The translations under genes were made by a program, and so were the position numbers. From assembly GCF_014203425.1 (NCBI RefSeq), contig NZ_JACHJC010000001.1, positions 4,428,001-4,492,000 on the forward strand: a DNA stretch of 64,000 nucleotides, written 5' to 3'. The DNA is from Micromonospora echinospora. Its GTDB lineage: Bacteria; Actinomycetota; Actinomycetes; Mycobacteriales; Micromonosporaceae. A model generated the notes under the pieces. It was not told the origin of the DNA and did not search any database. It worked only from the letters and a program-made list of their open reading frames with translations. Of the stretch, positions 1 through 64,000 are shown one piece after another (positions within the stretch are counted from its first letter, which is position 1; the number at the start of each line of letters is the position of its first letter).

Positions 1-1
1 C

Positions 2-718
2 GCGCTGGCCGATCGCGCCGAACAGGCCGGCATGTCCGCCCGGCTGGCCATCGGTCCGAGCTTCGGCCAGTTCGCTCTCGCCGCGCACCTGGGCGTGCTG
101 CCGTTCGAGATCGCCGTCGAGCTCGTCATCGCCTTCTCCGACTGCGAGCTGGAGTACTTCCGAACCCGGCACACCGGCCTGGTGACCCGGTTCTTCTACC
201 GGCTCGACACGACAGGTCTGGCAGTGGTGCGCCGTGAGTTGACCGTGCGCGGCGCCTGGAACGAACTCTCCTGCGATCTCGACGCCGGCTTCGCCGCGCT
301 GACCCTAGCCAGAGACGCGGTGCCTGCTCTGGACGCCGCGGTGCGAGCGATCGGCGGAATCCCCCTCTACAGCCTCTCGCCGCCCGTGCACAGCTCGGCC
401 TTCGGTGAGCTCCGGGATCGGTGCGCCGAGGTCTGCCACGGTGTCGACTTCGCCGCGCCTCGCATGCCGGTTGTCTCCGACCACGACGGCACACTCGTCA
501 CGACCGGGCCAGGCGTACGTGAGCTCCTGCTGGCCGGGATCGTCCGCCCGGTGCGGTGGCCCGCCGCGATGGCCGCCCTGACCGGGGCCGGGGTGCGCAT
601 CGTCTGGGTTCCCGGACCGAGCAACCTGTTCGACCGGCTGGCGCGCACCGCCTTCGAGGTGCGCGCGGTCAACCCGGAGAACGCAGCGACAACGCGTGAG
701 GCGATTGACTTTCGATAG
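2..718 (+). CDS. Divergent ACP S-malonyltransferase-like protein, 5' partial
   Basis: The frame is open to the left window edge, so the true start lies outside. The visible part resembles the FabD/acyltransferase fold. GPSFG at nt 53-67 stands where FabD has GHSLG, so the nucleophile Ser is kept and the usual preceding His is Pro. PVHSSAF matches the PFHS catalytic-His segment, and the C-terminal half has the typical 'TTGPGVRELLLAGIVRPVRW' strand-helix. The Arg-containing segment that normally binds the malonyl carboxylate is not recognisable. It probably loads an acyl group on a carrier protein, but substrate cannot be assigned and the gene may be a decayed or specialised paralogue. The upstream neighbours that would decide this are out of the window. 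Confidence 0.7.
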   Translation, partial: ALADRAEQAGMSARLAIGPSFGQFALAAHLGVLPFEIAVELVIAFSDCELEYFRTRHTGLVTRFFYRLDTTGLAVVRRELTVRGAWNELSCDLDAGFAALTLARDAVPALDAAVRAIGGIPLYSLSPPVHSSAFGELRDRCAEVCHGVDFAAPRMPVVSDHDGTLVTTGPGVRELLLAGIVRPVRWPAAMAALTGAGVRIVWVPGPSNLFDRLARTAFEVRAVNPENAATTREAIDFR

Positions 719-733
719 GTTCCGCGCGATAGT
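705..733 (+). promoter_or_regulatory. Sigma-70-type promoter, probably leaderless
   Basis: TTGACT (705-710), a 17-bp spacer and GATAGT (728-733) sit so that the predicted transcription start, 7 nt after the -10 box, is the A of the ATG at 740. No ribosome-binding site fits between. Three CGATAG/C repeats (713-718, 727-732, 734-739) overlap the -10 region and are candidate binding sites for the HTH protein encoded in the same operon. Confidence 0.65.
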
Positions 734-739
734 CGATAC

Positions 740-1219
740 ATGCTTACGGCACACCGCGCGGTGACACCACTGCGCGCCTTCCTGGTCCTGCTGTTCGCGA
801 TCCTGGTGCTGTTCCAGACCATGTCGCTGCCCGGGCAGTTCGCGCACATGGCGCGCGAGAACCCGGACATGGCGTACCTGCGGTGGCCCGCCACCGCCGT
901 GACGATCTTCTGGGTGCTGTGCGTGCAGGTGGTGATCGTCTGCACCTGGCACCTGCTCACCCTCGTCAAACGCGACCGCATCTTCACCGAGGCGTCCCTG
1001 GGCTGGGTCGACGGGATCGTCTGGGCGGTCGCCGCCGCCTGGGTGGTGCTGGTCGGCGTGTTCGGCTACGTCGGCTTCAACGCCGACGACCCGGGCCTGC
1101 CGCTGCTGCTGTTCCTGCTGGTCACCGGCGTCAGCGTGCTGGGGCTGCTGATGGTCGTGCTGCGCGCGCTGCTGCGGCAGGCCACCACGCTGCGCACCGA
1201 CATGGAAGCGGTGATCTGA
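740..1219 (+). CDS. DUF2975 family membrane protein
   Basis: The protein has 159 residues with four predicted membrane helices (about residues 11-30, 50-72, 90-112 and 118-143) and a short charged tail. Size and pattern fit DUF2975, a family usually paired with a small Cro/CI-type regulator, as here. Function is unknown; the pairing suggests membrane-linked control of the regulator. The stop codon shares one base with the ATG of the next gene, which implies translational coupling. The start at 740 is the only sensible ATG and lies at the predicted transcription start. Confidence 0.75.
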   Translation: MLTAHRAVTPLRAFLVLLFAILVLFQTMSLPGQFAHMARENPDMAYLRWPATAVTIFWVLCVQVVIVCTWHLLTLVKRDRIFTEASLGWVDGIVWAVAAAWVVLVGVFGYVGFNADDPGLPLLLFLLVTGVSVLGLLMVVLRALLRQATTLRTDMEAVI

Positions 1220-1437
1220 TGCCGATCGTCGTGCGCATCGACGTGGAGCTGGCCAAGCGCAAGATGAGCGTCGGCGAGTTCGCCGAACGTGTCGGGCTCA
1301 CCCCGGCGAACGTCGCCGTGCTCAAGAACGGCCGCGCCAAGGCCGTCCGGTTCAGCACCCTGGAGGCCATGTGCCGGGTGCTCGACTGCCAGCCCGGCGA
1401 CCTGCTCGAATGGGTCGCCGACGAGGAGGACCGATGA
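1219..1437 (+). CDS. Small Cro/CI-type HTH regulator (YozG-like)
   Basis: The 72-residue protein is a single helix-turn-helix domain. Helices fit residues 12-22 (MSVGEFAERVG) and 25-36 (TPANVAVLKNG), followed by the 'FSTLEAMCRVLDCQPGDLLEW' segment typical of the YozG/HTH_26 subfamily. It overlaps both neighbours (TGATG upstream, ATGA downstream), so three proteins are made from one transcript. It probably represses its own promoter; CGATAG repeats there are a plausible target. The partner DUF2975 protein may modulate it. Confidence 0.8.
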   Translation: MPIVVRIDVELAKRKMSVGEFAERVGLTPANVAVLKNGRAKAVRFSTLEAMCRVLDCQPGDLLEWVADEEDR

Positions 1438-1598
1438 GACACCTGGCCGCCGCCGCCGCCCTGCTCGCCGTCGTGCTCGGCGTCACCGGCTTCGTGTACG
1501 GCGAGGCCGACGACTCCCCCGGCCTCCAGTTCCTGTCCGCGCTGCTCGTCATCGGCGCGGTCGCCATCGGCGTGCGCGTCGCCCGGCGTACCCGATAG
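1434..1598 (+). CDS. Small two-helix membrane protein
   Basis: The 54-residue protein starts at an ATG overlapping the HTH stop codon. It has two hydrophobic segments (about residues 4-21 and 32-47) separated by an acidic turn (GEADDSPG) and a basic end (RVARRTR). No family is recognised. Position as third gene of the DUF2975/HTH operon, with four-base overlap, is the main evidence that it is real. It may join the DUF2975 protein in the membrane. Confidence 0.6.
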   Translation: MRHLAAAAALLAVVLGVTGFVYGEADDSPGLQFLSALLVIGAVAIGVRVARRTR

Positions 1599-1625
1599 GG
1601 CCGGCGCCCCCTCGACGCCGGCCCT
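1597..1625. terminator. Bidirectional hairpin between convergent genes
   Basis: A perfect 10-bp stem (AGGGCCGGCG / CGCCGGCCCT) with a 9-nt loop lies between the convergent small membrane gene and rtcB. There is no U tract, as is common in actinomycetes. Confidence 0.6.
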
Positions 1626-1630
1626 GTCGC

Positions 1631-2830
1631 TCAGCCCTTCACGCAGACGACCTGCTTGAGGTGGGCGACCACCTCGACCAGGTCCTCCTGCTGGGCCATC
1701 ACCTCGGTGATGTCCTTGTACGCGCCGGGGATCTCGTCGACCACCCCGGCGTCCTTACGGCACTCCACCCCGGCGGTCTGCGCGGCCAGGTCCGCGGTGC
1801 TGTACATCCGCTTCGCCTGCCCCCGCGACATCCGCCGCCCGGCGCCGTGCGACGCCGAGCAGTACGCGTCCAGGTTCCCCTTGCCGCACACGATGTACGA
1901 GCCGGTGCCCATCGAGCCGGGGATGATGCCCAGGTCCCCCTTCCCGGCCCGGATCGCGCCCTTGCGGGTCACCAGCACGTCCACCCCGTCGTAGCTCTCC
2001 TCCGCCACGTAGTTGTGGTGGCAGGAGATCGGCTCGTCGTAACCCGCGTGCGGGAACGCCTCCCGCACCACCTGGCAGAGCAGCGCGAGCATGACCGCCC
2101 GGTTGCGGCGGGCGTACTCCTGCGCCCACCACAGGTCCCGCCGGTACGCCTCCATCTCCGGCGTGCCGGCGAGGAACACCGCGAGGTCCCGGTCCGGCAG
2201 GTCGGTGTTGTGCGGCAGCCCGCGCGCCACCGCCATGTGCCGCTCGGCCAGCTCCTTGCCGATGTTGCGGGAACCGGAGTGCAGCATCAGCCAGACCCGG
2301 CCGTCGTCCGGGCCGCCCTGCTCCAGGCACACCTCGATGAAGTGGTTGCCGCCGCCGAGCGTGCCGAGCTGCCGCTGCGCCCGCGTCTGGAGCTGCGCGA
2401 CCTTCCGGTCCAGCGTGCCGAACCGCCGCCAGAACTCGTCCCAGCCGGACTGCTCCAGGCCCCGGACCCGGCGCGGGTCGACCGCGTCGTCGCGCATCGC
2501 GAAGCCGACCGGAATCGCCGCCTCGATCGCCGAGCGCAGCGGCGCGAGGTCGTCGGGCAGGTCGGCGGCGGTCAGCGAGGTCCGCACCGCGGACATGCCG
2601 CAGCCGATGTCGACGCCGACCGCGGCCGGCGACACCGCCTGCCGCATCGCGATCACCGAGCCGACAGTGGCGCCCTTCCCGAAGTGCACGTCCGGCATCA
2701 CCGCGACGCCCTGCACCCACTGCAGCGCGCCGATGTTGCGCAGCTGCCGGGCCGCCTGCGCCTCGATCGTGTAGGGGTCGGTCCAGACCCGGACCGGCGC
2801 CCGGGTACCGGCCAGCGGGGTGAAACCCAT
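1631..2830 (-). CDS. rtcB: RNA-splicing ligase RtcB
   Basis: The 399-residue protein seals RNA 2',3'-cyclic phosphate or 3'-phosphate ends to 5'-OH ends using GTP and Mn2+. Visible family signatures include MPDVHFGKG (about 45-53), GVDIGCGM (72-79, metal-binding Asp and Cys), GGGNHFIEV (159-167), HSGSRNIG, CHHN and SHGAGR, which carries the His that becomes guanylylated. The ATG at 2830 is set by an AAGGAG box six bases upstream; longer frames run through the tRNA. Length matches the short bacterial RtcB class. The gene begins 30 nt after a tRNA-Glu gene on the same strand, so it may be co-transcribed with, or released from, a tRNA precursor. No archease or RtcA is nearby. Confidence 0.95.
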   Translation of the reverse strand: MGFTPLAGTRAPVRVWTDPYTIEAQAARQLRNIGALQWVQGVAVMPDVHFGKGATVGSVIAMRQAVSPAAVGVDIGCGMSAVRTSLTAADLPDDLAPLRSAIEAAIPVGFAMRDDAVDPRRVRGLEQSGWDEFWRRFGTLDRKVAQLQTRAQRQLGTLGGGNHFIEVCLEQGGPDDGRVWLMLHSGSRNIGKELAERHMAVARGLPHNTDLPDRDLAVFLAGTPEMEAYRRDLWWAQEYARRNRAVMLALLCQVVREAFPHAGYDEPISCHHNYVAEESYDGVDVLVTRKGAIRAGKGDLGIIPGSMGTGSYIVCGKGNLDAYCSASHGAGRRMSRGQAKRMYSTADLAAQTAGVECRKDAGVVDEIPGAYKDITEVMAQQEDLVEVVAHLKQVVCVKG

Positions 2831-2860
2831 CGTCGTCTCCTTGCTCGTGTCCGTCTGACG

Positions 2861-2933
2861 TAGGCCGTACGGGACTCGAACCCGTAGCCTCCCGGATGAG
2901 AGCCGGGTGAGCTGCCAGTTGCTCCAACGGCCC
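2861..2933 (-). tRNA. tRNA-Glu (CTC)
   Basis: Reading the minus strand gives a full 73-nt cloverleaf: 7-bp acceptor with a G1-U72 wobble, T8, 4-bp D stem GAGC/GCTC with G18G19, 5-bp anticodon stem CCCGG/CCGGG, loop CTCTCAT with anticodon CTC (plus-strand 2898-2900), a 5-nt variable loop, T stem ACGGG/CCCGT and loop TTCGAGT, then discriminator A. CCA is not encoded. The G-U first pair is unusual. It lies directly upstream of rtcB on the same strand. Confidence 0.9.
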
Positions 2934-2974
2934 AGGACGGCGTACGCCGTCGGCGGAGCTGCCCCGGAAACGGA

Positions 2975-3009
2975 GAACCGCCCGGCTCCGGTCTCGGGGC
3001 GGGCGGTTC
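2975..3009 (-). terminator. Terminator of the 38-codon gene
   Basis: A perfect 10-bp stem (GAACCGCCCG / CGGGCGGTTC) with a 15-nt loop lies 21 bp beyond the stop of the small gene and upstream of the tRNA. It separates the two transcription units. Confidence 0.6.
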
Positions 3010-3030
3010 GCGCGGATCGTCGCGCCGGCG

Positions 3031-3147
3031 CTAGACGCGCCACCACCCTGGTTGCCACTGCCGTCGCCGGCCCGTGCCCGGTTCGGACAGCAGGACACCG
3101 GCGCGCGGCGCTTGCCGCTCGGCGCGGGTGCGGTTCTGCTGCGACAC
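3031..3147 (-). CDS. Small Arg/Trp-rich protein, 38 residues
   Basis: GTG start, AGGGGAG ribosome-binding site six bases upstream, TAG stop. The product begins VSQQNRTRAERQAPR and ends GRRRQWQPGWWRV: strongly basic (9 Arg) with three Trp near the end, no signal peptide, no membrane segment. A TTGCCG-N18-TACCGT promoter lies upstream and a perfect hairpin follows, so it looks like a complete stand-alone unit. No family is recognised. A basic, Trp-rich tail suggests nucleic-acid or ribosome binding, but that is speculation. It sits next to the tRNA/rtcB block. Confidence 0.55.
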   Translation of the reverse strand: MSQQNRTRAERQAPRAGVLLSEPGTGRRRQWQPGWWRV

Positions 3148-3183
3148 GGTGGACTCCCCTGGTGGATCAGAACGTTGCCGCTC

Positions 3184-3213
3184 ACGGTACGGGGCACCGC
3201 GCACCGGCGGCAA
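3184..3213 (-). promoter_or_regulatory. Sigma-70-type promoter of the 38-codon gene
   Basis: On the minus strand, TTGCCG (3213-3208), an 18-bp spacer and TACCGT (3189-3184) predict a transcript starting about 30 nt before the GTG at 3147. Confidence 0.5.
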
Positions 3214-3306
3214 CGTGAATTTGCGAGTGAAGCCCTCGTATGAAGGAGGTCTCTGCGGAGGGATCAACTTCACGAGGAGCTTTAGGTGAGTACCAGCGAC
3301 AGACCG

Positions 3307-3981
3307 TCAGGACGGAACCTGGGCAAGCCTGAGCACGTATTCGAATCCGCGTTTCTGCGCGGGCGAATCCACCATTGGCAGGATCAGCGCTGGTATGCCG
3401 ACGGAAACCGATCCGCCGTCGCCAGCGGGATGATCACCGACCATCAGGGTCTGGCCCGGTGCGGCATGGAGGGCTTCGAGGGCGGCGACCCAGATCCGAG
3501 CGTCCGGTTTGACGAAGCCGACCTCGTAGGACAGTACGAACGCATCGACATAGCCGTCGAGTCCGTGCCGGGCAAAGCATTTGCGGATGTCCCAGCCGAC
3601 GTTGCTGACGACGCCGATGCGAACACCGCTGTCACGCAATGCGGACAGGGTGGCGACGGTGTCGGCGTACGGCTCGATTGCTTCGGCGTGTGTTTCGTGC
3701 ATGGCCGATGCCAGCGCCTGGTCAACCCCAGGAATCTGTTCCAGCACGGTGAGGATCGCCCGATCCCAGACTCGCGGATCTAGATCTCGGGCGATGTGGG
3801 CCGGATCCGCGGCCGTCTCCCGCAACAGGTCCGCGAAGTCGCCAGCAATACGGTGCGCCTCGCCGGCAGCCAATGCCCGGTCGATCGATGCCGCCGCGTT
3901 GCCCACCCAACGTTCCGAGTCTCTGGCGAACAGAGTCCAGGCGAAGTCGAACAATACTGTCGTCACGCGCCCGGCGGTCAT
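3307..3981 (-). CDS. HAD-superfamily hydrolase
   Basis: The 224-residue protein has the haloacid-dehalogenase layout: motif I VLFDFAWTLF (8-17), a helical cap, motif II VVSNVG, the Lys of motif III in FVKPDARIW and motif IV LMVGDHPAGD. The second Asp of motif I (DxD), the usual acid/base of phosphatases, is Ala here, so the protein is either a dehalogenase-like member or a weak phosphatase. Codon use is less GC-biased than in neighbouring genes, hinting at a different origin. It is monocistronic with open sequence on both sides. Substrate is unknown. Confidence 0.8.
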   Translation of the reverse strand: MTAGRVTTVLFDFAWTLFARDSERWVGNAAASIDRALAAGEAHRIAGDFADLLRETAADPAHIARDLDPRVWDRAILTVLEQIPGVDQALASAMHETHAEAIEPYADTVATLSALRDSGVRIGVVSNVGWDIRKCFARHGLDGYVDAFVLSYEVGFVKPDARIWVAALEALHAAPGQTLMVGDHPAGDGGSVSVGIPALILPMVDSPAQKRGFEYVLRLAQVPS

Positions 3982-4057
3982 CGCATCACCCTAGATCAAC
4001 ACGACGCGTCCGGGAGTGGTGGTCGACCTGGGTCGGGCAGGGCTGAGCCACCGGGCC

Positions 4058-4450
4058 TCACCCGGCGTGGGCGACCGGGTGGCGCCGCATCTCCTCCATG
4101 AACGGGTAACGCGCGGTCAGCTCGGCGAGCGTGATCCCGGCCCGCCAGGCGGCCGCGACCTGGGCGACCTGGAGCAGGTCGGTGGCGTCACCGCGGGCCT
4201 GGACGTCGCCGTCCACCCGCAGGTCGATCATGAAGTAGCGGGCCTGGGAACCGAGGCTGACGCAGACGACGCCCCGGGGTGAGGTCATCTCGGCGCAGGT
4301 GAAGCGGCTGCGCCCCTGCTCGGGCGCGGTGACCTCGCCGACGTCGAGCTGGTGCGCGGCGGCGGTCGCCACGAGCGCGGGCGCGAGACCGCCCGGCTCG
4401 ACCAGGTCCGGGTAGAGGCGCACACCCAGTGCGGCGGACACGTCGCTCAT
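4058..4450 (-). CDS. Conserved-type hypothetical protein, 130 residues
   Basis: The ATG at 4450 follows a GGGAG box; a longer upstream frame lacks one. The soluble protein (MSDVSAALGVRLYPDL...) has alternating strand and helix segments, a central 'RYFMIDLRVDGDV' strand pair and a C-terminal 'ARYPFMEEMRRHP' helix. It has no signal peptide, membrane helix or catalytic motif. I do not recognise a family. Codon bias fits the surrounding genome, which supports coding. The divergent neighbour is the esterase at 4598. Confidence 0.6.
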   Translation of the reverse strand: MSDVSAALGVRLYPDLVEPGGLAPALVATAAAHQLDVGEVTAPEQGRSRFTCAEMTSPRGVVCVSLGSQARYFMIDLRVDGDVQARGDATDLLQVAQVAAAWRAGITLAELTARYPFMEEMRRHPVAHAG

Positions 4451-4597
4451 GCCTGACTCCCACTTCCTTGTGACAGAGACCAGCAGCGCGCAGGTTACGG
4501 GTGTGTTACCGGCACGCACGGCCATCCTTTCCCGTACGACCGTCCCGGGGCAATAGGAACGCCCTCATCGAAGCCCTGCGAGGTACGCTGCCGCCTC

Positions 4598-5371
4598 ATG
4601 GCGCACATCCGGTGTGACTTCTTCTCCGAGGCGCTCGGCGTGGGCACCTCGATGACGGTGCTGCTGCCCGACCGGGGCGCCGCCGGGATCGGCATGGCGG
4701 GTTCCGGCGCGGACGGTGACCCGCCGGTGCTCTACCTGTTGCACGGGCTGACCGACGACGACACGGTGTGGACCCGCCGCACGTCGATCGAGCGGTACGT
4801 GGCGCCGCTGGGACTGGCCGTGGTGATGCCGCAGGCGCAGCGCAGCTTCTACTGCGACGAGGCGCACGGCAACCGCTACTGGACGTTCCTGAGCGAGGAG
4901 TTGCCCGAGGTGTGCCGGTCGTTGTTCCGGCTGTCCGACCGGCGGGAGGACACGTTCGTCGCGGGCCTGTCGATGGGCGGCTACGGCGCGGTGAAGTGGG
5001 CGCTGCGCCGGCCGGAGCGGTTCGCGGCGGCCGCCAGCCTGTCCGGGGCGCTGGACGTGACCCGCCGCCGCCACCATCCGACCCACCCGGTCGACCCGGC
5101 GGTGTGGCACACGGTCTGGGGCGACGACCCGGTGCCCGAGGACGACGACACGGTGGGGCTGCTGGAGCGCTCCGGCGACGACCGGCCGGCGCTCTACGTC
5201 GCCTGCGGCACCGAGGACTTCCTGTACGAGGACAACCTGCGGTTCCTCGACGCGGCCCGGAAACGCGACGTGCCGGTCACAGTCGACTTCGGTCCGGGTG
5301 ACCACGACTGGGCGTACTGGGACGCGCGCATCTCCGACGTGCTCGCCTGGCTGCCGCTGCGCGGGCGCTGA
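4598..5371 (+). CDS. Alpha/beta-hydrolase esterase (esterase D family)
   Basis: The 257-residue protein fits the putative-esterase family that includes S-formylglutathione hydrolases and mycolyltransferase-like folds. It shows LYLLHGLTDDD near residue 46 (oxyanion-hole region), the nucleophile elbow GLSMGGYG (Ser125), an Asp in CGTEDFLYEDN and the catalytic His in GPGDHDWAYWD near the C terminus. It has no signal peptide, so it is cytoplasmic. No ribosome-binding site is clear; a TACGCT hexamer eight bases before the ATG suggests a leaderless transcript. The natural substrate cannot be read from sequence. Confidence 0.85.
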   Translation: MAHIRCDFFSEALGVGTSMTVLLPDRGAAGIGMAGSGADGDPPVLYLLHGLTDDDTVWTRRTSIERYVAPLGLAVVMPQAQRSFYCDEAHGNRYWTFLSEELPEVCRSLFRLSDRREDTFVAGLSMGGYGAVKWALRRPERFAAAASLSGALDVTRRRHHPTHPVDPAVWHTVWGDDPVPEDDDTVGLLERSGDDRPALYVACGTEDFLYEDNLRFLDAARKRDVPVTVDFGPGDHDWAYWDARISDVLAWLPLRGR

Positions 5372-5381
5372 CCGGGCGGGC

Positions 5382-5888
5382 TCAGACGCCGACGGCGCCG
5401 TCGATCGCCTCCCGGATCAGGTCGGCGTGCCCGTTGTGCCGGGCGTACTCGTGCAGCATGTGCAGCATGACCAGGCGCAGCGACACGTCCTCGCCCCAGC
5501 GCGCCTGGTGACCTGTCACGTCGAGCGACGCGGCCTCCCGCTCGATGCGCCGGGCGTACTCGATCTCCCGCCGCCACGCCGCGAACGCCTCCGCCACGTC
5601 GGCGTCGCGGGCGTCGTACGCCTGCTGGAAGTCGCCACTGTCCGACCACACCAGCGGCACGTCCTCGGCGGCGATGACCCGGCGGAACCAGGTGCGCTCC
5701 ACCTCCGCCATGTGCCGGACCAGGCCGAGCAGGGACAGCGTGGACGGCGGCGACGCCTGCCTGCGCAACTGCTCGTCGGTCAGCCCTTCGCACTTGAGGG
5801 CCAGCGTGGCCCGGTGGAAGTCGAGGAACGCGCGCAGCGACTCCCGCTCGTCGGCGAGCAGCGGCGGGCCGATCCGTTCGGTCTTCAC
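5382..5888 (-). CDS. DinB/DUF664 family protein
   Basis: The 168-residue all-helical protein fits the DinB-like (DUF664) four-helix bundle. Candidate metal ligands are His in LVRHMAEVERTWF (about residue 59), and two His in LHMLHEYARHNGHADLIRE near the end, the usual three-His arrangement. Members act as metal-dependent thiol transferases with mycothiol or bacillithiol in some cases. The gene is convergent with the esterase (10-bp gap) and monocistronic. Confidence 0.85.
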   Translation of the reverse strand: MKTERIGPPLLADERESLRAFLDFHRATLALKCEGLTDEQLRRQASPPSTLSLLGLVRHMAEVERTWFRRVIAAEDVPLVWSDSGDFQQAYDARDADVAEAFAAWRREIEYARRIEREAASLDVTGHQARWGEDVSLRLVMLHMLHEYARHNGHADLIREAIDGAVGV

Positions 5889-5930
5889 GAGGGTCCAGCC
5901 TAGCCGTCGTGGATCATGGGAGCGACCGGG

Positions 5931-6755
5931 TCACCGCAGCGACGAGCCGGCCACCGGGAAGTCGAACCAGGTGTCCGGGTACGGCTCGTCGACGTACCGG
6001 TAGTGCCACCACTCCAGCGGATAGTTCTCGAAGCCCTGCGCGGACATCAGCCGGCGCAGCAGGTCCCGGTTGGTCCGGGCGGTGTCGCTGATCCGCGCGT
6101 CGGCGGTGTGGGCGCGCGGGTCGAAGCAGTCGAACCCGGTGCCCATGTCGATCGAGTCGTCGGCGAAGCGGCGGCCGGCCGGGTCGGTGCAAGGCACCAG
6201 CGGCTGGCCCGGCGCGTACGCGGCCTGCGTCGGCCCGGACACCGGCACCAGGGTCAGGTCGACGGTGCTGCCCCGGCTGTGCGCGGTGGGCGCGCCAATG
6301 TACCCGTCGGCGAACAGCCGGTCCTTGGGCACGGCGGGGTAGAACTCGCCTTTCATCAGCTGGTCGCCGGGGAGTTTCGCCCAGGCGACGAAGTCGTCCG
6401 CCGCGCGCTGCGGCCGGTAGCAGTCGTACACCTTGAGGCTGTGCCCACCGGCCAGCGCGGCGGTCTGCACCCGGTGCAGCGCCTGCGCCGCCGGGCGGGT
6501 GAGCAGGCAGCGTGGTTCGGCGTACCCGTCGATCGGGCGGCCGACGAAGTTGTGCGGGCCCGCGTACCGGATGTCGGTGCGGACGGTGGGGTCGACGGCG
6601 CTCAGGTCCACGATGTCCGCCGGCGCGCGCGGCCCGGTCGGGGTGGGTGACGGCGGCGCGGACGGCGACGGCGACGGGGGCGGCCGCTGGCAGGCGGCGG
6701 CGAGCAGCGTGGCCGCCACGGCGAGGACCGCCGTCGTGCGTCTGCCGGTGCCCAC
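5931..6755 (-). CDS. D-Ala-D-Ala dipeptidase (VanX/DdpX-like) lipoprotein
   Basis: The N terminus is a lipoprotein signal (basic MGTGRR, hydrophobic core, lipobox LAAAC with Cys22), followed by a Pro/Ser linker. The body is peptidase family M15D: substrate/metal segments AHSRGSTVDLTLV (His and Asp Zn ligands) and EWWHYRY (catalytic Glu and third His ligand). It should hydrolyse D-Ala-D-Ala outside the membrane, in cell-wall turnover rather than resistance, since no vanHA genes are near. The stop lies 42 bp from the divergent-side DinB gene; the upstream acetyl-xylan esterase is transcribed the same way 48 bp away. Confidence 0.88.
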   Translation of the reverse strand: MGTGRRTTAVLAVAATLLAAACQRPPPSPSPSAPPSPTPTGPRAPADIVDLSAVDPTVRTDIRYAGPHNFVGRPIDGYAEPRCLLTRPAAQALHRVQTAALAGGHSLKVYDCYRPQRAADDFVAWAKLPGDQLMKGEFYPAVPKDRLFADGYIGAPTAHSRGSTVDLTLVPVSGPTQAAYAPGQPLVPCTDPAGRRFADDSIDMGTGFDCFDPRAHTADARISDTARTNRDLLRRLMSAQGFENYPLEWWHYRYVDEPYPDTWFDFPVAGSSLR

Positions 6756-6803
6756 CCGCCGTGTCTACCAGCCCCGGCGGGCCGGCATCGGCGGAACCGG
6801 TGG

Positions 6804-7769
6804 TCAGCCGCCCAGCGTGGTACGGAGGAAGTCGACAGCGGCGGCGTCGTCGTCGATGCCGCCCGCCTCGTGGCCGTTGAACCGCCACACCGTCAGGTCC
6901 TTGTCGCCGCGGTAGTCGTGGTAGGCGGCGTAGACCGTGGACGGCGGGACGATGTCGTCCATCAGCGCGACGGAGAACCGGGCGGGCGCCGTGGCGCGGC
7001 GGGCGAACGCGACGCCGTCGACGTAGCCGAGCGTACGCAGCGCCTGCTCCTCGCGGTCCCGGTGCACGGCGAGGTAGTCCCGGATCTCCCGGAACGGCGC
7101 GGTGTCGGTGATCGTGATCGCGCGCGGGATGTCACAGAGGAACGGCACGTACGCCACCGCCGCGCGTACCGACGGCGCCAGCGCGGCGGCGGCGAGCGCG
7201 GCGGCGCCGCCCTGGCTGTGACCGAGTACGGCGATCCGGTCCGGGTCGACGGCCGGCAGCTCGCGCGCGGCGTCCACGGCGCGGACCGCGTCGGTGAGGA
7301 AACGCCGGTAGTAGTACCTGTTCGGGTCCTCGATGCCGCGGGTGGCCATGCCCGGCGCCTGCGGACCGGCGGCGGCCACGTCCGGGGTGTCGCCCCGGCT
7401 CCACCCCGAGCCCTGGCCGCGCGTGTCCATCTGGAGGTGGGCGAACCCGGCGGCGGACCAGAGCAGGTTCTCCAGCGCGTGGCCGCGCCCGCCGCCGTAC
7501 CCGACGTACTGGACGATCGTGGGCAGCGGGCCGGACGCGCCGCGCGGCACCCGCAGCCACGCGCGGATCGGCTGGCCGGCGAAGCCGGGGAAGGTCACGT
7601 CGAAGACGTCGACAGCGGTCAGCGGGGTCGGCAGCGGGGTCGCCGACACGGGGTCGCCGCACGAGCGCGCCTGTGCCAGAGTGTCAGCCCAGAAGGCGTC
7701 GAAGTCCGGCGGCTCGTGCAGGTCGCTGCGGTAGGTACGGAGTTCGGCCTCGGTCAGGTCGGTGAACAC
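6804..7769 (-). CDS. Acetyl xylan esterase / cephalosporin-C deacetylase family
   Basis: The 321-residue protein matches the AXE1 family: N-terminal 'FDAFWADTLAQA' helix, nucleophile elbow LGHSQGGAAA (Ser near 186), Asp in ALMDDIVPPS and His in RFNGHEAGG. It removes acetyl groups from xylo-oligosaccharides or related esters, in the cytoplasm because no signal peptide is present. It is divergent from a LacI-type regulator, and a 13-bp palindrome lies between them, so it is probably induced by a sugar. Confidence 0.9.
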   Translation of the reverse strand: MFTDLTEAELRTYRSDLHEPPDFDAFWADTLAQARSCGDPVSATPLPTPLTAVDVFDVTFPGFAGQPIRAWLRVPRGASGPLPTIVQYVGYGGGRGHALENLLWSAAGFAHLQMDTRGQGSGWSRGDTPDVAAAGPQAPGMATRGIEDPNRYYYRRFLTDAVRAVDAARELPAVDPDRIAVLGHSQGGAAALAAAALAPSVRAAVAYVPFLCDIPRAITITDTAPFREIRDYLAVHRDREEQALRTLGYVDGVAFARRATAPARFSVALMDDIVPPSTVYAAYHDYRGDKDLTVWRFNGHEAGGIDDDAAAVDFLRTTLGG

Positions 7770-7832
7770 GCCTCGGTTTTCCTCGTCGTTCGTCGGGGGT
7801 GGACGGCGAGCCGTCGGGAGATGACGGGGGCA

Positions 7833-7849
7833 TTTCCGGAAAGTTTCCG
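7833..7849. promoter_or_regulatory. Candidate LacI-family operator
   Basis: CGGAAAGTTTCCG (7837-7849) is a perfect odd palindrome, overlapped by TTTCCGGAAA (7833-7842). GAAA/TTTC-centred operators are typical for actinomycete sugar regulators. It lies 68-80 bp before the esterase start and 120-132 bp before the LacI start. Confidence 0.55.
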
Positions 7850-7968
7850 CAACTCGTGCGAACGCTAGGGCCGGTCCGGCCTGTCGTCAAGGGCTCGGCG
7901 TACGGCAAGATGTGCGTGGGGCGGGACGGTCTACCGGTCGGTTCCGGCAGCCGGCGAAGGGAACACGG

Positions 7969-8994
7969 GTGAGCGCGGACGACGAGCGCAGGGTGACCAT
8001 CACCGCGATCGCACGGGAGGCCGGCGTCTCGGTCCCGACCGTGTCGCGCGTGCTCAACGGGCGTTCCGACGTCGCGCCGGACACCCGGGAGCGGGTCGAG
8101 GAGCTGCTGCGCCACCACGGCTACCGGCGCCGGGGCAGCCGTACGGTGCGCCGGGCGGACCTGGTCGACCTGGTCTTCAACGACCTGGACAGTCCCTGGG
8201 CCGTGGAGATCATCCGCGGTGTCGAGGACGTCAGCCACGCCGCCGGCGTGGGCACCGTCGTCTCCGCGATCCACCGCGAGTCCAGCTCCACCCGGCAGTG
8301 GCTGCACAACCTGCGCGCCCGCGCGTCGGACGGCGTGATCGTGGTGACCTCGCACCTGAGCGCGGCGGTGCAGGCCCAGTTGCGCCGCCTCAACGTGCCG
8401 GTGGTGGTGGTCGACCCGGCCGCCGGCGTGGCCGCCACGGACGTGCCGGCGATCGGCGCCACCAACTGGACCGGCGGCCTGGCCGCCACCGAGCACCTGC
8501 TCAAGCTCGGCCACCGCCGCATCGGTTTCGTGGCCGGCCCGCCGCACCTGCTGTGCAGCCGGGCCCGGCTGGACGGCTACCGCGCCGCGCTGGCCGCCGC
8601 CGGCGTGGCCGCCGACGACCGGCTGGTGCAGCCCGGCGACTTCTACCACGCCTCCGGCTTCACCGCCGGTGGCGCGCTGCTCGACCTCGACGACCCGCCG
8701 ACGGCCATCTTCGCGGCCAGCGACCAGATGGCGTTCGGGGTGTACGAGGCGGTGCGCCGGCGCGGCCTGCGGGTCTGCGACGACGTGAGCGTGGTGGGCT
8801 TCGACGACCTGCCCGAGGCGCGGTGGGCCTCCCCGCCGCTGACCACCGTGCGCCAGCCGCTCGTGGAGATGGGCCGGCTCGCCGCGCGTACCGTGCTGCG
8901 GCTGGCCCAGGGCGAGGAGATCGACTCGCCCCGGGTCGAGCTGGCCACCGAACTCGTGGTGCGCGACAGCACCGCGGGGCCCGCCTGCCGCTGA
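7969..8994 (+). CDS. LacI-family transcriptional regulator
   Basis: The GTG at 7969 follows a GAAGGGA box; an upstream ATG frame lacks one. In the 341-residue product, the N terminus (about 8-55) is a LacI HTH with 'ITAIAREAGVSVPTVSRVLNGRSDVAPDTRERV', and the hinge region leads to a periplasmic-binding-protein-like sugar domain with typical segments (FVAGPPHL, AIFAASDQMAFGVYEAV, VSVVGFDDLPEA). It is divergent from the acetyl-xylan esterase and probably represses it and itself until a plant-polysaccharide sugar binds. Confidence 0.93.
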   Translation: MSADDERRVTITAIAREAGVSVPTVSRVLNGRSDVAPDTRERVEELLRHHGYRRRGSRTVRRADLVDLVFNDLDSPWAVEIIRGVEDVSHAAGVGTVVSAIHRESSSTRQWLHNLRARASDGVIVVTSHLSAAVQAQLRRLNVPVVVVDPAAGVAATDVPAIGATNWTGGLAATEHLLKLGHRRIGFVAGPPHLLCSRARLDGYRAALAAAGVAADDRLVQPGDFYHASGFTAGGALLDLDDPPTAIFAASDQMAFGVYEAVRRRGLRVCDDVSVVGFDDLPEARWASPPLTTVRQPLVEMGRLAARTVLRLAQGEEIDSPRVELATELVVRDSTAGPACR

Positions 8995-9009
8995 CCGGCC
9001 CACTCCCTT

Positions 9010-10296
9010 TCAGTCCTGTTCCGGAATTTCCGGCTCGCGCAGAACCGGCCCGGTCGACATGGCGGCGGCCGCCGCCGCGGCGTGCCGGCGACGCCGGGTC
9101 AGCAGCAGCGCTCCCCCGGCCGTCAGCACCGCGCCCACCGCCACCGTCACACCGGGGCCGGGCGCCGTGCCGGGACCCGTCGCGCCGCCGCGCAGGTCGG
9201 CGTGCCCGGCCAGGGCCGACGCCCCGCCGCCCGCCGGTGGCGCGGTACGGTCCAGCTCACCCGGCTCGACCAGCCGCCCGACCGAGGCGTCCCGGGGCTG
9301 CGCGAATCCCCAGTCCAGCAACGCGGCGCCCTGCTGCCAGCCCCGCTGGGCGGTCACCTCGGCGCCGAGCAGTGTGACCACGAGCCGCCGCCCGCCGCGT
9401 TCGGCGGCGCCGACGTACGTGTGCCGGGCCAGGTCGGTGAAGCCGGTCTTGCCGCCGATCGCGCCCGGGTACTGGTCCAGCAGCATGTTGTCGTTCGAGA
9501 TCGCGAACGCCTTCTTCCGCAGCGCCGGCTGGGCCGGGATCTGCGTCGTGCGGGTGGCGGCGTACCGGCGGAATGCCGGGTTCGCGAAGCACGCCCGCGC
9601 GATCAGCGCCAGGTCGTACGCGCTGGTGAACTGGCCCGGACCGTCCAGCCCGGACGGGGTGACCGCGAGGGTCTGCCGGGCGCCGAGCCGGTGCGCCTCC
9701 TCGTTCATCGCCCGTACCCCGCCGGTCAGCCCGTCCGGTCCCCCGCCGAGGCGGGCCAGCGCGTTCGCCGCCTCGTTGCCGGAGCGCAGCAGCAGTCCCA
9801 GCCAGATCGTCTCGATCCGGTACCGCCCGCCCTCGACCAGCCCGACCGCCGAGCTGCCCGGCTCCACCGCGAGGTCCCCGGCGGTCACCGTGACCTCCCG
9901 GCCCGGGTCCAGCCGGGGCAGCATCGTGGCCGCCAGCAGCAGTTTCTGGACGCTCGCGGGCACGCCGTACTCGTGCGGGCCGCAGCCGCCGAGCACCGCG
10001 CCGCTGTCCAGGTCGGCGACCACCCAGGAGGTGGCGGTCACCGCCGGCGGCGCGGACGATGCGGGCGGGACGACCAGCCCGGCGGTGTCCAGCGCCGCGC
10101 CGCCGACCGCCCGCGCGGCCGGGTCGGGCGCGGGCGGCGGCTGCGGCGGCCGGGTCGCCGGGGGCGGCACGTTCGGGCAGGGCGGCGCGGACGGCAGCCG
10201 GCGTGCGGGCGTGCGGACGCCCGCCACGGCGGGTGTCGCCGACACCGGCACCAGCAGGGCAGCGGCCAGCGCCACGAAGGGTCCCCAGGTCCTCAT
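9010..10296 (-). CDS. D-alanyl-D-alanine carboxypeptidase (S11, PBP5-type)
   Basis: The 428-residue secreted enzyme removes the terminal D-Ala of peptidoglycan stem peptides. A signal peptide occupies the first ~25 residues; then a Pro-rich linker, then the three active-site motifs in order: SVQK, SGN and KTG (GGKTGFTD). The C terminus has a membrane helix (GVTVAVGAVLTAGGALLLT) and a basic tail RRRRH, giving type-I anchoring. ATG at 10296 is chosen because the signal peptide begins there. It is strikingly similar to the gene at 12334-13602. Confidence 0.9.
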   Translation of the reverse strand: MRTWGPFVALAAALLVPVSATPAVAGVRTPARRLPSAPPCPNVPPPATRPPQPPPAPDPAARAVGGAALDTAGLVVPPASSAPPAVTATSWVVADLDSGAVLGGCGPHEYGVPASVQKLLLAATMLPRLDPGREVTVTAGDLAVEPGSSAVGLVEGGRYRIETIWLGLLLRSGNEAANALARLGGGPDGLTGGVRAMNEEAHRLGARQTLAVTPSGLDGPGQFTSAYDLALIARACFANPAFRRYAATRTTQIPAQPALRKKAFAISNDNMLLDQYPGAIGGKTGFTDLARHTYVGAAERGGRRLVVTLLGAEVTAQRGWQQGAALLDWGFAQPRDASVGRLVEPGELDRTAPPAGGGASALAGHADLRGGATGPGTAPGPGVTVAVGAVLTAGGALLLTRRRRHAAAAAAAMSTGPVLREPEIPEQD

Positions 10297-10396
10297 GACC
10301 CGGACGCTAGCCACGCCGACCCGAACGGGTCACCGGCTCCGGGATTCGCGCCCCGGCGCCGGGGCCACGCGGTAGGCTCCCCCGCCGGCGCCCGGA

Positions 10397-11119
10397 TCAA
10401 CGCGCGGGCAGCCCGTGACCGCTGAGCGGGCCGACCTGCCATCCGCGGCGGCGGCACTCCGCCAGCACCCGCGGAAGCGCGGCGAGACCGGCGCGCCAGG
10501 CGCCCGGCGCGGCGGTACGGGAGGAGTCGTGCAGCAGGATCGTGCCGCCCCCGTCCAGCCCGGACAGGACGGTTCGCGCGACGGTGTCGGCGGTGGCCGT
10601 GGCGGTCCAGTCCCGCCCCCAGCAACTCCACAGCACCGGCCGCAGACGCAGCCGCCGGGCGGCCACCAGCGCGGCGGCGGTGAGCACGCCGTACGGCGGT
10701 CGCAGGAACCGGGGCGCACTGCCGGTCACGTCGGTGACCAGGTCGTACGCCCGGGTCAGGTCGCGGACGGTGCGGGCCGGGCCGCGCAGCAGCAGGTTGT
10801 CGTGCGTCCAGCCGTGCACGGCCACCTCGTGGCCGTCGTCGATCAGCCGGCGACCCAACGCCGGGTTGCGCCGCAGCATCGCGCCGAGCACGAAGAACGT
10901 GGCGCGGACCCGGTGCGCCGCCAGTACGTCCAGGACGTGGCCGGTGGACTCCGGGTCCGGGCCGTCGTCGAAGGTCAGCGCGACCCGGTCGGGCGTCCCG
11001 AGCCCGTGCAGCCCGGGCAGCAGCCGTCGCCGCAGCGCGGGCAGCGCCGTCACCGACGGCGCCGCGTGCAGCGCCGGCAGCGTGAGCGCGGCGACCCGGG
11101 CGAGGGTGGCCGCTCTCAT
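10397..11119 (-). CDS. Polysaccharide deacetylase (NodB/CE4)
   Basis: The 240-residue protein carries CE4 motif 1 LTFDDGPD (catalytic and metal Asp), motif 2 HGWTH (two His metal ligands), motif 3 RPPYG and the late ILLHDS motif. The start ATG overlaps the glycosyltransferase stop (ATGA), so the two are translationally coupled. A hydrophobic, weakly basic N terminus may be a signal anchor. Likely substrates are N-acetylated glycans, such as peptidoglycan or a glycan made with the coupled glycosyltransferase. Confidence 0.9.
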   Translation of the reverse strand: MRAATLARVAALTLPALHAAPSVTALPALRRRLLPGLHGLGTPDRVALTFDDGPDPESTGHVLDVLAAHRVRATFFVLGAMLRRNPALGRRLIDDGHEVAVHGWTHDNLLLRGPARTVRDLTRAYDLVTDVTGSAPRFLRPPYGVLTAAALVAARRLRLRPVLWSCWGRDWTATATADTVARTVLSGLDGGGTILLHDSSRTAAPGAWRAGLAALPRVLAECRRRGWQVGPLSGHGLPAR

Positions 11120-12279
11120 CGCAGACCGCCGGTGGACTGCAGCAGCGCGGCGAGCACGGCGACCGCGTCGCCGACCGGGTCCAGCAACGGGCGGCGCGTA
11201 CCGGCCGGGCCGGCGGGCGGCGCCCGGCGTGCCGCCTCGGCGACCAGGCCGGCCGGGTCCCGGGACGGGTCGTCGCGGGACGGGACCACCGGTGAAGTCC
11301 CGATCACCGCCGCGAGCACCGGCCCGAGCTGCTGCGGGGTGCCCGCCCACCGGCTCAGGCCGGCGCGGGCCAGGATCGCGGCGTTCGCCCGCCCGTGTCC
11401 GGCGATGGGCCGGTACGTGACCACCGGCAGCCCGGCCGCCAGCGCCTCCTGGCAGGTCAGCCCGCCGGCGTTCTCCACCAGCACGTCGACCGCGCGCATC
11501 AGGGCCGGCATGTCGTCGACCCAGCCCAGCACGTGCCGGCCGGCGCCGCGCAGCCGGTGGCGCAGCGCCGCGTTGTGCCCGCACACCACCACGGGGTGGA
11601 CGCCCGCCGCGGCGACCTCGGCCACCGTCGCCGGAACCTCGCCGGCACCCCATGAGCCCGCGACGACAAGCGCGAGCACACCGTCGGCCGGCAGGCCGAA
11701 CCGCTGCCGGGCCCGCCGCCGGTCCTCCGGGCCGGGCCGGGCGAAGGCGCGGGACACCAGCGGCTGCACCACCGTGACGTCGGCGGCGCAGTCCTGGTGC
11801 GTCTCGGCGTGAGGGACCGCGCAGTACACGTCCACGCCCGGCGCGAGCCAGGTCGGGTGCACCACGAAATCGGTGACGTAGGTGATCACCGGGACCCGGA
11901 GCCGCCCGTGCTGCCGCAACGGGCCGAGGAGCTGGTTGGCGAACGGATAGGTGCTGACCACGGCCCGTGTGTCGGGCGGGATGCGGCGGCGCAGGCGGCG
12001 GCGGAACGGCCGCAGCAGCGCGCGGATCGCGCGCACGGCCGTCGGCGAGCTGCCGGTCAGCCGGAACAGCGCGTGGTAGCTCCAGGGGAGCCGGTGCAGC
12101 ACCCTTCGGTACGTCTCGCGTACCGCCCGGTGCACCGGTCGGGGCAGCAGGTGCAGAAGGTTCAGCCGGTCCACCGCGAAGCCCTGCGCACGCAGCCGTT
12201 GCGCCAGCTCGTCAGCGGCCCGGTCGTGTCCGGCCCCGATGTCCGCCGAGACCACCACGATCCGGCCCGGGTGCTCCAT
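11116..12279 (-). CDS. MGDG-synthase-like glycosyltransferase (GT28/GT-B)
   Basis: The 387-residue protein starts with VVSADIGAGHDRAA, the N-terminal motif of the MGDG synthase/processive diacylglycerol glycosyltransferase group, followed by STYPFANQLLG and, in the C-terminal Rossmann half, VVVCGHN and ENAGGLTCQEALAAGLPVV, the donor-binding segment. It probably transfers a sugar to a lipid or membrane acceptor on the inner leaflet. It is coupled to the downstream deacetylase by a four-base overlap, suggesting a modified glycolipid. The C-terminal Pro/Arg-rich stretch is poorly conserved-looking. Confidence 0.85.
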   Translation of the reverse strand: MEHPGRIVVVSADIGAGHDRAADELAQRLRAQGFAVDRLNLLHLLPRPVHRAVRETYRRVLHRLPWSYHALFRLTGSSPTAVRAIRALLRPFRRRLRRRIPPDTRAVVSTYPFANQLLGPLRQHGRLRVPVITYVTDFVVHPTWLAPGVDVYCAVPHAETHQDCAADVTVVQPLVSRAFARPGPEDRRRARQRFGLPADGVLALVVAGSWGAGEVPATVAEVAAAGVHPVVVCGHNAALRHRLRGAGRHVLGWVDDMPALMRAVDVLVENAGGLTCQEALAAGLPVVTYRPIAGHGRANAAILARAGLSRWAGTPQQLGPVLAAVIGTSPVVPSRDDPSRDPAGLVAEAARRAPPAGPAGTRRPLLDPVGDAVAVLAALLQSTGGLR

Positions 12280-12333
12280 GCCGGGCGCATACCCACGGAA
12301 TCGGCGTCCACGCGACCCGCCTCGGGCGCCGGG

Positions 12334-13602
12334 TCAGGCGCGGCGGCGTCCACGGCGGCGGGGGCGGCTCCGGCGGGCGGCGAGCACCGCCACCACCCCG
12401 CCGACGGTGAGGGCCAGCAGGCCGGCGACCGGCACGATCATCCGCCAGTCCCCGTCGCCGATGCGGCGCAGCGCGGTCCCGGCCGGCCCCCGCCACGGCG
12501 GGGAGACGGTACGGGCCGGCTCGGCGGCGGGAGCGATGCGGGGTTGCGCCGCCTCGGCGTCCCGCTCGCCCGGCTCCACCAGCCGGCCGACCGAGGCGTC
12601 CCGGGGCAGTCCGAAGCCCCAGTCGAGCAGCTGGGCGCCCTGCTGCCAGCCGCGCACCGGACGGGCCTCGGCGCCGAGCAGCGTCACCACGAGACGGCGT
12701 CCGTCCCGCTGCGCGGCACCGACGTAGCTGTGCCGGGCCAGCTCGGTGAAGCCGGTCTTGCCGCCGAGCGCGCCGGGGTAGCGGTAGATCAGCTGGTTCT
12801 CGTTCTGGATCTGGAACCCGCCCTTCTTCAGGGCGGGCTGGGCCGGGATCTGCGTGCGTTCGGTGAGCGCGTACCGGCGGAACGCGTCGTCGGCGAAGCA
12901 GGCCCGCGCGATCAGCGCCAGGTCGTACGCGCTGGTGAACTGGCCGGGACCGTCCAGCCCGGACGGCGTGACGGCGTGGGTCTGCCCGGCGCCGAGCCGC
13001 CGGGCCTCGGTGTTCATCTCGGCGACGCCGGCCCGCGTGCTGCCGGCGCCGAGGCGTGCCAGCATGTTCGCGGCGTCGTTGCCGGACTGCAGGATCAGGC
13101 CCAGCCAGAGCGTCTCCACGCTGTAGCGGCCGCCGACGAGCAGCCCGACGGCCGAGCTGCCCGGCTCGATGTCCAGGTCCTCGCGGGTGGCGACGGCGAC
13201 CTGTTTCGGGTCGAGCCGGCTCAGCATGGTGGCGGCCAGCAGCAGCTTCTGGGTGCTCGCCGGCGTGCCGGGCACGTGCGGGCCGCACGCGCCGAGGACA
13301 GCGCCGGTGTCCAGGTCGGCCACGAGCCAGGTGGTGGCGGTGACCGCCGGGGGCGCAGGGCTGCCCGGTGGCGTGACCAGCCCGGCGCCGGCCAGCGCCT
13401 CGCCGCCCACCACCTGCTGCTCGGGCGTCGAGGGCGGCGGCGTCGGCCGGGGCGGCCGGCTGACCTTCGGGGCGGGCAGGCGCGGGCAGGGGGCGGTGGC
13501 GACGGGCGCGACGGCTGTCACGGGAGCAGCTGTCACGGGAGCGGGGGTCCCGGCGGCGAGCAGGCTGACGGCGGTGGCGGCGGCCAGGACCCGGGCTCTC
13601 AT
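12334..13602 (-). CDS. D-alanyl-D-alanine carboxypeptidase (S11), second copy
   Basis: The 422-residue protein is a paralogue of the gene at 9010-10296, with the same order: signal peptide (MRARVLAAATAVSLLAAG), Pro-rich linker, STQK, SGN, KTG (GGKTGFTE), membrane helix and basic C-terminal tail. Long stretches are nearly the same, for example around VTPSGLDGPGQFTSAYDLAL in both. It should trim peptidoglycan stem peptides. The two copies bracket the glycosyltransferase/deacetylase pair, all on one strand, which looks like an ancient tandem duplication with the pair inside. Confidence 0.9.
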   Translation of the reverse strand: MRARVLAAATAVSLLAAGTPAPVTAAPVTAVAPVATAPCPRLPAPKVSRPPRPTPPPSTPEQQVVGGEALAGAGLVTPPGSPAPPAVTATTWLVADLDTGAVLGACGPHVPGTPASTQKLLLAATMLSRLDPKQVAVATREDLDIEPGSSAVGLLVGGRYSVETLWLGLILQSGNDAANMLARLGAGSTRAGVAEMNTEARRLGAGQTHAVTPSGLDGPGQFTSAYDLALIARACFADDAFRRYALTERTQIPAQPALKKGGFQIQNENQLIYRYPGALGGKTGFTELARHSYVGAAQRDGRRLVVTLLGAEARPVRGWQQGAQLLDWGFGLPRDASVGRLVEPGERDAEAAQPRIAPAAEPARTVSPPWRGPAGTALRRIGDGDWRMIVPVAGLLALTVGGVVAVLAARRSRPRRRGRRRA

Positions 13603-13700
13603 GAGAAGGCACCCTACCGAGGCCGATGATCTGTCCGCGTGGCTCACCGGGTCGTGACGCCGCGCCGATCGCGCCGCCCCGGTCGGTGACCGGCCGGGGG

Positions 13701-14120
13701 TCAGCGGACGCCGCGCAGCCACCACCGCTGCCACGGCGTCTCCACCGCTCGGCGGTGATAGCGGGCCCGAACCCAGGTCACCGCCTGGGCCGGCGGCAGC
13801 CCGTCCAGCACGGCGAGGGCGGCCAGCGCGGTGCCGGTGCGCCCGACGCCGCCGTGGCAGGCCACCTCGACCCGCTCCCCCGCGTACGCGCGCCGCCGCG
13901 CCTCGCGCAGCGCGTCGAGGGCGTCGGCGCGGTCGGCCGGGATCCAGAAGTCGGGCCAGCGGATCCGTCGTACCGGCCAGTCCGGCTCCGGGCCGGGTGC
14001 CAGGAGCAGCGCGAAGTCGGCGGGTGATCCGGGCTCCGCGACCCGGCGCCCGCGCACTGTGGCGCCGCCGGGCAGCGTCAGCAGCCCGGCCTGATCGGTC
14101 CACTGTCGCGTCGTCCCCAT
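13701..14120 (-). CDS. Dual-specificity/tyrosine phosphatase family protein
   Basis: The 139-residue protein contains the P-loop CHGGVGRTG (Cys-x5-Arg nucleophile loop, about residues 88-96) and a preceding 'RIRWPDFWIPAD' strand that supplies a likely general-acid Asp. Downstream 'AVTWVRARYHRRAVETPWQRWWL' resembles the C-terminal helices of protein phosphatases. ATG at 14120 starts the conserved part. Partner proteins are unknown; it lies between cell-wall genes and an exopolysaccharide cluster that also encodes an LMW phosphatase. Confidence 0.8.
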   Translation of the reverse strand: MGTTRQWTDQAGLLTLPGGATVRGRRVAEPGSPADFALLLAPGPEPDWPVRRIRWPDFWIPADRADALDALREARRRAYAGERVEVACHGGVGRTGTALAALAVLDGLPPAQAVTWVRARYHRRAVETPWQRWWLRGVR

Positions 14121-14151
14121 CGGCTCATTGTGCGCGACGGTCCGGACACGC

Positions 14152-14184
14152 GGGTGCCCGCCGGACCAGGTCCGGCGGGCACCC
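14152..14184 (-). terminator. Terminator of the LPVTG gene
   Basis: A perfect 15-bp stem (GGGTGCCCGCCGGAC / GTCCGGCGGGCACCC) with a 3-nt loop lies 35 bp beyond the stop at 14219. Confidence 0.65.
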
Positions 14185-14218
14185 ACGATCGGGCCGGTCG
14201 TCCCGGCTCGGCCTCGGG

Positions 14219-14836
14219 TCAGCCGAGGCGACGGCGGCGCCAGGCCATCGAGGCCAGCAGCAGCACCGCACCGGCGGCGGCCAGGCCACCACCGAGCTTC
14301 AGCGGCGTGCCGATGCTGTCACCGGTGACCGGCAGGCCGCCCTTGTGCGGCGGCCGGGTCGGCTTTGGCGGACAGACGGTGCCGGTGGCGCTCGCCTTCA
14401 GATCGGACGTCAGACCGGTGGCGGTGAACGTGTACCCGCCCGGCCGGGTCGGCCGGTAGGGAACGGTGAAGTTGCCGGCGCCGTCGGCCGTCACGGTGAA
14501 CGTGGTCGGCGCGGGCTGCGGCTGAGCCCGGTTGGGCGTGTAGGCGACAGGCGCCATCGCCACCGTGCTGCCGTCGCTGCGCCGGGCGGTCCCCTCGGCC
14601 GGGGCGGCCGCGGGCAGGCCCGAGATCTCCACGTCGATCCGCACCGACTCGTTCGACGCGAAGTTCGAACCTACCAGGGTAAACGTCCCGCCGAGGCAGA
14701 AGGCCAGCGGCGACAGGGTCAGCGACTCTTTCGGCGCGTAGACCGGAGGCTGCGGCTGCGCCGCCCCGGCCGCGGTCGGCACGGCCGCTACGGCCAGGCC
14801 CACCGTGAGCGCCATGATGATGCGGGATAGCCGCAT
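14219..14836 (-). CDS. Sortase-anchored (LPVTG) surface protein
   Basis: In the 205-residue product, an AGGAGG box nine bases before the ATG at 14836 fixes the start. A signal peptide (MRLSRIIMALTVGLAVAAVPTAAGA) is followed by an Ig-like beta domain (about 30-150), a Pro-rich spacer and a sortase signal: LPVTG, a hydrophobic helix (GGGLAAAGAVLLLASMAW) and RRRR. It should be linked to peptidoglycan by a sortase. It lies 13 bp after the DUF4012 gene in the same direction, so it belongs to the exopolysaccharide cluster and may tether or display the polymer. Confidence 0.85.
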   Translation of the reverse strand: MRLSRIIMALTVGLAVAAVPTAAGAAQPQPPVYAPKESLTLSPLAFCLGGTFTLVGSNFASNESVRIDVEISGLPAAAPAEGTARRSDGSTVAMAPVAYTPNRAQPQPAPTTFTVTADGAGNFTVPYRPTRPGGYTFTATGLTSDLKASATGTVCPPKPTRPPHKGGLPVTGDSIGTPLKLGGGLAAAGAVLLLASMAWRRRRLG

Positions 14837-14849
14837 GATGGTTTCCCTC

Positions 14850-16634
14850 CTACTGTTCACAGCTTGGTGCGTTGACTACTTGGGTGGTCCATGGGGTGAC
14901 GGTGGGCGTGTGCACCAGCTCGGCCGTCCCGGCGCCGGTCTGGCCGGTGAGCACCGTGACGTCGAGCGTGCGGGTCTGCCCGGGGCGGGTGTCGACCTTC
15001 GCCACCGCCACCTGGCGGCGGCCGTCGATCCCACTGCCCATAGCGGTGTCCCGGCCGTCCAGCCGCCCGGTGAGGACGACGCCTCCGGTCGGCGTGTGCA
15101 CCGAGACGAAGGTGCGTGCGGTGTACTTGTCGCCGGAGAGGGCCAGCCCGGTGACCGACTTGCTCAGGCCCGACTTCGGGGCGGTGGAGTGCACCGTGAC
15201 TCGCAGCCGCAACTCGCGGCGCCCGTCCGGCTGGCACTCGCCGACCGTCACGGTGGCCGAGAATCTGAGGTAGTAACCGAGCTTCGCGGCGCTGCCGTCG
15301 TTGAGGAACACGCCGACAGTCGGCACGGTGTCCTTCTCCGGGAGCTGACCCGCCAGCCGGGTGTCGGCCAGCGCGCGCTGCTCATCGGATCGGACACTCC
15401 AGAACAATATCCGACGTTCATTGATAGAACGGCTGAAAACGGTCAAAAGCGACCGAGGGTCAACCGTCTTGGTGAACAACGTGTCGAATACTCCCGACGC
15501 GGCCCGGGCGAAGAACACGTCCTGGTCCTTCGTGTCCAGGTCCCGGTACGAGTCACTCAGCAGCGTCCGCACGGCGGTGGCGGCGGCCAGCGACGGCCCG
15601 TCCGGCACCTTCACCGGGCCGACCACGCCGAGCAGGTACGACAGGACCACCGGGTCGACCGCCAGCACGCCGTCCACTGTGGTTCCGGTACGGCGGCGCA
15701 CCATGTCCCGGTAGAGCGCGGCGGCGGCCGGGAAGTCCGGGTTGAGGTTCACGTCCGCCGGATAGATGCCCGGCAGGTCGCCCCAGAGCCGCCGCATCTC
15801 GTCGTCGATCTTGAGCGGCGGGTCGAAGGGCCCCATCCCGGACGACGTGCCCTGCTTGACCAGCCGGACCCGGCCGCCCTCGGCCCGCAGCACCGCGTAC
15901 GCGCCGATCATGCCGCCGGTGGCGCGCAGCTCGGCCGGGTTCTGCGAGACGAGCAGATAACTGCGTGGCCCGTCCGCGCCGAGCAGTGGCGGCAGCAGCC
16001 GCGCGCCCCGGTCCGCCGCCGAGGTCAGCTCGCCCAGTTTGTCCAGCTCCGTGCGCAGCGCGGTGACCGCGTCGCGGACCTGCGCCACGAGGTCGTCCAC
16101 CGGCACCTGCCGCAGCCGCTGGGCGGTGGTCCGGACCGCCTGGTCGGCGTCCGACACCTCGGCCGAGACCGCGCGCAGGCGGGCCAGGTCCAGCCGGCCC
16201 TGCTTCGGCACCAGCGAGGCGAGGTCCACCCGGAGCAGCGTGGGGAACGCGAGCCGGGCCAGGTCGTCCACCGCCACCGAGATCTGCCGTACCGCCGCCA
16301 GGTTGTCCCCCGCGTACGGGGTCTGCTGGCCGGCCCACCAGACCGGGTCCCCGGTCGCGCCGCGCGCGGCGGCCGCCTGCTCCTGCAACGCGGCGAGCGT
16401 GCGCTGTGCCCGGGCGACGTCGCCGTCGAGTACCTGGGCGCTGAGCTCCCTGGCCAGCCCGGCGGCGTTGACCAGGTGGGCGCGGGCCTGCCAGCCCCGG
16501 AACGCGACCCAGCCGCCGGCGCTGAGCAGGACCGAGACGACGACCAGCCCGGTCAGCAGGATCCGGCGGACCCGGGCGCGCCGGCGCCGCCGCGAGCGCC
16601 GCCGCCGGCCGGGCGAAGGACCGGGTCCGGACAC
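14850..16634 (-). CDS. DUF4012 membrane-anchored extracellular protein
   Basis: GTG start with an AGGAGG box five bases upstream. In the 594-residue product, a very basic N terminus (RRRRSRRRRRARVRR) and one membrane helix (about 25-47) give a type-II topology with a large extracellular part. The body matches DUF4012, with the signature 'YLLVSQNPAELRATGGMIGAYAVL' and 'GPFDPPLKIDDEMRRLWGDLPGIYPADVN'. The fold is related to LytR-CpsA-Psr proteins, which attach polymers to the wall, and the genes often sit in exopolysaccharide clusters. That link supports a role in polymer attachment or export here. It is followed by the LPVTG gene. Confidence 0.85.
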   Translation of the reverse strand: MSGPGPSPGRRRRSRRRRRARVRRILLTGLVVVSVLLSAGGWVAFRGWQARAHLVNAAGLARELSAQVLDGDVARAQRTLAALQEQAAAARGATGDPVWWAGQQTPYAGDNLAAVRQISVAVDDLARLAFPTLLRVDLASLVPKQGRLDLARLRAVSAEVSDADQAVRTTAQRLRQVPVDDLVAQVRDAVTALRTELDKLGELTSAADRGARLLPPLLGADGPRSYLLVSQNPAELRATGGMIGAYAVLRAEGGRVRLVKQGTSSGMGPFDPPLKIDDEMRRLWGDLPGIYPADVNLNPDFPAAAALYRDMVRRRTGTTVDGVLAVDPVVLSYLLGVVGPVKVPDGPSLAAATAVRTLLSDSYRDLDTKDQDVFFARAASGVFDTLFTKTVDPRSLLTVFSRSINERRILFWSVRSDEQRALADTRLAGQLPEKDTVPTVGVFLNDGSAAKLGYYLRFSATVTVGECQPDGRRELRLRVTVHSTAPKSGLSKSVTGLALSGDKYTARTFVSVHTPTGGVVLTGRLDGRDTAMGSGIDGRRQVAVAKVDTRPGQTRTLDVTVLTGQTGAGTAELVHTPTVTPWTTQVVNAPSCEQ

Positions 16635-16651
16635 AGAATCCTCCTACGGGA

Positions 16652-16663
16652 CGAATAGGACAC
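16652..16663. promoter_or_regulatory. Shared AT-rich motif upstream of the DUF4012 gene
   Basis: CGAATAGGACAC lies 18-29 bp before the DUF4012 start, in an AT-rich gap. One mismatch separates it from CGGATAGGACAC at 20265-20276 in the promoter region shared by the BY-kinase and dehydratase genes. It may be a common control site. Confidence 0.35.
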
Positions 16664-16733
16664 TTTTCGCAATCGAGTTGCTTTCTAGCATGGAAAAGCG
16701 CATGTAAGTCGGCTATTCAGCCACTCTGGTGCC

Positions 16734-17975
16734 TTACATCGCTTCGGCGAGGCTTCCCCGGCTCGGCTCCACGCCCGCCGCCTCGTGCAGCAGGGCCTCG
16801 ATCCGGTCCACGCCGGCCCGCATCGACATCTCCCGCAGGTACGCGCCCCGGCCCCGCCTGCCCATGTCCATCCGGGCGGCCGCCGGGATGGCGGCGGCCA
16901 GCCAGAAGCGGTCGGCGAGCGCGGCCCAGTCCTCCGGCGGGCAGGACAGCCCGGCACGGGCCCGCTCGACCAGCTCCGCCGTCTCCCCTCCGGCGGAGGC
17001 GACCACCGGCGCGGCACAGGCGAGCGCGGCCTGGAGCTTGGCGGGCACGGTCCCCCGCAGCTCGGGCAGGTCGCGCTGCGCGACGAGCTGATAGTCCGCG
17101 GCCGCGTAGAGCTGCGGCATGTCCACAGCGGACCGCCGCTCCACGAACCGGACGTTGTCCGCGCCGAGGTCGGCGGCGAGCCCTCGCACCCGCCGCTCCT
17201 GCGGGCCGGAGCCGACCAGCACCAGGTCCATCCGGTCACCGAGCGCCGCCGCCGCGCGGACCGCCGTCTCCAGGCCCTGGCGCGCGCCGATCGTCCCGGC
17301 GTGCATCACCACGCAGCGGTCCTCCCGGCGGACCATCCGACGGACGGCCGGACCGGCCTGGGTCGGGCGGAAGATGCGCTCGTCGGTCCAGTTGAGCACC
17401 GTCCGCACCCGCGCCGGTTCGACCCCGCGGGCGCGAACCAGATCTCCCATGGACGGCGAGCTGACCGCCACCAGGGCCGCCTCCCGGTAGAGCCGGCGCG
17501 TGGCGGTCTCCAGCCGGGCCGGTTCCCGGCGGCTCCGCTCCGGGTCCGGCTCGTGCTCGGTCCAGACGTCCTGCACGTGCAGGACGGTGGGCGTACGGCC
17601 GAGCAGCCGCAGCAGCCCGGACGCCGCGAACGTGACCGCCGGGTGACCGAAGACGTAGAGCGCGTCGACGCCGCGCAGCAGGCCCGGCCCGGCGAGCGCG
17701 GCGCTGCCGGCGAAGGAGAGCCAGCTCGCGGTACGGCCCCGGGGCGAGCCGTCGCCCCCGGCGTACCGGGGCACCCGCCGTACGGTCAGCCGCTCGCTGT
17801 GCGTCTGGTGCCGCCAGCGCTGCCGCCAGCCGGGATAGACGTGGCCGCCCGGGTAGTCCGGGAATCCGGTGAGCACCCGCACCTCGTGGCCCCGGGCCAC
17901 CAGTTCCTCGGCCAGGCTGCCCGGGACGAACGCCGGCTCCGGCGGGAAGTGGTAGGACAGGATGCCGATCCTCAT
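16734..17975 (-). CDS. GT4-family glycosyltransferase
   Basis: The 413-residue protein begins MRIGILSYHFPPE, the usual GT4/WbuB-type start, with 'SLAEELVARGHEVRVLTGFPDYPGG' (acceptor domain), 'MHAGTIGARQGLETAVRAAAAL' and a C-terminal donor site with 'PAKLQAALACAAPVVASAGGE'. It transfers a nucleotide-activated sugar to a growing lipid-linked glycan in the cytoplasm. ATG at 17975 begins the conserved sequence; the longer open frame ahead has no coding character. It is the only glycosyltransferase in the exopolysaccharide block, so other enzymes must lie elsewhere. Confidence 0.88.
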   Translation of the reverse strand: MRIGILSYHFPPEPAFVPGSLAEELVARGHEVRVLTGFPDYPGGHVYPGWRQRWRHQTHSERLTVRRVPRYAGGDGSPRGRTASWLSFAGSAALAGPGLLRGVDALYVFGHPAVTFAASGLLRLLGRTPTVLHVQDVWTEHEPDPERSRREPARLETATRRLYREAALVAVSSPSMGDLVRARGVEPARVRTVLNWTDERIFRPTQAGPAVRRMVRREDRCVVMHAGTIGARQGLETAVRAAAALGDRMDLVLVGSGPQERRVRGLAADLGADNVRFVERRSAVDMPQLYAAADYQLVAQRDLPELRGTVPAKLQAALACAAPVVASAGGETAELVERARAGLSCPPEDWAALADRFWLAAAIPAAARMDMGRRGRGAYLREMSMRAGVDRIEALLHEAAGVEPSRGSLAEAM

Positions 17976-18119
17976 GTCCACGCTCCCGGCGCGGCTTGCC
18001 GGACGGGCGCGCGGCGCGGCGCGTACGATTCCGGCAACCCCTCTGCGTCCGGCCGCGACCGCCGGAAGAACGCCGTCGCGGCACTCTGCGCCGCGACCGT
18101 GCCGACGAGAGGGGTGCAG

Positions 18120-18674
18120 ATGGTCGACGAGGTCCTCTTCGTCTGCCACGCGAACATGTGCCGGTCACCGATGGCGGAGTTCATCGCCCGCCGGATGCTG
18201 GCCGGCCTGCCGCTGGCGGTCGCCAGCGCGGGCACCGACGCGATCGACGGGGCAGCCATGCACCCGTACGCGGTCGAGGTGACCACCCGGACCGGCGCGG
18301 ACCCGGCGGCCTTCCGCACCCGGCGGCTGCGCCCGGAGCACCTGACCGGAGCGGCGCTGGTGCTGACCGCGACCCGACGCCAGCGCTCGGCCTGCACCGC
18401 GCTTGCCCCGGCCGCGCTGGCCCGGACGTTCACGTTGCGGCAGTTCGCCCGGCTGGCCGCCGAGGCCCGGGCGGACGAGGCGGAGGCGGGCACGCCGTTG
18501 CGGGCGGCGGTGTCGGCCGCCGTCCGCGCCCGGGGGCGGCTGCAACCCGCCGCCCCCGACGCGGACGACCTGCGCGACCCGATCGGCGGATCGCCGGCCG
18601 ACTTCCGGCGCTGCGCGGAGGAGATCGAGCGGTCGATCCGCCCCGTGCTCGCGCTCATCGCGAAAGCCGGGTGA
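18120..18674 (+). CDS. Low-molecular-weight protein-tyrosine phosphatase
   Basis: A GAGAGGGG box precedes the ATG at 18120 of this 184-residue protein. The P-loop VCHANMCRSPMAE (CX5R, about 9-17) and the general-acid pair in DDLRDPIGGS mark the family. The usual partner is a BY-kinase, which is encoded convergently and overlaps the 3' end by 20 bp (18655-18674). It should dephosphorylate the kinase Tyr tail and so set polymer length. An insertion (about 95-145, Ala/Arg-rich) makes it longer than the ~150-residue norm. Confidence 0.9.
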   Translation: MVDEVLFVCHANMCRSPMAEFIARRMLAGLPLAVASAGTDAIDGAAMHPYAVEVTTRTGADPAAFRTRRLRPEHLTGAALVLTATRRQRSACTALAPAALARTFTLRQFARLAAEARADEAEAGTPLRAAVSAAVRARGRLQPAAPDADDLRDPIGGSPADFRRCAEEIERSIRPVLALIAKAG

Positions 18675-20103
18675 GTTCCTGCGTCCGGCCGCCCCCGGCC
18701 TTGGCGCCCCGGCGGCTGCCGGCCCGGTCGGCCGGCACGGAGGGCGCGGCGGGCGGCACGACCACCTTGTACGCCTCGTACTGGTAGGCGTCCGACTTGG
18801 CCACCTTGGCCATGTTGAGCACGCAGCCGAGCAGGCGCACCGAGACCGAGCTGAGCGCGTTCGCCGCCGCCGCCACCTGGCTGCGCGAGGTCCGGCCCTG
18901 CTGGGTGACCAGGAGCGCGCCGTCGGCCTGCACGGCCACCACCACGCCGTCGGTGACGGCCAGCAGCGGAGCGGTGTCGATCACCACGATGTCCGCGGAG
19001 TCCCGCAGCGCCACCAGCAGGTCCGCCATGGACTTCGAGCCGAGCAGCTCGCTCGGGTTGGGCGGGGTGGCGCCGCTGGGCAGCACCAGCAGGGACTTCT
19101 CACCCCAGCGCTGCACCACGTCACCGACCTGGACGTCGCCGACCAGCACGTCGGTGAGGCCGACGCCGCCGTCGAGCCCGAGGTAGTCGGCGACCTTGGG
19201 ACGCCGCAGGTCGGCGTCGATCAGCAGCACCCGCCAGCCCGCCTCGGCGAGCGCGATGGCGGTGTTGCAGGCCATCGTGGTCTTCCCCTCGCCCTGCAAC
19301 GCGCTGGTGACCGCGATGACCCGGGCCGGCTCGTGCACGTCCACGAAGCGCAGGTTGGTGCGCAGCTTGCGGACCGCCTCGGCGCGGGCGGAGGTCGCCG
19401 CCGCGCCGACGATCAGCGGCGCCGCCTTCGCGCCGGTCTCGTACGGGATCTCGCCGAGCAGCGGGCTGCCGGTCACCCGTTGCAGCGCGATGCCGTCGCG
19501 CATCCGGACGTCGGCCAGCCCGCGCAGCACTGCCAGCGCGGCGCCGAGCAGCAGGCCGAGCAGACCGCCCATGACCAGGTTGCGCGTGGGCTGCGGCGAG
19601 ACCGGGCTGGAGGTCACCCGGGGACCGCTGACGACCTCGATCTTGATCGGCGGGGCCTTGCCGTCCGGCGGCGTCTCGACCTTGCGCACCAGCTCGGTGA
19701 ACTTCGTCGCGAGCGTCTCGGTGGTCTTCAGCGCCCGGGTCTGGTCGGTGTCGGTGATCGTCGCCTTGAGCAGGACCGTGCCGGTCGTGCTGGCGGTACG
19801 GATCCGGCTGCGCACCTGGTCGGCGGTGAGGCCCAGCGGCGCGTCGGCCACCACGCTCTGCGCCAGCCGGTCGCTGGTGAGCAGGTCACCGTAGGACTTC
19901 ACCCGCTGCTGGAGGAAGAGGCTGCCCTGGTAGGCGTCGGTGACTCCCTGGCTGGGCGTGGTGACGAAGAACGTCACCGAGGCCTCGTACCGGGGCGCCG
20001 TCCGGACCGTCACCAGCGCGGCGGTGCCCACGGCGAGCATCACCGTCACCAGCACGATCCACCAGTGTCGTCGGACCAGGCGCAGGTAGCCGAGAACGTC
20101 CAT
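18655..20103 (-). CDS. Wzz/BY-kinase: chain-length determinant and tyrosine autokinase
   Basis: The 482-residue protein combines a Wzz domain (membrane helix about 16-35, extracytoplasmic part, second helix about 175-195) with a CpsD/CapB-type kinase. Kinase motifs are Walker A ALQGEGKTT (about 265), 'LLIDADLRRPKVADYLGL' (Walker A') and 'DIVVIDTAPLL' (Walker B). The C terminus has Tyr in SDAYQYEAYKVV, fitting the autophosphorylated tail. ATG at 20103 has AGGGGGAG just upstream. It controls polymer length and export, with the LMW phosphatase as antagonist. Confidence 0.92.
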   Translation of the reverse strand: MDVLGYLRLVRRHWWIVLVTVMLAVGTAALVTVRTAPRYEASVTFFVTTPSQGVTDAYQGSLFLQQRVKSYGDLLTSDRLAQSVVADAPLGLTADQVRSRIRTASTTGTVLLKATITDTDQTRALKTTETLATKFTELVRKVETPPDGKAPPIKIEVVSGPRVTSSPVSPQPTRNLVMGGLLGLLLGAALAVLRGLADVRMRDGIALQRVTGSPLLGEIPYETGAKAAPLIVGAAATSARAEAVRKLRTNLRFVDVHEPARVIAVTSALQGEGKTTMACNTAIALAEAGWRVLLIDADLRRPKVADYLGLDGGVGLTDVLVGDVQVGDVVQRWGEKSLLVLPSGATPPNPSELLGSKSMADLLVALRDSADIVVIDTAPLLAVTDGVVVAVQADGALLVTQQGRTSRSQVAAAANALSSVSVRLLGCVLNMAKVAKSDAYQYEAYKVVVPPAAPSVPADRAGSRRGAKAGGGRTQELTRLSR

Positions 20104-20202
20104 CACGCTCCCCCTCGCGACACGCCGGTCTGCCGATGAAACTGCACGAAAGCCCCCTAAAAGCCCCAGTCGCCGTGCCAGGATCGAATCGCCTATTCAC
20201 GA

Positions 20203-20276
20203 CGTTACGTGACTTAACGAATGTAAACGACCGAACAGGCACAGAAGGTCTAATCCTTTCAATCCGGATAGGACAC
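20203..20276. promoter_or_regulatory. Divergent exopolysaccharide promoter region with palindromic motifs
   Basis: The 185-bp gap between the BY-kinase and dehydratase genes is much richer in A and T than the surroundings. It holds CGTTA-N7-TAACG (20203-20219), TGTAAAC, and CGGATAGGACAC (20265-20276), which recurs with one change at 16652. These are candidate sites for a cluster regulator or for Lsr2. Confidence 0.4.
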
Positions 20277-20288
20277 AGAGGGCAGCCC

Positions 20289-22136
20289 ATGGATAGTGAA
20301 GCCAGCACAGCCGTGCGACCGCACAGCCGGATCACCCACCGCGCCGCCACCCTTTCCCTGTTAACGCTGGACACGGCCGCGTGGTGCGGAGGATTTATCG
20401 GCGCCACCTGGACCCGGTACGAGCTCGACCTCACCGCCGCCGCCAGCGCCCGTACGCTCGGCCTGGCGCTTGCCTGCGCGGCGCTGTACGCCGCGCTCAC
20501 GCTGCTGCGGTCCCGGCTCTACGGCCGCTACCCGATCGGCAGCTCCGGAGACGCGCAGGGACTGGCCGTCACCGTCGCGCTGGTGGCGATCGTCGGCTTC
20601 GCCGCCGTCCTGCCGTGGACGCAGCGGCCGGTACCGGCGAGCACGCCGCTCGTCGGCGGCGCGGTCGCGCTGGTGGCGATGGCCGCCGCCCGCGGACTCT
20701 GGCGGGCCTACGCCGACCGCCAGCACCCCGCCGCGCGACACGCCGAGCCTTGCCTGGTGTACGGGGTGGACGCGGCAAGCGAGCGGCTGGTCCGGGTGCT
20801 GCTGCACGATCCGGGTAGCCGCTACCGGCCGGTGGGCCTGCTCGACGACGCGCCCGACAGCCGCGGCCTGCGGCTGGAAGGGCTGCGCGTGCTGGGCGGT
20901 CGCGAGCAGGTCGGCGACGCGGTCCGGGCGAGCGGGGCGAAAACTGTCATCTTCTCGATGAGCGGCTCGAACCGGCAGCTGCTGCGCGACGTGCGCACCC
21001 GCACCCTGGAGGCCGGCGCGGCGTTCAAGGTGCTGCCGCCGGTGCGCGAGCTGCTCGACCGTCCGGTCGCCGCCACCGACGTACGCGACGTCCAGCTCAC
21101 CGATCTGCTGGGCCGGGCGCACCGGGTGGCGGAGCTGAGCGTGGAGCGGGGCGGGCTGGCCGGCCGGCGGGTGCTGGTGACCGGCGCGGGCGGCTCGATC
21201 GGCTCGGAGCTGTGCCGGCAGATCGCCCGCTGCGAGCCGGACGAGCTGATGATGCTCGACCGGGACGAGTCGGCGCTGCACGCGCTGCAGATGTCGCTGC
21301 ACGGGCGGGCACTGCTGGACGGGCCGGAGCTGATCCTGGCCGACATCCGCGACGCCGAGGGCATCGCCCGGGTGATCGCCGACCGGCAGCCCGACGTGGT
21401 GTTCCACGCCGCCGCGCTGAAGCACCTGACGCTGCTCCAGCGCCACCCCGGCGAGGCGATCAAGACCAACATCCTGGGTACGGTCAACGTGCTGGAGGCG
21501 TGCCGGGACGTCGCCGAGTTCGTCAACATCTCCACCGACAAGGCGGCGAACCCGGCGAGCGTCCTCGGCTACTCCAAGCGGATCACCGAGCGGCTCACCG
21601 CGTACCACGCGCAGCGGCTCAACGGCACCTACCTCAGCGTCCGGTTCGGCAACGTCCTCAGCAGCCGCGGGTCCGTGCTCACCGCGTTCCAGACGCAGAT
21701 CCGCGCCGGCGTGCCGGTCACCGTCACCCACCCCGAAGTCACCCGTTACTTCATGACCGTCCAGGAGGCGGTGCACCTGGTGCTCCAGGCCGCGACCATC
21801 GGCCGGGGCGGCGAGGCGCTGGTGCTCGACATGGGCGAACCGGTCCGGATCGCGGACGTGGCGCGCCGGCTCGCCGCCGAGGCGGACCGGCCCGTGGAGA
21901 TCGTCTTCACCGGGCTGCGACCCGGCGAGAAGCTGCACGAGCACCTGTTCGGCGCGGACGAGGTGGACACCCGCCCGCTGCACCCGTTGATCTCCCACGT
22001 CCCGGTGCCGGAACTGGACCCGGACGAGGTGCGGACGCTGGACCCGTACGCCGACCCGGACGAGCTGATCAAGCGGCTGGCGACGCTCTGCGAACCGGCC
22101 GGCGCCGTCCTGCCGGCGCTGCCCGGCCAGCGCTGA
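20289..22136 (+). CDS. FlaA1/CapD-type nucleotide-sugar dehydratase/epimerase
   Basis: The 615-residue protein has four N-terminal membrane helices (about residues 20-130), a CoA-binding-like domain and a C-terminal extended SDR domain with GAGGSIGSELCRQ (NAD(P) site), HAAALKHL, 'STDKAANPASVLGYSKR' and 'VRFGNVLSSRGSV'. It is the membrane UDP-GlcNAc 4,6-dehydratase/epimerase type that makes the first sugar precursor for exopolysaccharide. As in the CapD group, the catalytic Tyr four residues before Lys is replaced, here by Leu. ATG at 20289 follows a GAGGG box. It is divergent from the BY-kinase. Confidence 0.9.
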   Translation: MDSEASTAVRPHSRITHRAATLSLLTLDTAAWCGGFIGATWTRYELDLTAAASARTLGLALACAALYAALTLLRSRLYGRYPIGSSGDAQGLAVTVALVAIVGFAAVLPWTQRPVPASTPLVGGAVALVAMAAARGLWRAYADRQHPAARHAEPCLVYGVDAASERLVRVLLHDPGSRYRPVGLLDDAPDSRGLRLEGLRVLGGREQVGDAVRASGAKTVIFSMSGSNRQLLRDVRTRTLEAGAAFKVLPPVRELLDRPVAATDVRDVQLTDLLGRAHRVAELSVERGGLAGRRVLVTGAGGSIGSELCRQIARCEPDELMMLDRDESALHALQMSLHGRALLDGPELILADIRDAEGIARVIADRQPDVVFHAAALKHLTLLQRHPGEAIKTNILGTVNVLEACRDVAEFVNISTDKAANPASVLGYSKRITERLTAYHAQRLNGTYLSVRFGNVLSSRGSVLTAFQTQIRAGVPVTVTHPEVTRYFMTVQEAVHLVLQAATIGRGGEALVLDMGEPVRIADVARRLAAEADRPVEIVFTGLRPGEKLHEHLFGADEVDTRPLHPLISHVPVPELDPDEVRTLDPYADPDELIKRLATLCEPAGAVLPALPGQR

Positions 22137-22142
22137 CCGCAC

Positions 22143-22190
22143 GCCGGTGGGACGCGCCCGCCCACGAGGCGCGCGGCGCGTCCCACCGGC
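22143..22190 (+). terminator. Terminator after the dehydratase gene
   Basis: A perfect 16-bp stem (GCCGGTGGGACGCGCC / GGCGCGTCCCACCGGC) with a 16-nt loop starts six bases after the stop codon. It has no U tract. Confidence 0.65.
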
Positions 22191-22293
22191 CCGGCTCGCC
22201 GCCGGTCCCGGCGGACGTTAGGGTTGGTCCCGGTGTGCCGGGAAGCCTGGTCGGCGATGATTTCGCCGATCCCAGCTCCCGAACGGACGCCGC

Positions 22294-23592
22294 ATGACCC
22301 ACACCCCGCCCCCGTCGCGCCTGCTCTCGCGCCGGTCCTGGCCGGAAGCCCGGTTCCTGGCCGACGTGCTGCGCACCGAGACGGTCGGCGGCGCTCTGCT
22401 GCTGCTCGGCGCCGTGGTCGCCCTGATCTGGGCCAACTCGCCGTGGCGCGCGGGGTACGCGGAACTGGGCCACTGGGTGCCCTGGCCCGGCGGCGCGGCG
22501 CTGCACCTCGACCTCAGCCTGCGCACCTGGGCCGCCGACGGGCTGCTGGCGATCTTCTTCTTCGTGGTGGGCCTGGAGCTCAAGCGCGAGTTCGTCGCCG
22601 GTGACCTGCGTGACCCCCGCCGGGCCGCGCTGCCGGTGATCGCCGCCCTCGGCGGCATGGTCGCGCCCGCGCTGATCTACCTGGCGGTGACGCTCAGCGC
22701 CGGCGGGGCCGGACTGCGCGGCTGGGCCATCCCCACCGCCACCGACATCGCGTTCGCCCTCGCCGTGCTCGCCGTGGTCAGCTCCCACCTGCCGCAGGGG
22801 CTGCGCGCGTTCCTGCTCACGCTTGCCGTGGTGGACGACCTCTTCGCGATCACCGTCATCGCGGTGTTCTACACCGCCGACTTCCACCCGCTGCCGCTGC
22901 TCGGCGCGCTGCTGCCGATCGCCGCGTTCGGGTTGCTCGTGCAGCGGCGCCGCACCTGGTGGTGGGCGCTGATCCCGCTGGCCGTGACCGCCTGGGCGCT
23001 CGTGCACGCCTCCGGCGTGCACGCCACGGTGGCGGGCGTGCTGCTCGGCTTCACGGTGCCCGTGCTGCGCGGGCGCGACGGCGCGCCCGGCCTGGCCGAA
23101 CGGCTGGAGCACCGGTGGCGGCCGGTCTCCGCCGGCCTGGCCGTACCGGTCTTCGCCTTCTTCGCCGCCGGGGTGACCCTGGTCGGCGTGGACGTGGGTG
23201 GCGTGCTGAGCAACCCGGTGGTGATCGCGGTGGCCGCCGGCCTCGTGCTGGGCAAGGTCGTCGGCGTGTTCGGCTCGACCTACCTGCTCGCCCGGTTCAC
23301 CCGGGCCGAACTGGACGAGGAGATCACCTGGGCCGACCTGCTCGGGCTGGCGCTGCTGGCCGGCATCGGCTTCACCGTGTCGCTGCTCATCGGCGAGCTC
23401 GCGTTCGGCGCGGGCAGCCCGGAGGAGGACGGCGTCAAGGTGGCGGTGCTGCTCGGCTCGCTGACCTCTGCCCTGCTCGCCTCGGTGGTGCTGGTCCGCC
23501 GCAACCGGGCCTACCGCCGGATCAGCGAACGGGAGAACCGGGACGCCGACGGCGACGGCGTCCCGGACGTCTACCAGGGCGGCGCCGCCTGA
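22294..23592 (+). CDS. nhaA: Na+/H+ antiporter NhaA
   Basis: The 432-residue membrane protein exchanges Na+ (or Li+) for H+ to control pH and salt. About eleven membrane helices are visible. The family hallmarks are '[19 protein letters not shown]', '[13 protein letters not shown]' and the ion-binding pair in VVDDLFAI (Asp-Asp, like Asp163/164 of E. coli). The C terminus is a charged cytoplasmic tail ending [10 protein letters not shown]. The ATG has only a weak ribosome-binding site; a 6-bp hairpin (CGGCGA/TCGCCG) lies about 25 bp upstream. It ends at a strong shared hairpin. Confidence 0.95.
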
Positions 23593-23597
23593 CCTGC

Positions 23598-23638
23598 GTC
23601 GCGCCGGCCGTCCCCGCGGGGCGGACGGCCGGCGCGAC
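23598..23638. terminator. Bidirectional terminator nhaA / GDT1
   Basis: A perfect 16-bp stem (GTCGCGCCGGCCGTCC / GGACGGCCGGCGCGAC) with a 9-nt loop separates two convergent genes. Confidence 0.7.
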
Positions 23639-23647
23639 ACCTGCGGC

Positions 23648-24235
23648 TCAGTTCAGCTCCGCCACCGCCTCGAAGATCAGCCACAGGCCGCAGATGGCGA
23701 ACAGCACTGCGGCGCCGTAGCGGATCGCCCGTTCCGGCAGGCGCCGGCCGAGCATCCGGCCCACCAGGATCGCCAGCGCGTCCGCGGCGACCATGCCGAG
23801 CGTCGACCCGAGCCAGGTGCCGAACCAGCCGTACTTGGTGGCGAGCGTGATGGTGGCGAGCATGGTCTTGTCACCCAGCTCGGCCAGGAAGAAGGCCACA
23901 CCGACCGCGAGGATCGCCGACCGGTTGCTGCGCTCGGCCTTGCGCTTCTCCTCCTCGGTCAGCTTGTCGCCGCGCAGCGTCCACGCGCCGAAGCCGAGGA
24001 ACGCCAGGCCGGCGATGAGCGAGATCCATCCGGTGGGCAGCGCGGCGTTCAGGCCGTACCCGATGGCCACCGAGGCCAGGTGCACGATCGCGGTGGCGAT
24101 CGTGATGCCGATGAGCACCGGTACCGTCTTGAACCGGGTGGCGAACGTGAGTGCCATGAGCTGCGACTTGTCGCCCAGCTCCGCAACGAAGATCACGCCG
24201 AAGCTGACCACCAGCGCGACGAAGAAACCCTCCAT
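23648..24235 (-). CDS. GDT1/TMEM165 family Mn2+/Ca2+ transporter
   Basis: The 195-residue protein has six membrane helices and two copies of the family signature, ELGDKSQ (about 18-24) and ELGDKTM (about 120-126), from an internal duplication. Bacterial members (MneA-type) export manganese. ATG at 24235 starts the first helix. The mRNA leader carries a yybP-ykoY manganese riboswitch, so high Mn2+ should turn expression on. A short cytoplasmic segment between the halves is Lys/Glu-rich. Confidence 0.9.
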   Translation of the reverse strand: MEGFFVALVVSFGVIFVAELGDKSQLMALTFATRFKTVPVLIGITIATAIVHLASVAIGYGLNAALPTGWISLIAGLAFLGFGAWTLRGDKLTEEEKRKAERSNRSAILAVGVAFFLAELGDKTMLATITLATKYGWFGTWLGSTLGMVAADALAILVGRMLGRRLPERAIRYGAAVLFAICGLWLIFEAVAELN

Positions 24236-24289
24236 GTGAACCTTCCCGATCAAGCCGGGAGGAGGAACGGGGGCGCCCTCGACCCGGCT

Positions 24290-24410
24290 GCGACAGCCTG
24301 AGTCGAAGGTCTCGCCCGCCCCGGAGACCGGGGCCGCGTGGCCGGATGCGGAACGCACCAGTGTGTCGACCACGACATTGGGGGCTACTCCCCTTCGCGC
24401 CGCCAGCCTA
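24290..24410 (-). promoter_or_regulatory. yybP-ykoY (manganese) riboswitch
   Basis: The minus-strand leader of the GDT1 gene contains, in order, GGGGAGTAGCC (about 24393-24383), GTCGACACAC and GGCGAGACCTTCGACT (about 24316-24301). These are the conserved internal loops and junction of the yybP-ykoY class, which binds Mn2+. An expression-platform hairpin is suggested by the C/G-rich stretch between it and the start codon. The outer stem boundaries are approximate. Confidence 0.82.
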
Positions 24411-24461
24411 ACCGATCACCCGCAGCGCCCGTCAGCGGGTGTGGCCCGGACCACCCGGACC

Positions 24462-25427
24462 TCAGTCTGCCCGGGCCAGGCTCACCCCGAACAGCCCGTC
24501 CGGGTCGGTCCAGAACGCCTGCCTGTCGAACCCGGCGGCGGCCAGCTCGGCAGCGATCCCCTCCGGCCGGAACTTGGCCGACACCTCGGTACGCAGCTCC
24601 TCGCCGGCGGCGAACACGACGTCGATGTCCAGCACCCGCACCCGGGTCGGGCGCTCGGCGCGCAGCCGCATCTCGATCCACTCCCGCGCCGGGTCCCAGA
24701 CCGCCACGTGCCGGAACGCGCCGAGGTCGAAGTCCGCGCCCAGCTCCCGGTTGATCACCCGGAGCACGTTGCGGTTGAACTCGGCGGTCACGCCGGCCGC
24801 GTCGTCGTACGCGGGCACGATCACGGCCGGATCCTTGACCAGGTCGGTGCCGATCAGCAGCCAGTCGCCGGTCTCCAGCGCCGCACGCATGGCGGTGAGG
24901 AAACCGGCCCGCTCCACCGGCAGCAGGTTGCCGATGGTGCCGCCGAGGAACGCCACCAGACGCCGGCCGCCGGTGGGCAGCCGGTCCAGGTGGCGGGTGA
25001 AGTCGCCGACGATCCCCCGCACCCGCAGTCCCGGGTACGCGGCGGCGATCTGCTCGGTGGACGAGCGCAACGCGCTCACCGACACGTCCAGCGGCACGAA
25101 CGTGCCCAGGTCGCCGTGCCGGGTGAAGGCGTCCAGCAGCAGCCGGGTCTTCTCCGACGAGCCCGACCCCAGTTCGATGAGCGTCTTCGCGCCGGTCATG
25201 GCGACGACGTCGTCGGCGTGCGCGGCGAGCACGGCCCGCTCGGCCCGGGTCGGGTAGTACTCGGGCAGGCGGGTGATCTCCTCGAACAGCTCGCTGCCCC
25301 GGGCGTCGTAGAACCACTTCGGCGGCAGCCACTTCGGCGTCGCGGTCAGCCCCACCCGTACGTCCTCGCGCAGGCCCCGGTCGAGGTCACGCTCCTCCAG
25401 GTGGATCTCCAGCGGCTCCGCGCTCAT
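24462..25427 (-). CDS. egtD: L-histidine N(alpha)-methyltransferase EgtD
   Basis: The 321-residue protein trimethylates histidine to hercynine with SAM, the first committed step of ergothioneine synthesis. It shows 'WFYDARGSELFEEITRLPEYYPTR', typical of EgtD, the SAM motif LIELGSGSSEKT, and FLGGTIGN. A GAGAGGAC box precedes the ATG. It is the last gene of egtABCD, 37 bp after egtC. Length matches the mycobacterial enzyme. Confidence 0.96.
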   Translation of the reverse strand: MSAEPLEIHLEERDLDRGLREDVRVGLTATPKWLPPKWFYDARGSELFEEITRLPEYYPTRAERAVLAAHADDVVAMTGAKTLIELGSGSSEKTRLLLDAFTRHGDLGTFVPLDVSVSALRSSTEQIAAAYPGLRVRGIVGDFTRHLDRLPTGGRRLVAFLGGTIGNLLPVERAGFLTAMRAALETGDWLLIGTDLVKDPAVIVPAYDDAAGVTAEFNRNVLRVINRELGADFDLGAFRHVAVWDPAREWIEMRLRAERPTRVRVLDIDVVFAAGEELRTEVSAKFRPEGIAAELAAAGFDRQAFWTDPDGLFGVSLARAD

Positions 25428-25464
25428 CAGGTGTCCTCTCTGTCCTGCCGGTGGAAGGGGATGC

Positions 25465-26211
25465 TCAGGCGGCGGTCGGCTCCCGGACGTCGAACCCGCC
25501 CGTGGTCGCCACCACGAGCCGGCCGTCCGGCACCTCCTGCCAGGCCGGGTCGTCGTCGAACGGCTCGGACGCCAGCAGCACCGAGTCCGGGCCGCGACGC
25601 GCCGACAGCGCGTGGCCGGCCGTGCTCGCCACGACTGTCGTACCGTCGGTGAGCAGCAGGTTCAGCCGCGATCCGGGAGCGGCGGCGGCGACCGCCGCGA
25701 CGGTGTCCGCGACCGCGTCGTCCGGCGGCGCCCCGGCGCGCAGCCGGTGCCGGACCAGCGCCCACAGCAGCGCCGAGTCGGTCGGCACGTCGAGCGTGAT
25801 CAGGTCGCGCACGGGCAGGCCGGCGGCGAGCGGGACCAGGCTGTCCGGCCAGCCCCGCACCACGCCGTTGTGGCTGAACAGCCACCGCCCCTCGGCGAAC
25901 GGCGCCGCCGCCGTCTCGTGCAACGGCATGCCGACGGTGGCCGACCGGACCGCCGCCAGCACCGCCCTCGCCCGCGTCACGGCGGCCAGCTCCGGCAGCG
26001 TGGTGTCGCTCCACATCGGCTGGGCCCGCCGGTACCGGACCGGGTCGCCGTCGTCCGGGTACCAGGCGACGCCGAAGCCGTCGGCGTTGATGGTGCCGCC
26101 GCCACGCATGTCACGCGGCGCCCACGACTGGCGCAGCAGGCCGTACGGCGGGTCGGACAGCAGGGTGCGCAGCAGCACGGGTGGACCGAGGTACGCGAGG
26201 TGACGGCACAT
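25465..26211 (-). CDS. egtC: Gamma-glutamyl-hercynylcysteine sulfoxide hydrolase EgtC
   Basis: The 248-residue class-II glutamine-amidotransferase-like enzyme removes Glu from gamma-glutamyl-hercynylcysteine sulfoxide. The N terminus MCRHLAYLG supplies the Cys2 nucleophile after Met removal; NADGFGVAWY and SHNGVVRGW are the Ntn-fold substrate segments. It starts nine bases after the egtB stop, with a GGAGGAG box inside the end of egtB, so translation is probably linked. Confidence 0.95.
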   Translation of the reverse strand: MCRHLAYLGPPVLLRTLLSDPPYGLLRQSWAPRDMRGGGTINADGFGVAWYPDDGDPVRYRRAQPMWSDTTLPELAAVTRARAVLAAVRSATVGMPLHETAAAPFAEGRWLFSHNGVVRGWPDSLVPLAAGLPVRDLITLDVPTDSALLWALVRHRLRAGAPPDDAVADTVAAVAAAAPGSRLNLLLTDGTTVVASTAGHALSARRGPDSVLLASEPFDDDPAWQEVPDGRLVVATTGGFDVREPTAA

Positions 26212-26220
26212 CAGGCCGGC

Positions 26221-27549
26221 TCACTCCTCCGGGCCGGCGTCACGGGCGCAGCGGAAACCGCTGAAGATCTGCCGCCGGATCGGGTAGTCCCAGTTGCGGA
26301 ACGTGCCCCGGCAGGCGGACCGGTCGGTGCCGAACGAGCCGCCCCGCAGCACCCGGTGGTCGTCACCGAAGAAGACCTCCGAGTACTCCCGGTACGGGAA
26401 CGCGGTGAAGCCCGGGTGGCCCCGGAACGGCGACGAGGTCCACTCCCACACGTCGCCGACGAGCTGGTGCACGCCCAGCGGCGACGCGCCGGCCGGGTAC
26501 GCGCCCACCGGCGCCGGCCACAGATGCCGCTGGCCCAGGTTGGCGTGCTCGGCGCCCGGGTCCTCGTCGCCCCACGGGTAGCGGCGGGACCGGCCGGTCG
26601 CCGGGTCCCAGCGGGCCGCCTTCTCCCACTCCGCCTCGGTGGGCAGCCGCTTGCCGGCCCACGCCGCGTACGCCTGCGCCTCGTACCAGCAGACGTGCAC
26701 CACCGGCTCGTCGTCGCGGACCGCCGACCAGCGGCCGAACCGGCGGTACGCCCAGCCGTCGCCGTCGCGCCGCCAGTGCATCGGCGCGCTCAGGTCGGCC
26801 TCGGTCCGGTGCCGCCAGCCGGCCTCGCTCCACCAGCGCGGCTCGTCGTACCCGCCGTCGGCGATGAACGCCCGGTACTGCCCGTTGGTCACCGGGGCGG
26901 CGTCGATGAGGTACGCGGGCAGGTCGACGGTGTGCGCCGGGCGCTCGTTGTCCAGCGCCCACGGGTCGGTGGAGGTGCCCATGGTGAACGGCCCGGCCGG
27001 CACCCGTACCTCACCGCCGACCCGGGCCCGGGGCTCCGGCGGGGGCGGCGCGTGCAGCACCGGCGGGCCGGCCCGCAGCTGGTGGGTGGCGAGCATGGTC
27101 TCGTCGTGCTGCTGCTCGTGCTGCACGATCATGCCGAACGCGAACCCGTCGGCGACGAGGGGACGCTCGGTGAAGCGGATGCCGTCGAGCAGGTCGAACA
27201 CCTTGTCCCGCACCGTACGCACGTAGACGCGCGCCTCGCCCGGCGGCAGCAGCGGCAGCGCCGGGCGGTCCTTGCGTGGCTGCTTGAACGCGTCGTAGAG
27301 GTCGTCGATGTCGTGGCGCACCGGTTCGCGTCCGCCGACGTCACGGACCAGCCACAGCTCCTCCTGGTTGCCGACGTGCGCCAGGTCCCAGACCAGCGGC
27401 GACATCAGTGTGGAGTGCTGCCGGACCAGGTCGTCGTCGTCCACCGCGTCGGTGAGCGACGCGGTGCGGGCGCGGGTCCGCTCCAGCTCCGCGGCGATCC
27501 GGTCGCGCAGTCGTTCGGCGTCAGTGCCCGGTCGGTCGGTGGTGGTCAC
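26221..27549 (-). CDS. egtB: Hercynine oxygenase EgtB
   Basis: The 442-residue protein is a non-haem Fe(II) sulfoxide synthase that joins hercynine to gamma-Glu-Cys. The N-terminal DinB-like domain gives the three-His iron site: DLAHVGNQEE and QHEQQHDETM. The C-terminal FGE-sulfatase domain contains RVPAGPFTMG, 'RLPTEAEWEKAARW', LRGGSFGT and the closing GFRCARD. GTG at 27549 overlaps the egtA stop (GTGA). The frame stays open far upstream inside egtA, but that part is out of phase with a real gene. Confidence 0.95.
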   Translation of the reverse strand: MTTTDRPGTDAERLRDRIAAELERTRARTASLTDAVDDDDLVRQHSTLMSPLVWDLAHVGNQEELWLVRDVGGREPVRHDIDDLYDAFKQPRKDRPALPLLPPGEARVYVRTVRDKVFDLLDGIRFTERPLVADGFAFGMIVQHEQQHDETMLATHQLRAGPPVLHAPPPPEPRARVGGEVRVPAGPFTMGTSTDPWALDNERPAHTVDLPAYLIDAAPVTNGQYRAFIADGGYDEPRWWSEAGWRHRTEADLSAPMHWRRDGDGWAYRRFGRWSAVRDDEPVVHVCWYEAQAYAAWAGKRLPTEAEWEKAARWDPATGRSRRYPWGDEDPGAEHANLGQRHLWPAPVGAYPAGASPLGVHQLVGDVWEWTSSPFRGHPGFTAFPYREYSEVFFGDDHRVLRGGSFGTDRSACRGTFRNWDYPIRRQIFSGFRCARDAGPEE

Positions 27550-28781
27550 CGGTGTCCCCTCTCCGTGGCGGCGCGGCGCCGCCGGATCGCTCGGTGGGTC
27601 TCCTCGTGGATGGCGGGCGGCAGGTCGAGCCGGGGCAGGGCCGTCAGGGCCAGGTCGAACAGCGCCGCCGCTGCGGTCGCCAGCGGGCGCTCGGCCAGTC
27701 CGCACCGGGCCGCCGCGCGCCACCGGTCGGCCACCGGCGCGGCCGCTGCCAGCGCGTCGCGGGTGGTCGCCGGGTCGGCGAAGAGCGCGGCCAGGACCAC
27801 CAGCGGCACTGTCCACTCCGCGCCGGGCTGGGCGTCCAGGTAGCGCAGCTCCAGGTAGCCGCGCGGGCGTACCGGCGGAAACAGCGTGCTGACGTGGTAT
27901 TCCAGGTCGTCGGTGGTGGGCGGGCGGGGCAGCGCGCCGGCCAGCCAGTCGGCGAACGTGACGTCCGGCGGCGCGGTCCAGTCGGGGCCGTCGCCGCGTA
28001 CGCAGAGCAGCGGCGCGGCGAGCGCGTAGCCGGTCCAGGCGGCCACCGGATCCTCGTCGGCGCGGGCCGCCGACCACACCGGGCGGGTCCGGGCCGGGTC
28101 GATGGCGAGCCAGGTGGCCATCCGGGCGGAGGCCCAGCCGGTGGCCCGGCCCGCGTGCCGGCCGGCGGTGGCGAAGGCGGCCAGCAGCGGCGGGCCGACG
28201 GCGTGCGCGGCGGCCCACCGCAACGCGAGGTGTTCCGGCTCGCCCGCGTCGAGGCAGACCTGGAGCCCGGCCGTGCTGTACATCATCGCCCGCCCCGCCG
28301 GGCCGCGCCGGTCGAAGGCGCACCGCATGGCCCGGTAGCGGGGGGTTTCCACGACGGGTCGCGGCAGGCGCCAGGGGTCGATCCCGCTGCGGCCGAGCAC
28401 CAGTCCGGCGGCGTCCAGCCGGGCCCGCAGCTCGGCGACGTCGGCCTCGGTGGCCAGGACGAGCGCGGCGACAGTCGGTCGCGGGGCTGCGGAGATCTCC
28501 ACCTGCCCGCCGGGCTCGACTGTCACGGCGCTCGCGCGCCGGAGCTCGTCGGCCGGGCTGGTGGGGTCGAGCGTCACGGGGCTGTGCCGCCCCAGTGCCT
28601 TGCGTAGTCGTTCGCGGTCGACCGGGCGGGCCGGGTCCGCGGCGTCGTGCACGGTCCATTCCAGTTCGACGCCGACGAGCGTGGGCGGTCCGGTCTTGAA
28701 GCAGATCCGGGCGAGGTGGCCCCGGGCCGCCTGCTCGTCGCCCAGGACGACGGCGCGGTCCAGGTCCGGCGACATCACCAT
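27546..28781 (-). CDS. egtA: Glutamate-cysteine ligase EgtA
   Basis: The 411-residue ATP-dependent ligase makes gamma-Glu-Cys for ergothioneine. GVELEWTVHD near the N terminus is the ATP/Mg site of the GCS2-like fold, and 'MMYSTAGLQVCLD' and 'RGYLELRYLDAQPG' match the EgtA group. The first of three possible starts (ATG 28781, GTG 28778, ATG 28775) best fits the AGGAGG box about ten bases upstream. It is the promoter-proximal gene of egtABCD. No egtE lyase follows; it may lie elsewhere. Confidence 0.93.
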   Translation of the reverse strand: MVMSPDLDRAVVLGDEQAARGHLARICFKTGPPTLVGVELEWTVHDAADPARPVDRERLRKALGRHSPVTLDPTSPADELRRASAVTVEPGGQVEISAAPRPTVAALVLATEADVAELRARLDAAGLVLGRSGIDPWRLPRPVVETPRYRAMRCAFDRRGPAGRAMMYSTAGLQVCLDAGEPEHLALRWAAAHAVGPPLLAAFATAGRHAGRATGWASARMATWLAIDPARTRPVWSAARADEDPVAAWTGYALAAPLLCVRGDGPDWTAPPDVTFADWLAGALPRPPTTDDLEYHVSTLFPPVRPRGYLELRYLDAQPGAEWTVPLVVLAALFADPATTRDALAAAAPVADRWRAAARCGLAERPLATAAAALFDLALTALPRLDLPPAIHEETHRAIRRRRAATERGHR

Positions 28782-28936
28782 GGGGTGGCTCCTCCTCGGC
28801 GACGGGCGACCACGGTGTGGCGACGCGCCCGGCCCAGCCGGCGCGGGACGCCGTCCCACCATCCTCTGTCTAGCAGACGTGATCCGCTTGCCCGGAGAGA
28901 TGAATTTTTGTCCGGAATCTGATTGCGCCTCGGCGC

Positions 28937-29674
28937 TCAGTCGTCCTCGTCCTCGTCCGGATCCGCGCGTCCGGGCTCCGGGCCCTCCTCCGGCGCGGCC
29001 ACCAGGTCCCGGCAGTAGCTCTCCACGTGCTCGGGACCGCCCGCGGCGGCGACCAGGTCGGCGTAACCCGGCTTGGTCAGCGCCTTCTCCCGCTGCCGCT
29101 CCGGCTTGGCCAGGTAGGCACGGCAGTGGCCGACGAGCCGGTTGCCGGCCGCCGGGGGCGCGGGCGGCCGGGCCGGAGTGCTCGGCGTCGGTCTCGGCGT
29201 CGCCGACGGTGCCGGTGGTGACGCCGCGCCGGACGCCTCCCCGGCCGGTGTGCTCGGCGCGGGCCGGGACGGCCCGGTGGCGGTGGGCCCGCTGCCGGCC
29301 GGACCGGTCGTGGCCGGCGCCGGCGGGACCACCGGCTCGGGGTGGCGGTCCAGCTGGACGGCGGCGAAGGCCACCCCGGCGACCGCTGTGGCGGCCAGCC
29401 CGGACAGCGCGGCGGCGATCCGCAGGCGCCGGCGCGGCCGGGCCGCGGGCGCGGACACCGGCGCGGGCGCGGGCGCGGCGCGGGCGGCCCGGAAGGCGGC
29501 GACCGCCTGGTCCTCGCCGGCGACCTCGCCGGCGGTGGCCGGACCGGCCGCGGCCGACAGCAGCCGGGTCAGCGGGTCGGCCTCCGCCCCCGGTGGCGTC
29601 CCGGCGCGCGCGGCGTCGAGCAGCCGATCGGATTCCGCCCGGTCGCCGGGCCCGCCGGACCGGCGAGCGTGCAT
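28937..29674 (-). CDS. Single-pass membrane protein, possible anti-sigma partner
   Basis: AGGGGAG five bases before the ATG at 29674 fixes the start of this 245-residue protein. The cytoplasmic N part (1-85) is Ala/Arg-rich, one membrane helix follows (about 88-107), then a long Pro/Thr/Ser linker and a small extracellular domain with two Cys (GHCRAYLAKPE and VESYCRDLVA, likely a disulfide), then an Asp/Glu tail. It begins 16 bp after the ECF sigma gene, the position of anti-sigma factors, but no HxxxCxxC zinc motif is seen, so the role is inferred. Confidence 0.7.
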   Translation of the reverse strand: MHARRSGGPGDRAESDRLLDAARAGTPPGAEADPLTRLLSAAAGPATAGEVAGEDQAVAAFRAARAAPAPAPVSAPAARPRRRLRIAAALSGLAATAVAGVAFAAVQLDRHPEPVVPPAPATTGPAGSGPTATGPSRPAPSTPAGEASGAASPPAPSATPRPTPSTPARPPAPPAAGNRLVGHCRAYLAKPERQREKALTKPGYADLVAAAGGPEHVESYCRDLVAAPEEGPEPGRADPDEDEDD

Positions 29675-29690
29675 GCCGTCTCCCCTCACG

Positions 29691-30386
29691 TCAGCCCTCC
29701 GCCGGCTCGGCCTCGGGGGCGTGCGGCACCTGGCGGTCGGTACGGGGACGCGGCGCGACGGCGTACCGGGTGTCGTCCGGGACGCCGTCCGCCGCGGAGC
29801 GCTCCAGCATGCCGGCCAGCCGGCGCAGGCCCCGGTGCGCGGCGGTGCGCACGGCTCCGGCCCGCCGCCCCAGCACCCGCCCGGCGGTCTCCGCGTCGAG
29901 GCCGATGACGGCCCGCAGCATCACCGCCTCCGCCTCGGCCGGTGGCAGCGTACGGATCAGGGCCAGCGCGCTCTCGGTGGCGATGGCCTCACCGGCCCGG
30001 TCGGCGGTGTCCGCGTCGGCGGCCAGGTCGTTGAGCGCCTGCACCGGCACCGGGACCGACGGACGTCGCCGCTGGCGGCGCAGATGGTCCATGGCCCGGT
30101 TGCGGGCGATCGTGACCGCCCAGGCGCGGAACTCCCCACCGGTGAAGGAGGGCAGGTCGCGGGAGATCTGGAGCCACGCCTCCGAGGCCACGTCCTCGGC
30201 GTCGGCGCCGACGAGAGCGGTCAGGTAGCGCAGCAGAGCGGGCTGCAGGCTGCGGTAGAGGAACCGGAACGCCTCCTCGTCGCCGGCCTGCGCCGCGGTG
30301 ACGGCCTCGTTCAGCTCGGCCGTCACGGTCGCCGTCCGGCCCGGGTCGCGTCCGGGCGACGGACGCGCCGGGGAGCCAGTGGCCAC
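29691..30386 (-). CDS. ECF (SigE/RpoE-like) RNA polymerase sigma factor
   Basis: The protein has region 2 (AFRFLYRSLQPALLRYLTALVG to 'FRAWAVTIARNRAMDHLRRQRRRP', about 35-110) and region 4 ('LPPAEAEAVMLRAVIGLDAETAGRVLGRRAGAVRTAAHRGLRRL'), the -10 and -35 readers. I chose GTG 30386; GTG 30326 (211 residues) is an alternative because neither has a clear ribosome-binding site. It is co-directional with a membrane protein gene 16 bp downstream and divergent from a Ser/Thr kinase across a 436-bp gap. A CAACG-ATG-CGTTG palindrome lies about 50 bp upstream. Confidence 0.88.
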   Translation of the reverse strand: MATGSPARPSPGRDPGRTATVTAELNEAVTAAQAGDEEAFRFLYRSLQPALLRYLTALVGADAEDVASEAWLQISRDLPSFTGGEFRAWAVTIARNRAMDHLRRQRRRPSVPVPVQALNDLAADADTADRAGEAIATESALALIRTLPPAEAEAVMLRAVIGLDAETAGRVLGRRAGAVRTAAHRGLRRLAGMLERSAADGVPDDTRYAVAPRPRTDRQVPHAPEAEPAEG

Positions 30387-30822
30387 ACCACCATCCGCAC
30401 TCGCCCCCCGGTGAGTTGATCTCGCACGCGCACAACGATGCGTTGCGCCATGGACACTGCCGCGCGGCACGGGCGTCGGCGGACATACGGTACCGACGGC
30501 CCGGGGCGGCCGGGAGCCGGGCCGACGGCTAGGAAACATCGGGCGCTCCGGCAAGACGTTGAGGCCGGAGAAACAGAGAGAAATGTCTACGCCCGCCGGC
30601 GGCGTGTCGGGGTAACGCGACACACGGGATCGACGCTGTCCGGCGCGCGAGCGCACCCGGTCGCGCCGGGCGGGAAGCGCCGTGGTGTTCCCATTCTGGC
30701 CGATCGTGCCGGTCCGGTCACGGTGCGCCGATCGGCGTCCCGGCTGGTGGACGGGCCCGCTGAACGCCTTCGATAGGTCGCCGAGATCGCGGGAAATACT
30801 TCGGGCCTGCTGTGGGTACGGT
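30387..30822. other. 436-bp divergent promoter region, no gene seen
   Basis: The gap between the sigma-factor and kinase genes shows no credible coding frame. It contains palindromes CAACG-ATG-CGTTG (30433-30445) and GTGTCG-N8-CGACAC (30604-30623), both possible operators, and GGAAAT about 27 bp before the kinase ATG, which resembles an ECF -35 element without a clear -10. Confidence 0.5.
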
Positions 30823-32208
30823 ATGGGGGTGCTGTCCTCAGACGTCGTACTCAGCGGTCGGTACCGCCTGGAAGACCGTGTCGCCACCGGCGGCATGGGC
30901 GACGTCTGGCGTGCCACCGACCTGGTCCTCGGTCGCCCGGTCGCGGTGAAGGTGCTCCTTCCCGCCCTGGTGTCCGACCCCGACTTCATCGCCCGTTTCC
31001 GTTCCGAGGCCCGGATCATGGCCTCGCTGCGCCACCCCGGCGTGGTCCAGGTCTTCGACTGCGGCGAGGACGATCTGCCCAGCGGCGGCCGGGCCGACTA
31101 CCTGGTGATGGAGTTCGTCGCCGGTGAGCCGCTGTCGCGGCGGATCGAGGACGCCGGGCACCTCGAGGTCGCCGAGACCATGTCGATCGTGGCCCAGGTG
31201 GCACAGGCGCTGCACGCGGCGCACGGGCGCGGCATCGTGCACCGCGACGTGAAGCCGAGCAACCTGCTGGTGCAGGACGACGGCACCGTGGTGCTCGTCG
31301 ACTTCGGGGTGGCCCGCTCGACCAACATCACGAGCATCACCAGCACCAACGCGGTCCCCGGCACCGCCCTCTACATGGCGCCGGAGCAGGCCGCCGGCCG
31401 GCCCGTCTCGGGCGCCACCGACGTGTACGCGCTCGGCGCGGTCGCCTACTGCTGCCTCACCGGCAGCCCGCCGTTCACCGGCGACAACCCGCTCCAGGTG
31501 GCCGTACGCCATCTCGACGACGAACCGCCGGAGCTGCCGGCGGAGATCCCGGATTCGGTGCGCGAGCTGGTGGCCCGGGCGCTGGCGAAGGACCCGGCCG
31601 ACCGCTACCCGAGCGCCGCGGCGATGGCCGACGCGGCCCGGGCCGCGCGTACCGACTCGCCGACCGCGACTGCCACGCTGCGCGGCGCGGCGGGCCCGGG
31701 GCGGTCCCGCGACGACCAGCCGGCGGTCCGCCCGGGCGCCGCGGTGGCGACGTCGCGGCGGCGGAGCCGGCGCGGCACGCTCGTCGGGGCGCTGGGCGCG
31801 GTGCTGGTGGCGATGGGCGCGCTGGGCGCGCTCGTGGCCGCCGCGAACGACACCGCCGAGCCGGCCACGAAGATCGACTCGACACCCCCCGCGGTGGCGC
31901 CGAGCGACCCGGTCGCGGACCCGGTCGTCGACGAGCCCTCGCCGGGCGACGACTACACCTTCCGTCCGGTGGGTCCGGGCGACCGGCCGTCGGCCACGCC
32001 CTCGGTGACGCCGAGCGCCTCGGCGGTCCCGTCGGCGCAGCCGAGCGTCAGCGAGGAGCCGGCGCCCACCGGCGCGCCGACCACCACGCCGCCCAGCGCG
32101 CCGGCGACGACGGCACCCACCACTCCGCCGGCACCCGACCCGACCACCGCCGACCCCGGCACCGGCGGCGGCGGTGACACCGGCGGGCAGCCGGCCACCC
32201 AGCCCTGA
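30823..32208 (+). CDS. PknB-type Ser/Thr protein kinase
   Basis: The 461-residue protein has a Hanks-type kinase domain (about 10-270): glycine loop ATGGMGDVW, VAVKVL (ATP Lys), HRDVKPSN (catalytic Asp), VDFGVAR and MAPEQ. After an Arg-rich juxtamembrane stretch a single membrane helix (TLVGALGAVLVAMGALGALVAA) leads to a Ser/Thr/Pro-rich extracellular tail with no PASTA repeats. It signals from the wall to the cytoplasm. ATG at 30823 starts the conserved 'LSGRYRLEDRVATGGMG' region; frame upstream lacks coding character. It lies divergent to the ECF sigma gene, a possible target. Confidence 0.92.
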   Translation: MGVLSSDVVLSGRYRLEDRVATGGMGDVWRATDLVLGRPVAVKVLLPALVSDPDFIARFRSEARIMASLRHPGVVQVFDCGEDDLPSGGRADYLVMEFVAGEPLSRRIEDAGHLEVAETMSIVAQVAQALHAAHGRGIVHRDVKPSNLLVQDDGTVVLVDFGVARSTNITSITSTNAVPGTALYMAPEQAAGRPVSGATDVYALGAVAYCCLTGSPPFTGDNPLQVAVRHLDDEPPELPAEIPDSVRELVARALAKDPADRYPSAAAMADAARAARTDSPTATATLRGAAGPGRSRDDQPAVRPGAAVATSRRRSRRGTLVGALGAVLVAMGALGALVAAANDTAEPATKIDSTPPAVAPSDPVADPVVDEPSPGDDYTFRPVGPGDRPSATPSVTPSASAVPSAQPSVSEEPAPTGAPTTTPPSAPATTAPTTPPAPDPTTADPGTGGGGDTGGQPATQP

Positions 32209-32214
32209 CCCACC

Positions 32215-32445
32215 ACGAGCCGGCCCCGCCCAGGGCAGGACGAGGGTGACGTCCCCGCGGCGACCGCCGTCGGGTGGGTACGCCGGAAGAACACCGCCAC
32301 CGCCGCCAGGCCGACCGCGAACGCCGGGACGCCGATCTGGCCGGCGACGTACGCGGAGACGGCGAAGAACACGACCACCCCGCAGAGGGCGGTGTCGAAG
32401 GCGATGCCGCGCAGCGGACGGCCGAGGATGAGGCGAGCCACGACT
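32215..32445 (-). pseudogene. Decayed membrane-protein fragment (histidine-kinase-like N terminus)
   Basis: On the minus strand a short stretch reads LRGIAFDTALCGVVVFFAVS, then a second hydrophobic segment and FFRRTHPTAVAA, after which the reading continues as VTLVLPWAG in another frame. This looks like the two-helix start of a sensor kinase with a frameshift and no catalytic domain. It lies between a kinase gene end and a palindrome. It could instead be chance hydrophobic reading of GC-rich DNA. Confidence 0.3.
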
Positions 32446-32495
32446 GCCCAGCCTGGGCCCGCTCTCCCGGCTACTCCCCCACCACCCCACGCCCC

Positions 32496-32556
32496 GGTGA
32501 TCATGAGGTTGACGGACGTCGCCGTCCGATTTGTCGCCGCCAACCTCATGATCACC
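32496..32556. repeat. Long inverted repeat with internal hairpin
   Basis: GGTGATCATGAGGTTG (32496-32511) and its exact complement (32541-32556) form a perfect 16-bp stem around 29 nt; inside, CGGACG and CGTCCG form a second hairpin. It lies beyond the stop of the DUF305 gene and may act as its terminator. Shape and TGATCA content suggest a dispersed palindromic element, which one window cannot prove. Confidence 0.75.
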
Positions 32557-32579
32557 CCGGACGGGCGGGGTGTCGGGGG

Positions 32580-33275
32580 TCAGGGGGTCAGCAGGGCTCG
32601 CATGCGGGTGATCTCGGCGGACTGCTCGACGGCCACCCCGGTGGCGAACTCCTGCATGGCCTGATCGGCGCCGACCTTCAGCAGGTCGGTGGACATGACG
32701 ATCGCGCCCTGGTGGTGGTCGGTCATCATCCGCACGAAGAGCTTGTCGAACGCCGCGCCGCGGGCGTCCGCGAGCTGCCGCATCGCCTCGGCGGACTGCA
32801 TCCCGCGCATGCTGCCGTGGTCGTGTCCCGGCACGTCGGCGGGCAGGTCGCGGGTGCTGAGCCAGGCACGCAGCAGGCCGACCTCCGGCCCCTGGGCGGC
32901 ACGGATCCGGTCGGCCACGGCGCGGATGCGGGGGTCGGCGGCGCGGTCGGGGGCGAGCGTCGCCATCTCCAGGGCCTGCTCGTGGTGCGGGATCATCATC
33001 CGGACGTACCAGACGTCGAGGCTGTTCCACCGGGGTGTCGACGCTCCCCGCACCTGGTCGGGCGCGCGGGTGGCGGCCGACTCCCCCGGACGGCCGGGGA
33101 CCAGCAGCGGCGGCGCCGAGGGGGTGGCGCTCGCGCTCGGCGCGCCCGTCGCGGCGTTCCCCGCCGCCGTCGGGGGCCGGGTGTCGTCGCGCCCGGCGAG
33201 CGCCAGCCCGCCGATCACCACGAGCATGACGAGCGCTGTGACGCCCACCCACACGCGCGCCTGCCGGCTGGTCAT
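32580..33275 (-). CDS. DUF305 family protein (ferritin-like, copper-associated type)
   Basis: In this 231-residue protein the N terminus is a signal anchor (about 8-27), followed by a Pro/Ala linker and two DUF305 repeats. Their metal-binding signatures are 'YVRMMIPHHEQALEMA' (about 97-112) and 'FVRMMTDHHQGAIVMS' near the C terminus, each with paired His. DUF305 proteins are extracytoplasmic four-helix bundles often linked to copper or metal handling. It is divergent from an LVIVD-repeat protein; a Crp-type palindrome lies between them. Confidence 0.9.
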   Translation of the reverse strand: MTSRQARVWVGVTALVMLVVIGGLALAGRDDTRPPTAAGNAATGAPSASATPSAPPLLVPGRPGESAATRAPDQVRGASTPRWNSLDVWYVRMMIPHHEQALEMATLAPDRAADPRIRAVADRIRAAQGPEVGLLRAWLSTRDLPADVPGHDHGSMRGMQSAEAMRQLADARGAAFDKLFVRMMTDHHQGAIVMSTDLLKVGADQAMQEFATGVAVEQSAEITRMRALLTP

Positions 33276-33333
33276 ACGACGCCTCCTCCGGTCAAGGTGA
33301 AGGCGATCCTATACATAGACAAAAGTTCCCTAG

Positions 33334-33349
33334 TGTGACCCGGGTCACA
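33334..33349. promoter_or_regulatory. Consensus Crp/GlxR-type operator
   Basis: TGTGACCCGGGTCACA is a perfect 16-bp palindrome that equals the Crp/GlxR consensus TGTGA-N6-TCACA. It lies 59-74 bp upstream of the DUF305 start and 65-80 bp upstream of the LVIVD start, so it could control both. Confidence 0.7.
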
Positions 33350-33413
33350 TTGATGACGGTCTCCAATAGGTAAGGTTTGGCGAATCATCATCCCCTTTCG
33401 AAGGGTGTTGCCG

Positions 33414-34865
33414 GTGATCAGCCTCCGCACGTCCCGCACCCGCATCATCAGTCTCGCCGCCGCCGGCCTGCTGCTCGCCGGCGTGGTCGCCGCGCCGCCG
33501 AGCAGCGCCCAGGAGATCCCCCGCGCCCAGGCCGCGCCGGCCACCGTGGACAGCGCCGTCCCCGGTGTCGACGAGATCTCCAGCAGCCCCAACCTGCGGC
33601 AGGTGGCAAACCTGCCGAAGCAGGCGCCGTTCGACACCTCCGCCGCCCTCGGCACCGACATCGCCTTCCAGGGTCGGTACGCGTTCGTCGGCAACTACGA
33701 CGGGTTCGTCATCTACGACATCCTGCGGCCGAGCCGCCCGACGATCGTGTCGCAGGTGCTCTGCCCCGGCTCGCAGAACGACATCTCGGTCCACGGCGAC
33801 CTGCTCTTCCTGTCCACCGACTCCTCCCGCAGCGACGACTCGTGCGCCAGCACCAGCCAGCCGGCGTCGGTGAAGGAGTCCTGGGAGGGCATCAAGATCT
33901 TCGACATCCGCGACAAGCGCAACCCGCGCTACATCAAGTCGGTCGAGACGGCGTGCGGCTCGCACACCCACACGCTCGTGCCCGGCAAGGACAAGCGCAA
34001 CGTCTACCTGTACGTCTCGTCGTACAGCCCGCGCGCCGAGTTCCCGGACTGCCAGCCGCCGCACGACTCCATCTCCATCGTCAAGGTGCCGGTGAAGAAC
34101 CCCACCACGGCCTCGGTGGTCGCCACGCCGAACCTGTTCCCGGACGGCGGATACCCGGGCATCCCGGGCCAGACGTCGGCCACCACCGGCTGCCACGACA
34201 TCACCGCGTACCCGGCGAAGGACCTGGCCGCCGGCGCGTGCATGGGTGACGGTGTCCTGCTGGACATCAAGAACCGTGAGGCGCCCCGGGTGATCGAGCG
34301 GGTGACCGACGCCGAGAACTTCGCATTCTGGCACTCGGCCACGTTCAACAACTCCGGCACCAAGGTCGTCTTCACCGACGAGCTGGGCGGCGGCGGCGCG
34401 GCCACCTGCAACGAGGTGGTCGGCCCGAAGCGCGGCGCGGACGCCATCTACGACATCACCGGCCGCGGTGACGCGCGCAAGCTGGAGTTCCGCAGCTACT
34501 ACAAGATCCCGCGCGCCAACACCGACACCGAGAACTGCGTGGCTCACAACGGCTCGCTGATTCCGGTGCCCGGCCGCGACATCATGGTGCAGGCGTGGTA
34601 CCAGGGCGGCATCTCGGTGTGGGACTTCACCAACTCCCGCAAGCCGACGGAGATCGCCTACTGGGAGCGCGGTCCGCTGGACGCCTCGCAGCTGCGCACC
34701 GGCGGGTCCTGGTCGGCGTACTGGTACAACGGCCACATCTACTCCAGCGACATCCAGAAGGGACTGGACGTGCTGGAGCTGCGTGACCCCCGTACCTGGC
34801 TGGCGCAGTTCCTGCTGGTTCCCGAGCTGAACGTGCAGACCCAGGCGGGCTACCTGAGCTGGTGA
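33414..34865 (+). CDS. Secreted LVIVD-repeat beta-propeller protein
   Basis: The 483-residue protein has a Sec signal peptide (MISLRTSRTRIISLAAAGLLLAGVVAA) and repeats of the LVIVD type (AFVGNYDGFVIYDI, EGIKIFDIRD, GDGVLLDIKN, GGISVWDFTN, GLDVLELRD), which fold as a beta-propeller. Four or more Cys in the middle may form disulfides. GTG 33414 fits an AAGGG box nine bases upstream; GTG 33405 would overlap it. That box lies in a 5-bp hairpin (CCCTT/AAGGG). No enzymatic motif is seen; extracellular binding role likely. Confidence 0.88.
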   Translation: MISLRTSRTRIISLAAAGLLLAGVVAAPPSSAQEIPRAQAAPATVDSAVPGVDEISSSPNLRQVANLPKQAPFDTSAALGTDIAFQGRYAFVGNYDGFVIYDILRPSRPTIVSQVLCPGSQNDISVHGDLLFLSTDSSRSDDSCASTSQPASVKESWEGIKIFDIRDKRNPRYIKSVETACGSHTHTLVPGKDKRNVYLYVSSYSPRAEFPDCQPPHDSISIVKVPVKNPTTASVVATPNLFPDGGYPGIPGQTSATTGCHDITAYPAKDLAAGACMGDGVLLDIKNREAPRVIERVTDAENFAFWHSATFNNSGTKVVFTDELGGGGAATCNEVVGPKRGADAIYDITGRGDARKLEFRSYYKIPRANTDTENCVAHNGSLIPVPGRDIMVQAWYQGGISVWDFTNSRKPTEIAYWERGPLDASQLRTGGSWSAYWYNGHIYSSDIQKGLDVLELRDPRTWLAQFLLVPELNVQTQAGYLSW

Positions 34866-34880
34866 CCCGCTGACCCGTCC

Positions 34881-34917
34881 CGGGCCCGGCGCTCCCCTCG
34901 CGGGGACGCCGGGCCCG
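34881..34917 (+). terminator. Terminator after the LVIVD gene
   Basis: A perfect 11-bp stem (CGGGCCCGGCG / CGCCGGGCCCG) with a 15-nt loop lies 15 bp after the stop codon. Confidence 0.65.
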
Positions 34918-34977
34918 GCGCGTGCGGCGGCCCGGAAACCCCTGGCCGCGCCGGCCGCCGCGGGCGATCCTGTCTGC

Positions 34978-35406
34978 GTGAAGCGGTACGTGAGCGACCC
35001 GCTCGACGGCGCCGACGTCGTGCTCGTCGGGCTCTTCCCGGCCAAGGACAAGGACTACGAGGCCCGACTCGACCGGCTCGCCGCCGTGGCCGAGGAACGC
35101 GGCGCCCGGGTGGTGGGCCGGTTCGCGCAACGCCGAGGCGTCTCCGACCGGTGGCACGCGCGTCCCGGCGGAGCTACCCGAATGTCCCGGCCGTTCTCCC
35201 GCCGGACGCTGCTGACGCACGGCAGGCTCCGCGAGATCGCCGAGGCGTGCCGGGAGGCCGGCGTCGACGTCGCCGTCTTCGTGAACACCCTGACACCGGT
35301 TCAGCGGACCGTGCTCGCCGACCTGCTGGGCTGCCTCGTGATCAGCGGCGACGACCTCGGCCGGAGCGGTCCACCTGGCCCGGATCAGCTCATCGGCAGG
35401 CGGTAG
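34978..35406 (+). CDS. Stand-alone HflX N-terminal-domain-like protein
   Basis: The 142-residue protein has the layout of the GTP-binding HflX N-terminal domain: 'DVVLVGLFPAKDKDYEARLDRLAAVAEERGARVVGRFAQRR', then a helix-rich part and 'VDVAVFVNTLTPVQRTVLADLLGCLVI'. The G domain of HflX is missing. HflX uses this region to bind the ribosome near the peptidyl-transferase centre, so an orphan copy could act as a ribosome-binding factor. The GTG has no ribosome-binding site and may be leaderless. Its end overlaps the convergent gene by 22 bp. Confidence 0.65.
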   Translation: MKRYVSDPLDGADVVLVGLFPAKDKDYEARLDRLAAVAEERGARVVGRFAQRRGVSDRWHARPGGATRMSRPFSRRTLLTHGRLREIAEACREAGVDVAVFVNTLTPVQRTVLADLLGCLVISGDDLGRSGPPGPDQLIGRR

Positions 35407-36377
35407 TCGCGGGCGCCGCCACCGGCCGTGACCACCCGCACCTCGCCGCTGCGCAGCCCGTACGTGACCGACCAGCGGGTGTGCGACTGGCGTACCGCGT
35501 TCAGCAGCCGCAGCGCCCCGGCCGCGTCGACCACCCCACCGGTGCGGTCCAGCTCCTTCGCCAGCACCCCGTACCGGCGGTCCTGGCGCAGTTCCCGGTC
35601 CGGCACCCCGACGGCCGGCACGTTCGTCAGCGCCTGCCACGGGCCGCTCCGCCGGTCCACTGTCATCTCCCCGTCGACGAACTCCACCACCGCGGACGCG
35701 CCGGTCGCGTCGGCCAGCAGGTAGTGCAGCGGCGGCCCGCCGTCGAAGTCCAGGTTGTAGCGCTTGAACACGGCGACCGCCTCGTCCACGGTGGCGGCCG
35801 AGTCGAGCACCAGGCGCAGGATGCGCACCGAGCCCACCTTCGGCAGGCCGGGCACCGGCTCGGCGCGCGCCCCGTCGTCGGCGGCCAGCCCGACCGCGAG
35901 ACCCCGCTCGTTCATGCCGTCGAACGGCAGCAGCGGCGCGTCGAGCAGCCGCCGGTCCCCCGTCGGGTCGGCGGCCACGCCCAGGTAGGAGATGTCCACG
36001 AGGGAGATCGAGGCGTACCCGTCCGGCGGGTCGGTGCGCAGCACCAGCGCGGGGTTCGGCTCCCAGTCGAAGTTGCGGGCGAACATCGGCCGCTCCCGGT
36101 CGCCGAGCGCGGCGAACAGCGAGCAGCCGAACGGGCTCGGCGGCGTCGACCCGGCCAGCCCGGCGGTCGGGTCGTAGTCGCCGTCGTACGTCATCTCGTA
36201 CATCGGCAGGTCGTCGACCTTGCGGAGGCTGGCCAGCGTCCGCTCGACCTGCCCCGGGTCCTGCCGCGAGGCGGTCGGCGAGCCGGCCGCGGCCGGCGGG
36301 TCGGACCGGCGGCTCTCCCCGCAGGCCGTGCCGAGCAGGAGCAGCGCGAGCCCGCCGGCGATGAGGGTCCTCCGCAT
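35385..36377 (-). CDS. Ntn-hydrolase lipoprotein (choloylglycine/acyl-amidase type)
   Basis: The 330-residue protein has a lipoprotein signal (MRRTLIAGG... lipobox LLGTAC, Cys19). The mature part has the Ntn layout with FGCSLFA (catalytic Cys, near residue 84), ARNFDWEPN (Arg/Asp) and downstream 'PFDGMNERGLAVGLAADDG', as in bile-salt hydrolases, penicillin V acylases and acid-ceramidase-like enzymes. It probably cleaves linear amides outside the cell, for example acyl-homoserine lactones or lipid amides. Substrate is unknown. Confidence 0.85.
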   Translation of the reverse strand: MRRTLIAGGLALLLLGTACGESRRSDPPAAAGSPTASRQDPGQVERTLASLRKVDDLPMYEMTYDGDYDPTAGLAGSTPPSPFGCSLFAALGDRERPMFARNFDWEPNPALVLRTDPPDGYASISLVDISYLGVAADPTGDRRLLDAPLLPFDGMNERGLAVGLAADDGARAEPVPGLPKVGSVRILRLVLDSAATVDEAVAVFKRYNLDFDGGPPLHYLLADATGASAVVEFVDGEMTVDRRSGPWQALTNVPAVGVPDRELRQDRRYGVLAKELDRTGGVVDAAGALRLLNAVRQSHTRWSVTYGLRSGEVRVVTAGGGARDYRLPMS

Positions 36378-36425
36378 GACAGCGACGCTAGAAGAGGCGT
36401 CCGCCGATGTCCATTCGGGACCCGG

Positions 36426-36899
36426 TCAGCTCCGCACGACGGCGAACATCCAGCAGCCGTACACGACGTTGCGGCTGTGCAGCAGGTCCACCGCCGGGTC
36501 GGCGAACAGCTCCGCGATCACCGCCTCCGGGTCGCCGCCGTCGTGTCGCCGTCCGCCTACGATGCGGCCCCGGCTGTCGTACGCGCGCAGCACCTGCTCC
36601 CGTCCGCGCCACTGGGACGGGTACGCCGTCACGTCGTCCGGGCCGGCGCAGCCGGCGGCGTGCGCGAACACCGGCCCCACCTCGCGGTACGGGCTCGGCG
36701 GCAGCGGCGGGGCGTACCCGAACAGCAGCAGCGCCTCGTCGGGCCGGGCGTCGCGCAGGCAGCAGCGCAGCGGCTCGCCGCCGGTGGCACGCCGGTGCTC
36801 GGGCGGCTGCCCGGTGGCGTCGCGGCCGGTACGGTGCAGCTCGGCGAGTGTCCCGGCGGGCAGCGGGCGGATCCGGAACGCGGTACGGGTGGTCGTCAC
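36426..36899 (-). CDS. DUF1203 family protein
   Basis: The 157-residue protein starts at GTG 36899 with TTTRTAFRIRPLPAG. Typical DUF1203 segments are RCCLRDARPDEALLLFGY, 'PYREVGPVFAHAAGC' and 'WRGREQVLRAYDSRGRIVGGRRH', near-constant in the family. No catalytic mechanism is established for it. It is soluble and monocistronic. The start is uncertain because no strong ribosome-binding site is seen. Confidence 0.8.
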   Translation of the reverse strand: MTTTRTAFRIRPLPAGTLAELHRTGRDATGQPPEHRRATGGEPLRCCLRDARPDEALLLFGYAPPLPPSPYREVGPVFAHAAGCAGPDDVTAYPSQWRGREQVLRAYDSRGRIVGGRRHDGGDPEAVIAELFADPAVDLLHSRNVVYGCWMFAVVRS

Positions 36900-37021
36900 G
36901 GTCCCAGCCTGGCGCGGCCCGGACCGCGGCGCTGGCGGTGATCGGACCTGGCATTCGGGTGTCGTGAGATTGAGCGCGGAACGGGCATCCGTCGGCCGCA
37001 TCCCGCGCCGACAATGGCCGG

Positions 37022-37897
37022 ATGGACGTCGACGACTACCGCGCCCACTCCCCGTACAGCGATCCCCGCCATCACGCGGCGCTGCTCGACGCCGTACCGG
37101 CCGACCTGCCCACAGTCGCGGCGACCGCCCGCAACGTGATCATCCACTACCGCGCCGGCGGCGTGGAGCTGCCGGACATCCGCCAGGCCGAGGTGAACCT
37201 GCGCTGGATGGACCGCATCCTCGACGCCGACCAGTCGCGGTTCCCGCTGCCGCTGACCGCCGAGCGCCCGGCCGCCGAGCGGGTCGCCGGCTGCTGCCGG
37301 GACCACACGCTGCTCACGGTCGCGGCGCTGCGCCAGCACGGCATCCCGGCCCGCAGCCGGGTCGGCTTCGTGAGCTACTTCCTGCCCGGCTGGCACCACG
37401 ACCACGTGCTCGCCGAGTGGTGGAACGGAGAGCGCTGGGTCTGGTCCGACCCGGAGCTGGACCCGGCCGGCGACCAGCCGTTCGACGGCTACGACATCGA
37501 CCCGGAGGCGGGGCACTTCGAGTCGGCGGCCCGGGTGTGGCTGGCGTACCGGGCGGGCCGGATCGACCCGGACACCTACGGCGTGGACCCGTCGGTGCCG
37601 ATTCGGGGCGACTGGCTCATCCACGACTACGTGCTGCTGGAGCTGGCCCACCGGCACAAGGACGAGGTGCTGCTCTGGGACGAGTTCGGGGCGATGACCG
37701 AGGACCTGACCGCCGCCGATCTTCCGCTCGTCGACGAGGTCGCCACGCTGCTGGTGGCGGCCGACCGCGGCGACGCCGCCGCCGAGCGGGAGCTGACCCG
37801 GCGGTACGCCTCGGACGCCCGGTTGCGTCCGGGGCCGACGGTCCACTGCGCCGACCCGGTCTCCGGCGTGACCGCCGACGTGGACCTGCGGCGCTGA
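37022..37897 (+). CDS. Transglutaminase-like protein
   Basis: The 291-residue protein has the transglutaminase/arylamine-N-acetyltransferase-like catalytic triad in order: Cys in VAGCCRDHT (about 93), His in WHHDHVLAEWW (about 127) and Asp in WVWSDPELD (about 142). No signal peptide is visible, so it is cytoplasmic. Members of this group act as proteases or peptide-modifying enzymes. The stop is seven bases from the convergent asnB stop. Confidence 0.85.
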   Translation: MDVDDYRAHSPYSDPRHHAALLDAVPADLPTVAATARNVIIHYRAGGVELPDIRQAEVNLRWMDRILDADQSRFPLPLTAERPAAERVAGCCRDHTLLTVAALRQHGIPARSRVGFVSYFLPGWHHDHVLAEWWNGERWVWSDPELDPAGDQPFDGYDIDPEAGHFESAARVWLAYRAGRIDPDTYGVDPSVPIRGDWLIHDYVLLELAHRHKDEVLLWDEFGAMTEDLTAADLPLVDEVATLLVAADRGDAAAERELTRRYASDARLRPGPTVHCADPVSGVTADVDLRR

Positions 37898-37903
37898 CCC
37901 GGC

Positions 37904-39514
37904 TCACCCGGGCAGGGGCGCCTCGTCGCCTCGGGTGCGGCGCGGGTTGACCAGCCGCCGGACCATCGGCGCGGCGTTCCACCGGGCCGCGCCGACCAGG
38001 TCCCGGGCGTGTTCCAGCACCGTGTAGTCAGGCCGGGCCATGCCCTCGGCGATGGCCCGGTCGAGGTCGTTGCCGCACCGGGTGAGCACGCTGTCGAAGT
38101 CCCGCCGGACCGGTTCCAGCAGGTCGTAGCCGAAGGAGCGGTGCAGCCGGGCGAACAGTGGCTTGTAGAGGCGGGTCCGCTCGTGCAGGCCCGACGAGTA
38201 CGACATCGGGTTCTTCGGCCGCTGCCGGACGTAGCCGGGCAGCAGATCGGCGAAGGCCTGCCGGACGATCCACTTCTCCTGCCCGTCGCGCAGCTTGAGG
38301 TCCAGCGGCAGCCGCATGGCCAGCTCGACGACGCTGAGGTCGAGGAACGGCACCCGCGCCTCCACGCCGTGCGCCATGCTGGCCCGGTCCACCCGTTGCA
38401 GCTCGGTCCGGCACAGGTTGCGGATCTTGTGCAGGAACAGCCGGCGGGACCGCTCCGGCCCGACCTGGTGGTACATCGGGTAGCCGCCGAACAGTTCGTC
38501 GGAGCCGTCGCCGGTGAGCACCACCCGTACGCCCAGCTCGCGCAGCCGCCGGAAGATCGGCACCGAGACGACGGCGTTGATGATGTCGCCGTACTCGGTC
38601 AGCTCGGAGACCCGGATCGCCTCGCGTACGTCGGCCAGCCGGATGTCGCGTGGGCGCAGCTCGATCACCTCGTGCGGCACGCCGAGGTCGGCGGCGAGCC
38701 GCCGGGCGTACGCGACGTCCGGGCTCTCCGGCACGCCGATGGTGACCGCCACGCAGTCCGGGTGCAGTTCCCGGGCGTGCAGCAGCGCCAGCGAGCTGTC
38801 CAGGCCGCCGGAGAGCACCACGCCGACGGTGAGGTCGGTGTCCAGCCGGGTCCGCATCGCGTCGGTGAGCGCGACGCGGACCAGCAGGGCCGCCTCGTCC
38901 GGGTCGTCGATCACCGGCAGGCCGTCGCCGAGGGTGAGCAGGTCGACGTGCGGACGCGGCCGGACCGGCCCGCCGGGTTCGACCCAGCCGTGATGTCCGG
39001 GCGCCACCTCGCTGATCGGCGCGCCGTGCCCGACCAGCGCCTTGACCTCGGAGGCGAGTTGCAGGCAGCCGGGCAGGCGGGACCAGTACAGGGGCTTGAC
39101 CCCGAGCGGGTCCCGGGCCAGGTACGCCCGCCCGCTGTCCCGCTCGACGATGACGAACGCGTACTCCCCGCGCAGCCGGCGTACCGCGTTCTCGCCCCAC
39201 TGGCGGAATGCGGTCAGCACCACCTCGGTGTCGCCGGTGGTGCGGAACTCATGCCCGAGCCGGGTCAGCTCGGCACGCAGCTCGTGGTGGTTGAAGATCT
39301 CGCCGTTGAAGCAGAGCAGGTGCCGCTCGTCCGGCGACATCCAGGGCTGCGTGGACCGCTCCCGGTCCACGATCCGCAACCGCCGTACGCCGGCGAGCAG
39401 GCCGTTCTCCTGGCGGGTCTCGGTGACCTCACCGCGCGGCGCGAGCGCGGCGAGCATCCGGCGGAAGGTGGCCGGGTCGGCCTCGGGGCCGATGCTCAGC
39501 GCGATGCCGCACAC
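37904..39514 (-). CDS. asnB: Asparagine synthase (glutamine-hydrolysing) AsnB
   Basis: The 536-residue enzyme has an N-terminal glutaminase domain (Cys2 in MCGIALS, RLRIVD, CFNGEIFNHHELR) and a C-terminal synthetase domain with VVLSGGLDSSLALL (ATP pyrophosphatase loop) and VLTGDGSDELFGGYPMY. It makes Asn from Asp, Gln and ATP. GTG at 39514 lies only four bases after the stop of the DUF5715 gene, so the two are one operon. Many actinomycetes have extra AsnB copies in natural-product or peptide-modification loci, and the pairing here is unusual. Confidence 0.9.
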   Translation of the reverse strand: MCGIALSIGPEADPATFRRMLAALAPRGEVTETRQENGLLAGVRRLRIVDRERSTQPWMSPDERHLLCFNGEIFNHHELRAELTRLGHEFRTTGDTEVVLTAFRQWGENAVRRLRGEYAFVIVERDSGRAYLARDPLGVKPLYWSRLPGCLQLASEVKALVGHGAPISEVAPGHHGWVEPGGPVRPRPHVDLLTLGDGLPVIDDPDEAALLVRVALTDAMRTRLDTDLTVGVVLSGGLDSSLALLHARELHPDCVAVTIGVPESPDVAYARRLAADLGVPHEVIELRPRDIRLADVREAIRVSELTEYGDIINAVVSVPIFRRLRELGVRVVLTGDGSDELFGGYPMYHQVGPERSRRLFLHKIRNLCRTELQRVDRASMAHGVEARVPFLDLSVVELAMRLPLDLKLRDGQEKWIVRQAFADLLPGYVRQRPKNPMSYSSGLHERTRLYKPLFARLHRSFGYDLLEPVRRDFDSVLTRCGNDLDRAIAEGMARPDYTVLEHARDLVGAARWNAAPMVRRLVNPRRTRGDEAPLPG

Positions 39515-39518
39515 CGGG

Positions 39519-40478
39519 TCACACCCCCATCTCGGCCTCGTACGCCCGCCGGTAGCGGCGGCGGGCGTCCGGGGCGAGACACACGTGCCAGGCCTGTCCC
39601 TCGTCGACCACGTTCACCTCGCCCGCGTCCTGGCGGGCCAGCAGCAGTCCGGCGAGGGCCGAACGGGCGTCGAAGCGCTCGTACCACTCCAGCTCGACGT
39701 CGGCGGCCCAGCCGAGGCAGTGCCCGCTGGGCACCATCGCGGCGTACCCGAGGCGGCGCAACCGGTACTGGTGCTCGGCGCTGCGGGCCAGGCTGGTCAC
39801 CCAGAGCGGCGGCGTGCGGTCCGGGGCGACGGCCGCGAACTCCCGGGCCAGGTCGTTGAGGAACGCGATCATCTCGCGGCGGGCCCGGCGGAACAGCAGA
39901 CCGGCGGTACGCGGCGTGGCGTCCGGAAGCAGCCGCCGCCGCACCGCGCGCAGGCCCCGCCCCACGACCGTGGCGGCCTGCTCCTGATAGCGGAACTCGA
40001 TCAGCCCGCGCCGGCGCAGCCACTCCAGGTCGACCAGTTCGGCGCTGGTGCGGACCTGGTCGTCGGTGAGGAACGTCGGGGCGTCCCGCCACCAGAGCAC
40101 GTCGACGCGGGACAGCAGGTAGATCCGTACCAGCGCGGTGAGGTCCTGCGCCGAGCTGCGCGCGTTGGGCTGGTAGCGGGCCATCTCCAGCAGCAGCGTC
40201 TCGCGGGCCCCGATCAGCCCCTGGGGCGTGGCGTCGAGGACGGCGGCGATGGCCGGCTCGCGCAGCCGCTGGTCGAGCAGCACCTGGCGGGCGGTTGCCG
40301 ACGGCGCGTCGGCCAGCGCGCCCACCTCGACCAGGAGTTCCGCCACCGCCGCCCGGTACGCGGACAGGTCCGGCGCGGCATCGGAGCGCCGGCCGGCGGC
40401 GGGCACCCGGCGGGCGGGAGCGGTGGACGTGACGGCGGGACCGGGCTGGCGACCGGGGCTGCGGCTGGGCACTCGCAT
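39519..40478 (-). CDS. DUF5715 family protein with M15-peptidase motif
   Basis: The 319-residue protein has a Ser/Pro-rich N terminus, a helical middle ('LVRIYLLSRVDVLWWRDAPTFL', 'MIAFLNDLAREFAAV') and a C-terminal segment that carries PSGHCLGWAADVE, the SxHxxGxAxD zinc signature of peptidase family M15. A Cys and another His (WHVCLAP) follow. Family members are annotated as DUF5715; a cell-wall or peptide hydrolase activity is inferred from the motif. It is translated just ahead of asnB, probably from one mRNA. Confidence 0.8.
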   Translation of the reverse strand: MRVPSRSPGRQPGPAVTSTAPARRVPAAGRRSDAAPDLSAYRAAVAELLVEVGALADAPSATARQVLLDQRLREPAIAAVLDATPQGLIGARETLLLEMARYQPNARSSAQDLTALVRIYLLSRVDVLWWRDAPTFLTDDQVRTSAELVDLEWLRRRGLIEFRYQEQAATVVGRGLRAVRRRLLPDATPRTAGLLFRRARREMIAFLNDLAREFAAVAPDRTPPLWVTSLARSAEHQYRLRRLGYAAMVPSGHCLGWAADVELEWYERFDARSALAGLLLARQDAGEVNVVDEGQAWHVCLAPDARRRYRRAYEAEMGV

Positions 40479-40544
40479 GGTCTCCGTCCCCTCTCGGTCG
40501 GGACACGGCGTGACGTGATCTGCGCACACCGTAATTACCGAAGG

Positions 40545-40559
40545 GGGAGAGAATCTCCC
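40545..40559 (-). terminator. Short hairpin after the PEP-mutase gene
   Basis: On the minus strand a 6-bp stem GGGAGA/TCTCCC with a 3-nt loop, followed by CCCTT, lies 22 bp beyond the stop at 40581. Confidence 0.4.
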
Positions 40560-40580
40560 ATTTCTGGCGAAGGCGCCCGA

Positions 40581-41375
40581 TCAGGTGGCGAACCGACGCG
40601 TTCGTTCCTGCACCTCGTCGTATCCGGGCGGCGCCGGCAGTCCCGCGTCGTGCCCGGCGGCGATCGCGTCCGCGAGGTGCAGCGCCGCGCCGAGGGCCGC
40701 CCGGAACAGCAGCGAGCCGGTGCTGACCCGGGCCGCGCCGAGCCGGCCCAGGGCGGCCGGGTCCGGGCCGCCCGGCCGGTACAGCACGTTCACCGGCAAC
40801 CCCGCCTCGGCCGCCAGGACGCCCACCAGGTCGTCTGGTAAGCCGGGCACGAACAGGCCGTCCGCGCCGGCTGCACGGAACACCGCCGCTCGCCGCTGCG
40901 CCTCGCCCAGCGGCGACGGCACGTCCAGCCACCAGGCGTCGGTGCGGGCGTTGACGAAGATCCCCGGGACGGCCGCGCGGACCGCCGCGATAGTGGCGGC
41001 GACGTGCTCCGCGGGGGCCAGGCACCCGTCCGGGCGGCCGTCCTCCAGGTTCACGCCGACCACGCCGAGGGCGGCCAGCTCGCCGACGTAGCGCGCCACC
41101 TCGGCCGGGTCGTCGTGGAAGCCGTCCTCGATGTCGACGGTGAGCAGCGCCGGCAGGCGCCGCAGCCGGTACGCCAGCTCCAGCGTCTCGGCCCGGGTCG
41201 CGCGGACCGCGTCGGGCCGGCCGGCGGCCGCCGCGACGCCCAGGCTCGTCGTGCCGATCGCCGGGAATCCCCGGTCGGCGAGCGCCGCGGCGGACGCGTG
41301 GTCCCAGGCGTTCGGCAGCAGCAGCGGGTCGCCGGGCCGGTGCAGCTCACGGAACGCGCGGTACCTGTCGGTCAT
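40581..41375 (-). CDS. PEP mutase / isocitrate lyase superfamily enzyme
   Basis: The 264-residue protein shows 'LLLPNAWDHASAAALADRGFPAIGTTSLGVA' at the start, DIEDGFHDDP and GVNLEDG (Mg2+-binding Asp/Glu residues) and IFVNARTDAWW, as in oxaloacetate decarboxylase, 2-methylisocitrate lyase and PEP mutase relatives. The exact reaction is unknown. Its ATG overlaps the stop of the P450 gene (41372-41375), so the two proteins are made together, and both should answer to the ArsR-type operator upstream of the P450. Confidence 0.88.
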   Translation of the reverse strand: MTDRYRAFRELHRPGDPLLLPNAWDHASAAALADRGFPAIGTTSLGVAAAAGRPDAVRATRAETLELAYRLRRLPALLTVDIEDGFHDDPAEVARYVGELAALGVVGVNLEDGRPDGCLAPAEHVAATIAAVRAAVPGIFVNARTDAWWLDVPSPLGEAQRRAAVFRAAGADGLFVPGLPDDLVGVLAAEAGLPVNVLYRPGGPDPAALGRLGAARVSTGSLLFRAALGAALHLADAIAAGHDAGLPAPPGYDEVQERTRRFAT

Positions 41376-42355
41376 GGCAGGGTCACCTCCAGCCGGTCGG
41401 TCGGGAGCGGTTCGGTCGGGCGGCAGCGGCGGCGCAGCACGCCGACCACACCGGCGGCCAGGGCGAGCGCGTGCCGCTGCCCGGGGCAGGCGCGGGGACC
41501 GGTGCCGAAGGTCAGCGCCGCGCCCGTGGGATCGGTGCGGAACCGGCCGGGCTCCGGGAAGACGGCCGGGTCGCGGTTGGCGGCGTCGAACCGGAGCAGC
41601 AGCCGCTCCCCTGCCCGTACCGCCTGGCCGCCGAGACTCAGCGCGTCCGTGGTGACCCGGCGGGTGACCCGTACCGGTGGATCGAGGCGCAGCACCTCGG
41701 CGAGCAACGCGGCCGTGCCGAGCTCGTCCGGCGCGGCGAGCCCGTGCCGGACGGCCGCGCCGATCAGCCCGGCGGTGGCGTCGGCGGCCTGCACCAGCAG
41801 CCCGAGGAGGTTCGCTGTCGTCTCGGCCGGAGCCGGCGGGGACATCGCCAGCAGCGCCGCCACCGCCCGGTCCGCCCGCGAGACCGCCGCCGGGCCCGCG
41901 CCCGGATGGTAGGCGGCGGCCACCGCGGACACCTCCGCGACGGCCGCCGCCGGCTCGGCCAGGCCGAGCCGCTCCGCCAGCACCTCGACGGGTACGCGTC
42001 GAGCCAGCTCGCCCGTCACGTCCACGACGTCCTCGCGCGCCACGCCGTCGAGGATCTGCCCGGTCAACCGCGCGGCGGCAAGGCTCAGGTCCGACGGGTC
42101 GAGGGCGTCGAGTGCGGCCGTCCCGAGGGCGCGGCGCGCGGCGTGCTCGTCAGGTGGGCTGAACCGGCTCACCGTGCCGCGCAGCCACGCCAACGTGCCA
42201 GCCGCTCCGGCCGGCGCCGCCGGCACCACGCAGCGGCTGTCGGTCAGGGCGGCGACGACGTCCGCGTACCGGGTGACCACCCAGCCGTCGTCGCCGGAAG
42301 CCGGTGGTCCGCAGGGCGGGGTGCCGGGAGCGGCAGTGATCGTCGGTAGTTCCAT
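41372..42355 (-). CDS. Cytochrome P450, N-terminally short
   Basis: The protein has 327 residues, about 70 fewer than usual bacterial P450s. Family motifs are 'DEHAARRALGTA' (C-helix region), an I-helix QAADATAG with Asp-x-Thr for oxygen activation, EVLR (ExxR), and the haem loop TFGTGPRACPG with the Cys ligand. The N-terminal beta domain appears abbreviated; it could be a trimmed but folded enzyme. It is first in an operon with the PEP-mutase-type gene, and an 18-bp palindrome sits 24 bp upstream of its ATG. Confidence 0.88.
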   Translation of the reverse strand: MELPTITAAPGTPPCGPPASGDDGWVVTRYADVVAALTDSRCVVPAAPAGAAGTLAWLRGTVSRFSPPDEHAARRALGTAALDALDPSDLSLAAARLTGQILDGVAREDVVDVTGELARRVPVEVLAERLGLAEPAAAVAEVSAVAAAYHPGAGPAAVSRADRAVAALLAMSPPAPAETTANLLGLLVQAADATAGLIGAAVRHGLAAPDELGTAALLAEVLRLDPPVRVTRRVTTDALSLGGQAVRAGERLLLRFDAANRDPAVFPEPGRFRTDPTGAALTFGTGPRACPGQRHALALAAGVVGVLRRRCRPTEPLPTDRLEVTLP

Positions 42356-42378
42356 CGCTCGACCGTATGGTGCGAACG

Positions 42379-42396
42379 GTTCGGTCCCGGCCGAAC
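42379..42396. promoter_or_regulatory. Operator A, GTTCGG-N6-CCGAAC
   Basis: The 18-bp inverted repeat GTTCGG-TCCCGG-CCGAAC starts 24 bp upstream of the P450 ATG. An extra half-site CGAAC (42373-42377) overlaps, making CGAAC-G-GTTCG. The same repeat, with the same 6-bp spacer, lies 24 bp upstream of the ArsR-type gene. Confidence 0.72.
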
Positions 42397-42409
42397 GATC
42401 CGCGCGCCC

Positions 42410-43153
42410 TCAGGCGCGTGCCGGGCCGGTGTCCCGGGAGGCGGGCGGGGCCAGCAGCGCCGGGTCGAGCGCGAGCGCCTCGGCCAGCGCGTCCCGCCCG
42501 GCCGCGGTGAGCCGCACCGCCCGCCCGGCGCCACGCGTCGTCCAGCCGAGGTCGAGGAAGCGACCGCACAGGGCCGCCCCGAGCGCCCCGGCCAGGTGTG
42601 GGCGCCGCTCGGTCCAGTCCAGGCAGTCGCGTACGAGGGGTCGCCGGGCGGCCCGCAGCGGTTCCACGGGTACGCCCAGTCCGGCCAGCCAGGACACTCC
42701 GGCGCCGGTCAGCGCCAGGCCGCCGGAACGGTCGAGCACGCCGCGGGTGAGCAGGGCGTCGTGCAGCAGCACGCCGAGCCGCCCGGCCAGGTGGTCGTAG
42801 CAGGTCCGGGCGTACGCCAGGGCGGTGGCGGCCGACGCGGCGCGCAACGTGCGGGGCGGGGTGTCCGGGGCGGGGGCCCGCGCGGCCAGGTCCTCGATGA
42901 GCTGGGCGACGGCCGGGCCGGCGAGGCGGACGTAGCGGTGGCGGCCCTGCCGCTGTTCGACCAGCAGGCCGCCCGCCACCAGCCGGGTGAGGTGGTCGCT
43001 GGCGGTGGACGCGGTGACCCCGGCGGCGCGGGCCAGCTCCCCGGCGGTCCAGGCGCGCCCGTCGAGCAGGGTGAGGCAGAAGCCGGCCCGGGTCGGGTCG
43101 GCGAGCAGCGCGGCGAACCCCGCCAGCCCTCGGCCGTCGGCGCGGATGGTCAT
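42410..43153 (-). CDS. ArsR-type winged-helix regulator with C-terminal domain
   Basis: In this 247-residue protein the N-terminal winged helix (about 8-75) fits ArsR/HTH_5: 'LADPTRAGFCLTLLDGRAWTAGELARAAGVTASTASDHLTRLVAGGLLVEQRQGRHRYVRL'. A C-terminal domain of about 150 residues is helical and ends in Ala/Leu-rich helices; it may hold the ligand. ATG at 43153 is preceded by a GTTCGG-N6-CCGAAC palindrome; the P450 operon, transcribed away from its stop, has the same site. It therefore probably represses itself and the P450 operon. Confidence 0.88.
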   Translation of the reverse strand: MTIRADGRGLAGFAALLADPTRAGFCLTLLDGRAWTAGELARAAGVTASTASDHLTRLVAGGLLVEQRQGRHRYVRLAGPAVAQLIEDLAARAPAPDTPPRTLRAASAATALAYARTCYDHLAGRLGVLLHDALLTRGVLDRSGGLALTGAGVSWLAGLGVPVEPLRAARRPLVRDCLDWTERRPHLAGALGAALCGRFLDLGWTTRGAGRAVRLTAAGRDALAEALALDPALLAPPASRDTGPARA

Positions 43154-43176
43154 CCGCCCATGCTGGCACGGCCACG

Positions 43177-43194
43177 GTTCGGGCCGCGCCGAAC
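43177..43194. promoter_or_regulatory. Operator B, GTTCGG-N6-CCGAAC
   Basis: GTTCGG-GCCGCG-CCGAAC begins 24 bp upstream of the ArsR-type start, the same distance as operator A from the P450 start. It is also 85-102 bp upstream of the divergent GH43 gene, so it may affect that promoter. Confidence 0.72.
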
Positions 43195-43278
43195 GGTGCC
43201 GGTGCTCTTTACACACGAGTCTCCAACGTTGTAGAAACGGTGGCACCGCACCTCCGTCTATTCCCGAGGGCAGGCCCG

Positions 43279-45474
43279 ATGGGACACCTCCGCCGCGGTG
43301 GCGCGCTCGCCGCCGTACTCACGCTTCTGCTCGCCGGCGCGGCCCCCGCGTCCGCCGCCGGGCCCGACCGCTACCGCAACCCGGTCTCCGCCGGATTCGC
43401 CGACACCTTCGCCGACCCGGTCGTGGTACGCGGCGACGACGGACTCTGGTACGCCTTCGGCACCTCCGACCCGCTGCGCGAAGGCGAGGGCCGCGCGCAC
43501 CGGGTGCCGATCGCCCGCTCCGCCGACCTCGTCGACTGGACCTTCGTGGGCGACGCGTTCACCGCCGGCCAGCGGCCCGCCTACGCCGCGCCCGGCTCGG
43601 CGTTCTGGGCGCCCGACGTGCGGCGCGTGGCGGGCCGGTGGGTCATGTACATGACCGTCACCGACACCACCGTCTCGGACGACACATTCGACACCGCCGT
43701 CGGGGTGGCCACCGCGCCGAGCCCGGCCGGTCCGTGGACGTTCGCCGACACGCCTGTGGTCGCGCCGCGGCCGGGCGCGGGCGGCGGTTACCTGTGGACC
43801 ATCGACCCGAGCCAGCTCACCGGCGCCGACGGACGCCACTGGCTCTACTACGGCAGCTACTACGGCGGCATCTCGGTCACCGAACTGTCCCCGGACGGGC
43901 TGCGCGCCGTCGGCACGTCGACGCCGGTCGCCGTCGACAACAAGTTCGAAGGCGCGTACGTGCTGCGCCGCGACGGCTGGTACTACCTGTTCGCCTCCAC
44001 CGCGAACTGCTGCGCCGGCCCGGCCACCGGCTACTCCGTCCAGGTCGGCCGCTCCCGTGACCCGCGCGGCCCGTTCACCGACCGCGACGGCCAGCGCCTC
44101 GACGTCTCCCGGGCCGGCGGCACCCCGGTGCTCACCCAGAACGGCAACCGCTGGATCGGCACCGGGCACAACGCGGTCCTCACCGACCTGTCCGGCCAGG
44201 ACTGGATCGCCTACCACGCGATCGACCGCGCCGAGCCGTACCTGGACGAGCCGTTCGGCGTCAACGAGCGGCCGATGCTGCTGGACCGGCTCGACTGGAT
44301 CGACGGATGGCCCACTGTGAACGCGGGCGCCGGCCCCTCCGACACCGCCCGCCCCGCGCCGGTCACCACCGGCCCGATCGACGCCCGCTTCGCCACCGCC
44401 GACCTGCGCGGCTGGCGGGCCGAACACGGCCGCTGGCAGGCCACCGGCGGAGCGCTGACCGGCAGCGGCACGCTCACCTCGCGTACCCGGATCGGCGGCG
44501 ACCTGCGCGCGGAGACCGACCTGCGGCTGACCGGCGCGACCACCGCCGGGCTGCGGCTTCACGGCGTGGACGTCCGCGTCGGACGCGGCCGGCTCACTGC
44601 GGGCGCCGCGACCACCGCGCTGCCCGCCGGCCTCGACCTGCGCGACCGGCACAACCTCGCGATCGAGGTACGCGGACAGCAGCTCGTCGCCACGCTCAGC
44701 CCGTCGCGCCTCGGCGACCCGGTGGCCCAGGTGTCGGCACGGCTCCCCCGCCCCGCGACGGGCAACCTGTCGGTGCGCGCCGAGGGCGGGCGGGCCGAGT
44801 TCGACAACGTCAGCGCCGTCCGGCTGTACCGTCCGGCGCGGCACACCGTCCCCGACCCGCGGGTCGGCCCGGTGCTGCGCGGCTACTCCGACGAGTTCAC
44901 CGGCGGGCTCGACCCGTCCTGGCAGTGGGTACGCCAGGACCCGGCCGCCACCGTGTCCGGCGGCGCGCTGCGCTGGCCGGTGCAGAACGCCGACCTGTCC
45001 GGCACCGCCAACAACGCCGGGGTGCTGCTGCACGACGCGCCGACCGGGAACTACGTCGCCGAGACGAAGGTGACGCTCGACCTGGGCGAGGACAGCGTGC
45101 GCAACTACCAGCAGGCGGGCCTGGTCGCGTACGTCGACGACGACCGGTTCGCCCGGCTGACCCAGGTGGCGATCTGGAACACCCGGCAGGTCGAGTACGG
45201 CTACGAACTGCCCTTCGCCGGGCAACCCGTGTACGGCGGCAGCATCGTCGGCACCCCGGGCACCACCACCTGGCTGCGGCTGGCCCACCGGGTCGACCCG
45301 GTCACCGGCGAGCACGAGTTCCGGGCCGGATCCAGCCGGGACGGCAAGCGCTGGACGTGGGGCGCGGTGTGGACGTTCCCGGCCGGCACCACGCCCCGGA
45401 TCGGGCTGGTGGCGCACGGAGGGGCGACACCGGCGGTGACGGCCGAGTTCGACTACCTGCGCTTCCACAGCTGA
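43279..45474 (+). CDS. Secreted GH43 glycoside hydrolase with C-terminal laminin-G-like modules
   Basis: A GAGGG box precedes ATG 43279, and the 731-residue protein starts with a signal peptide (about 1-30). The five-bladed GH43 propeller (about 33-360) shows DTFADPVVVRG (catalytic base Asp), SAFWAPDVRRV (modulating Asp) and DNKFEGAYVL (acid Glu); FWAPD and FEG are family hallmarks. The C-terminal 350 residues hold two beta-sandwich modules, the last resembling a GH43-associated domain. It should release arabinose or xylose from plant polymers. It is divergent from the ArsR gene. Confidence 0.9.
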   Translation: MGHLRRGGALAAVLTLLLAGAAPASAAGPDRYRNPVSAGFADTFADPVVVRGDDGLWYAFGTSDPLREGEGRAHRVPIARSADLVDWTFVGDAFTAGQRPAYAAPGSAFWAPDVRRVAGRWVMYMTVTDTTVSDDTFDTAVGVATAPSPAGPWTFADTPVVAPRPGAGGGYLWTIDPSQLTGADGRHWLYYGSYYGGISVTELSPDGLRAVGTSTPVAVDNKFEGAYVLRRDGWYYLFASTANCCAGPATGYSVQVGRSRDPRGPFTDRDGQRLDVSRAGGTPVLTQNGNRWIGTGHNAVLTDLSGQDWIAYHAIDRAEPYLDEPFGVNERPMLLDRLDWIDGWPTVNAGAGPSDTARPAPVTTGPIDARFATADLRGWRAEHGRWQATGGALTGSGTLTSRTRIGGDLRAETDLRLTGATTAGLRLHGVDVRVGRGRLTAGAATTALPAGLDLRDRHNLAIEVRGQQLVATLSPSRLGDPVAQVSARLPRPATGNLSVRAEGGRAEFDNVSAVRLYRPARHTVPDPRVGPVLRGYSDEFTGGLDPSWQWVRQDPAATVSGGALRWPVQNADLSGTANNAGVLLHDAPTGNYVAETKVTLDLGEDSVRNYQQAGLVAYVDDDRFARLTQVAIWNTRQVEYGYELPFAGQPVYGGSIVGTPGTTTWLRLAHRVDPVTGEHEFRAGSSRDGKRWTWGAVWTFPAGTTPRIGLVAHGGATPAVTAEFDYLRFHS

Positions 45475-45485
45475 CGCTCGACAAC

Positions 45486-45533
45486 GGCCGGCGGCGGCCC
45501 CTGCCTACGGGAGGAACGAGCCCGCCGCCGGCC
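45486..45533. terminator. Bidirectional terminator GH43 / inositol-phosphate synthase
   Basis: A perfect 12-bp stem (GGCCGGCGGCGG / CCGCCGCCGGCC) with a 24-nt loop lies between the two convergent genes. Confidence 0.55.
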
Positions 45534-45571
45534 CGGCTCGTCAGCCGCCCGGGGCAGCTCGGACACGTGGG

Positions 45572-46516
45572 TCAGATCGCGGTTCCGGGTGGAGATTTCA
45601 GGAAGGACGCCGCTTCGGCCGGGTAGCCGCCATGACCCGACCGGAGGGCGACGGCCGCCAGACGAATCAGGTCGATGTTGACGCCAGCGGCACCACTCGG
45701 GTCATGCACCTGCAGCCGCACCTCCACACTCACCGCCGTCTCGGCCCAGCCCTGCGCTTCGATGTTGAGGTGGGCGATCTTGTGGGATCGCAGATGCGGC
45801 ATGTACGCCAGAGGCGCCATCTGGACCTTCCCGGACGACCCCAGGGCGTTCAGCTTGGACTGCTTCTTGGTGTTCGGGTTCTCGACCAGGTTGCGGAAGT
45901 CCTCGGTCCCGCCCAGATTGACCTGGTAGGAACTGCTCAGAGTGAGGCCACGCTCCTCGATCAGCCGCAGCAGTGCGTGGTGCAGCACGGAGGTGCCGAA
46001 CTGGCTGGCCAGATCGTCGCCGAGCAACGGCACACGGGCTTCCTCGAAACGTGCCAGTAGTGACGCCTGCCTGGCCACCGGGTCCGACGTGGTGTTCACG
46101 AACGCGACTCCCGCCATCAGCGCCGCCTCGGCGTAAGCCCGAGCCGTGTCCGGCCGGCCGCTCGGAGCGGAGTAGAGCAGCACCTCCGCCCCTTCCAGCG
46201 CGTGCGCCACCCGTTCGACTTCCGTCGAGTCCACCAGGCCACGCCGCACCGTCACGCCGGCGGGCGGCAGTTCGGTGTCGAGGCGCGGGAAGTTGTTGGG
46301 CGGCATGAATATCGCCTCGTGGAGATCCTTGCCCACCTTTCGGTCGGACATGGCGAAAGCGGCGACGACGTCGATGTCGCTGACGCCCAGTCCCGCGATC
46401 TCTGGCCGGTGGAGCCCGACCAGGCTGCCGGTGTTGCGGTAGAAGGCGATGCCCTGCACCAACGCCGACGTGTTGTTGCCTACACCGACGACCGCCAATC
46501 GAACACTGTCGATCAT
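45572..46516 (-). CDS. Inositol-3-phosphate synthase homologue
   Basis: The 314-residue protein matches MIPS over its full length: RLAVVGVGNNTSALVQG (NAD site), AGVAFVNTTSDP, LLGDDLASQFGTSVLHHALL, YQVNLGGTEDF, and AGVNIDLIRLAAVALRSG ending FLKSPP. It is about 45 residues shorter than the housekeeping actinobacterial enzyme and lacks its insert region. It would turn glucose-6-phosphate to inositol-3-phosphate or a related cyclitol. Codon use is milder in GC than neighbours, suggesting later acquisition. It may be a paralogue used for a specialised product. Confidence 0.85.
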   Translation of the reverse strand: MIDSVRLAVVGVGNNTSALVQGIAFYRNTGSLVGLHRPEIAGLGVSDIDVVAAFAMSDRKVGKDLHEAIFMPPNNFPRLDTELPPAGVTVRRGLVDSTEVERVAHALEGAEVLLYSAPSGRPDTARAYAEAALMAGVAFVNTTSDPVARQASLLARFEEARVPLLGDDLASQFGTSVLHHALLRLIEERGLTLSSSYQVNLGGTEDFRNLVENPNTKKQSKLNALGSSGKVQMAPLAYMPHLRSHKIAHLNIEAQGWAETAVSVEVRLQVHDPSGAAGVNIDLIRLAAVALRSGHGGYPAEAASFLKSPPGTAI

Positions 46517-46601
46517 GGGACGAAGAGTACCCGGATCTGCCCACGCCAGGGGTCCCGGTCAACGGAACCGACGGCCACCAGCGCCGGGTATGACTTCTCG
46601 G

Positions 46602-47135
46602 TCAGCCGCCGGAACGCGGGCAGGCGGTGGTCAGCTCGCTGACCGTGCGGGTGTCGCCGTCGTAGCTGCGCGCCGCCACGAACGCACCCGCCGGCGGGTG
46701 CGCCCCGGCGACCGCCCGGGCGCGGCGCCGGTCCGCCGCGCCGAACCGCAGCGCGAGGCTCAGGTGCGGCACCCACCGGCCGGGCTGGTGCCACGAGTGC
46801 CCGCCGGACGCCTCGGCGAGCACGTCCCAGACCGCGCCGTGCAGCGCGACGAGCTGCGGTGTCGGCCGGACCAGCCACACCAGCGGCGCGCTGCCGTCGA
46901 GGACGGCCACCCGGCCCAGCCGCACCGGCAGCGGCAGCGCGGCGTCGCAGAGGTCGGCCAGGCGCTGCTCGGCGCCGGGCGGAAACTCCTCGACCGAGGC
47001 GAGCGTCAGGTGCGGCCGGTTCGTCGGGTGCGTGTTGCGGGCCAGGCTGGGCAGCCCGGCGGCGGCGAGCCGGTCCCAGGCAGCGCGCACCGCCGCTTCC
47101 AGCTCCGGTGAGCAGAGCAGTTCGACCGTCCGCAC
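46602..47135 (-). CDS. 2H phosphoesterase-like protein (LigT/2'-5' RNA ligase family)
   Basis: The 177-residue protein has two HxT/S motifs in order, RPHLTLAS (about 40-47) and VPHLSLAL (about 117-124), the two catalytic His pairs of 2H phosphoesterases, with Trp/Pro-rich loops around. Such enzymes open 2',3'-cyclic phosphates or make and break 2'-5' bonds in RNA. It is monocistronic. No RNA-repair neighbour is near. Confidence 0.82.
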   Translation of the reverse strand: MRTVELLCSPELEAAVRAAWDRLAAAGLPSLARNTHPTNRPHLTLASVEEFPPGAEQRLADLCDAALPLPVRLGRVAVLDGSAPLVWLVRPTPQLVALHGAVWDVLAEASGGHSWHQPGRWVPHLSLALRFGAADRRRARAVAGAHPPAGAFVAARSYDGDTRTVSELTTACPRSGG

Positions 47136-47179
47136 GTGATCAGGCTAGTCGCCGGCGCCCGGCCATGCCGTCCCGTACG

Positions 47180-47785
47180 TCAGAGCCAGCCGGCCTCACG
47201 CGCCCGCCGTACCGCTTCGGCCCGGTCGGCGGCGCCGAGCTTCTGCACGCAGGCGCTCAGGTGGTTGCGGACCGTGCCGGCGGCCAGGTGGGTACGGCGG
47301 GCGATCACCGCGACCGGGGTGCCCAGCTCGGCCAGCCGCAGCGTCTCCAGTTCGCGTGGCGTCAACGGGCACTCGGGCAGGGTCAGCGCGTCGGCGGCGA
47401 GCGCCGGATCGACGTACCGCGCCCCGGAGTGCACCCGGCGGATCACGTCGGCCAGGGCGCTGCCGGGTGCGCCCTTGGCGAGGAACCCACGGACCCCGGC
47501 GGTGAGCGCCGGCCGGAGCTGGGCGGGGCGGCCGTGTCCGGTGAGGATCACCGGGGCGCAGCCGGGCAGCGCCCGGGTCAGCTCGGCGGCGACCTCGACC
47601 CCGCCGGGCGGCGGCATCTCCAGGTCGAGCACGGCCACGTCCGGGCGGTGGGCCAGCGCCGCGTCCAGGGCCGCGCGCCCGTCGCTCGCGTGCGCGACCA
47701 CCTCGATGTCCGGCTCCAGGTCGAGCAGCGCGGCGAGCGCGAGCCGGATCAGCTCCTCGTCGTCGGCCAGCAGCACCCGGATCAC
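47180..47785 (-). CDS. NarL/FixJ-type response regulator
   Basis: The 201-residue protein has a receiver domain (VLLADDEELI, DVAVLDLEMPPPGG with phospho-Asp about 53, and ILTGHG) and a LuxR-type HTH (CPLTPRELETLRLAELGTPVAVIARRTHLAAGTVRNHLSACVQKLG). It starts with GTG inside the end of the kinase gene (GTGA overlap), so it is co-translated with its partner. Targets are unknown; neighbouring genes are candidates. Confidence 0.93.
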   Translation of the reverse strand: MIRVLLADDEELIRLALAALLDLEPDIEVVAHASDGRAALDAALAHRPDVAVLDLEMPPPGGVEVAAELTRALPGCAPVILTGHGRPAQLRPALTAGVRGFLAKGAPGSALADVIRRVHSGARYVDPALAADALTLPECPLTPRELETLRLAELGTPVAVIARRTHLAAGTVRNHLSACVQKLGAADRAEAVRRAREAGWL

Positions 47786-48927
47786 TGGGACACCGGCACT
47801 GTCGCCACCAGACTGAACACCCCGTCGGCGGCGTCCGCCCGGACCCGGCCGCCGGCCGGGGCGAGCCGGTCGGCCAGGCCGCGCAGGCCGCCGCTGAGCC
47901 GGTCCGGGCCGTCGTCGTCACGGACGCCGTCGTTGCGCACGGTCAGCGTCACCGCGCCGTCCTCCCGGGTGATCTCGATCCGGCACCAGCCGGCGCGGCT
48001 GTGCCGCAGCACGTTCGTCCCGGCCTCGCGCAGCACGGCGGCCAGGTCGGCGGCGACCGGCGCGGGCACCTCACCGGCCGGCGGGACGACTGTCGTGCGT
48101 ACCCCGCTGGAGCGCAGCACCTCCCCCACCGCGGCGGCCTGCTCGGCCAGGTCGACGGCGCGGTAGCCGTGCACCGCCGCGCGTACCCGGGTCAGCGCCG
48201 CGCCGGCGAGCCGCCGGGCCTCCGCCGCCTCCCCGGCGGCCCGGGCGGCGTCAACCGGCGCCAGCCGCTCGGCCAGCTCCGCCTTCAGCGCGATCACGGT
48301 CAGGTCGTGGCCGAGCAGGTCGTGCACGTCCCGGGCGAAGCGCAGCCGTTCCTCGGCGGCGGCGAGCCGGGCCTGGGCGGCCTGTCCCTGCCGGGCCTCG
48401 ACCAGCAGGTCCCAGAACCAGACCTGGACCCAGGCGAGCGCGGCGATCCCGGTGCCCACCACGCCGGTGACCAGCAGCGCCCGGGGCATCGACCCGCCGG
48501 TCGACCCGGTGACGGCGGCGGACGCGGCGAGCACCCCGGCCGCCGCCACCGCCGCGACGGCAGGCCGGAACAGCAGCGGCGCCATGCCGACCAGTGACGC
48601 GCCCAGCCAGGCCCAGGTGGGCCAGGAGCCGGCCGCGACCGGGCCGAGCAGCGGCACGCTGAGCAGCGCCGCCACCGCCAGCGCGACGTGGCGGCGACGA
48701 CGGGCCGGTACAGGCAGCCACGGGGTGACCGCCGCGTGCAGCACCGCGATCTGGGCGACGGCGAATCCGAGCAGCGCGGCGGCGCCGAGCGCGACGCGTA
48801 CCGGGTCGGGCTCGCGGGCCAGGCCGACGACGGGCAGCAGCACCGTGGTCCACACGTTCGTGGCGAGCGACAGCAGGGTGACCCGCCGGGCCCGGCGCAG
48901 CCGGCGGTCAGCGGAATCGACTGTCAT
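47782..48927 (-). CDS. NarL-family sensor histidine kinase
   Basis: The 381-residue protein has about four to five N-terminal membrane helices (residues 15-150) with short loops, a dimerisation helix with the phospho-His box 'ARDVHDLLGHDLTVIALKAELAER' (about 205-228), and an HATPase_c domain with LREAGTNVLRHS (N box) and GGLRGLADRLAPAGG (G box). ATG 48927 starts the first clear coding segment. No sensor domain is visible outside the membrane, so it senses within or near the bilayer. It pairs with the response regulator at 47180. Confidence 0.92.
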   Translation of the reverse strand: MTVDSADRRLRRARRVTLLSLATNVWTTVLLPVVGLAREPDPVRVALGAAALLGFAVAQIAVLHAAVTPWLPVPARRRRHVALAVAALLSVPLLGPVAAGSWPTWAWLGASLVGMAPLLFRPAVAAVAAAGVLAASAAVTGSTGGSMPRALLVTGVVGTGIAALAWVQVWFWDLLVEARQGQAAQARLAAAEERLRFARDVHDLLGHDLTVIALKAELAERLAPVDAARAAGEAAEARRLAGAALTRVRAAVHGYRAVDLAEQAAAVGEVLRSSGVRTTVVPPAGEVPAPVAADLAAVLREAGTNVLRHSRAGWCRIEITREDGAVTLTVRNDGVRDDDGPDRLSGGLRGLADRLAPAGGRVRADAADGVFSLVATVPVSQ

Positions 48928-49059
48928 GCCCGCCGATCCTAGGGCGTGGACGGGCCCGCTCACGCCCGGGAGATGTCACGGCCGACCCGTGTGATCCGCA
49001 CGGTTCTCCCGTGACGGACACGCCTGGTCCGGTGCGCCGGACGGCGGCAGGGTCGGGGC

Positions 49060-49884
49060 ATGACAGAGATGACTGTGGTCGTACCCCGGCGGTGGGCCGG
49101 GTGGGCGCGGACCCGGCACCTGGCCGCGATGGTCGTGGCGATGCTGGCCGGAATGGTGCTGCTCGGGCCGCTGTGGCAGGTGGGCGCGGACGTCCTGGGC
49201 GGCGCGGCGGTGCTGGCGCGGCCGGACGTGGGCGCGCTGGTGATGGCGACGAACATGGCGCTGGGCATGACCGCCTGGATGTGGCACCGGGGGGACGGCT
49301 GGGCCGCCACCGGCGAGATGTCGGCGGCGATGTATGTGCCGTTCCTGCTGCTGCTCCCGCCCTGGTGGGCGGGGTGGGTCGGGGACGACACGCTGCTGCT
49401 CGGCGGTCACCTGCTGATGGTGCCGGCGATGCTGCTGGTGGCGCTGCGCCACCGGCACGCCGCCGTCGCGCCGCGCCGGCACCCGCTCGCTGCGGCGGTG
49501 GCGCGGGGGTGGCCGGCCGGGCTGGGCCTGCTCATGACGGTGGACATGTGGTTCGCGCCCACCGTCTTCGCGCCGTGGACGCTGCTGGTCCTGCCCGCCG
49601 GCTATCTGCTGCTCGGCACCTGGCGGCGGCAGTGGGGCGACCGGCGCGCGCTGGCCGTGCAGCTCGCCGGGGCGGCCGTGTGGGGCGGCCTGTCGGTCGT
49701 GGCGACGGTGGCGTCCGCCGACGTCGCCGGGGTGCTGGTGGGCGTGGGCTGGTTCGTGCACGCCGGCTGGGACGCCTGGTACCACCGCACCGGCACTGTG
49801 GTGCCGCGCGGTTACGCGCTGTGGTGCGCGGTGTTCGACGTCGGGGTGGGCCTCACCACGCTGCTGGCCGTCCTGTCCCGGTGA
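49060..49884 (+). CDS. Polytopic membrane protein
   Basis: The 274-residue protein has seven or eight hydrophobic helices (about 18-40, 58-74, 86-105, 112-130, 150-167, 172-188, 200-222, 250-270). The N-terminal half carries a Met-rich pattern (ALVMATNMALGMTAWMW, TGEMSAAMYVPF) seen in actinobacterial proteins sometimes labelled FliP-like, though this is not a flagellar protein in function. Met-rich helices may point to copper or other soft metals. No partner gene is apparent. Confidence 0.6.
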   Translation: MTEMTVVVPRRWAGWARTRHLAAMVVAMLAGMVLLGPLWQVGADVLGGAAVLARPDVGALVMATNMALGMTAWMWHRGDGWAATGEMSAAMYVPFLLLLPPWWAGWVGDDTLLLGGHLLMVPAMLLVALRHRHAAVAPRRHPLAAAVARGWPAGLGLLMTVDMWFAPTVFAPWTLLVLPAGYLLLGTWRRQWGDRRALAVQLAGAAVWGGLSVVATVASADVAGVLVGVGWFVHAGWDAWYHRTGTVVPRGYALWCAVFDVGVGLTTLLAVLSR

Positions 49885-49916
49885 TCCGGCGGGGGCACGG
49901 GGCTGCGCCGGATCAC
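49881..49916 (+). terminator. Terminator after the membrane-protein gene
   Basis: GTGATCCGGCG / CGCCGGATCAC forms a perfect 11-bp stem around 14 nt; it overlaps the stop codon. Confidence 0.55.
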
Positions 49917-50001
49917 CCGGAGGGGACGGCACGGCGTGGCGTGGCGAACGTTTGCCCCGGTCGCCGCGACCGCCGGTGGGCGGTGATGAAAAACTTGCCG
50001 G

Positions 50002-51759
50002 ATGAGCGCCGCACCGACCCCGACCGACCCTGCCATCTCCGCCGACGCCGAGGACACCGCCGCCTTCGCGGACCTCGGGCTGCGCACCGAGTTGCTGGGC
50101 GCGCTGGCCGCGCTCGGCTACGAGGAACCCACCCCGATCCAGCGGGAGGCGATCCCTCCGCTGCTTGCCGGGCAGGACCTGCTGGGGCAGGCGGCCACCG
50201 GTACGGGCAAGACCGCCGCGTTCGCCCTGCCGCTGTTGCAGCGGATGCCGGTGGGGCGGCCGGACGGCGACCCGGTGTCGCTGGTGCTGGTGCCCACCCG
50301 GGAGCTGGCCGTGCAGGTCTCCGAGGCGTTCCACCGCTACGGCAAGGACCTCGGTGCCCGGGTGCTGCCGATCTACGGCGGGCAGCCGATCGGCCGGCAG
50401 CTGCGCGCGCTCGACCACGGCGTGGACGTGGTGGTGGCGACACCGGGCCGGGCGCTGGACCACATCGCCCGGGGCACGCTGCGGCTGGGCGCGCTCAGCA
50501 CCGTGGTGCTGGACGAGGCGGACGAAATGCTCGACATGGGCTTCGCCGAGGACATCGAGGCGATCCTGGAGCACGCGCCCGCCGGGCGGCAGACCGTGCT
50601 GTTCTCGGCCACCATGCCGGCCCGCATCGACGGGCTGGCCCGGCAGCACCTCACCGATCCGGTCCGTATCCAGATCGAGCGGGAGCGCACGGTCGCCGGG
50701 GAGGCGCCCCGGGTGCGGCAGAGCGCGTACATCGTGGCCCGGGGGCACAAGCCGGCCGCGCTGGGCCGGGTGCTGGACGTGGAGTCGCCCACCGCGGCGA
50801 TCGTGTTCTGCCGCAGCCGCGAGGAGGTCGACCGGCTCACCGAGACGATGAACGGCCGGGGCTACCGGGCCGAGGCGCTGCACGGCGGGATGAGCCAGGA
50901 ACAGCGGGACCGGGTGATGGGCCGGCTGCGCGCCGGCACGGCGGACCTGCTGGTCGCCACCGACGTGGCCGCCCGAGGGCTGGACGTCGAGCAGCTCACG
51001 CACGTGGTCAACTACGACGTCCCGTCGGCGCCGGAGTCGTACGTGCACCGGATCGGCCGGGTGGGCCGGGCCGGGCGGGAGGGTGTGGCGATCACGCTCG
51101 CCGAGCCGCGCGAGCACCGGATGCTCAAGACCATCGAGCGGGTCACCGGCCAGCGGATCGCCATCGACAAGATCCCCACGGTGGCGGACATGCGTACCCG
51201 GCGGCTGGAGCTGACCCAGGCCGCGCTGCGGGAGAGCCTGCTGGAGGACGACCTCGACCCGTACCGGGTGATCGTGGAGTCGCTGACCGACGAGTTCGAC
51301 CTGGTCGAGGTGGCGCTGGCGGCGGTGAAGCTGGCGCACGAGGCGACGTCGCCGGGCTCGGACGACGAGGAGGAGATCCCGCAGGTTCCGGTCCGGGGCC
51401 CGCGCGAGGGACGTCCGGAGGCCGGCGGCCGGGGCGAGCGCCGGGGCGGGACGCGACCGCGTACCGGGGGGACCACCCAGGTCTTCATCGGGCTGGGCCG
51501 GCGCGCCGGGGTACGGCCGCAGGACCTGGTGGGCGCGATCACCGGAGAGACCCGGATCAACGGCCGGGACATCGGCTCGATCGAGATCGCCGACCGGTTC
51601 TCGCTGGTCGAGGTGCCGCAGGGGGTGGCCGACGAGATCATCGCAGGGCTGCGCGGCACCACCATCAAGGGACGTAAGGCGACCGTACGCCGGGACCGTG
51701 ACGGCGACGGGCCGGGCGAGCGCCGCGACCGGGGGTACGAGCGGCGCGACCGCCGCTGA
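50002..51759 (+). CDS. DEAD-box RNA helicase, CsdA/DeaD-type
   Basis: The 585-residue ATP-dependent helicase has all motifs: AATGTGKTAA (I), PTRELA (Ia), TPGR (Ib), VLDEADEML (II), SAT (III), VATDVAARGLD (V) and HRIGRVGRAG (VI). After an acidic linker comes a DbpA-like RNA-binding domain ('VFIGLGRRAGVRPQDLVGAITGE...') and an Arg/Asp/Gly-rich tail. It unwinds structured RNA, mainly in ribosome assembly and mRNA decay, often at low temperature. No strong ribosome-binding site is seen before the ATG at 50002. It is convergent with lon. Confidence 0.95.
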   Translation: MSAAPTPTDPAISADAEDTAAFADLGLRTELLGALAALGYEEPTPIQREAIPPLLAGQDLLGQAATGTGKTAAFALPLLQRMPVGRPDGDPVSLVLVPTRELAVQVSEAFHRYGKDLGARVLPIYGGQPIGRQLRALDHGVDVVVATPGRALDHIARGTLRLGALSTVVLDEADEMLDMGFAEDIEAILEHAPAGRQTVLFSATMPARIDGLARQHLTDPVRIQIERERTVAGEAPRVRQSAYIVARGHKPAALGRVLDVESPTAAIVFCRSREEVDRLTETMNGRGYRAEALHGGMSQEQRDRVMGRLRAGTADLLVATDVAARGLDVEQLTHVVNYDVPSAPESYVHRIGRVGRAGREGVAITLAEPREHRMLKTIERVTGQRIAIDKIPTVADMRTRRLELTQAALRESLLEDDLDPYRVIVESLTDEFDLVEVALAAVKLAHEATSPGSDDEEEIPQVPVRGPREGRPEAGGRGERRGGTRPRTGGTTQVFIGLGRRAGVRPQDLVGAITGETRINGRDIGSIEIADRFSLVEVPQGVADEIIAGLRGTTIKGRKATVRRDRDGDGPGERRDRGYERRDRR

Positions 51760-51768
51760 GCGCGACCG

Positions 51769-51801
51769 CGCCCCGGCCGCAGTGGGTCTGTGGCCGGGGC
51801 G
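51769..51801. terminator. Bidirectional terminator helicase / lon
   Basis: CGCCCCGGCC / GGCCGGGGCG forms a perfect 10-bp stem with a 13-nt loop between the two convergent genes. Confidence 0.6.
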
Positions 51802-51810
51802 GGTCGGTCG

Positions 51811-54132
51811 TCAGGCGGCGGCGAGCGCCTGCGTGTCGATCTCGGCCGGGCGCAGCGCCAGCGCGAGCACGTCCGCCACGTCGGACAGCGTGTGCACGGT
51901 CAGCGCCTCCCGCACCTCGGCCGGCAGGTCGTCCAGGTCCGGCTCGTTGCGCTTCGGGATGATCACCTCGGTGAGGCCGGCCCGGTGCGCGGCGAGCAGC
52001 TTCTGCTTCACCCCGCCGATCGGCAGCACCCGGCCGGAGAGCGTCACCTCGCCGGTCATCCCGAACTCGGGCCGCACCGGCCGCCCGGTCACCAGGGACG
52101 CCAGCGCGGTGACCATGGTGATGCCGGCGCTCGGCCCGTCCTTGGGCACCGCGCCCGCCGGGACGTGCAGGTGGATCCGCCGCCCGGCCAGCGCGTTCGG
52201 GTCCAGCCCGTAGCGCCGTCCGTTCGACCGCAGGTACGACCACGCGATGTGCGCGGACTCCTTCATCACGTCGCCGAGCTGACCGGTGAGCGTCAGCCCC
52301 GGCTCACCCTCCATGGTGGTGGCCTCGATGAACAGCACGTCGCCACCGGCGCCGGTGACGGCCAGCCCGGTCGCCACGCCGGGCACGGCGGTGCGTTCGG
52401 CCGACTCCGGGGTGAACTTCGGCCGGCCCAGGTAGCGGGCCAGGTTGCCGGCGTCGACGTGCACCGGCGCCGGGTCGCCGGCCAGCGCGACGGCCACCTT
52501 GCGAAGGATCTTGGCCAGGGCCCGTTCGAGCTGCCGGACGCCGGCCTCCCGGGTGTACTCGCCCGCGATCAGCGCCAGCGCCTCGTCGGCGATCGTGACC
52601 TCCCCGGTGGTCAGCCCGGCCCGTTCCCGCTGCCGGGGCAGCAGGTGGTCGCGGGCGATGGCCACCTTCTCGTCCTCGGTGTAGCCGTCCAGCGTGACCA
52701 GCTCCATCCGGTCCAGCAGCGGGCCGGGAATCGCCTCCACCACGTTGGCGGTGGCCAGGAACAGCACGTCGGACAGGTCGAGGTCGACCTCCAGGTAGTG
52801 GTCGCGGAACGTGTGGTTCTGCGCCGGGTCGAGCACCTCCAGCAGGGCCGCGGCCGGGTCGCCGGAGTAGCCGGCGGCCAGCTTGTCGACCTCGTCGAGC
52901 AGCACGACCGGGTTCATCGAGCCGGCCTCGCGCAGCGCCCGCACGATCCGGCCGGGCAGCGCGCCGACGTAGGTGCGCCGGTGGCCGCGGATCTCCGCCT
53001 CGTCCCGGACACCGCCGAGGGACACGCGGACGAAGTTGCGGCCCAGCGCCCGGGCGACCGACTCGCCGAGGCTGGTCTTGCCCACTCCGGGCGGCCCGGC
53101 CAGGGCGAGCACCGCGCCGGAGCCGCGTCCGCCGACCACGCCGAGGTTGCGCTCCGCGCGCCGGTTGCGCACCGCGAGGTACTCCAGGATGCGGTCCTTC
53201 ACGTCGGCCAGGCCGGCGTGGTCGGCGTCGAGCACCGCACGCGCCGCGGCCAGGTCGGTGTTGTCAGCGGTACGCGTGTTCCACGGCATCTCCAGCACGG
53301 TGTCCAGCCAGGTACGGATCCAGCCCGCCTCGGGTGAGGCGTCGCTGGCCCGTTCCAGCTTGCCGACCTCGCGCATCGCCGCCTCGCGCACCTTCTCCGG
53401 CAGGTCGGCGGACTCCACCCGGGAGCGGTAGTCGGCGGACCCGTCCGGCTCGTCCTCGCCGAGTTCCTTGCGGATCGCGGCGAGCTGCTGGCGGAGCAGG
53501 AATTCGCGCTGGGACTTCTCCAGCCCCTCGCGTACGTCGCTGTTGATCTGCTCGGTGACCTCCTGCTCGGCCAGGTGCTCCTTCACCCAGCCGACCAGCA
53601 GTTCCAGCCGGGCGGTGACGTCCGGCGCGGCGAGCAGCTCGGTCTTCTGCGCCAGGCTGAGCCAGGGCGCGTAGCCGGCCGAGTCGGCCAGCTCGGACAG
53701 GTCCGTCATCCGCTCCATCGCGTCGATCACCTGCCAGGCGCCACGCTGCTGGAGCACTGACGTCATGAGCGCGCGGTACTCGCGGGCGAGTTCCCGGGCG
53801 CGGCCCGCCGGGGCGGGCTCGTCGAGGGTCGCCGCCTCGACCCAGAGGGCGGCGCCGGGCCCGGGCACGCCGGAGCCGATGCGGGCGCGGACGAGACCGC
53901 GGATCACCGCGGCCGGCTCGCCGCTGGGCAGCCGGCCCAGCTTCTCGATGGTCGCGACCACGCCGACGGAGCCGTACTCGCCGTCGAGGCGGGGCACGGC
54001 CAGGAGTTCCTTGTCGCCGGTGGCGCGGGCCGCGTCGACAGCGGCCTGGGTGGTGGGGTCGAGGGTCACCGGGATGACCATCCCGGGCAGCAGGACGGCG
54101 TCGGTCAAGGGAAGTACCGGAAGAGTTGCCAT
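51811..54132 (-). CDS. lon: ATP-dependent protease Lon
   Basis: The 773-residue serine protease degrades damaged and some regulatory proteins. It has the N-terminal LAN domain ([15 protein letters not shown]), a long helical linker, the AAA+ module with [12 protein letters not shown] (Walker A) and VVLLDEVDK (Walker B), and the Ser-Lys protease part with [10 protein letters not shown] (catalytic Ser) and [11 protein letters not shown] (Lys). ATG 54132 begins the conserved part. A HAIR inverted repeat 22-42 bp upstream suggests repression by HspR, so heat shock should induce it. Confidence 0.96.
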
Positions 54133-54153
54133 CGGACACCTGCCATCACGTCG

Positions 54154-54174
54154 GTTGAGCGTGTCTGGCTCAAG
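54154..54174 (-). promoter_or_regulatory. HAIR-like HspR operator of lon
   Basis: On the minus strand CTTGAGC-N7-GCTCAAC resembles HAIR (CTTGAGT-N7-ACTCAAG). It lies 22-42 bp upstream of the lon ATG. HspR control of lon through such an element is established in Streptomyces. Confidence 0.75.
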
Positions 54175-54376
54175 TAACAAAACGTGCCCCTTGTTCCGGG
54201 TTGTGACCCACGCCACTGCGGCCGCCACCCCGGCTCGGTTCGGGCACCGGCCCCCTATTGGCCGCGACGCTTACCGGCGCGACCCGCCGAATGCAAAGAG
54301 GCGGGTATTGTTGCGAAATTACCGCCAGGTAAGTCAGACTCTTAGCACACCCCGCCCGACACAGGGAGTAATGGCG

Positions 54377-54724
54377 ATGGCAAGGAAAGTAATCACCGTT
54401 CTGACCGACGACCTCGACGGCGGAAAGGCCGATCGGACCGTCGAGTTCAGCCTGGACGGCGTGGCGTACACGATCGACGTGTCCGACGAGAACGCGGGCG
54501 TTCTGCGTAAGGCACTGGACCCGTACATCAGCGCTGGCAGGCGGATCGGCCGTGGTGCGGCCGAGGTCGCGCGCACCACCCGGCGCACGGGCCGGCCGAG
54601 CACCTCGGGAATGGACCGCGAGCAGAACCGCGCCATCCGCGAATGGGCGGCCAAGAACGGGCACGAGATTTCCGAGCGCGGGCGCATCCCGGTGTCGGTC
54701 GTCGAGGCGTACAAGAACCGCTGA
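54377..54724 (+). CDS. lsr2: Lsr2 nucleoid-associated xenogeneic silencer
   Basis: The 115-residue protein begins [19 protein letters not shown], the Lsr2 dimerisation region ([15 protein letters not shown]), then a basic linker and a C-terminal DNA-binding domain ('[29 protein letters not shown]') with the RGR motif that enters the AT-rich minor groove. It silences AT-rich acquired DNA. ATG 54377 fits a GGGAG box eight bases upstream; ATG 54371 is too close. The TTGTTG-N16-TAAGTC sequence about 50 bp upstream is a possible promoter. Confidence 0.96.
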
Positions 54725-54890
54725 GCGCTAAACACTCACCGTCGGGCATCCCGGGGTCACGCTGAGAAATCGGAGCGGGCCGCCCGGCCTATCGTGTCGT
54801 CGATGATTTTCATCGGGCTGGATTCCGACGGCACGAATTTTCTTCCCGGATCCAATCCCACGCTTCCCTGCCGGACCCGCCACGCGGACA

Positions 54891-54942
54891 TGCGACGGCC
54901 GCGGCCACCCGGAAGGTTCCCCGGGCGACCGCGGCCGTCGCA
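54891..54942. terminator. Bidirectional terminator lsr2 / secreted protein
   Basis: A perfect 14-bp stem (TGCGACGGCCGCGG / CCGCGGCCGTCGCA) with a 24-nt loop lies just before the convergent stop at 54948. The rest of the gap (54725-54890) shows nothing recognisable. Confidence 0.6.
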
Positions 54943-54947
54943 CGCTC

Positions 54948-56234
54948 TCAGTTGACCCGGATGCGCACCACGTCGATGGCGGGAGTCTGGTTCGCCCGCT
55001 CCATCATCGGGATGCGGTGCGAACCGTCACCGGCCCAGACCGCGCACTGCGCCACACCCGACTGCGCCAGGCCCGGGATCTGGATCAGCACGTCGTCCGG
55101 CTGGTTGCCGCCACGGCCGTCCTCGGTGGCGACGAAGAACGCCGGCACGTCCTGCGGGTTCGGGGGCTGCCGGGTGCTGCCGAGCATCCGGCAGGCGGTG
55201 TGGAAGTGGCCGCGCACCAGGCCCTCGCCGTTGAGCAGCGAGCTCTCCAGGTAGTAGCCGCCCTGCCCGGCCGCGAGGAAGCGGTCCCGCACCAGGTTCT
55301 TGGTGGTCACCCGGAGCGTGAACGGCTGATTGCGCCGCACCTGGTTCGGGAACTGCGTGATCAGCAGCGACGGGTTGTTCGCCGCGGCGCCCACCTCACC
55401 GAACGCGGTGCTGACGCACCGGTTGCCGTTCTGGAAACCGTCGTGCCCCTGCAGCTGGCTGCCGGAGCAGTCCTTGGCGAGCACGTTCAGCCCGTTGCCG
55501 CCACCGTTGTTCTGACCGCCGCCGTTGTTGTTCCCGCCACCGTTGTTCCCGGCGGTCGGACCGCCGGTCGGACCGCCGGTCTGGCCACCGTTGTTGCCCC
55601 CGTTCTGGCCACCGCCGTTGCGCGGGACGTCAGTCAACGCGCACCGGGCGAACTGGTCCAGGCCCTGCGGACGCTGGGCGAACCGGCCGATGGCCGTGGC
55701 GATCCGGTTGAGCGCAGCGGTCCGCTTGTCCGCGAGCGGGCCCAGGATCGCGTTGTTGATGAACTCGCCGCCGTTACGGCCCTCCGCCGCCAGCCGCCGG
55801 TTCGCGTCGGCGATCTGCGACGTCAGCGCCGCCAGTTCGCGGTCCACCTCGGCGCGGGCCCGGCCGGGCACCTGCGGCAGCCGGCCCTGGACGTCCGGGC
55901 AGGCCACGGTCGGGGTGCCGGCGCCGGCGCCGCCCGCGGTCGTCTGCTGGCACTCGGCCGGCGACATCTGACCGTCGCCCCAGTGGTTGCGGACCCAGCG
56001 GCCGTTCTGCCAGGTACGGGTGGTGCTGCCCTGGCCGTCCGGGGCGGTCGCCCCCGGGCTGGCGGGCACACAGGACGCCGAGGCGGCGCGGGTGGTCGTC
56101 CGCCGGTCCTGGGCGGACGAGATCTGGGTGACGGCGACGATGCCGCCGAAGACCGCGAGCGTGCCGACCACTGCCAGCACCCGCTTGCTCCGCGCGTTAC
56201 CGGATGACCGGCGCGCCCGTGTGGACCTGCGCAT
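54948..56234 (-). CDS. Secreted Asn/Gly-rich protein
   Basis: GGAGA eight bases before ATG 56234 fixes the start of this 428-residue protein. A very basic N terminus (MRRSTRARRSSGNARSKR) leads to a signal anchor (about 20-40). A helical domain follows (about 110-215), then a low-complexity Asn/Gly spacer (about 220-260) and a C-terminal domain with Cys pairs, QLQGHDGFQNG, 'RNQPFTLRVTTKNLVRDRFL', RGHFHTACRML and 'FFVATEDGRGGNQPDDVLI'. The spacer is built of GGNN-type repeats and may be flexible in the wall. No enzyme motif is seen; function unknown. It is monocistronic. Confidence 0.75.
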   Translation of the reverse strand: MRRSTRARRSSGNARSKRVLAVVGTLAVFGGIVAVTQISSAQDRRTTTRAASASCVPASPGATAPDGQGSTTRTWQNGRWVRNHWGDGQMSPAECQQTTAGGAGAGTPTVACPDVQGRLPQVPGRARAEVDRELAALTSQIADANRRLAAEGRNGGEFINNAILGPLADKRTAALNRIATAIGRFAQRPQGLDQFARCALTDVPRNGGGQNGGNNGGQTGGPTGGPTAGNNGGGNNNGGGQNNGGGNGLNVLAKDCSGSQLQGHDGFQNGNRCVSTAFGEVGAAANNPSLLITQFPNQVRRNQPFTLRVTTKNLVRDRFLAAGQGGYYLESSLLNGEGLVRGHFHTACRMLGSTRQPPNPQDVPAFFVATEDGRGGNQPDDVLIQIPGLAQSGVAQCAVWAGDGSHRIPMMERANQTPAIDVVRIRVN

Positions 56235-56448
56235 CGAATTGCTCTCCTTCTCGATCCGGTAGTTGACTGGTGATCCCGGCGGACCGATGAATTCGGGGTG
56301 TGAGATCACTGCGACGCTCGGGTCGCGCGTCGATGGCCGACGATGCCCTTTCCGCACCGTCTCCGCGCCGTCCGGGCGCGGCGGGGAAATCTGCGTCCAT
56401 TCCCGATGAGGTACGGAGCGCCGTCGGCGAAGGTTCAACCGGAGATCG

Positions 56449-56484
56449 AAAAAAAAATTGGGACGTGCCGGTGCGGCCACCGAC
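56449..56484 (-). terminator. U-rich intrinsic terminator
   Basis: On the minus strand a 7-bp stem (GTCGGTG/CACCGGC, one wobble) with a 4-nt loop is followed by CGTCCCAA and nine T. It is the only terminator in the window with a clear U tract. It lies 22 bp beyond the stop at 56507. Confidence 0.7.
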
Positions 56485-56506
56485 CGCCCGGCGGAGAAGA
56501 AGGCCG

Positions 56507-57373
56507 TCAGTCGGCGCAGAGGTGGTCGAAGGCGAAGCCGCCGTCGAAGGAGTCCCGCCGGGCCGCGAGCGCGCGCACACGCCGGCGAAGCTCCTCCCGG
56601 TCCACCAGTGACGACGCGACCGCGTCGAGATCCCGCAGCCGCTCCCCCAGCGCCAGCGCGGCCAGGTCCTCGGCGAGCCGGCCCGGGTCCACGCCGCAGG
56701 AGAACCCCCGCGACGTCAGCCGGACCCGCTCCAGCAGGCAGCGGCCGGGCCGCACCTCGACCCAGCCCCAGCCCTCCGCCGGGCCGTCGGTCCAGCGCAC
56801 GTGCAGCCCGCGCACGATCGGGTCGGCGAGCCGGCCGGCCACGTACGCCTCGACCGCCTCGACCCGCGCGAGCGCCCCGAGGTCGTTCACCGGTCCACGC
56901 CGGCCGTCGGGCAGCCGGCCGATGATGTCGCGGAAGCCGACCGCGTCCCCGGCGTCCGGGTCGATGCCCTCGGCGTAGGCCCGCGCGTCGAGCACGTACT
57001 CCGCGAAGCGGCGGACGTGATCGGCGCCGTCGAGCGTCGGCGACTCGATCCGCAGCAGCGGCAGGCCGACAGCGGCGGACACCGCGTCGGTCAGCCGTTC
57101 CTCCCGGCGGGCGGGCGACCCGTCGGACGCGGGCGCGGTGAACCGCACCGCGAAGCGCGGCAGGCCGGTGTCGGCGGCGCTGACCACCAGGTCCAGCGGC
57201 GCCCGTCCGGCCGTGCTCCACTGGTTGCCGGTGACCCCCGGCGGGCGGCCCTGCACCAGCTCGCCGAGCCGCCGGCCCGCGTACCCGACGTGCCCGCAGC
57301 GGGTCAGGCACGGCGTCGTGCCGGACGGGATCGGCCGCAGCCAGGAGGCGGTCACGCTGCCGGTGCTCGTCAT
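56507..57373 (-). CDS. Hypothetical protein, 288 residues
   Basis: Starts MTSTGSVTASWLRPIPSG at 57373. The middle 'PRFAVRFTAPASDGSPARREERLTDAVSAAVGLPLLRIESPTL' recalls DUF2726-like nuclease folds in pattern, though the acidic catalytic residue is not evident. Later segments are Ala/Arg/Leu-rich, ending AARRDSFDGGFAFDHLCAD. Early Cys (TTPCLTRCGHVGYAG) could bind a metal. Family not confirmed. It is divergent from the DICT-domain gene. Confidence 0.6.
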   Translation of the reverse strand: MTSTGSVTASWLRPIPSGTTPCLTRCGHVGYAGRRLGELVQGRPPGVTGNQWSTAGRAPLDLVVSAADTGLPRFAVRFTAPASDGSPARREERLTDAVSAAVGLPLLRIESPTLDGADHVRRFAEYVLDARAYAEGIDPDAGDAVGFRDIIGRLPDGRRGPVNDLGALARVEAVEAYVAGRLADPIVRGLHVRWTDGPAEGWGWVEVRPGRCLLERVRLTSRGFSCGVDPGRLAEDLAALALGERLRDLDAVASSLVDREELRRRVRALAARRDSFDGGFAFDHLCAD

Positions 57374-57505
57374 CTCGCCCCGCTCCCCCCGTCGTCCGGT
57401 CGACGCCCGAGTGTAGGGCGTCGGGCGACCGCCTCGGCGGTGCGGTGGAGCACGTCGGGCCCGCCGACCGGTGCGCGGCCGCCTCCCTCCCTCTAGGCTC
57501 TGCCC

Positions 57506-58591
57506 GTGCACAGCGGACGGACCCCGGAACAGTTCACCAAACGCAGTCTCGTCGCCGTCTCCCATGCCATCGAGCGGGCCGCGCTCGCCGAGGCCGAGGA
57601 CGGCCCGCTGGTCGTGTTCGCGCTGTTCCAGCGGCTGCCGTACTTCGACCGGGAGCGCGAGGTCTACCGGCGCGTCGCCGGCCGCGCCGCGGCGACGGTG
57701 GTGGCGATGGTCGGCGGGCCGCCGCCCGACCTGCCCGAACGCACGTACGGCGTGACGCTCGACGAGACGGAGGAACTGGCCCGCGAGTGGAGCGTGGTGG
57801 TGCTGAGCCCTCGCTTCGGCGCCACCCTCGTGGCCCACGACCGCGGCGACGTGGCGCCCGCGCCGACGCTGGAGTCCGGCCGGCTCTTCGACGGCCGGTG
57901 GGGATTCCGCCGGGACGAGGCGCTGCACGAGGCCATCCGGCTGCGCGAACAACTCGCCGAGCGGCTGCCCGCCGAGGCGCGCACCGCACTGGACGAGGCG
58001 ATCGCCCGGGTGCGGGACATCCCGGCCGGACCGGGCGAGCCGCGCGCCGAGGCGGCGCTGCGGCTGCTGGCCCGCCGTGCCGACCGGAATACGCGGCCGG
58101 ACACGCCGACCGAGGCGATCCTCGACGAGCCCGGCCTGCGCCTGTGGGCCGGCATGGACGGGGTGACGGCCTCCGGCACGCTGCCGGTGGCACTGGTCGG
58201 CCTGCGGGTGGACGAGCCGCCCGGCTCGCCGGAACGATTCCTCCGGCGCGGCGCCGCCCGCGAGGGGCACGCCGTGCTCACCGCGATCACCGCCGTGCTG
58301 CGGCCGGTCGACCGTGCGCTGCGCGTCGCCGACAACGAGTACCAGCTCCTGCTGCCCGGACTGGACGAGCCGGCCGCGCTGGAGGTGGTACGCCGCCTGC
58401 ACGACGCGATCGGCGCGCTGGCCCGGTCGTACCCCTTCCTCGCGTACACGATGCACGCCGCGGTCGGGGTGACCACCCGGCGGCCGCTGCCCACTGCGGA
58501 CCTACGGGCCGCTGTCGACTGGGCGGCGCGCAAGGGCCTGCCGGTGGCGGGCCTGCCGCCGGAGACGGCCGACGCCGCTCCGGCTCGCTGA
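57506..58591 (+). CDS. DICT sensory-domain protein with degenerate GGDEF
   Basis: Residues about 25-125 of the 361-residue protein match the DICT domain ('FALFQRLPYFDREREVYRRVAGRAAATVVAMVGG', then LSPRFGATLVAHD). A helical linker and a C-terminal domain follow, arranged like a GGDEF (ALVGLRVDEP, TAITAVLRPVDRALRVADNEYQLLLPGLDE), but the catalytic GGDEF loop reads ADNEYQ, so it should not make c-di-GMP. It may bind nucleotide or act as a scaffold. GTG start at 57506. It lies 24 bp before the BtuF-like gene. Confidence 0.75.
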   Translation: MHSGRTPEQFTKRSLVAVSHAIERAALAEAEDGPLVVFALFQRLPYFDREREVYRRVAGRAAATVVAMVGGPPPDLPERTYGVTLDETEELAREWSVVVLSPRFGATLVAHDRGDVAPAPTLESGRLFDGRWGFRRDEALHEAIRLREQLAERLPAEARTALDEAIARVRDIPAGPGEPRAEAALRLLARRADRNTRPDTPTEAILDEPGLRLWAGMDGVTASGTLPVALVGLRVDEPPGSPERFLRRGAAREGHAVLTAITAVLRPVDRALRVADNEYQLLLPGLDEPAALEVVRRLHDAIGALARSYPFLAYTMHAAVGVTTRRPLPTADLRAAVDWAARKGLPVAGLPPETADAAPAR

Positions 58592-58615
58592 CCTGCGGTA
58601 CGAGGAGGAGACGCC

Positions 58616-59335
58616 GTGCGGGTCGTGTCGCTGGTGCCGTCGCTGACCGAGGCGGTGGCGGCCACCCGCCCGGAGGTGCTGGTCGGGGCGACCGACTGGT
58701 GCACCCATCCGGCCGGGCTGGACGTCGCCCGGGTCGGCGGGACGAAGTATCCGGACCTGGACCGGGTGCTCGCCCTGGAGCCGGACCTGGTGCTGCTCAA
58801 CGAGGAGGAGAACCGGCTGGCCGACGCCGAGGCGCTGCGCGGGGCCGGGGTGCCGGTCCAGGTGACCTTCCCGCGTACCGTGCCGGAGGCTCTCGACCAG
58901 CTCGGCGAGCTGGTCGTCACGCTCGGCGCGCCGGCCGAGCCGCCGTGGCTGACGGCGGCCCGCCGCGCCTGGGCGGCCGTGCCGGCCCCGGAGCGCGTCC
59001 GCACCGCCGTGGTGCCGGTGTGGCGACGCCCGTGGGTGGTGCTGGGCCGGGACACGTTCGCCGGGGACGTGCTGGCCCGGCTCGGCGTGGTCAACGGCTG
59101 GGCCGGGGACGCGGAACGCTATCCCCGGCCCGGTCTCGACGAGCTGCGCGCCCGCTCGCCGGAGCTGGTGGTGCTGCCCGACGAGCCGTACCGGTTCACC
59201 GCCGACGACGGGCCGGAGGCGTTCCCGGGGGTGCCGGCGGCGCTGGTGTCCGGCCGGCACCTCACCTGGTACGGCCCGTCGCTGGCCGAGGCGCCGGCGC
59301 TCCTCGCCGCCCAGCTCGCCGGCGCCACCGGATGA
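58616..59335 (+). CDS. BtuF-like cobalamin-binding-type protein, cytoplasmic
   Basis: GTG start with AGGAGG upstream (239 residues). Fold-specific segments are RVVSLVPSLTEAV at the N terminus, 'VARVGGTKYPDLDRVLALEPDLVLLNEEENR', TFPRTVPEAL and 'RHLTWYGPSLAEAPALL'. This is the two-lobe helical-backbone metal receptor family (BtuF/FhuD). No signal peptide or lipobox is present, unlike transport partners, and no BtuCD is near, so it probably binds its ligand inside the cell. Confidence 0.85.
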   Translation: MRVVSLVPSLTEAVAATRPEVLVGATDWCTHPAGLDVARVGGTKYPDLDRVLALEPDLVLLNEEENRLADAEALRGAGVPVQVTFPRTVPEALDQLGELVVTLGAPAEPPWLTAARRAWAAVPAPERVRTAVVPVWRRPWVVLGRDTFAGDVLARLGVVNGWAGDAERYPRPGLDELRARSPELVVLPDEPYRFTADDGPEAFPGVPAALVSGRHLTWYGPSLAEAPALLAAQLAGATG

Positions 59336-59353
59336 CGGCGCCGCCCGGCGCGC

Positions 59354-60052
59354 TCAGGCGACCGGCGTGGCGTGCACCGGGTCCAGCTCCATCAGCGTGG
59401 TGTCGTCCAGGTCGTACCCGATCGCGTTGTGCACGGCGACCACGCCCGCTACCTGCCCGGCCAGGCGGCCGGCGAGCTCGACGGCGCTGCGCCGGTCCAG
59501 CCGTCCGTCCATGGTGACCTCGCCGCCGCGCACCTGCACCGTGACCAGTCCGTCGCGTACCGACAGCACCCGGCGCAGCACCTCGTGCACCACCTCCTCG
59601 CGGATCTCCGCGTCGGTGCGCAGGTGCACCCGGAGCAGGTCACCGCGGGTGACGATGCCGGACAGCCGGCCCAGGTCGTCCAGCACCGGCACCCGCTTGA
59701 CCGCCTCGCGGTCCATCAGCCGGGCCGTCGCGGCGAGCGAGGCGCGTTCGTGGGTGGTGACCGGCGGGGCGGTCATGAGGTCCCCGGCCACCAGCGCGTC
59801 GGCCTTCTCCCGCGCGGTACGGCGCCGCCGCCCCTCGAACACCCGGCGCTCGTCCGGGTGACCGGCCCGCTCCACCTTGTGCAGCAGGTCCGCCTCGGAG
59901 ATCACGCCGAGCACCCGGTGGAACGAGTCGACCACCGGCACCCCGCTGATCCGCTTGCGCACCAGCACGTCGACGATCTCGCGGTACGGGGTCTGCTCCG
60001 TCACCGCCGCGACGTCCCTGGTCATCACGTCGGCCACCTGCCACGTCCTCAT
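59354..60052 (-). CDS. CBS-CBS-BON domain protein
   Basis: AGGAGG lies five bases before ATG 60052. The 232-residue protein has two CBS motifs (VADVMTRDVAAVTEQTPYREIVDVLVRKRISGVPVVD and VAGDLMTAPPVTTHERASLAATARLMDREAVKRVPVLD) and a BON domain ('VLSVRDGLVTVQVRGGEVTMDGRLDRRSAVELAGRLAGQVAGVVAVHN'). CBS pairs bind adenine nucleotides; BON domains bind phospholipids. Such genes are often in hypoxia/dormancy regulons. It is divergent from a DoxX-type gene with a DevR-like box midway. Confidence 0.92.
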   Translation of the reverse strand: MRTWQVADVMTRDVAAVTEQTPYREIVDVLVRKRISGVPVVDSFHRVLGVISEADLLHKVERAGHPDERRVFEGRRRRTAREKADALVAGDLMTAPPVTTHERASLAATARLMDREAVKRVPVLDDLGRLSGIVTRGDLLRVHLRTDAEIREEVVHEVLRRVLSVRDGLVTVQVRGGEVTMDGRLDRRSAVELAGRLAGQVAGVVAVHNAIGYDLDDTTLMELDPVHATPVA

Positions 60053-60159
60053 CACGACCTCCTCGTGCCGGCCCTTCACCTACGACCGTAAGCGGCCACG
60101 AACGCCCTGGTCAGGGGCGGCGGACCGGTGGGGACGGGCCGACCGGACCGGGTACGGAC

Positions 60160-60173
60160 GGGACCAATGACCC
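60160..60173. promoter_or_regulatory. DevR/DosR-like box
   Basis: GGGACCAATGACCC matches 12 of 14 core bases of the DevR consensus GGGACTWWWGTCCC. It lies 108-121 bp from the CBS-BON start and 106-119 bp from the DoxX start. An 11-bp inverted repeat GGGCCGACCGG/CCGGTCGGCCC flanks it. Confidence 0.5.
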
Positions 60174-60278
60174 GGTCACCAGGGCACCGGTCGGCCCTGC
60201 TCCGCGACGCCGCGCGGCGGTGGAATGAATGTGCCACCGGAAAGCGCGGTGCGAGGCACAGGAAGGGACGTGGAGACC

Positions 60279-60833
60279 ATGACCGCGACAATCGAGCGGA
60301 CCCCCGCCGTCACCACCGCACCGGCGGCCGAGATCGAGACCACCCGGCAGAAGGCCACCCGGTACGTGTGGGCCGGTCTGCGGCTCGCGCTGGGCTGGGT
60401 GTTCCTCTGGGCCTTCCTCGACAAGATGTTCGGCCTCGGCCACGAGACCCCGGCGAAGAACGCCTGGATCAACGGCGGCAGCCCGACCAAGGGCTTCCTG
60501 GGCAACGCGGTGGAGGGCCCCTTCGCCGGCTTCTACCAGGGCCTGGCCGGCGCGGCCTGGGCGGACTGGCTGTTCATGCTCGGCCTGCTCGGCATCGGTG
60601 TCGCGCTGATGCTCGGCATCGGCATCCGGCTCGCCGCCGTCGCCGGCGGACTGCTCCTGATCCTGATGTGGACGGCCGTGCTGCCCCCGGCGAACAACCC
60701 CTTCATGGACGACCACCTCATCTACGCGGGTCTGCTGGCCGGTCTGGCCCTGGTGGGCGCCGGCAACACCCTCGGCCTCGGCCGGGTCTGGGCGAAGCTC
60801 CCCCTGGTCCAGCGGCTCCCCTGGCTGAAGTGA
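60279..60833 (+). CDS. DoxX-like membrane protein
   Basis: The 184-residue protein has four membrane helices (about 28-48, 82-104, 108-128 and 145-165). The pattern 'VWAGLRLALGWVFLWAFLDKMFGLG' is typical of the DoxX/thiosulfate-quinone-reductase-related family. A GGAG box sits near ATG 60279. Position opposite a CBS-BON gene and a DevR-like box suggests a stress- or low-oxygen-linked role. Substrate is unknown. Confidence 0.82.
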   Translation: MTATIERTPAVTTAPAAEIETTRQKATRYVWAGLRLALGWVFLWAFLDKMFGLGHETPAKNAWINGGSPTKGFLGNAVEGPFAGFYQGLAGAAWADWLFMLGLLGIGVALMLGIGIRLAAVAGGLLLILMWTAVLPPANNPFMDDHLIYAGLLAGLALVGAGNTLGLGRVWAKLPLVQRLPWLK

Positions 60834-60848
60834 CCAGCTCGCCCCGGA

Positions 60849-60883
60849 GCGGGCGTCGCCGAGAGGCGACGCCCGCTTCTTCG
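60849..60883 (+). terminator. Terminator after the DoxX gene
   Basis: A perfect 12-bp stem GCGGGCGTCGCC/GGCGACGCCCGC with a GAGA loop is followed by TTCTTCG, 15 bp beyond the stop. Confidence 0.85.
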
Positions 60884-60984
60884 TGTCCCCGCCACGCCGG
60901 TGTGCGGGGACCGGCGCGTATCGGCCGGTCGCGATCCGGCAGGATCGACGGTGACCACACCGTCAGCACCCGAGGAGACCGTTC

Positions 60985-61353
60985 ATGGACAAGCCCCAGG
61001 TCGGCCCGATCGAGGGCGCGCCGCCCGCCGATCTGGTCGTCGAGGACATCACCGTCGGCGACGGCCCGGAGGCCCGCCCGGGCCAACTGGTGAGCGTGCA
61101 CTACGTGGGCGTGGCCCACTCGAACGGCCGCGAGTTCGACGCCTCGTGGAACCGGGGTGAGACGTTCGAGTTCCCGCTCGGCGGCGGCCAGGTCATCGCC
61201 GGCTGGGACCAGGGCGTCGTCGGCATGAAGGTCGGCGGCCGGCGCAAGCTCACCATCCCGCCGCACCTGGGCTACGGTGCCCGCGGCGCCGGCGGCGTCA
61301 TCAAGCCGAACGAGACGCTCGTCTTCGTGGTGGACCTGCTCGGCGTTCGCTGA
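60985..61353 (+). CDS. FKBP-type peptidyl-prolyl isomerase
   Basis: The 122-residue protein is a single FKBP domain: VSVHYVGVAHSNGREFDASW, 'FPLGGGQVIAGWDQGVVGMKVGGRRKLTIPPHLGYG' and 'ETLVFVVDLLGV'. Active-site Tyr, Asp, Phe, Trp and Tyr residues are present. It has no signal peptide, so it acts in the cytoplasm. A GAGGAGACCG sequence precedes the ATG. A 9-bp hairpin (ACCGGGCCG / CGGCCCGGT, 61367-61399) downstream is a probable terminator. Confidence 0.94.
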   Translation: MDKPQVGPIEGAPPADLVVEDITVGDGPEARPGQLVSVHYVGVAHSNGREFDASWNRGETFEFPLGGGQVIAGWDQGVVGMKVGGRRKLTIPPHLGYGARGAGGVIKPNETLVFVVDLLGVR

Positions 61354-61446
61354 GCGTCAGCCGTTCACCGGGCCGTCGGCTACATGCCGGCGGCCCGGTC
61401 CGCGCTCAGGCCGGGTGCCCGCTCGGGCCGCCGCTCGCTCGCTCGC

Positions 61447-61806
61447 TCAGGCTGCGGCGCAGGTCACCAGCTCGCGGGAGCGGTCGGAGCGGCGCACGGG
61501 CAGGACCCGCTGCAGGCCGGTCACCCGCAGCACGCGGGCCACCACCGGGTCGGGATCGACGAGCACCAGCTCGCCGCCGCGGGCACGCACGCGCAGGTGG
61601 GTGGCGACGAGCGCGCGGACACCGGCGGCGGACAGCAGCCGCACACCGGACAGATCGACCCGCAGCACCGGCCGCGCCGGCGCCGCCCAGAGCGCGGCCC
61701 GGAACGCCGCCACGGTGGCGATGTCGATCTCGCCGACCGGACAGAGTTCGACCACGTGATCGTGCACGTCCATCGTCACGTGGAAGCGGTCGCCCGTGTG
61801 TCCCAT
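61447..61806 (-). CDS. STAS-domain anti-sigma factor antagonist
   Basis: In this 119-residue protein, 'VVELCPVGEIDIATVAAFRAAL', 'LRVDLSGVRLLSAAGVRALVATHLRVR' and a C-terminal helix match SpoIIAA/RsbV-type STAS proteins. The conserved Ser in LLSAAGV is the phosphorylation site used by anti-sigma kinases. The partner kinase is not in the window. ATG 61806 chosen; ATG 61836 would add ten residues and neither has a strong ribosome-binding site. It may work with general stress sigma factors. Confidence 0.88.
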   Translation of the reverse strand: MGHTGDRFHVTMDVHDHVVELCPVGEIDIATVAAFRAALWAAPARPVLRVDLSGVRLLSAAGVRALVATHLRVRARGGELVLVDPDPVVARVLRVTGLQRVLPVRRSDRSRELVTCAAA

Positions 61807-61991
61807 GCGCTCGAACCTACCCGCGCCCACCGACATTTCCCGACGTCGCGGCGGGGGTTCCGGGTAGCGCCGGGGTACCGACCCCGAGCCGTCTCAGGGT
61901 CATCCCGCAGCTGCCGCGCCACGCCGCGCGGGGCGTGGCGAAACGCCGTCGGAGACTGCCGTCCGGGACGTCTCGGGGCCACAATGAGCCG

Positions 61992-63011
61992 ATGGCCGTC
62001 CCGCGCCCACGCGCCCCACTGCTGATCCGGCCGGTCCGCGAGCCGGCGACCGTGCCGCCGCCGCTGACCGGCCCCTGGGCGCCCGAGGACACCCGGCTCG
62101 ACCGGGCCGACCTGCTGCCGTTGCCGGCCGGCGGGCACGGGCCGGAGGACGTCGTCGTCGACGCCGACGGCCGGGTGGTCAGCGGCGACGAGGGCGGCCG
62201 GCTCTGGTGGTGGCCGGCCGACGCGCCGGCCGGCACCCGCCCCACGCTTCTCGCCGAGACCGGCGGGCGGCCGCTGGGCATCGAACGCGATCCGGCCGAC
62301 GGCGGGCTGCTCGTCTGCGACGCGTACCGGGGACTGCTGCGGGTCGACCCCGCCGGCGTGGTGCACGAGCTGACCGGGACCGCCCCGCCGGTGCACCTGG
62401 CCGACAACGCCGCCGTCGCGAGCGACGGCACCGTCTACTTCACCGACTCCTCCGACCGGTTTCCGCTCTCGCACTGGAAGCGGGACCTGCTGGAGCACCG
62501 GCCCAACGGACGGGTGCTGGCCTACGACAGGCGCACCGGGCGCACCGACGTGGTGGCCGACGGGCTCTACTTCCCCAACGGGCTGGCGCTCACCCCGGAC
62601 GAGTCGGCGCTGATGCTCGCCGAGACCGCCACCCACCGGCTGCTCCGGGTCGACCTGCCGGGCGGGCGGGCCACAGTGCTGACCGACCTGCCGGCATACC
62701 CGGACAACATCTCCGCGGTCGGTGACGGGACGTACTGGGTCGCGTTGCCCAGCCCTCGGCTGGCGGCGATGGAACGGCTGCTGCCGCATCCGCGCGTCCG
62801 CCAGCTCGTCGCGCTGCTGCCCGGGGCGGTGCAGCCGCGGCCGCGCCGCTACGGGCTGGTCGCGCTGGTCGACGGCGCGGGGCGGGTGCTGCGGACGCTG
62901 CACGGCCCCAGCGGGGCGTACCCGATGGTCACCGGCGTGCGACAGCACGGCCGCCGGCTCTGGCTGGGCAGCCTGACCGCGACCGGGGTGGCCCGCGTCG
63001 ACCTGGACTGA
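61992..63011 (+). CDS. SMP-30/strictosidine-synthase-like six-bladed propeller protein
   Basis: The 339-residue protein shows GPEDVVVDADGRVVSG, 'GRPLGIERDPADGGLLVCDAYRGLLRVD', ADNAAVASDGTVYFTDSS, LYFPNGLALTPDESALMLAE and GTYWVALPSPR, typical of strictosidine synthase and gluconolactonase-like propellers. NG in PNGLAL and Asp/Glu residues fit the central metal site. Bacterial members are mostly lactonases or esterases; the substrate is unknown. ATG 61992 follows a weak box. Confidence 0.85.
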   Translation: MAVPRPRAPLLIRPVREPATVPPPLTGPWAPEDTRLDRADLLPLPAGGHGPEDVVVDADGRVVSGDEGGRLWWWPADAPAGTRPTLLAETGGRPLGIERDPADGGLLVCDAYRGLLRVDPAGVVHELTGTAPPVHLADNAAVASDGTVYFTDSSDRFPLSHWKRDLLEHRPNGRVLAYDRRTGRTDVVADGLYFPNGLALTPDESALMLAETATHRLLRVDLPGGRATVLTDLPAYPDNISAVGDGTYWVALPSPRLAAMERLLPHPRVRQLVALLPGAVQPRPRRYGLVALVDGAGRVLRTLHGPSGAYPMVTGVRQHGRRLWLGSLTATGVARVDLD

Positions 63012-63020
63012 GCACGGCAC

Positions 63021-63050
63021 GGGGCCGGCCGCGCGACGCGGGCCGGCCCC
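63021..63050. terminator. Bidirectional terminator
   Basis: GGGGCCGGCC / GGCCGGCCCC forms a 10-bp stem with a 10-nt loop between two convergent genes. Confidence 0.6.
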
Positions 63051-63070
63051 GGGGCCGTTCCTCCCCTGGT

Positions 63071-64000
63071 TCAGCCGCCGCTGTTGCTCCGCGACGGGGC
63101 CGGGGCCGGGGCCGGTGACGACCCGCCGGCCACCGCGCCCGGGTGCGGCGTGGCGCTCTGCGTGGGCTTCAGCCCCGCCGGTACGGGCAGCGCGCTGCCC
63201 TTGGCGAACTCGTCCCAGCTGACGTTCCAGGCGGTGAAGCCGTTGCCCTGGTCGAGTTTCACCTCGGTGCCCCGCACTGTGACCAGGTCACCGACCTGCG
63301 TGACGCCCATCAGCCAGTCCGCGGCGGTGGCCGAGACGTTCGTGCAGCCGTGCGAGACGTTTGTGCTCCCCTGGTCCCCCTCCGACCAGGGCGCCGAGTG
63401 GATGAACTCGCCGCCCCAGGTCAGCCGCTGCGCGTCGTCCACGTCGACCACGTAGCCGCCGTTGGGCTCGCCCCGGGTGTCGAACGTGGTGTGCTCGTGC
63501 TTCTCCATGATCACCATGGTGCCGCTGGACGTCGGCGTGCTCGCCTTGCCGAGACTGACCGGGATCTTCTTGAGCACCTTGCCGTCCTGGTAGACGGTCA
63601 TCTGCTTGGTCTCGTTGTCGATGTCGAGCGTCATCTGCCGGCCGACCTTGGCGGTGGCGACGCGGTCCGAGTCGCCGATCGTCTCCTTGCCGATGGGCAG
63701 CCCCTGCAGCGCGCTACGGACACTGATCTTCGTGCCCGGCTTCCAGCGGTCGGGCGCCCGGTACTCCGCCTGCTTGCCGTCGGCCACCCACGACCAGGTG
63801 CCCGGCTGCGGCGGATCGGTCTTCACGAACAACCGGCGCTGGACGTCCGCGCGCGCCTCCTTCGGAATCGGCGGGTCGAATCCGAGCACGACCGGCATTG
63901 CCGTCCCGTACGTCTGATTCGGCCGGAAATACAATTCGCTGGTGACGGCCGGTTTGGTGGACTTGGCCATCGTCGTGAACGTCGTCTTCTGCGTGGCGGT
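63071..64000 (-). CDS. L,D-transpeptidase (YkuD), 5' partial
   Basis: The frame runs past the right window edge. An Ig-like domain (with 'VVLGFDPPIPKEARADVQRRLFVK') precedes the YkuD domain, as in LdtMt2. Catalytic signature: HSAPWSEGD, then VSHGCTNVS with the nucleophile Cys. It cross-links peptidoglycan by 3-3 bonds, outside the membrane. The visible C terminus is Ser/Ala/Pro-rich. Signal peptide or lipobox lies beyond the window. Confidence 0.93.
   Translation of the reverse strand, partial: TATQKTTFTTMAKSTKPAVTSELYFRPNQTYGTAMPVVLGFDPPIPKEARADVQRRLFVKTDPPQPGTWSWVADGKQAEYRAPDRWKPGTKISVRSALQGLPIGKETIGDSDRVATAKVGRQMTLDIDNETKQMTVYQDGKVLKKIPVSLGKASTPTSSGTMVIMEKHEHTTFDTRGEPNGGYVVDVDDAQRLTWGGEFIHSAPWSEGDQGSTNVSHGCTNVSATAADWLMGVTQVGDLVTVRGTEVKLDQGNGFTAWNVSWDEFAKGSALPVPAGLKPTQSATPHPGAVAGGSSPAPAPAPSRSNSGG

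Follow-up and report, generated by a model that had tools for sequence, protein, structure and literature searches.

Twin palindromes and a predicted ArsR-type switch for a compact P450/PEP-mutase-superfamily operon in Micromonospora echinospora

The stretch of Micromonospora echinospora DNA analyzed here, referred to as the window, spans 64,000 nucleotides and includes a run of minus-strand genes encoding, in order, an ArsR/SmtB-type regulator, a cytochrome P450, and a member of the PEP-mutase/isocitrate-lyase enzyme superfamily, with a GH43 gene divergent from arsR (Table 1). The ArsR and P450 proteins share 96% and 97% identity, respectively, with those of M. chalcea. An earlier note on this DNA had reported two exact copies of the palindrome GTTCGG-N6-CCGAAC (O1 and O2), each at an equal 24-bp distance from a start codon, as well as an ATGA overlap between the P450 and PEP-mutase-superfamily genes. 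Each of these observations is borne out by the sequence: both copies are present and the window has no third, each begins 24 bases from the first base of its start codon (43153 for arsR and 42355 for the P450), and the P450 stop codon at 41372-41374 overlaps the ATG at 41373-41375. Two other minus-strand genes were also inspected. The one at 45572-46516 encodes an inositol-1-phosphate-synthase-like protein scoring 166.5, far under the mycothiol INO1 cut-off of 638, while the one at 39519-40529 has only a weak DUF5715 match and adjoins the PEP-mutase-superfamily gene in many Micromonospora loci.

Table 1. Window coordinates of the features at the arsR/P450/PEP-mutase-superfamily locus.
Feature	Position	Strand or placement	Characteristics
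arsR (ArsR/SmtB-type winged-helix, 247 aa)	42410..43153	(-)	HTH_20 45.2 bits, cut-off 27
Compact cytochrome P450, 327 aa	41372..42355	(-)	heme Cys290; ExxR E220-R223; I-helix QAADAT without acid
PEP-mutase/isocitrate-lyase superfamily enzyme, 264 aa	40581..41375	(-)	PF13714 238.8 bits, cut-off 31.5
Predicted operator O1, GTTCGG-N6-CCGAAC	43177..43194	-41 to -24 relative to arsR start codon	exact; conserved before arsR of relatives
Predicted operator O2, GTTCGG-N6-CCGAAC	42379..42396	-41 to -24 relative to P450 start codon	exact; conserved before P450 of relatives
Putative arsR -10 box CAGCAT (degenerate TAnnnT)	43160..43165	(-); -12 to -7	from geometry and the Actinoplanes consensus (PMC7682106)
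Putative P450 operon -10 box TACGGT	42362..42367	(-); -12 to -7 relative to start codon	

When up to two mismatches were allowed, the window yielded eight matches versus 5.68 expected, which is close to chance, and thus only the exact pair is informative at this scale. The complete genome (7,125,866 bp) has four exact palindromes, compared with none for a reversed control pattern and ~0.6 expected from local base composition, and six copies of the core TTCGG-N6-CCGAA, compared with one for its reversed control. With four exact and six core copies in 7.1 Mb, the motif is not frequent. O1 and O2 are the only two of the six perfect-core sites that have the promoter geometry described below, as none of the other four has a start codon 41 or 42 nt away or a TAnnnT box. 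The two remaining exact copies, which lie within a sensor-kinase-like frame and ~145 bp before a YbaK-like gene (both named by eye), were rejected as further sites of this kind and look like chance occurrences. Since chance alone predicts ~0.6 exact copies in such a genome, and two others seem to have arisen that way, one might suppose that the O1/O2 pair is likewise a coincidence. This supposition is refuted by the conservation and fixed geometry of the sites in relatives, and we consider its probability negligible.

For the site before arsR, relatives of the regulator were collected from 200 genomes of the family (114 with a match; 30 loci), 80 GTDB loci, and 40 further stretches. After removal of the window's own locus and five loci with a repeated upstream stretch, the count comprises 144 loci and represents only part of the 114 ArsR-bearing genomes. 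Positions -90 to -1 were scanned with ≤2 mismatches, and expectations were derived from dinucleotide-shuffled sequences (100 per locus). Scored with the window's own pattern among relatives that are not independent samples, a site precedes arsR in 56 of the 90 loci with ≥50% identity (1.0 expected), and no site within two mismatches was found in the other 34 of 90. Broken down by identity, the site occurs in 13/14 loci at ≥80% (0.2 expected), 3/19 at 70-80% (0.17 expected), 18/25 at 60-70% (0.33 expected), 22/32 at 50-60% (0.3 expected), and 1/54 at <50% (0.08 expected). The dip at 70-80% largely reflects a single Micromonospora subclade in which the arsR site has been lost, while the P450 site is mostly kept; with only three of 19 loci retaining it, autoregulation seems to have been lost in that group. 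The arm conservation envisaged by the earlier note therefore holds for the core, but not for the exact 18-mer, which is absent genome-wide from 22 of 61 Micromonospora genomes because the outermost base commonly differs in relatives. The other 39 have it somewhere in the genome, with 0-4 copies per genome across all 61, and these counts mix real and chance copies.

The P450 gene is likewise preceded by a site in most loci. Among 69 distinct loci, from which the loci of the window's own genome, repeated loci, and the four of 73 candidate frames having no Cys after FG were removed, 66 have a site with ≤2 mismatches (1.65 expected from 20 shuffles per locus) and 54 have one with ≤1 mismatch (0.10 expected). 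The consensus of these sites adds a Y and an R beside the arms, i.e. TTCGG-Y-N4-R-CCGAA. P450 and PEP-mutase-superfamily genes lie within 2 kb of each other in 58 of the 73 P450-bearing genomes, and 54 of the 73 have an ArsR gene no more than 6 kb from the P450. The remaining 19 have no ArsR match that close, and in 11 of them the contig bearing the P450 has none at all. Excluding the fragmentary G002 and G197, 16 of the 17 detached P450 genes retain a site with ≤2 mismatches (13 found by script and three by eye), L178 being the sole exception. The single contig of G119 is one example, as the ArsR and PEP-mutase-superfamily genes have one site in common (L151), and a separate site (L176) precedes the P450, which is located at a distance of 1.47 Mb. 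Similarly, the P450 lies beyond GH43 in L035, L036, and L041 and its site is still found at -41.

Adjacency alone cannot assign a binding protein to a palindrome. Consequently, it is conceivable that a different regulator owns the site and governs arsR as well as the P450 operon, with ArsR being merely one of its targets. We regard this as quite unlikely. The site precedes arsR in 27/45 loci with the P450 or PEP-mutase-superfamily gene in the fetched stretch and in 29/45 loci without them, a few of the latter (e.g. L010 and L011) having a P450 just beyond that stretch; being about equally common in both sets, the site appears to go with the regulator. ArsR is also found in all 73 of the 200 family genomes that encode the P450, even though only 114 of the 200 encode ArsR. 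Lastly, a looser form of the motif, TTCG-N8-CGAA, precedes 11 of the 54 distant ArsR relatives (<50% identity, many in other phyla), versus 0.035 expected from shuffled bases.

The spacing between these sites and their genes is highly constrained. For all 66 P450 sites, an in-frame start codon occurs 41 (44 loci), 42 (20 loci), or 43 nt (two loci) from the first base of the site, and for all 56 arsR sites it occurs at 40-43 nt, with exactly 41 nt in 47 of them. In 62 of the 66 P450 matches, a TAnnnT box is found at -12 to -7 or one base further upstream and hence stands 6-7 nt before the P450 start, while the corresponding arsR box in the window is degenerate. For Actinoplanes, which belongs to the family of the window's genome, a transcription start survey lists TAnnnT at 98% of mapped starts, at 6.2 +/- 1.1 nt from the transcription start, and 1179 of 4228 starts as leaderless (PMC7682106). 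The most economical reading of the geometry in the window is that both promoters are leaderless with the -35 region beneath the operator, which would also best explain the equal 24-bp offsets. In RNA, the arms could in principle pair as a GC-rich stem of 6 bp around a 6-nt loop, but an attenuator or hairpin is very improbable given that the palindrome lies upstream of the inferred transcription start, its inner four spacer bases vary freely, and it occurs between divergent genes. A site beginning at -41 is near the position at which activators contact polymerase, and ligand-dependent dual roles are conceivable, so ArsR might be an activator or a dual regulator rather than a simple repressor. 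We consider this unlikely, because the -35 region itself would be under the site, because loci such as L034 and L120 have a single site common to divergent genes, and because members of the ArsR family are typically repressors. Repression from a palindrome placed over the promoter is also the usual mode of ArsR/SmtB proteins.

We therefore favor, with a probability of roughly 0.85, a local repressor switch in which the ArsR-type protein acts upon the palindrome to govern both arsR and the P450/PEP-mutase operon. Specifically, we infer that ArsR, probably as a dimer, would bind the 18-bp palindrome over the -35 region of both putative leaderless promoters and thereby block RNA polymerase at its own promoter as well as at the operon promoter. 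An effector, which could be a metal, a thiol-reactive compound, or a small organic compound, would then release ArsR, perhaps via the C-terminal Cys/His residues described below, and the derepressed operon would produce a compact P450-fold heme protein together with the PEP-mutase/isocitrate-lyase superfamily enzyme. The autoregulation and operon control predicted in the earlier note are thus strongly supported by comparative genomics, with sites before 56/90 arsR and 66/69 P450 genes, and O1, O2, and ArsR very probably constitute a real genetic switch for the enzyme pair. The same cannot be said of the divergent GH43 gene, which had been suggested as a possible additional member of the regulon. 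Such membership is unsupported, as several members of the Micromonospora subclade lacking the arsR site still retain GH43 (e.g. L018, L021, L022, and L042), the P450 and its site lie beyond GH43 in three loci, and GH43 carries a different palindrome. The latter (CAACGTTGTA) is located at 43224-43233, often takes the form ACAACGTTGTAAAG upstream of GH43 in relatives, and has just two occurrences genome-wide. Another regulator of this arabinan hydrolase probably acts there, which would place GH43 under its own control.

While the winged helix-turn-helix domain of the regulator is clearly recognized (Table 1), its score against the metalloregulator model NF033788 (HTH_metalloreg) is 51.2 bits, under the cut-off of 55, and with none of the five NCBIfam models matched does its score reach the cut-off. 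Therefore, the protein is best described as ArsR-type, rather than as a proven metalloregulator. Its C-terminal part includes the motifs R-T-C118-Y-D-H121-L-A-G and C177-L-D-W...H186. In an alignment that includes the window protein itself as well as some loci present more than once, C118 and H121 are found in 91/91 close and 46/46 distant aligned sequences, and C177 and H186 in 98-100%. Accordingly, the CxxH (residues 116-124) and C-x8-H (residues 177-189) motifs are nearly invariant in this ArsR subfamily across phyla. As judged from sequence, these residues are a plausible candidate for a metal, thiol, or redox sensor site. In four loci of other actinobacteria (L044, L054, L140, and L141), the ArsR-type gene is divergent from one encoding a small ILYFGTPVVL(L/V)S protein that by eye appears flavin-reductase-like, indicating that the regulator changes its target gene.

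The P450 belongs to an unusual compact family, a point that the earlier note had not seen. Close relatives of the window protein are mostly 300-400 aa (114/120), and a sister group of only ~220 aa occurs in some Micromonospora as well as outside the genus. These short forms are often named hypothetical proteins in their sources, and a precomputed p450 Pfam domain is found in 10 of the 120 listed, the other 110 having no precomputed Pfam domain of any kind. A Streptomyces P450 survey describes how short sequences lacking motifs were set aside as fragments (PMC6408508), which is perhaps why such a family has been overlooked. When the phylum was searched with the short-P450 alignment, scoring seven candidates per genome in a first look and applying a strict threshold, only the window's genome was recovered among 396. 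Given these limits, the result is not read as absence elsewhere, and a Streptomyces contig (L047) has a relative. In the long forms, such as L035, the segment leading from the C helix to the later core differs greatly in length, with VPATA tandem repeats in L035 itself. In L129, L134, and L047, the compact P450 is fused to, or reads on into, a further C-terminal domain, which by eye resembles a stand-alone ArsR neighbor in L143, L148, and L149 and for which the L134 sequence gave no Pfam match.

Whether these proteins are likely to function as P450s has a direct bearing upon the role of the operon. One could argue that they are decaying or heme-free relics, for example related to the P450-derived glycosyltransferase activators, in which case the operon would entail no oxidation. 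The best NCBIfam match of the window P450 is indeed the model for these activators (TIGR04515), albeit at 77.6 bits versus a curated cut-off of 343. The I helix also has no acid preceding its Thr, as QA..[ED]T is found in 0/240 listed relatives and QA...T in 236/240, and ExxR before PP occurs in just 44/120 short forms, compared with 120/120 long ones ([ED]xxR, however, is found in 107/120 short forms). Some functional P450s also lack the I-helix acid, and so its absence does not exclude the proteins from the P450 fold family. Other evidence argues against a relic. Cys290 of the window P450 sits within an F-x-x-G-x-x-x-C-x-G region, a heme-site Cys after FG is retained in 120/120 short and 117/120 long relatives, and the window K helix (AEVLRLDPP) has the ExxR motif. 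The dN/dS ratios range from 0.18-0.44 for the short forms (14 of 27 pairs) and from 0.28-0.66 for the long forms (14 of 74 pairs), and the predicted models, which are of high confidence for the ~220-aa group too, display a P450 core. No glycosyltransferase was found among the six locus proteins scanned. On balance, we consider a relic unlikely, though with an appreciable share of the probability, and favor a heme-binding P450-fold protein.

As for its partner, membership in the PEP-mutase superfamily is clear from the domain score in Table 1, while assignment to any one activity is not: the protein scores 24.5 against the PEP mutase model TIGR02320 (cut-off, 319.55) and 47 against the methylisocitrate lyase model TIGR02317 (cut-off, 354.4). 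Natural fusions of the compact P450 to a PEP-mutase-superfamily enzyme are present in two genomes of one genus (L136:1537-2844 and L196:775-2277), and consequently ~220-residue P450-fold proteins already exist fused to a metabolic enzyme in nature. The fusions suggest that the two proteins may act in one pathway. We know of no pathway linking a compact P450 to a PEP-mutase-superfamily enzyme, and the literature matches listed, which covered few subscription papers, included none on the ArsR/P450/PEP-mutase set and none on natural half-size P450s, which is weak evidence of novelty. There was also no match for DFA0005, one of the nearest structures. Taken together, the locus may represent an undescribed actinobacterial module in which functional compact P450s (as small as ~220 residues, about half the normal size, with the thiolate heme site kept and the oxygen-activation acid lost) would cooperate with their PEP-mutase-superfamily partner in a novel pathway, controlled by a dedicated ArsR repressor acting, also in trans, upon leaderless promoters of fixed geometry, a broader proposition on which we are evenly divided. 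For an uncharacterized ArsR subfamily, the analysis supplies a predicted operator and provisionally defines the regulon, and to our knowledge the ~220-residue family may include the smallest natural heme-thiolate scaffolds.

Several comparisons can be drawn with known systems. Like the ArsR/SmtB metalloregulators CmtR, SmtB, and NolR, the window ArsR has a matching winged-helix domain, and its PDB matches at E <0.1 span the DNA-binding part only. Unlike these proteins, it has ~150 extra C-terminal residues containing the nearly invariant Cys/His set. The structures nearest to the PEP-mutase-superfamily enzyme are DFA0005 (2ze3) and 4mg4, with the match extending over residues 3-242 of 264 (E of 6e-36 to 2ze3), and it also scores far under the cut-off of the carboxyvinyl-carboxyphosphonate phosphorylmutase model. 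In comparison with the bacterial P450s P450BioI, P450eryF, and CYP119, for which the PDB chains listed comprise 354-416 residues, the compact family is smaller, at 327 aa for the window protein and ~220 aa for the sister group, and has no acid before the I-helix Thr. Lastly, the P450-derived glycosyltransferase activators lack the heme Cys, whereas the window P450 keeps it.
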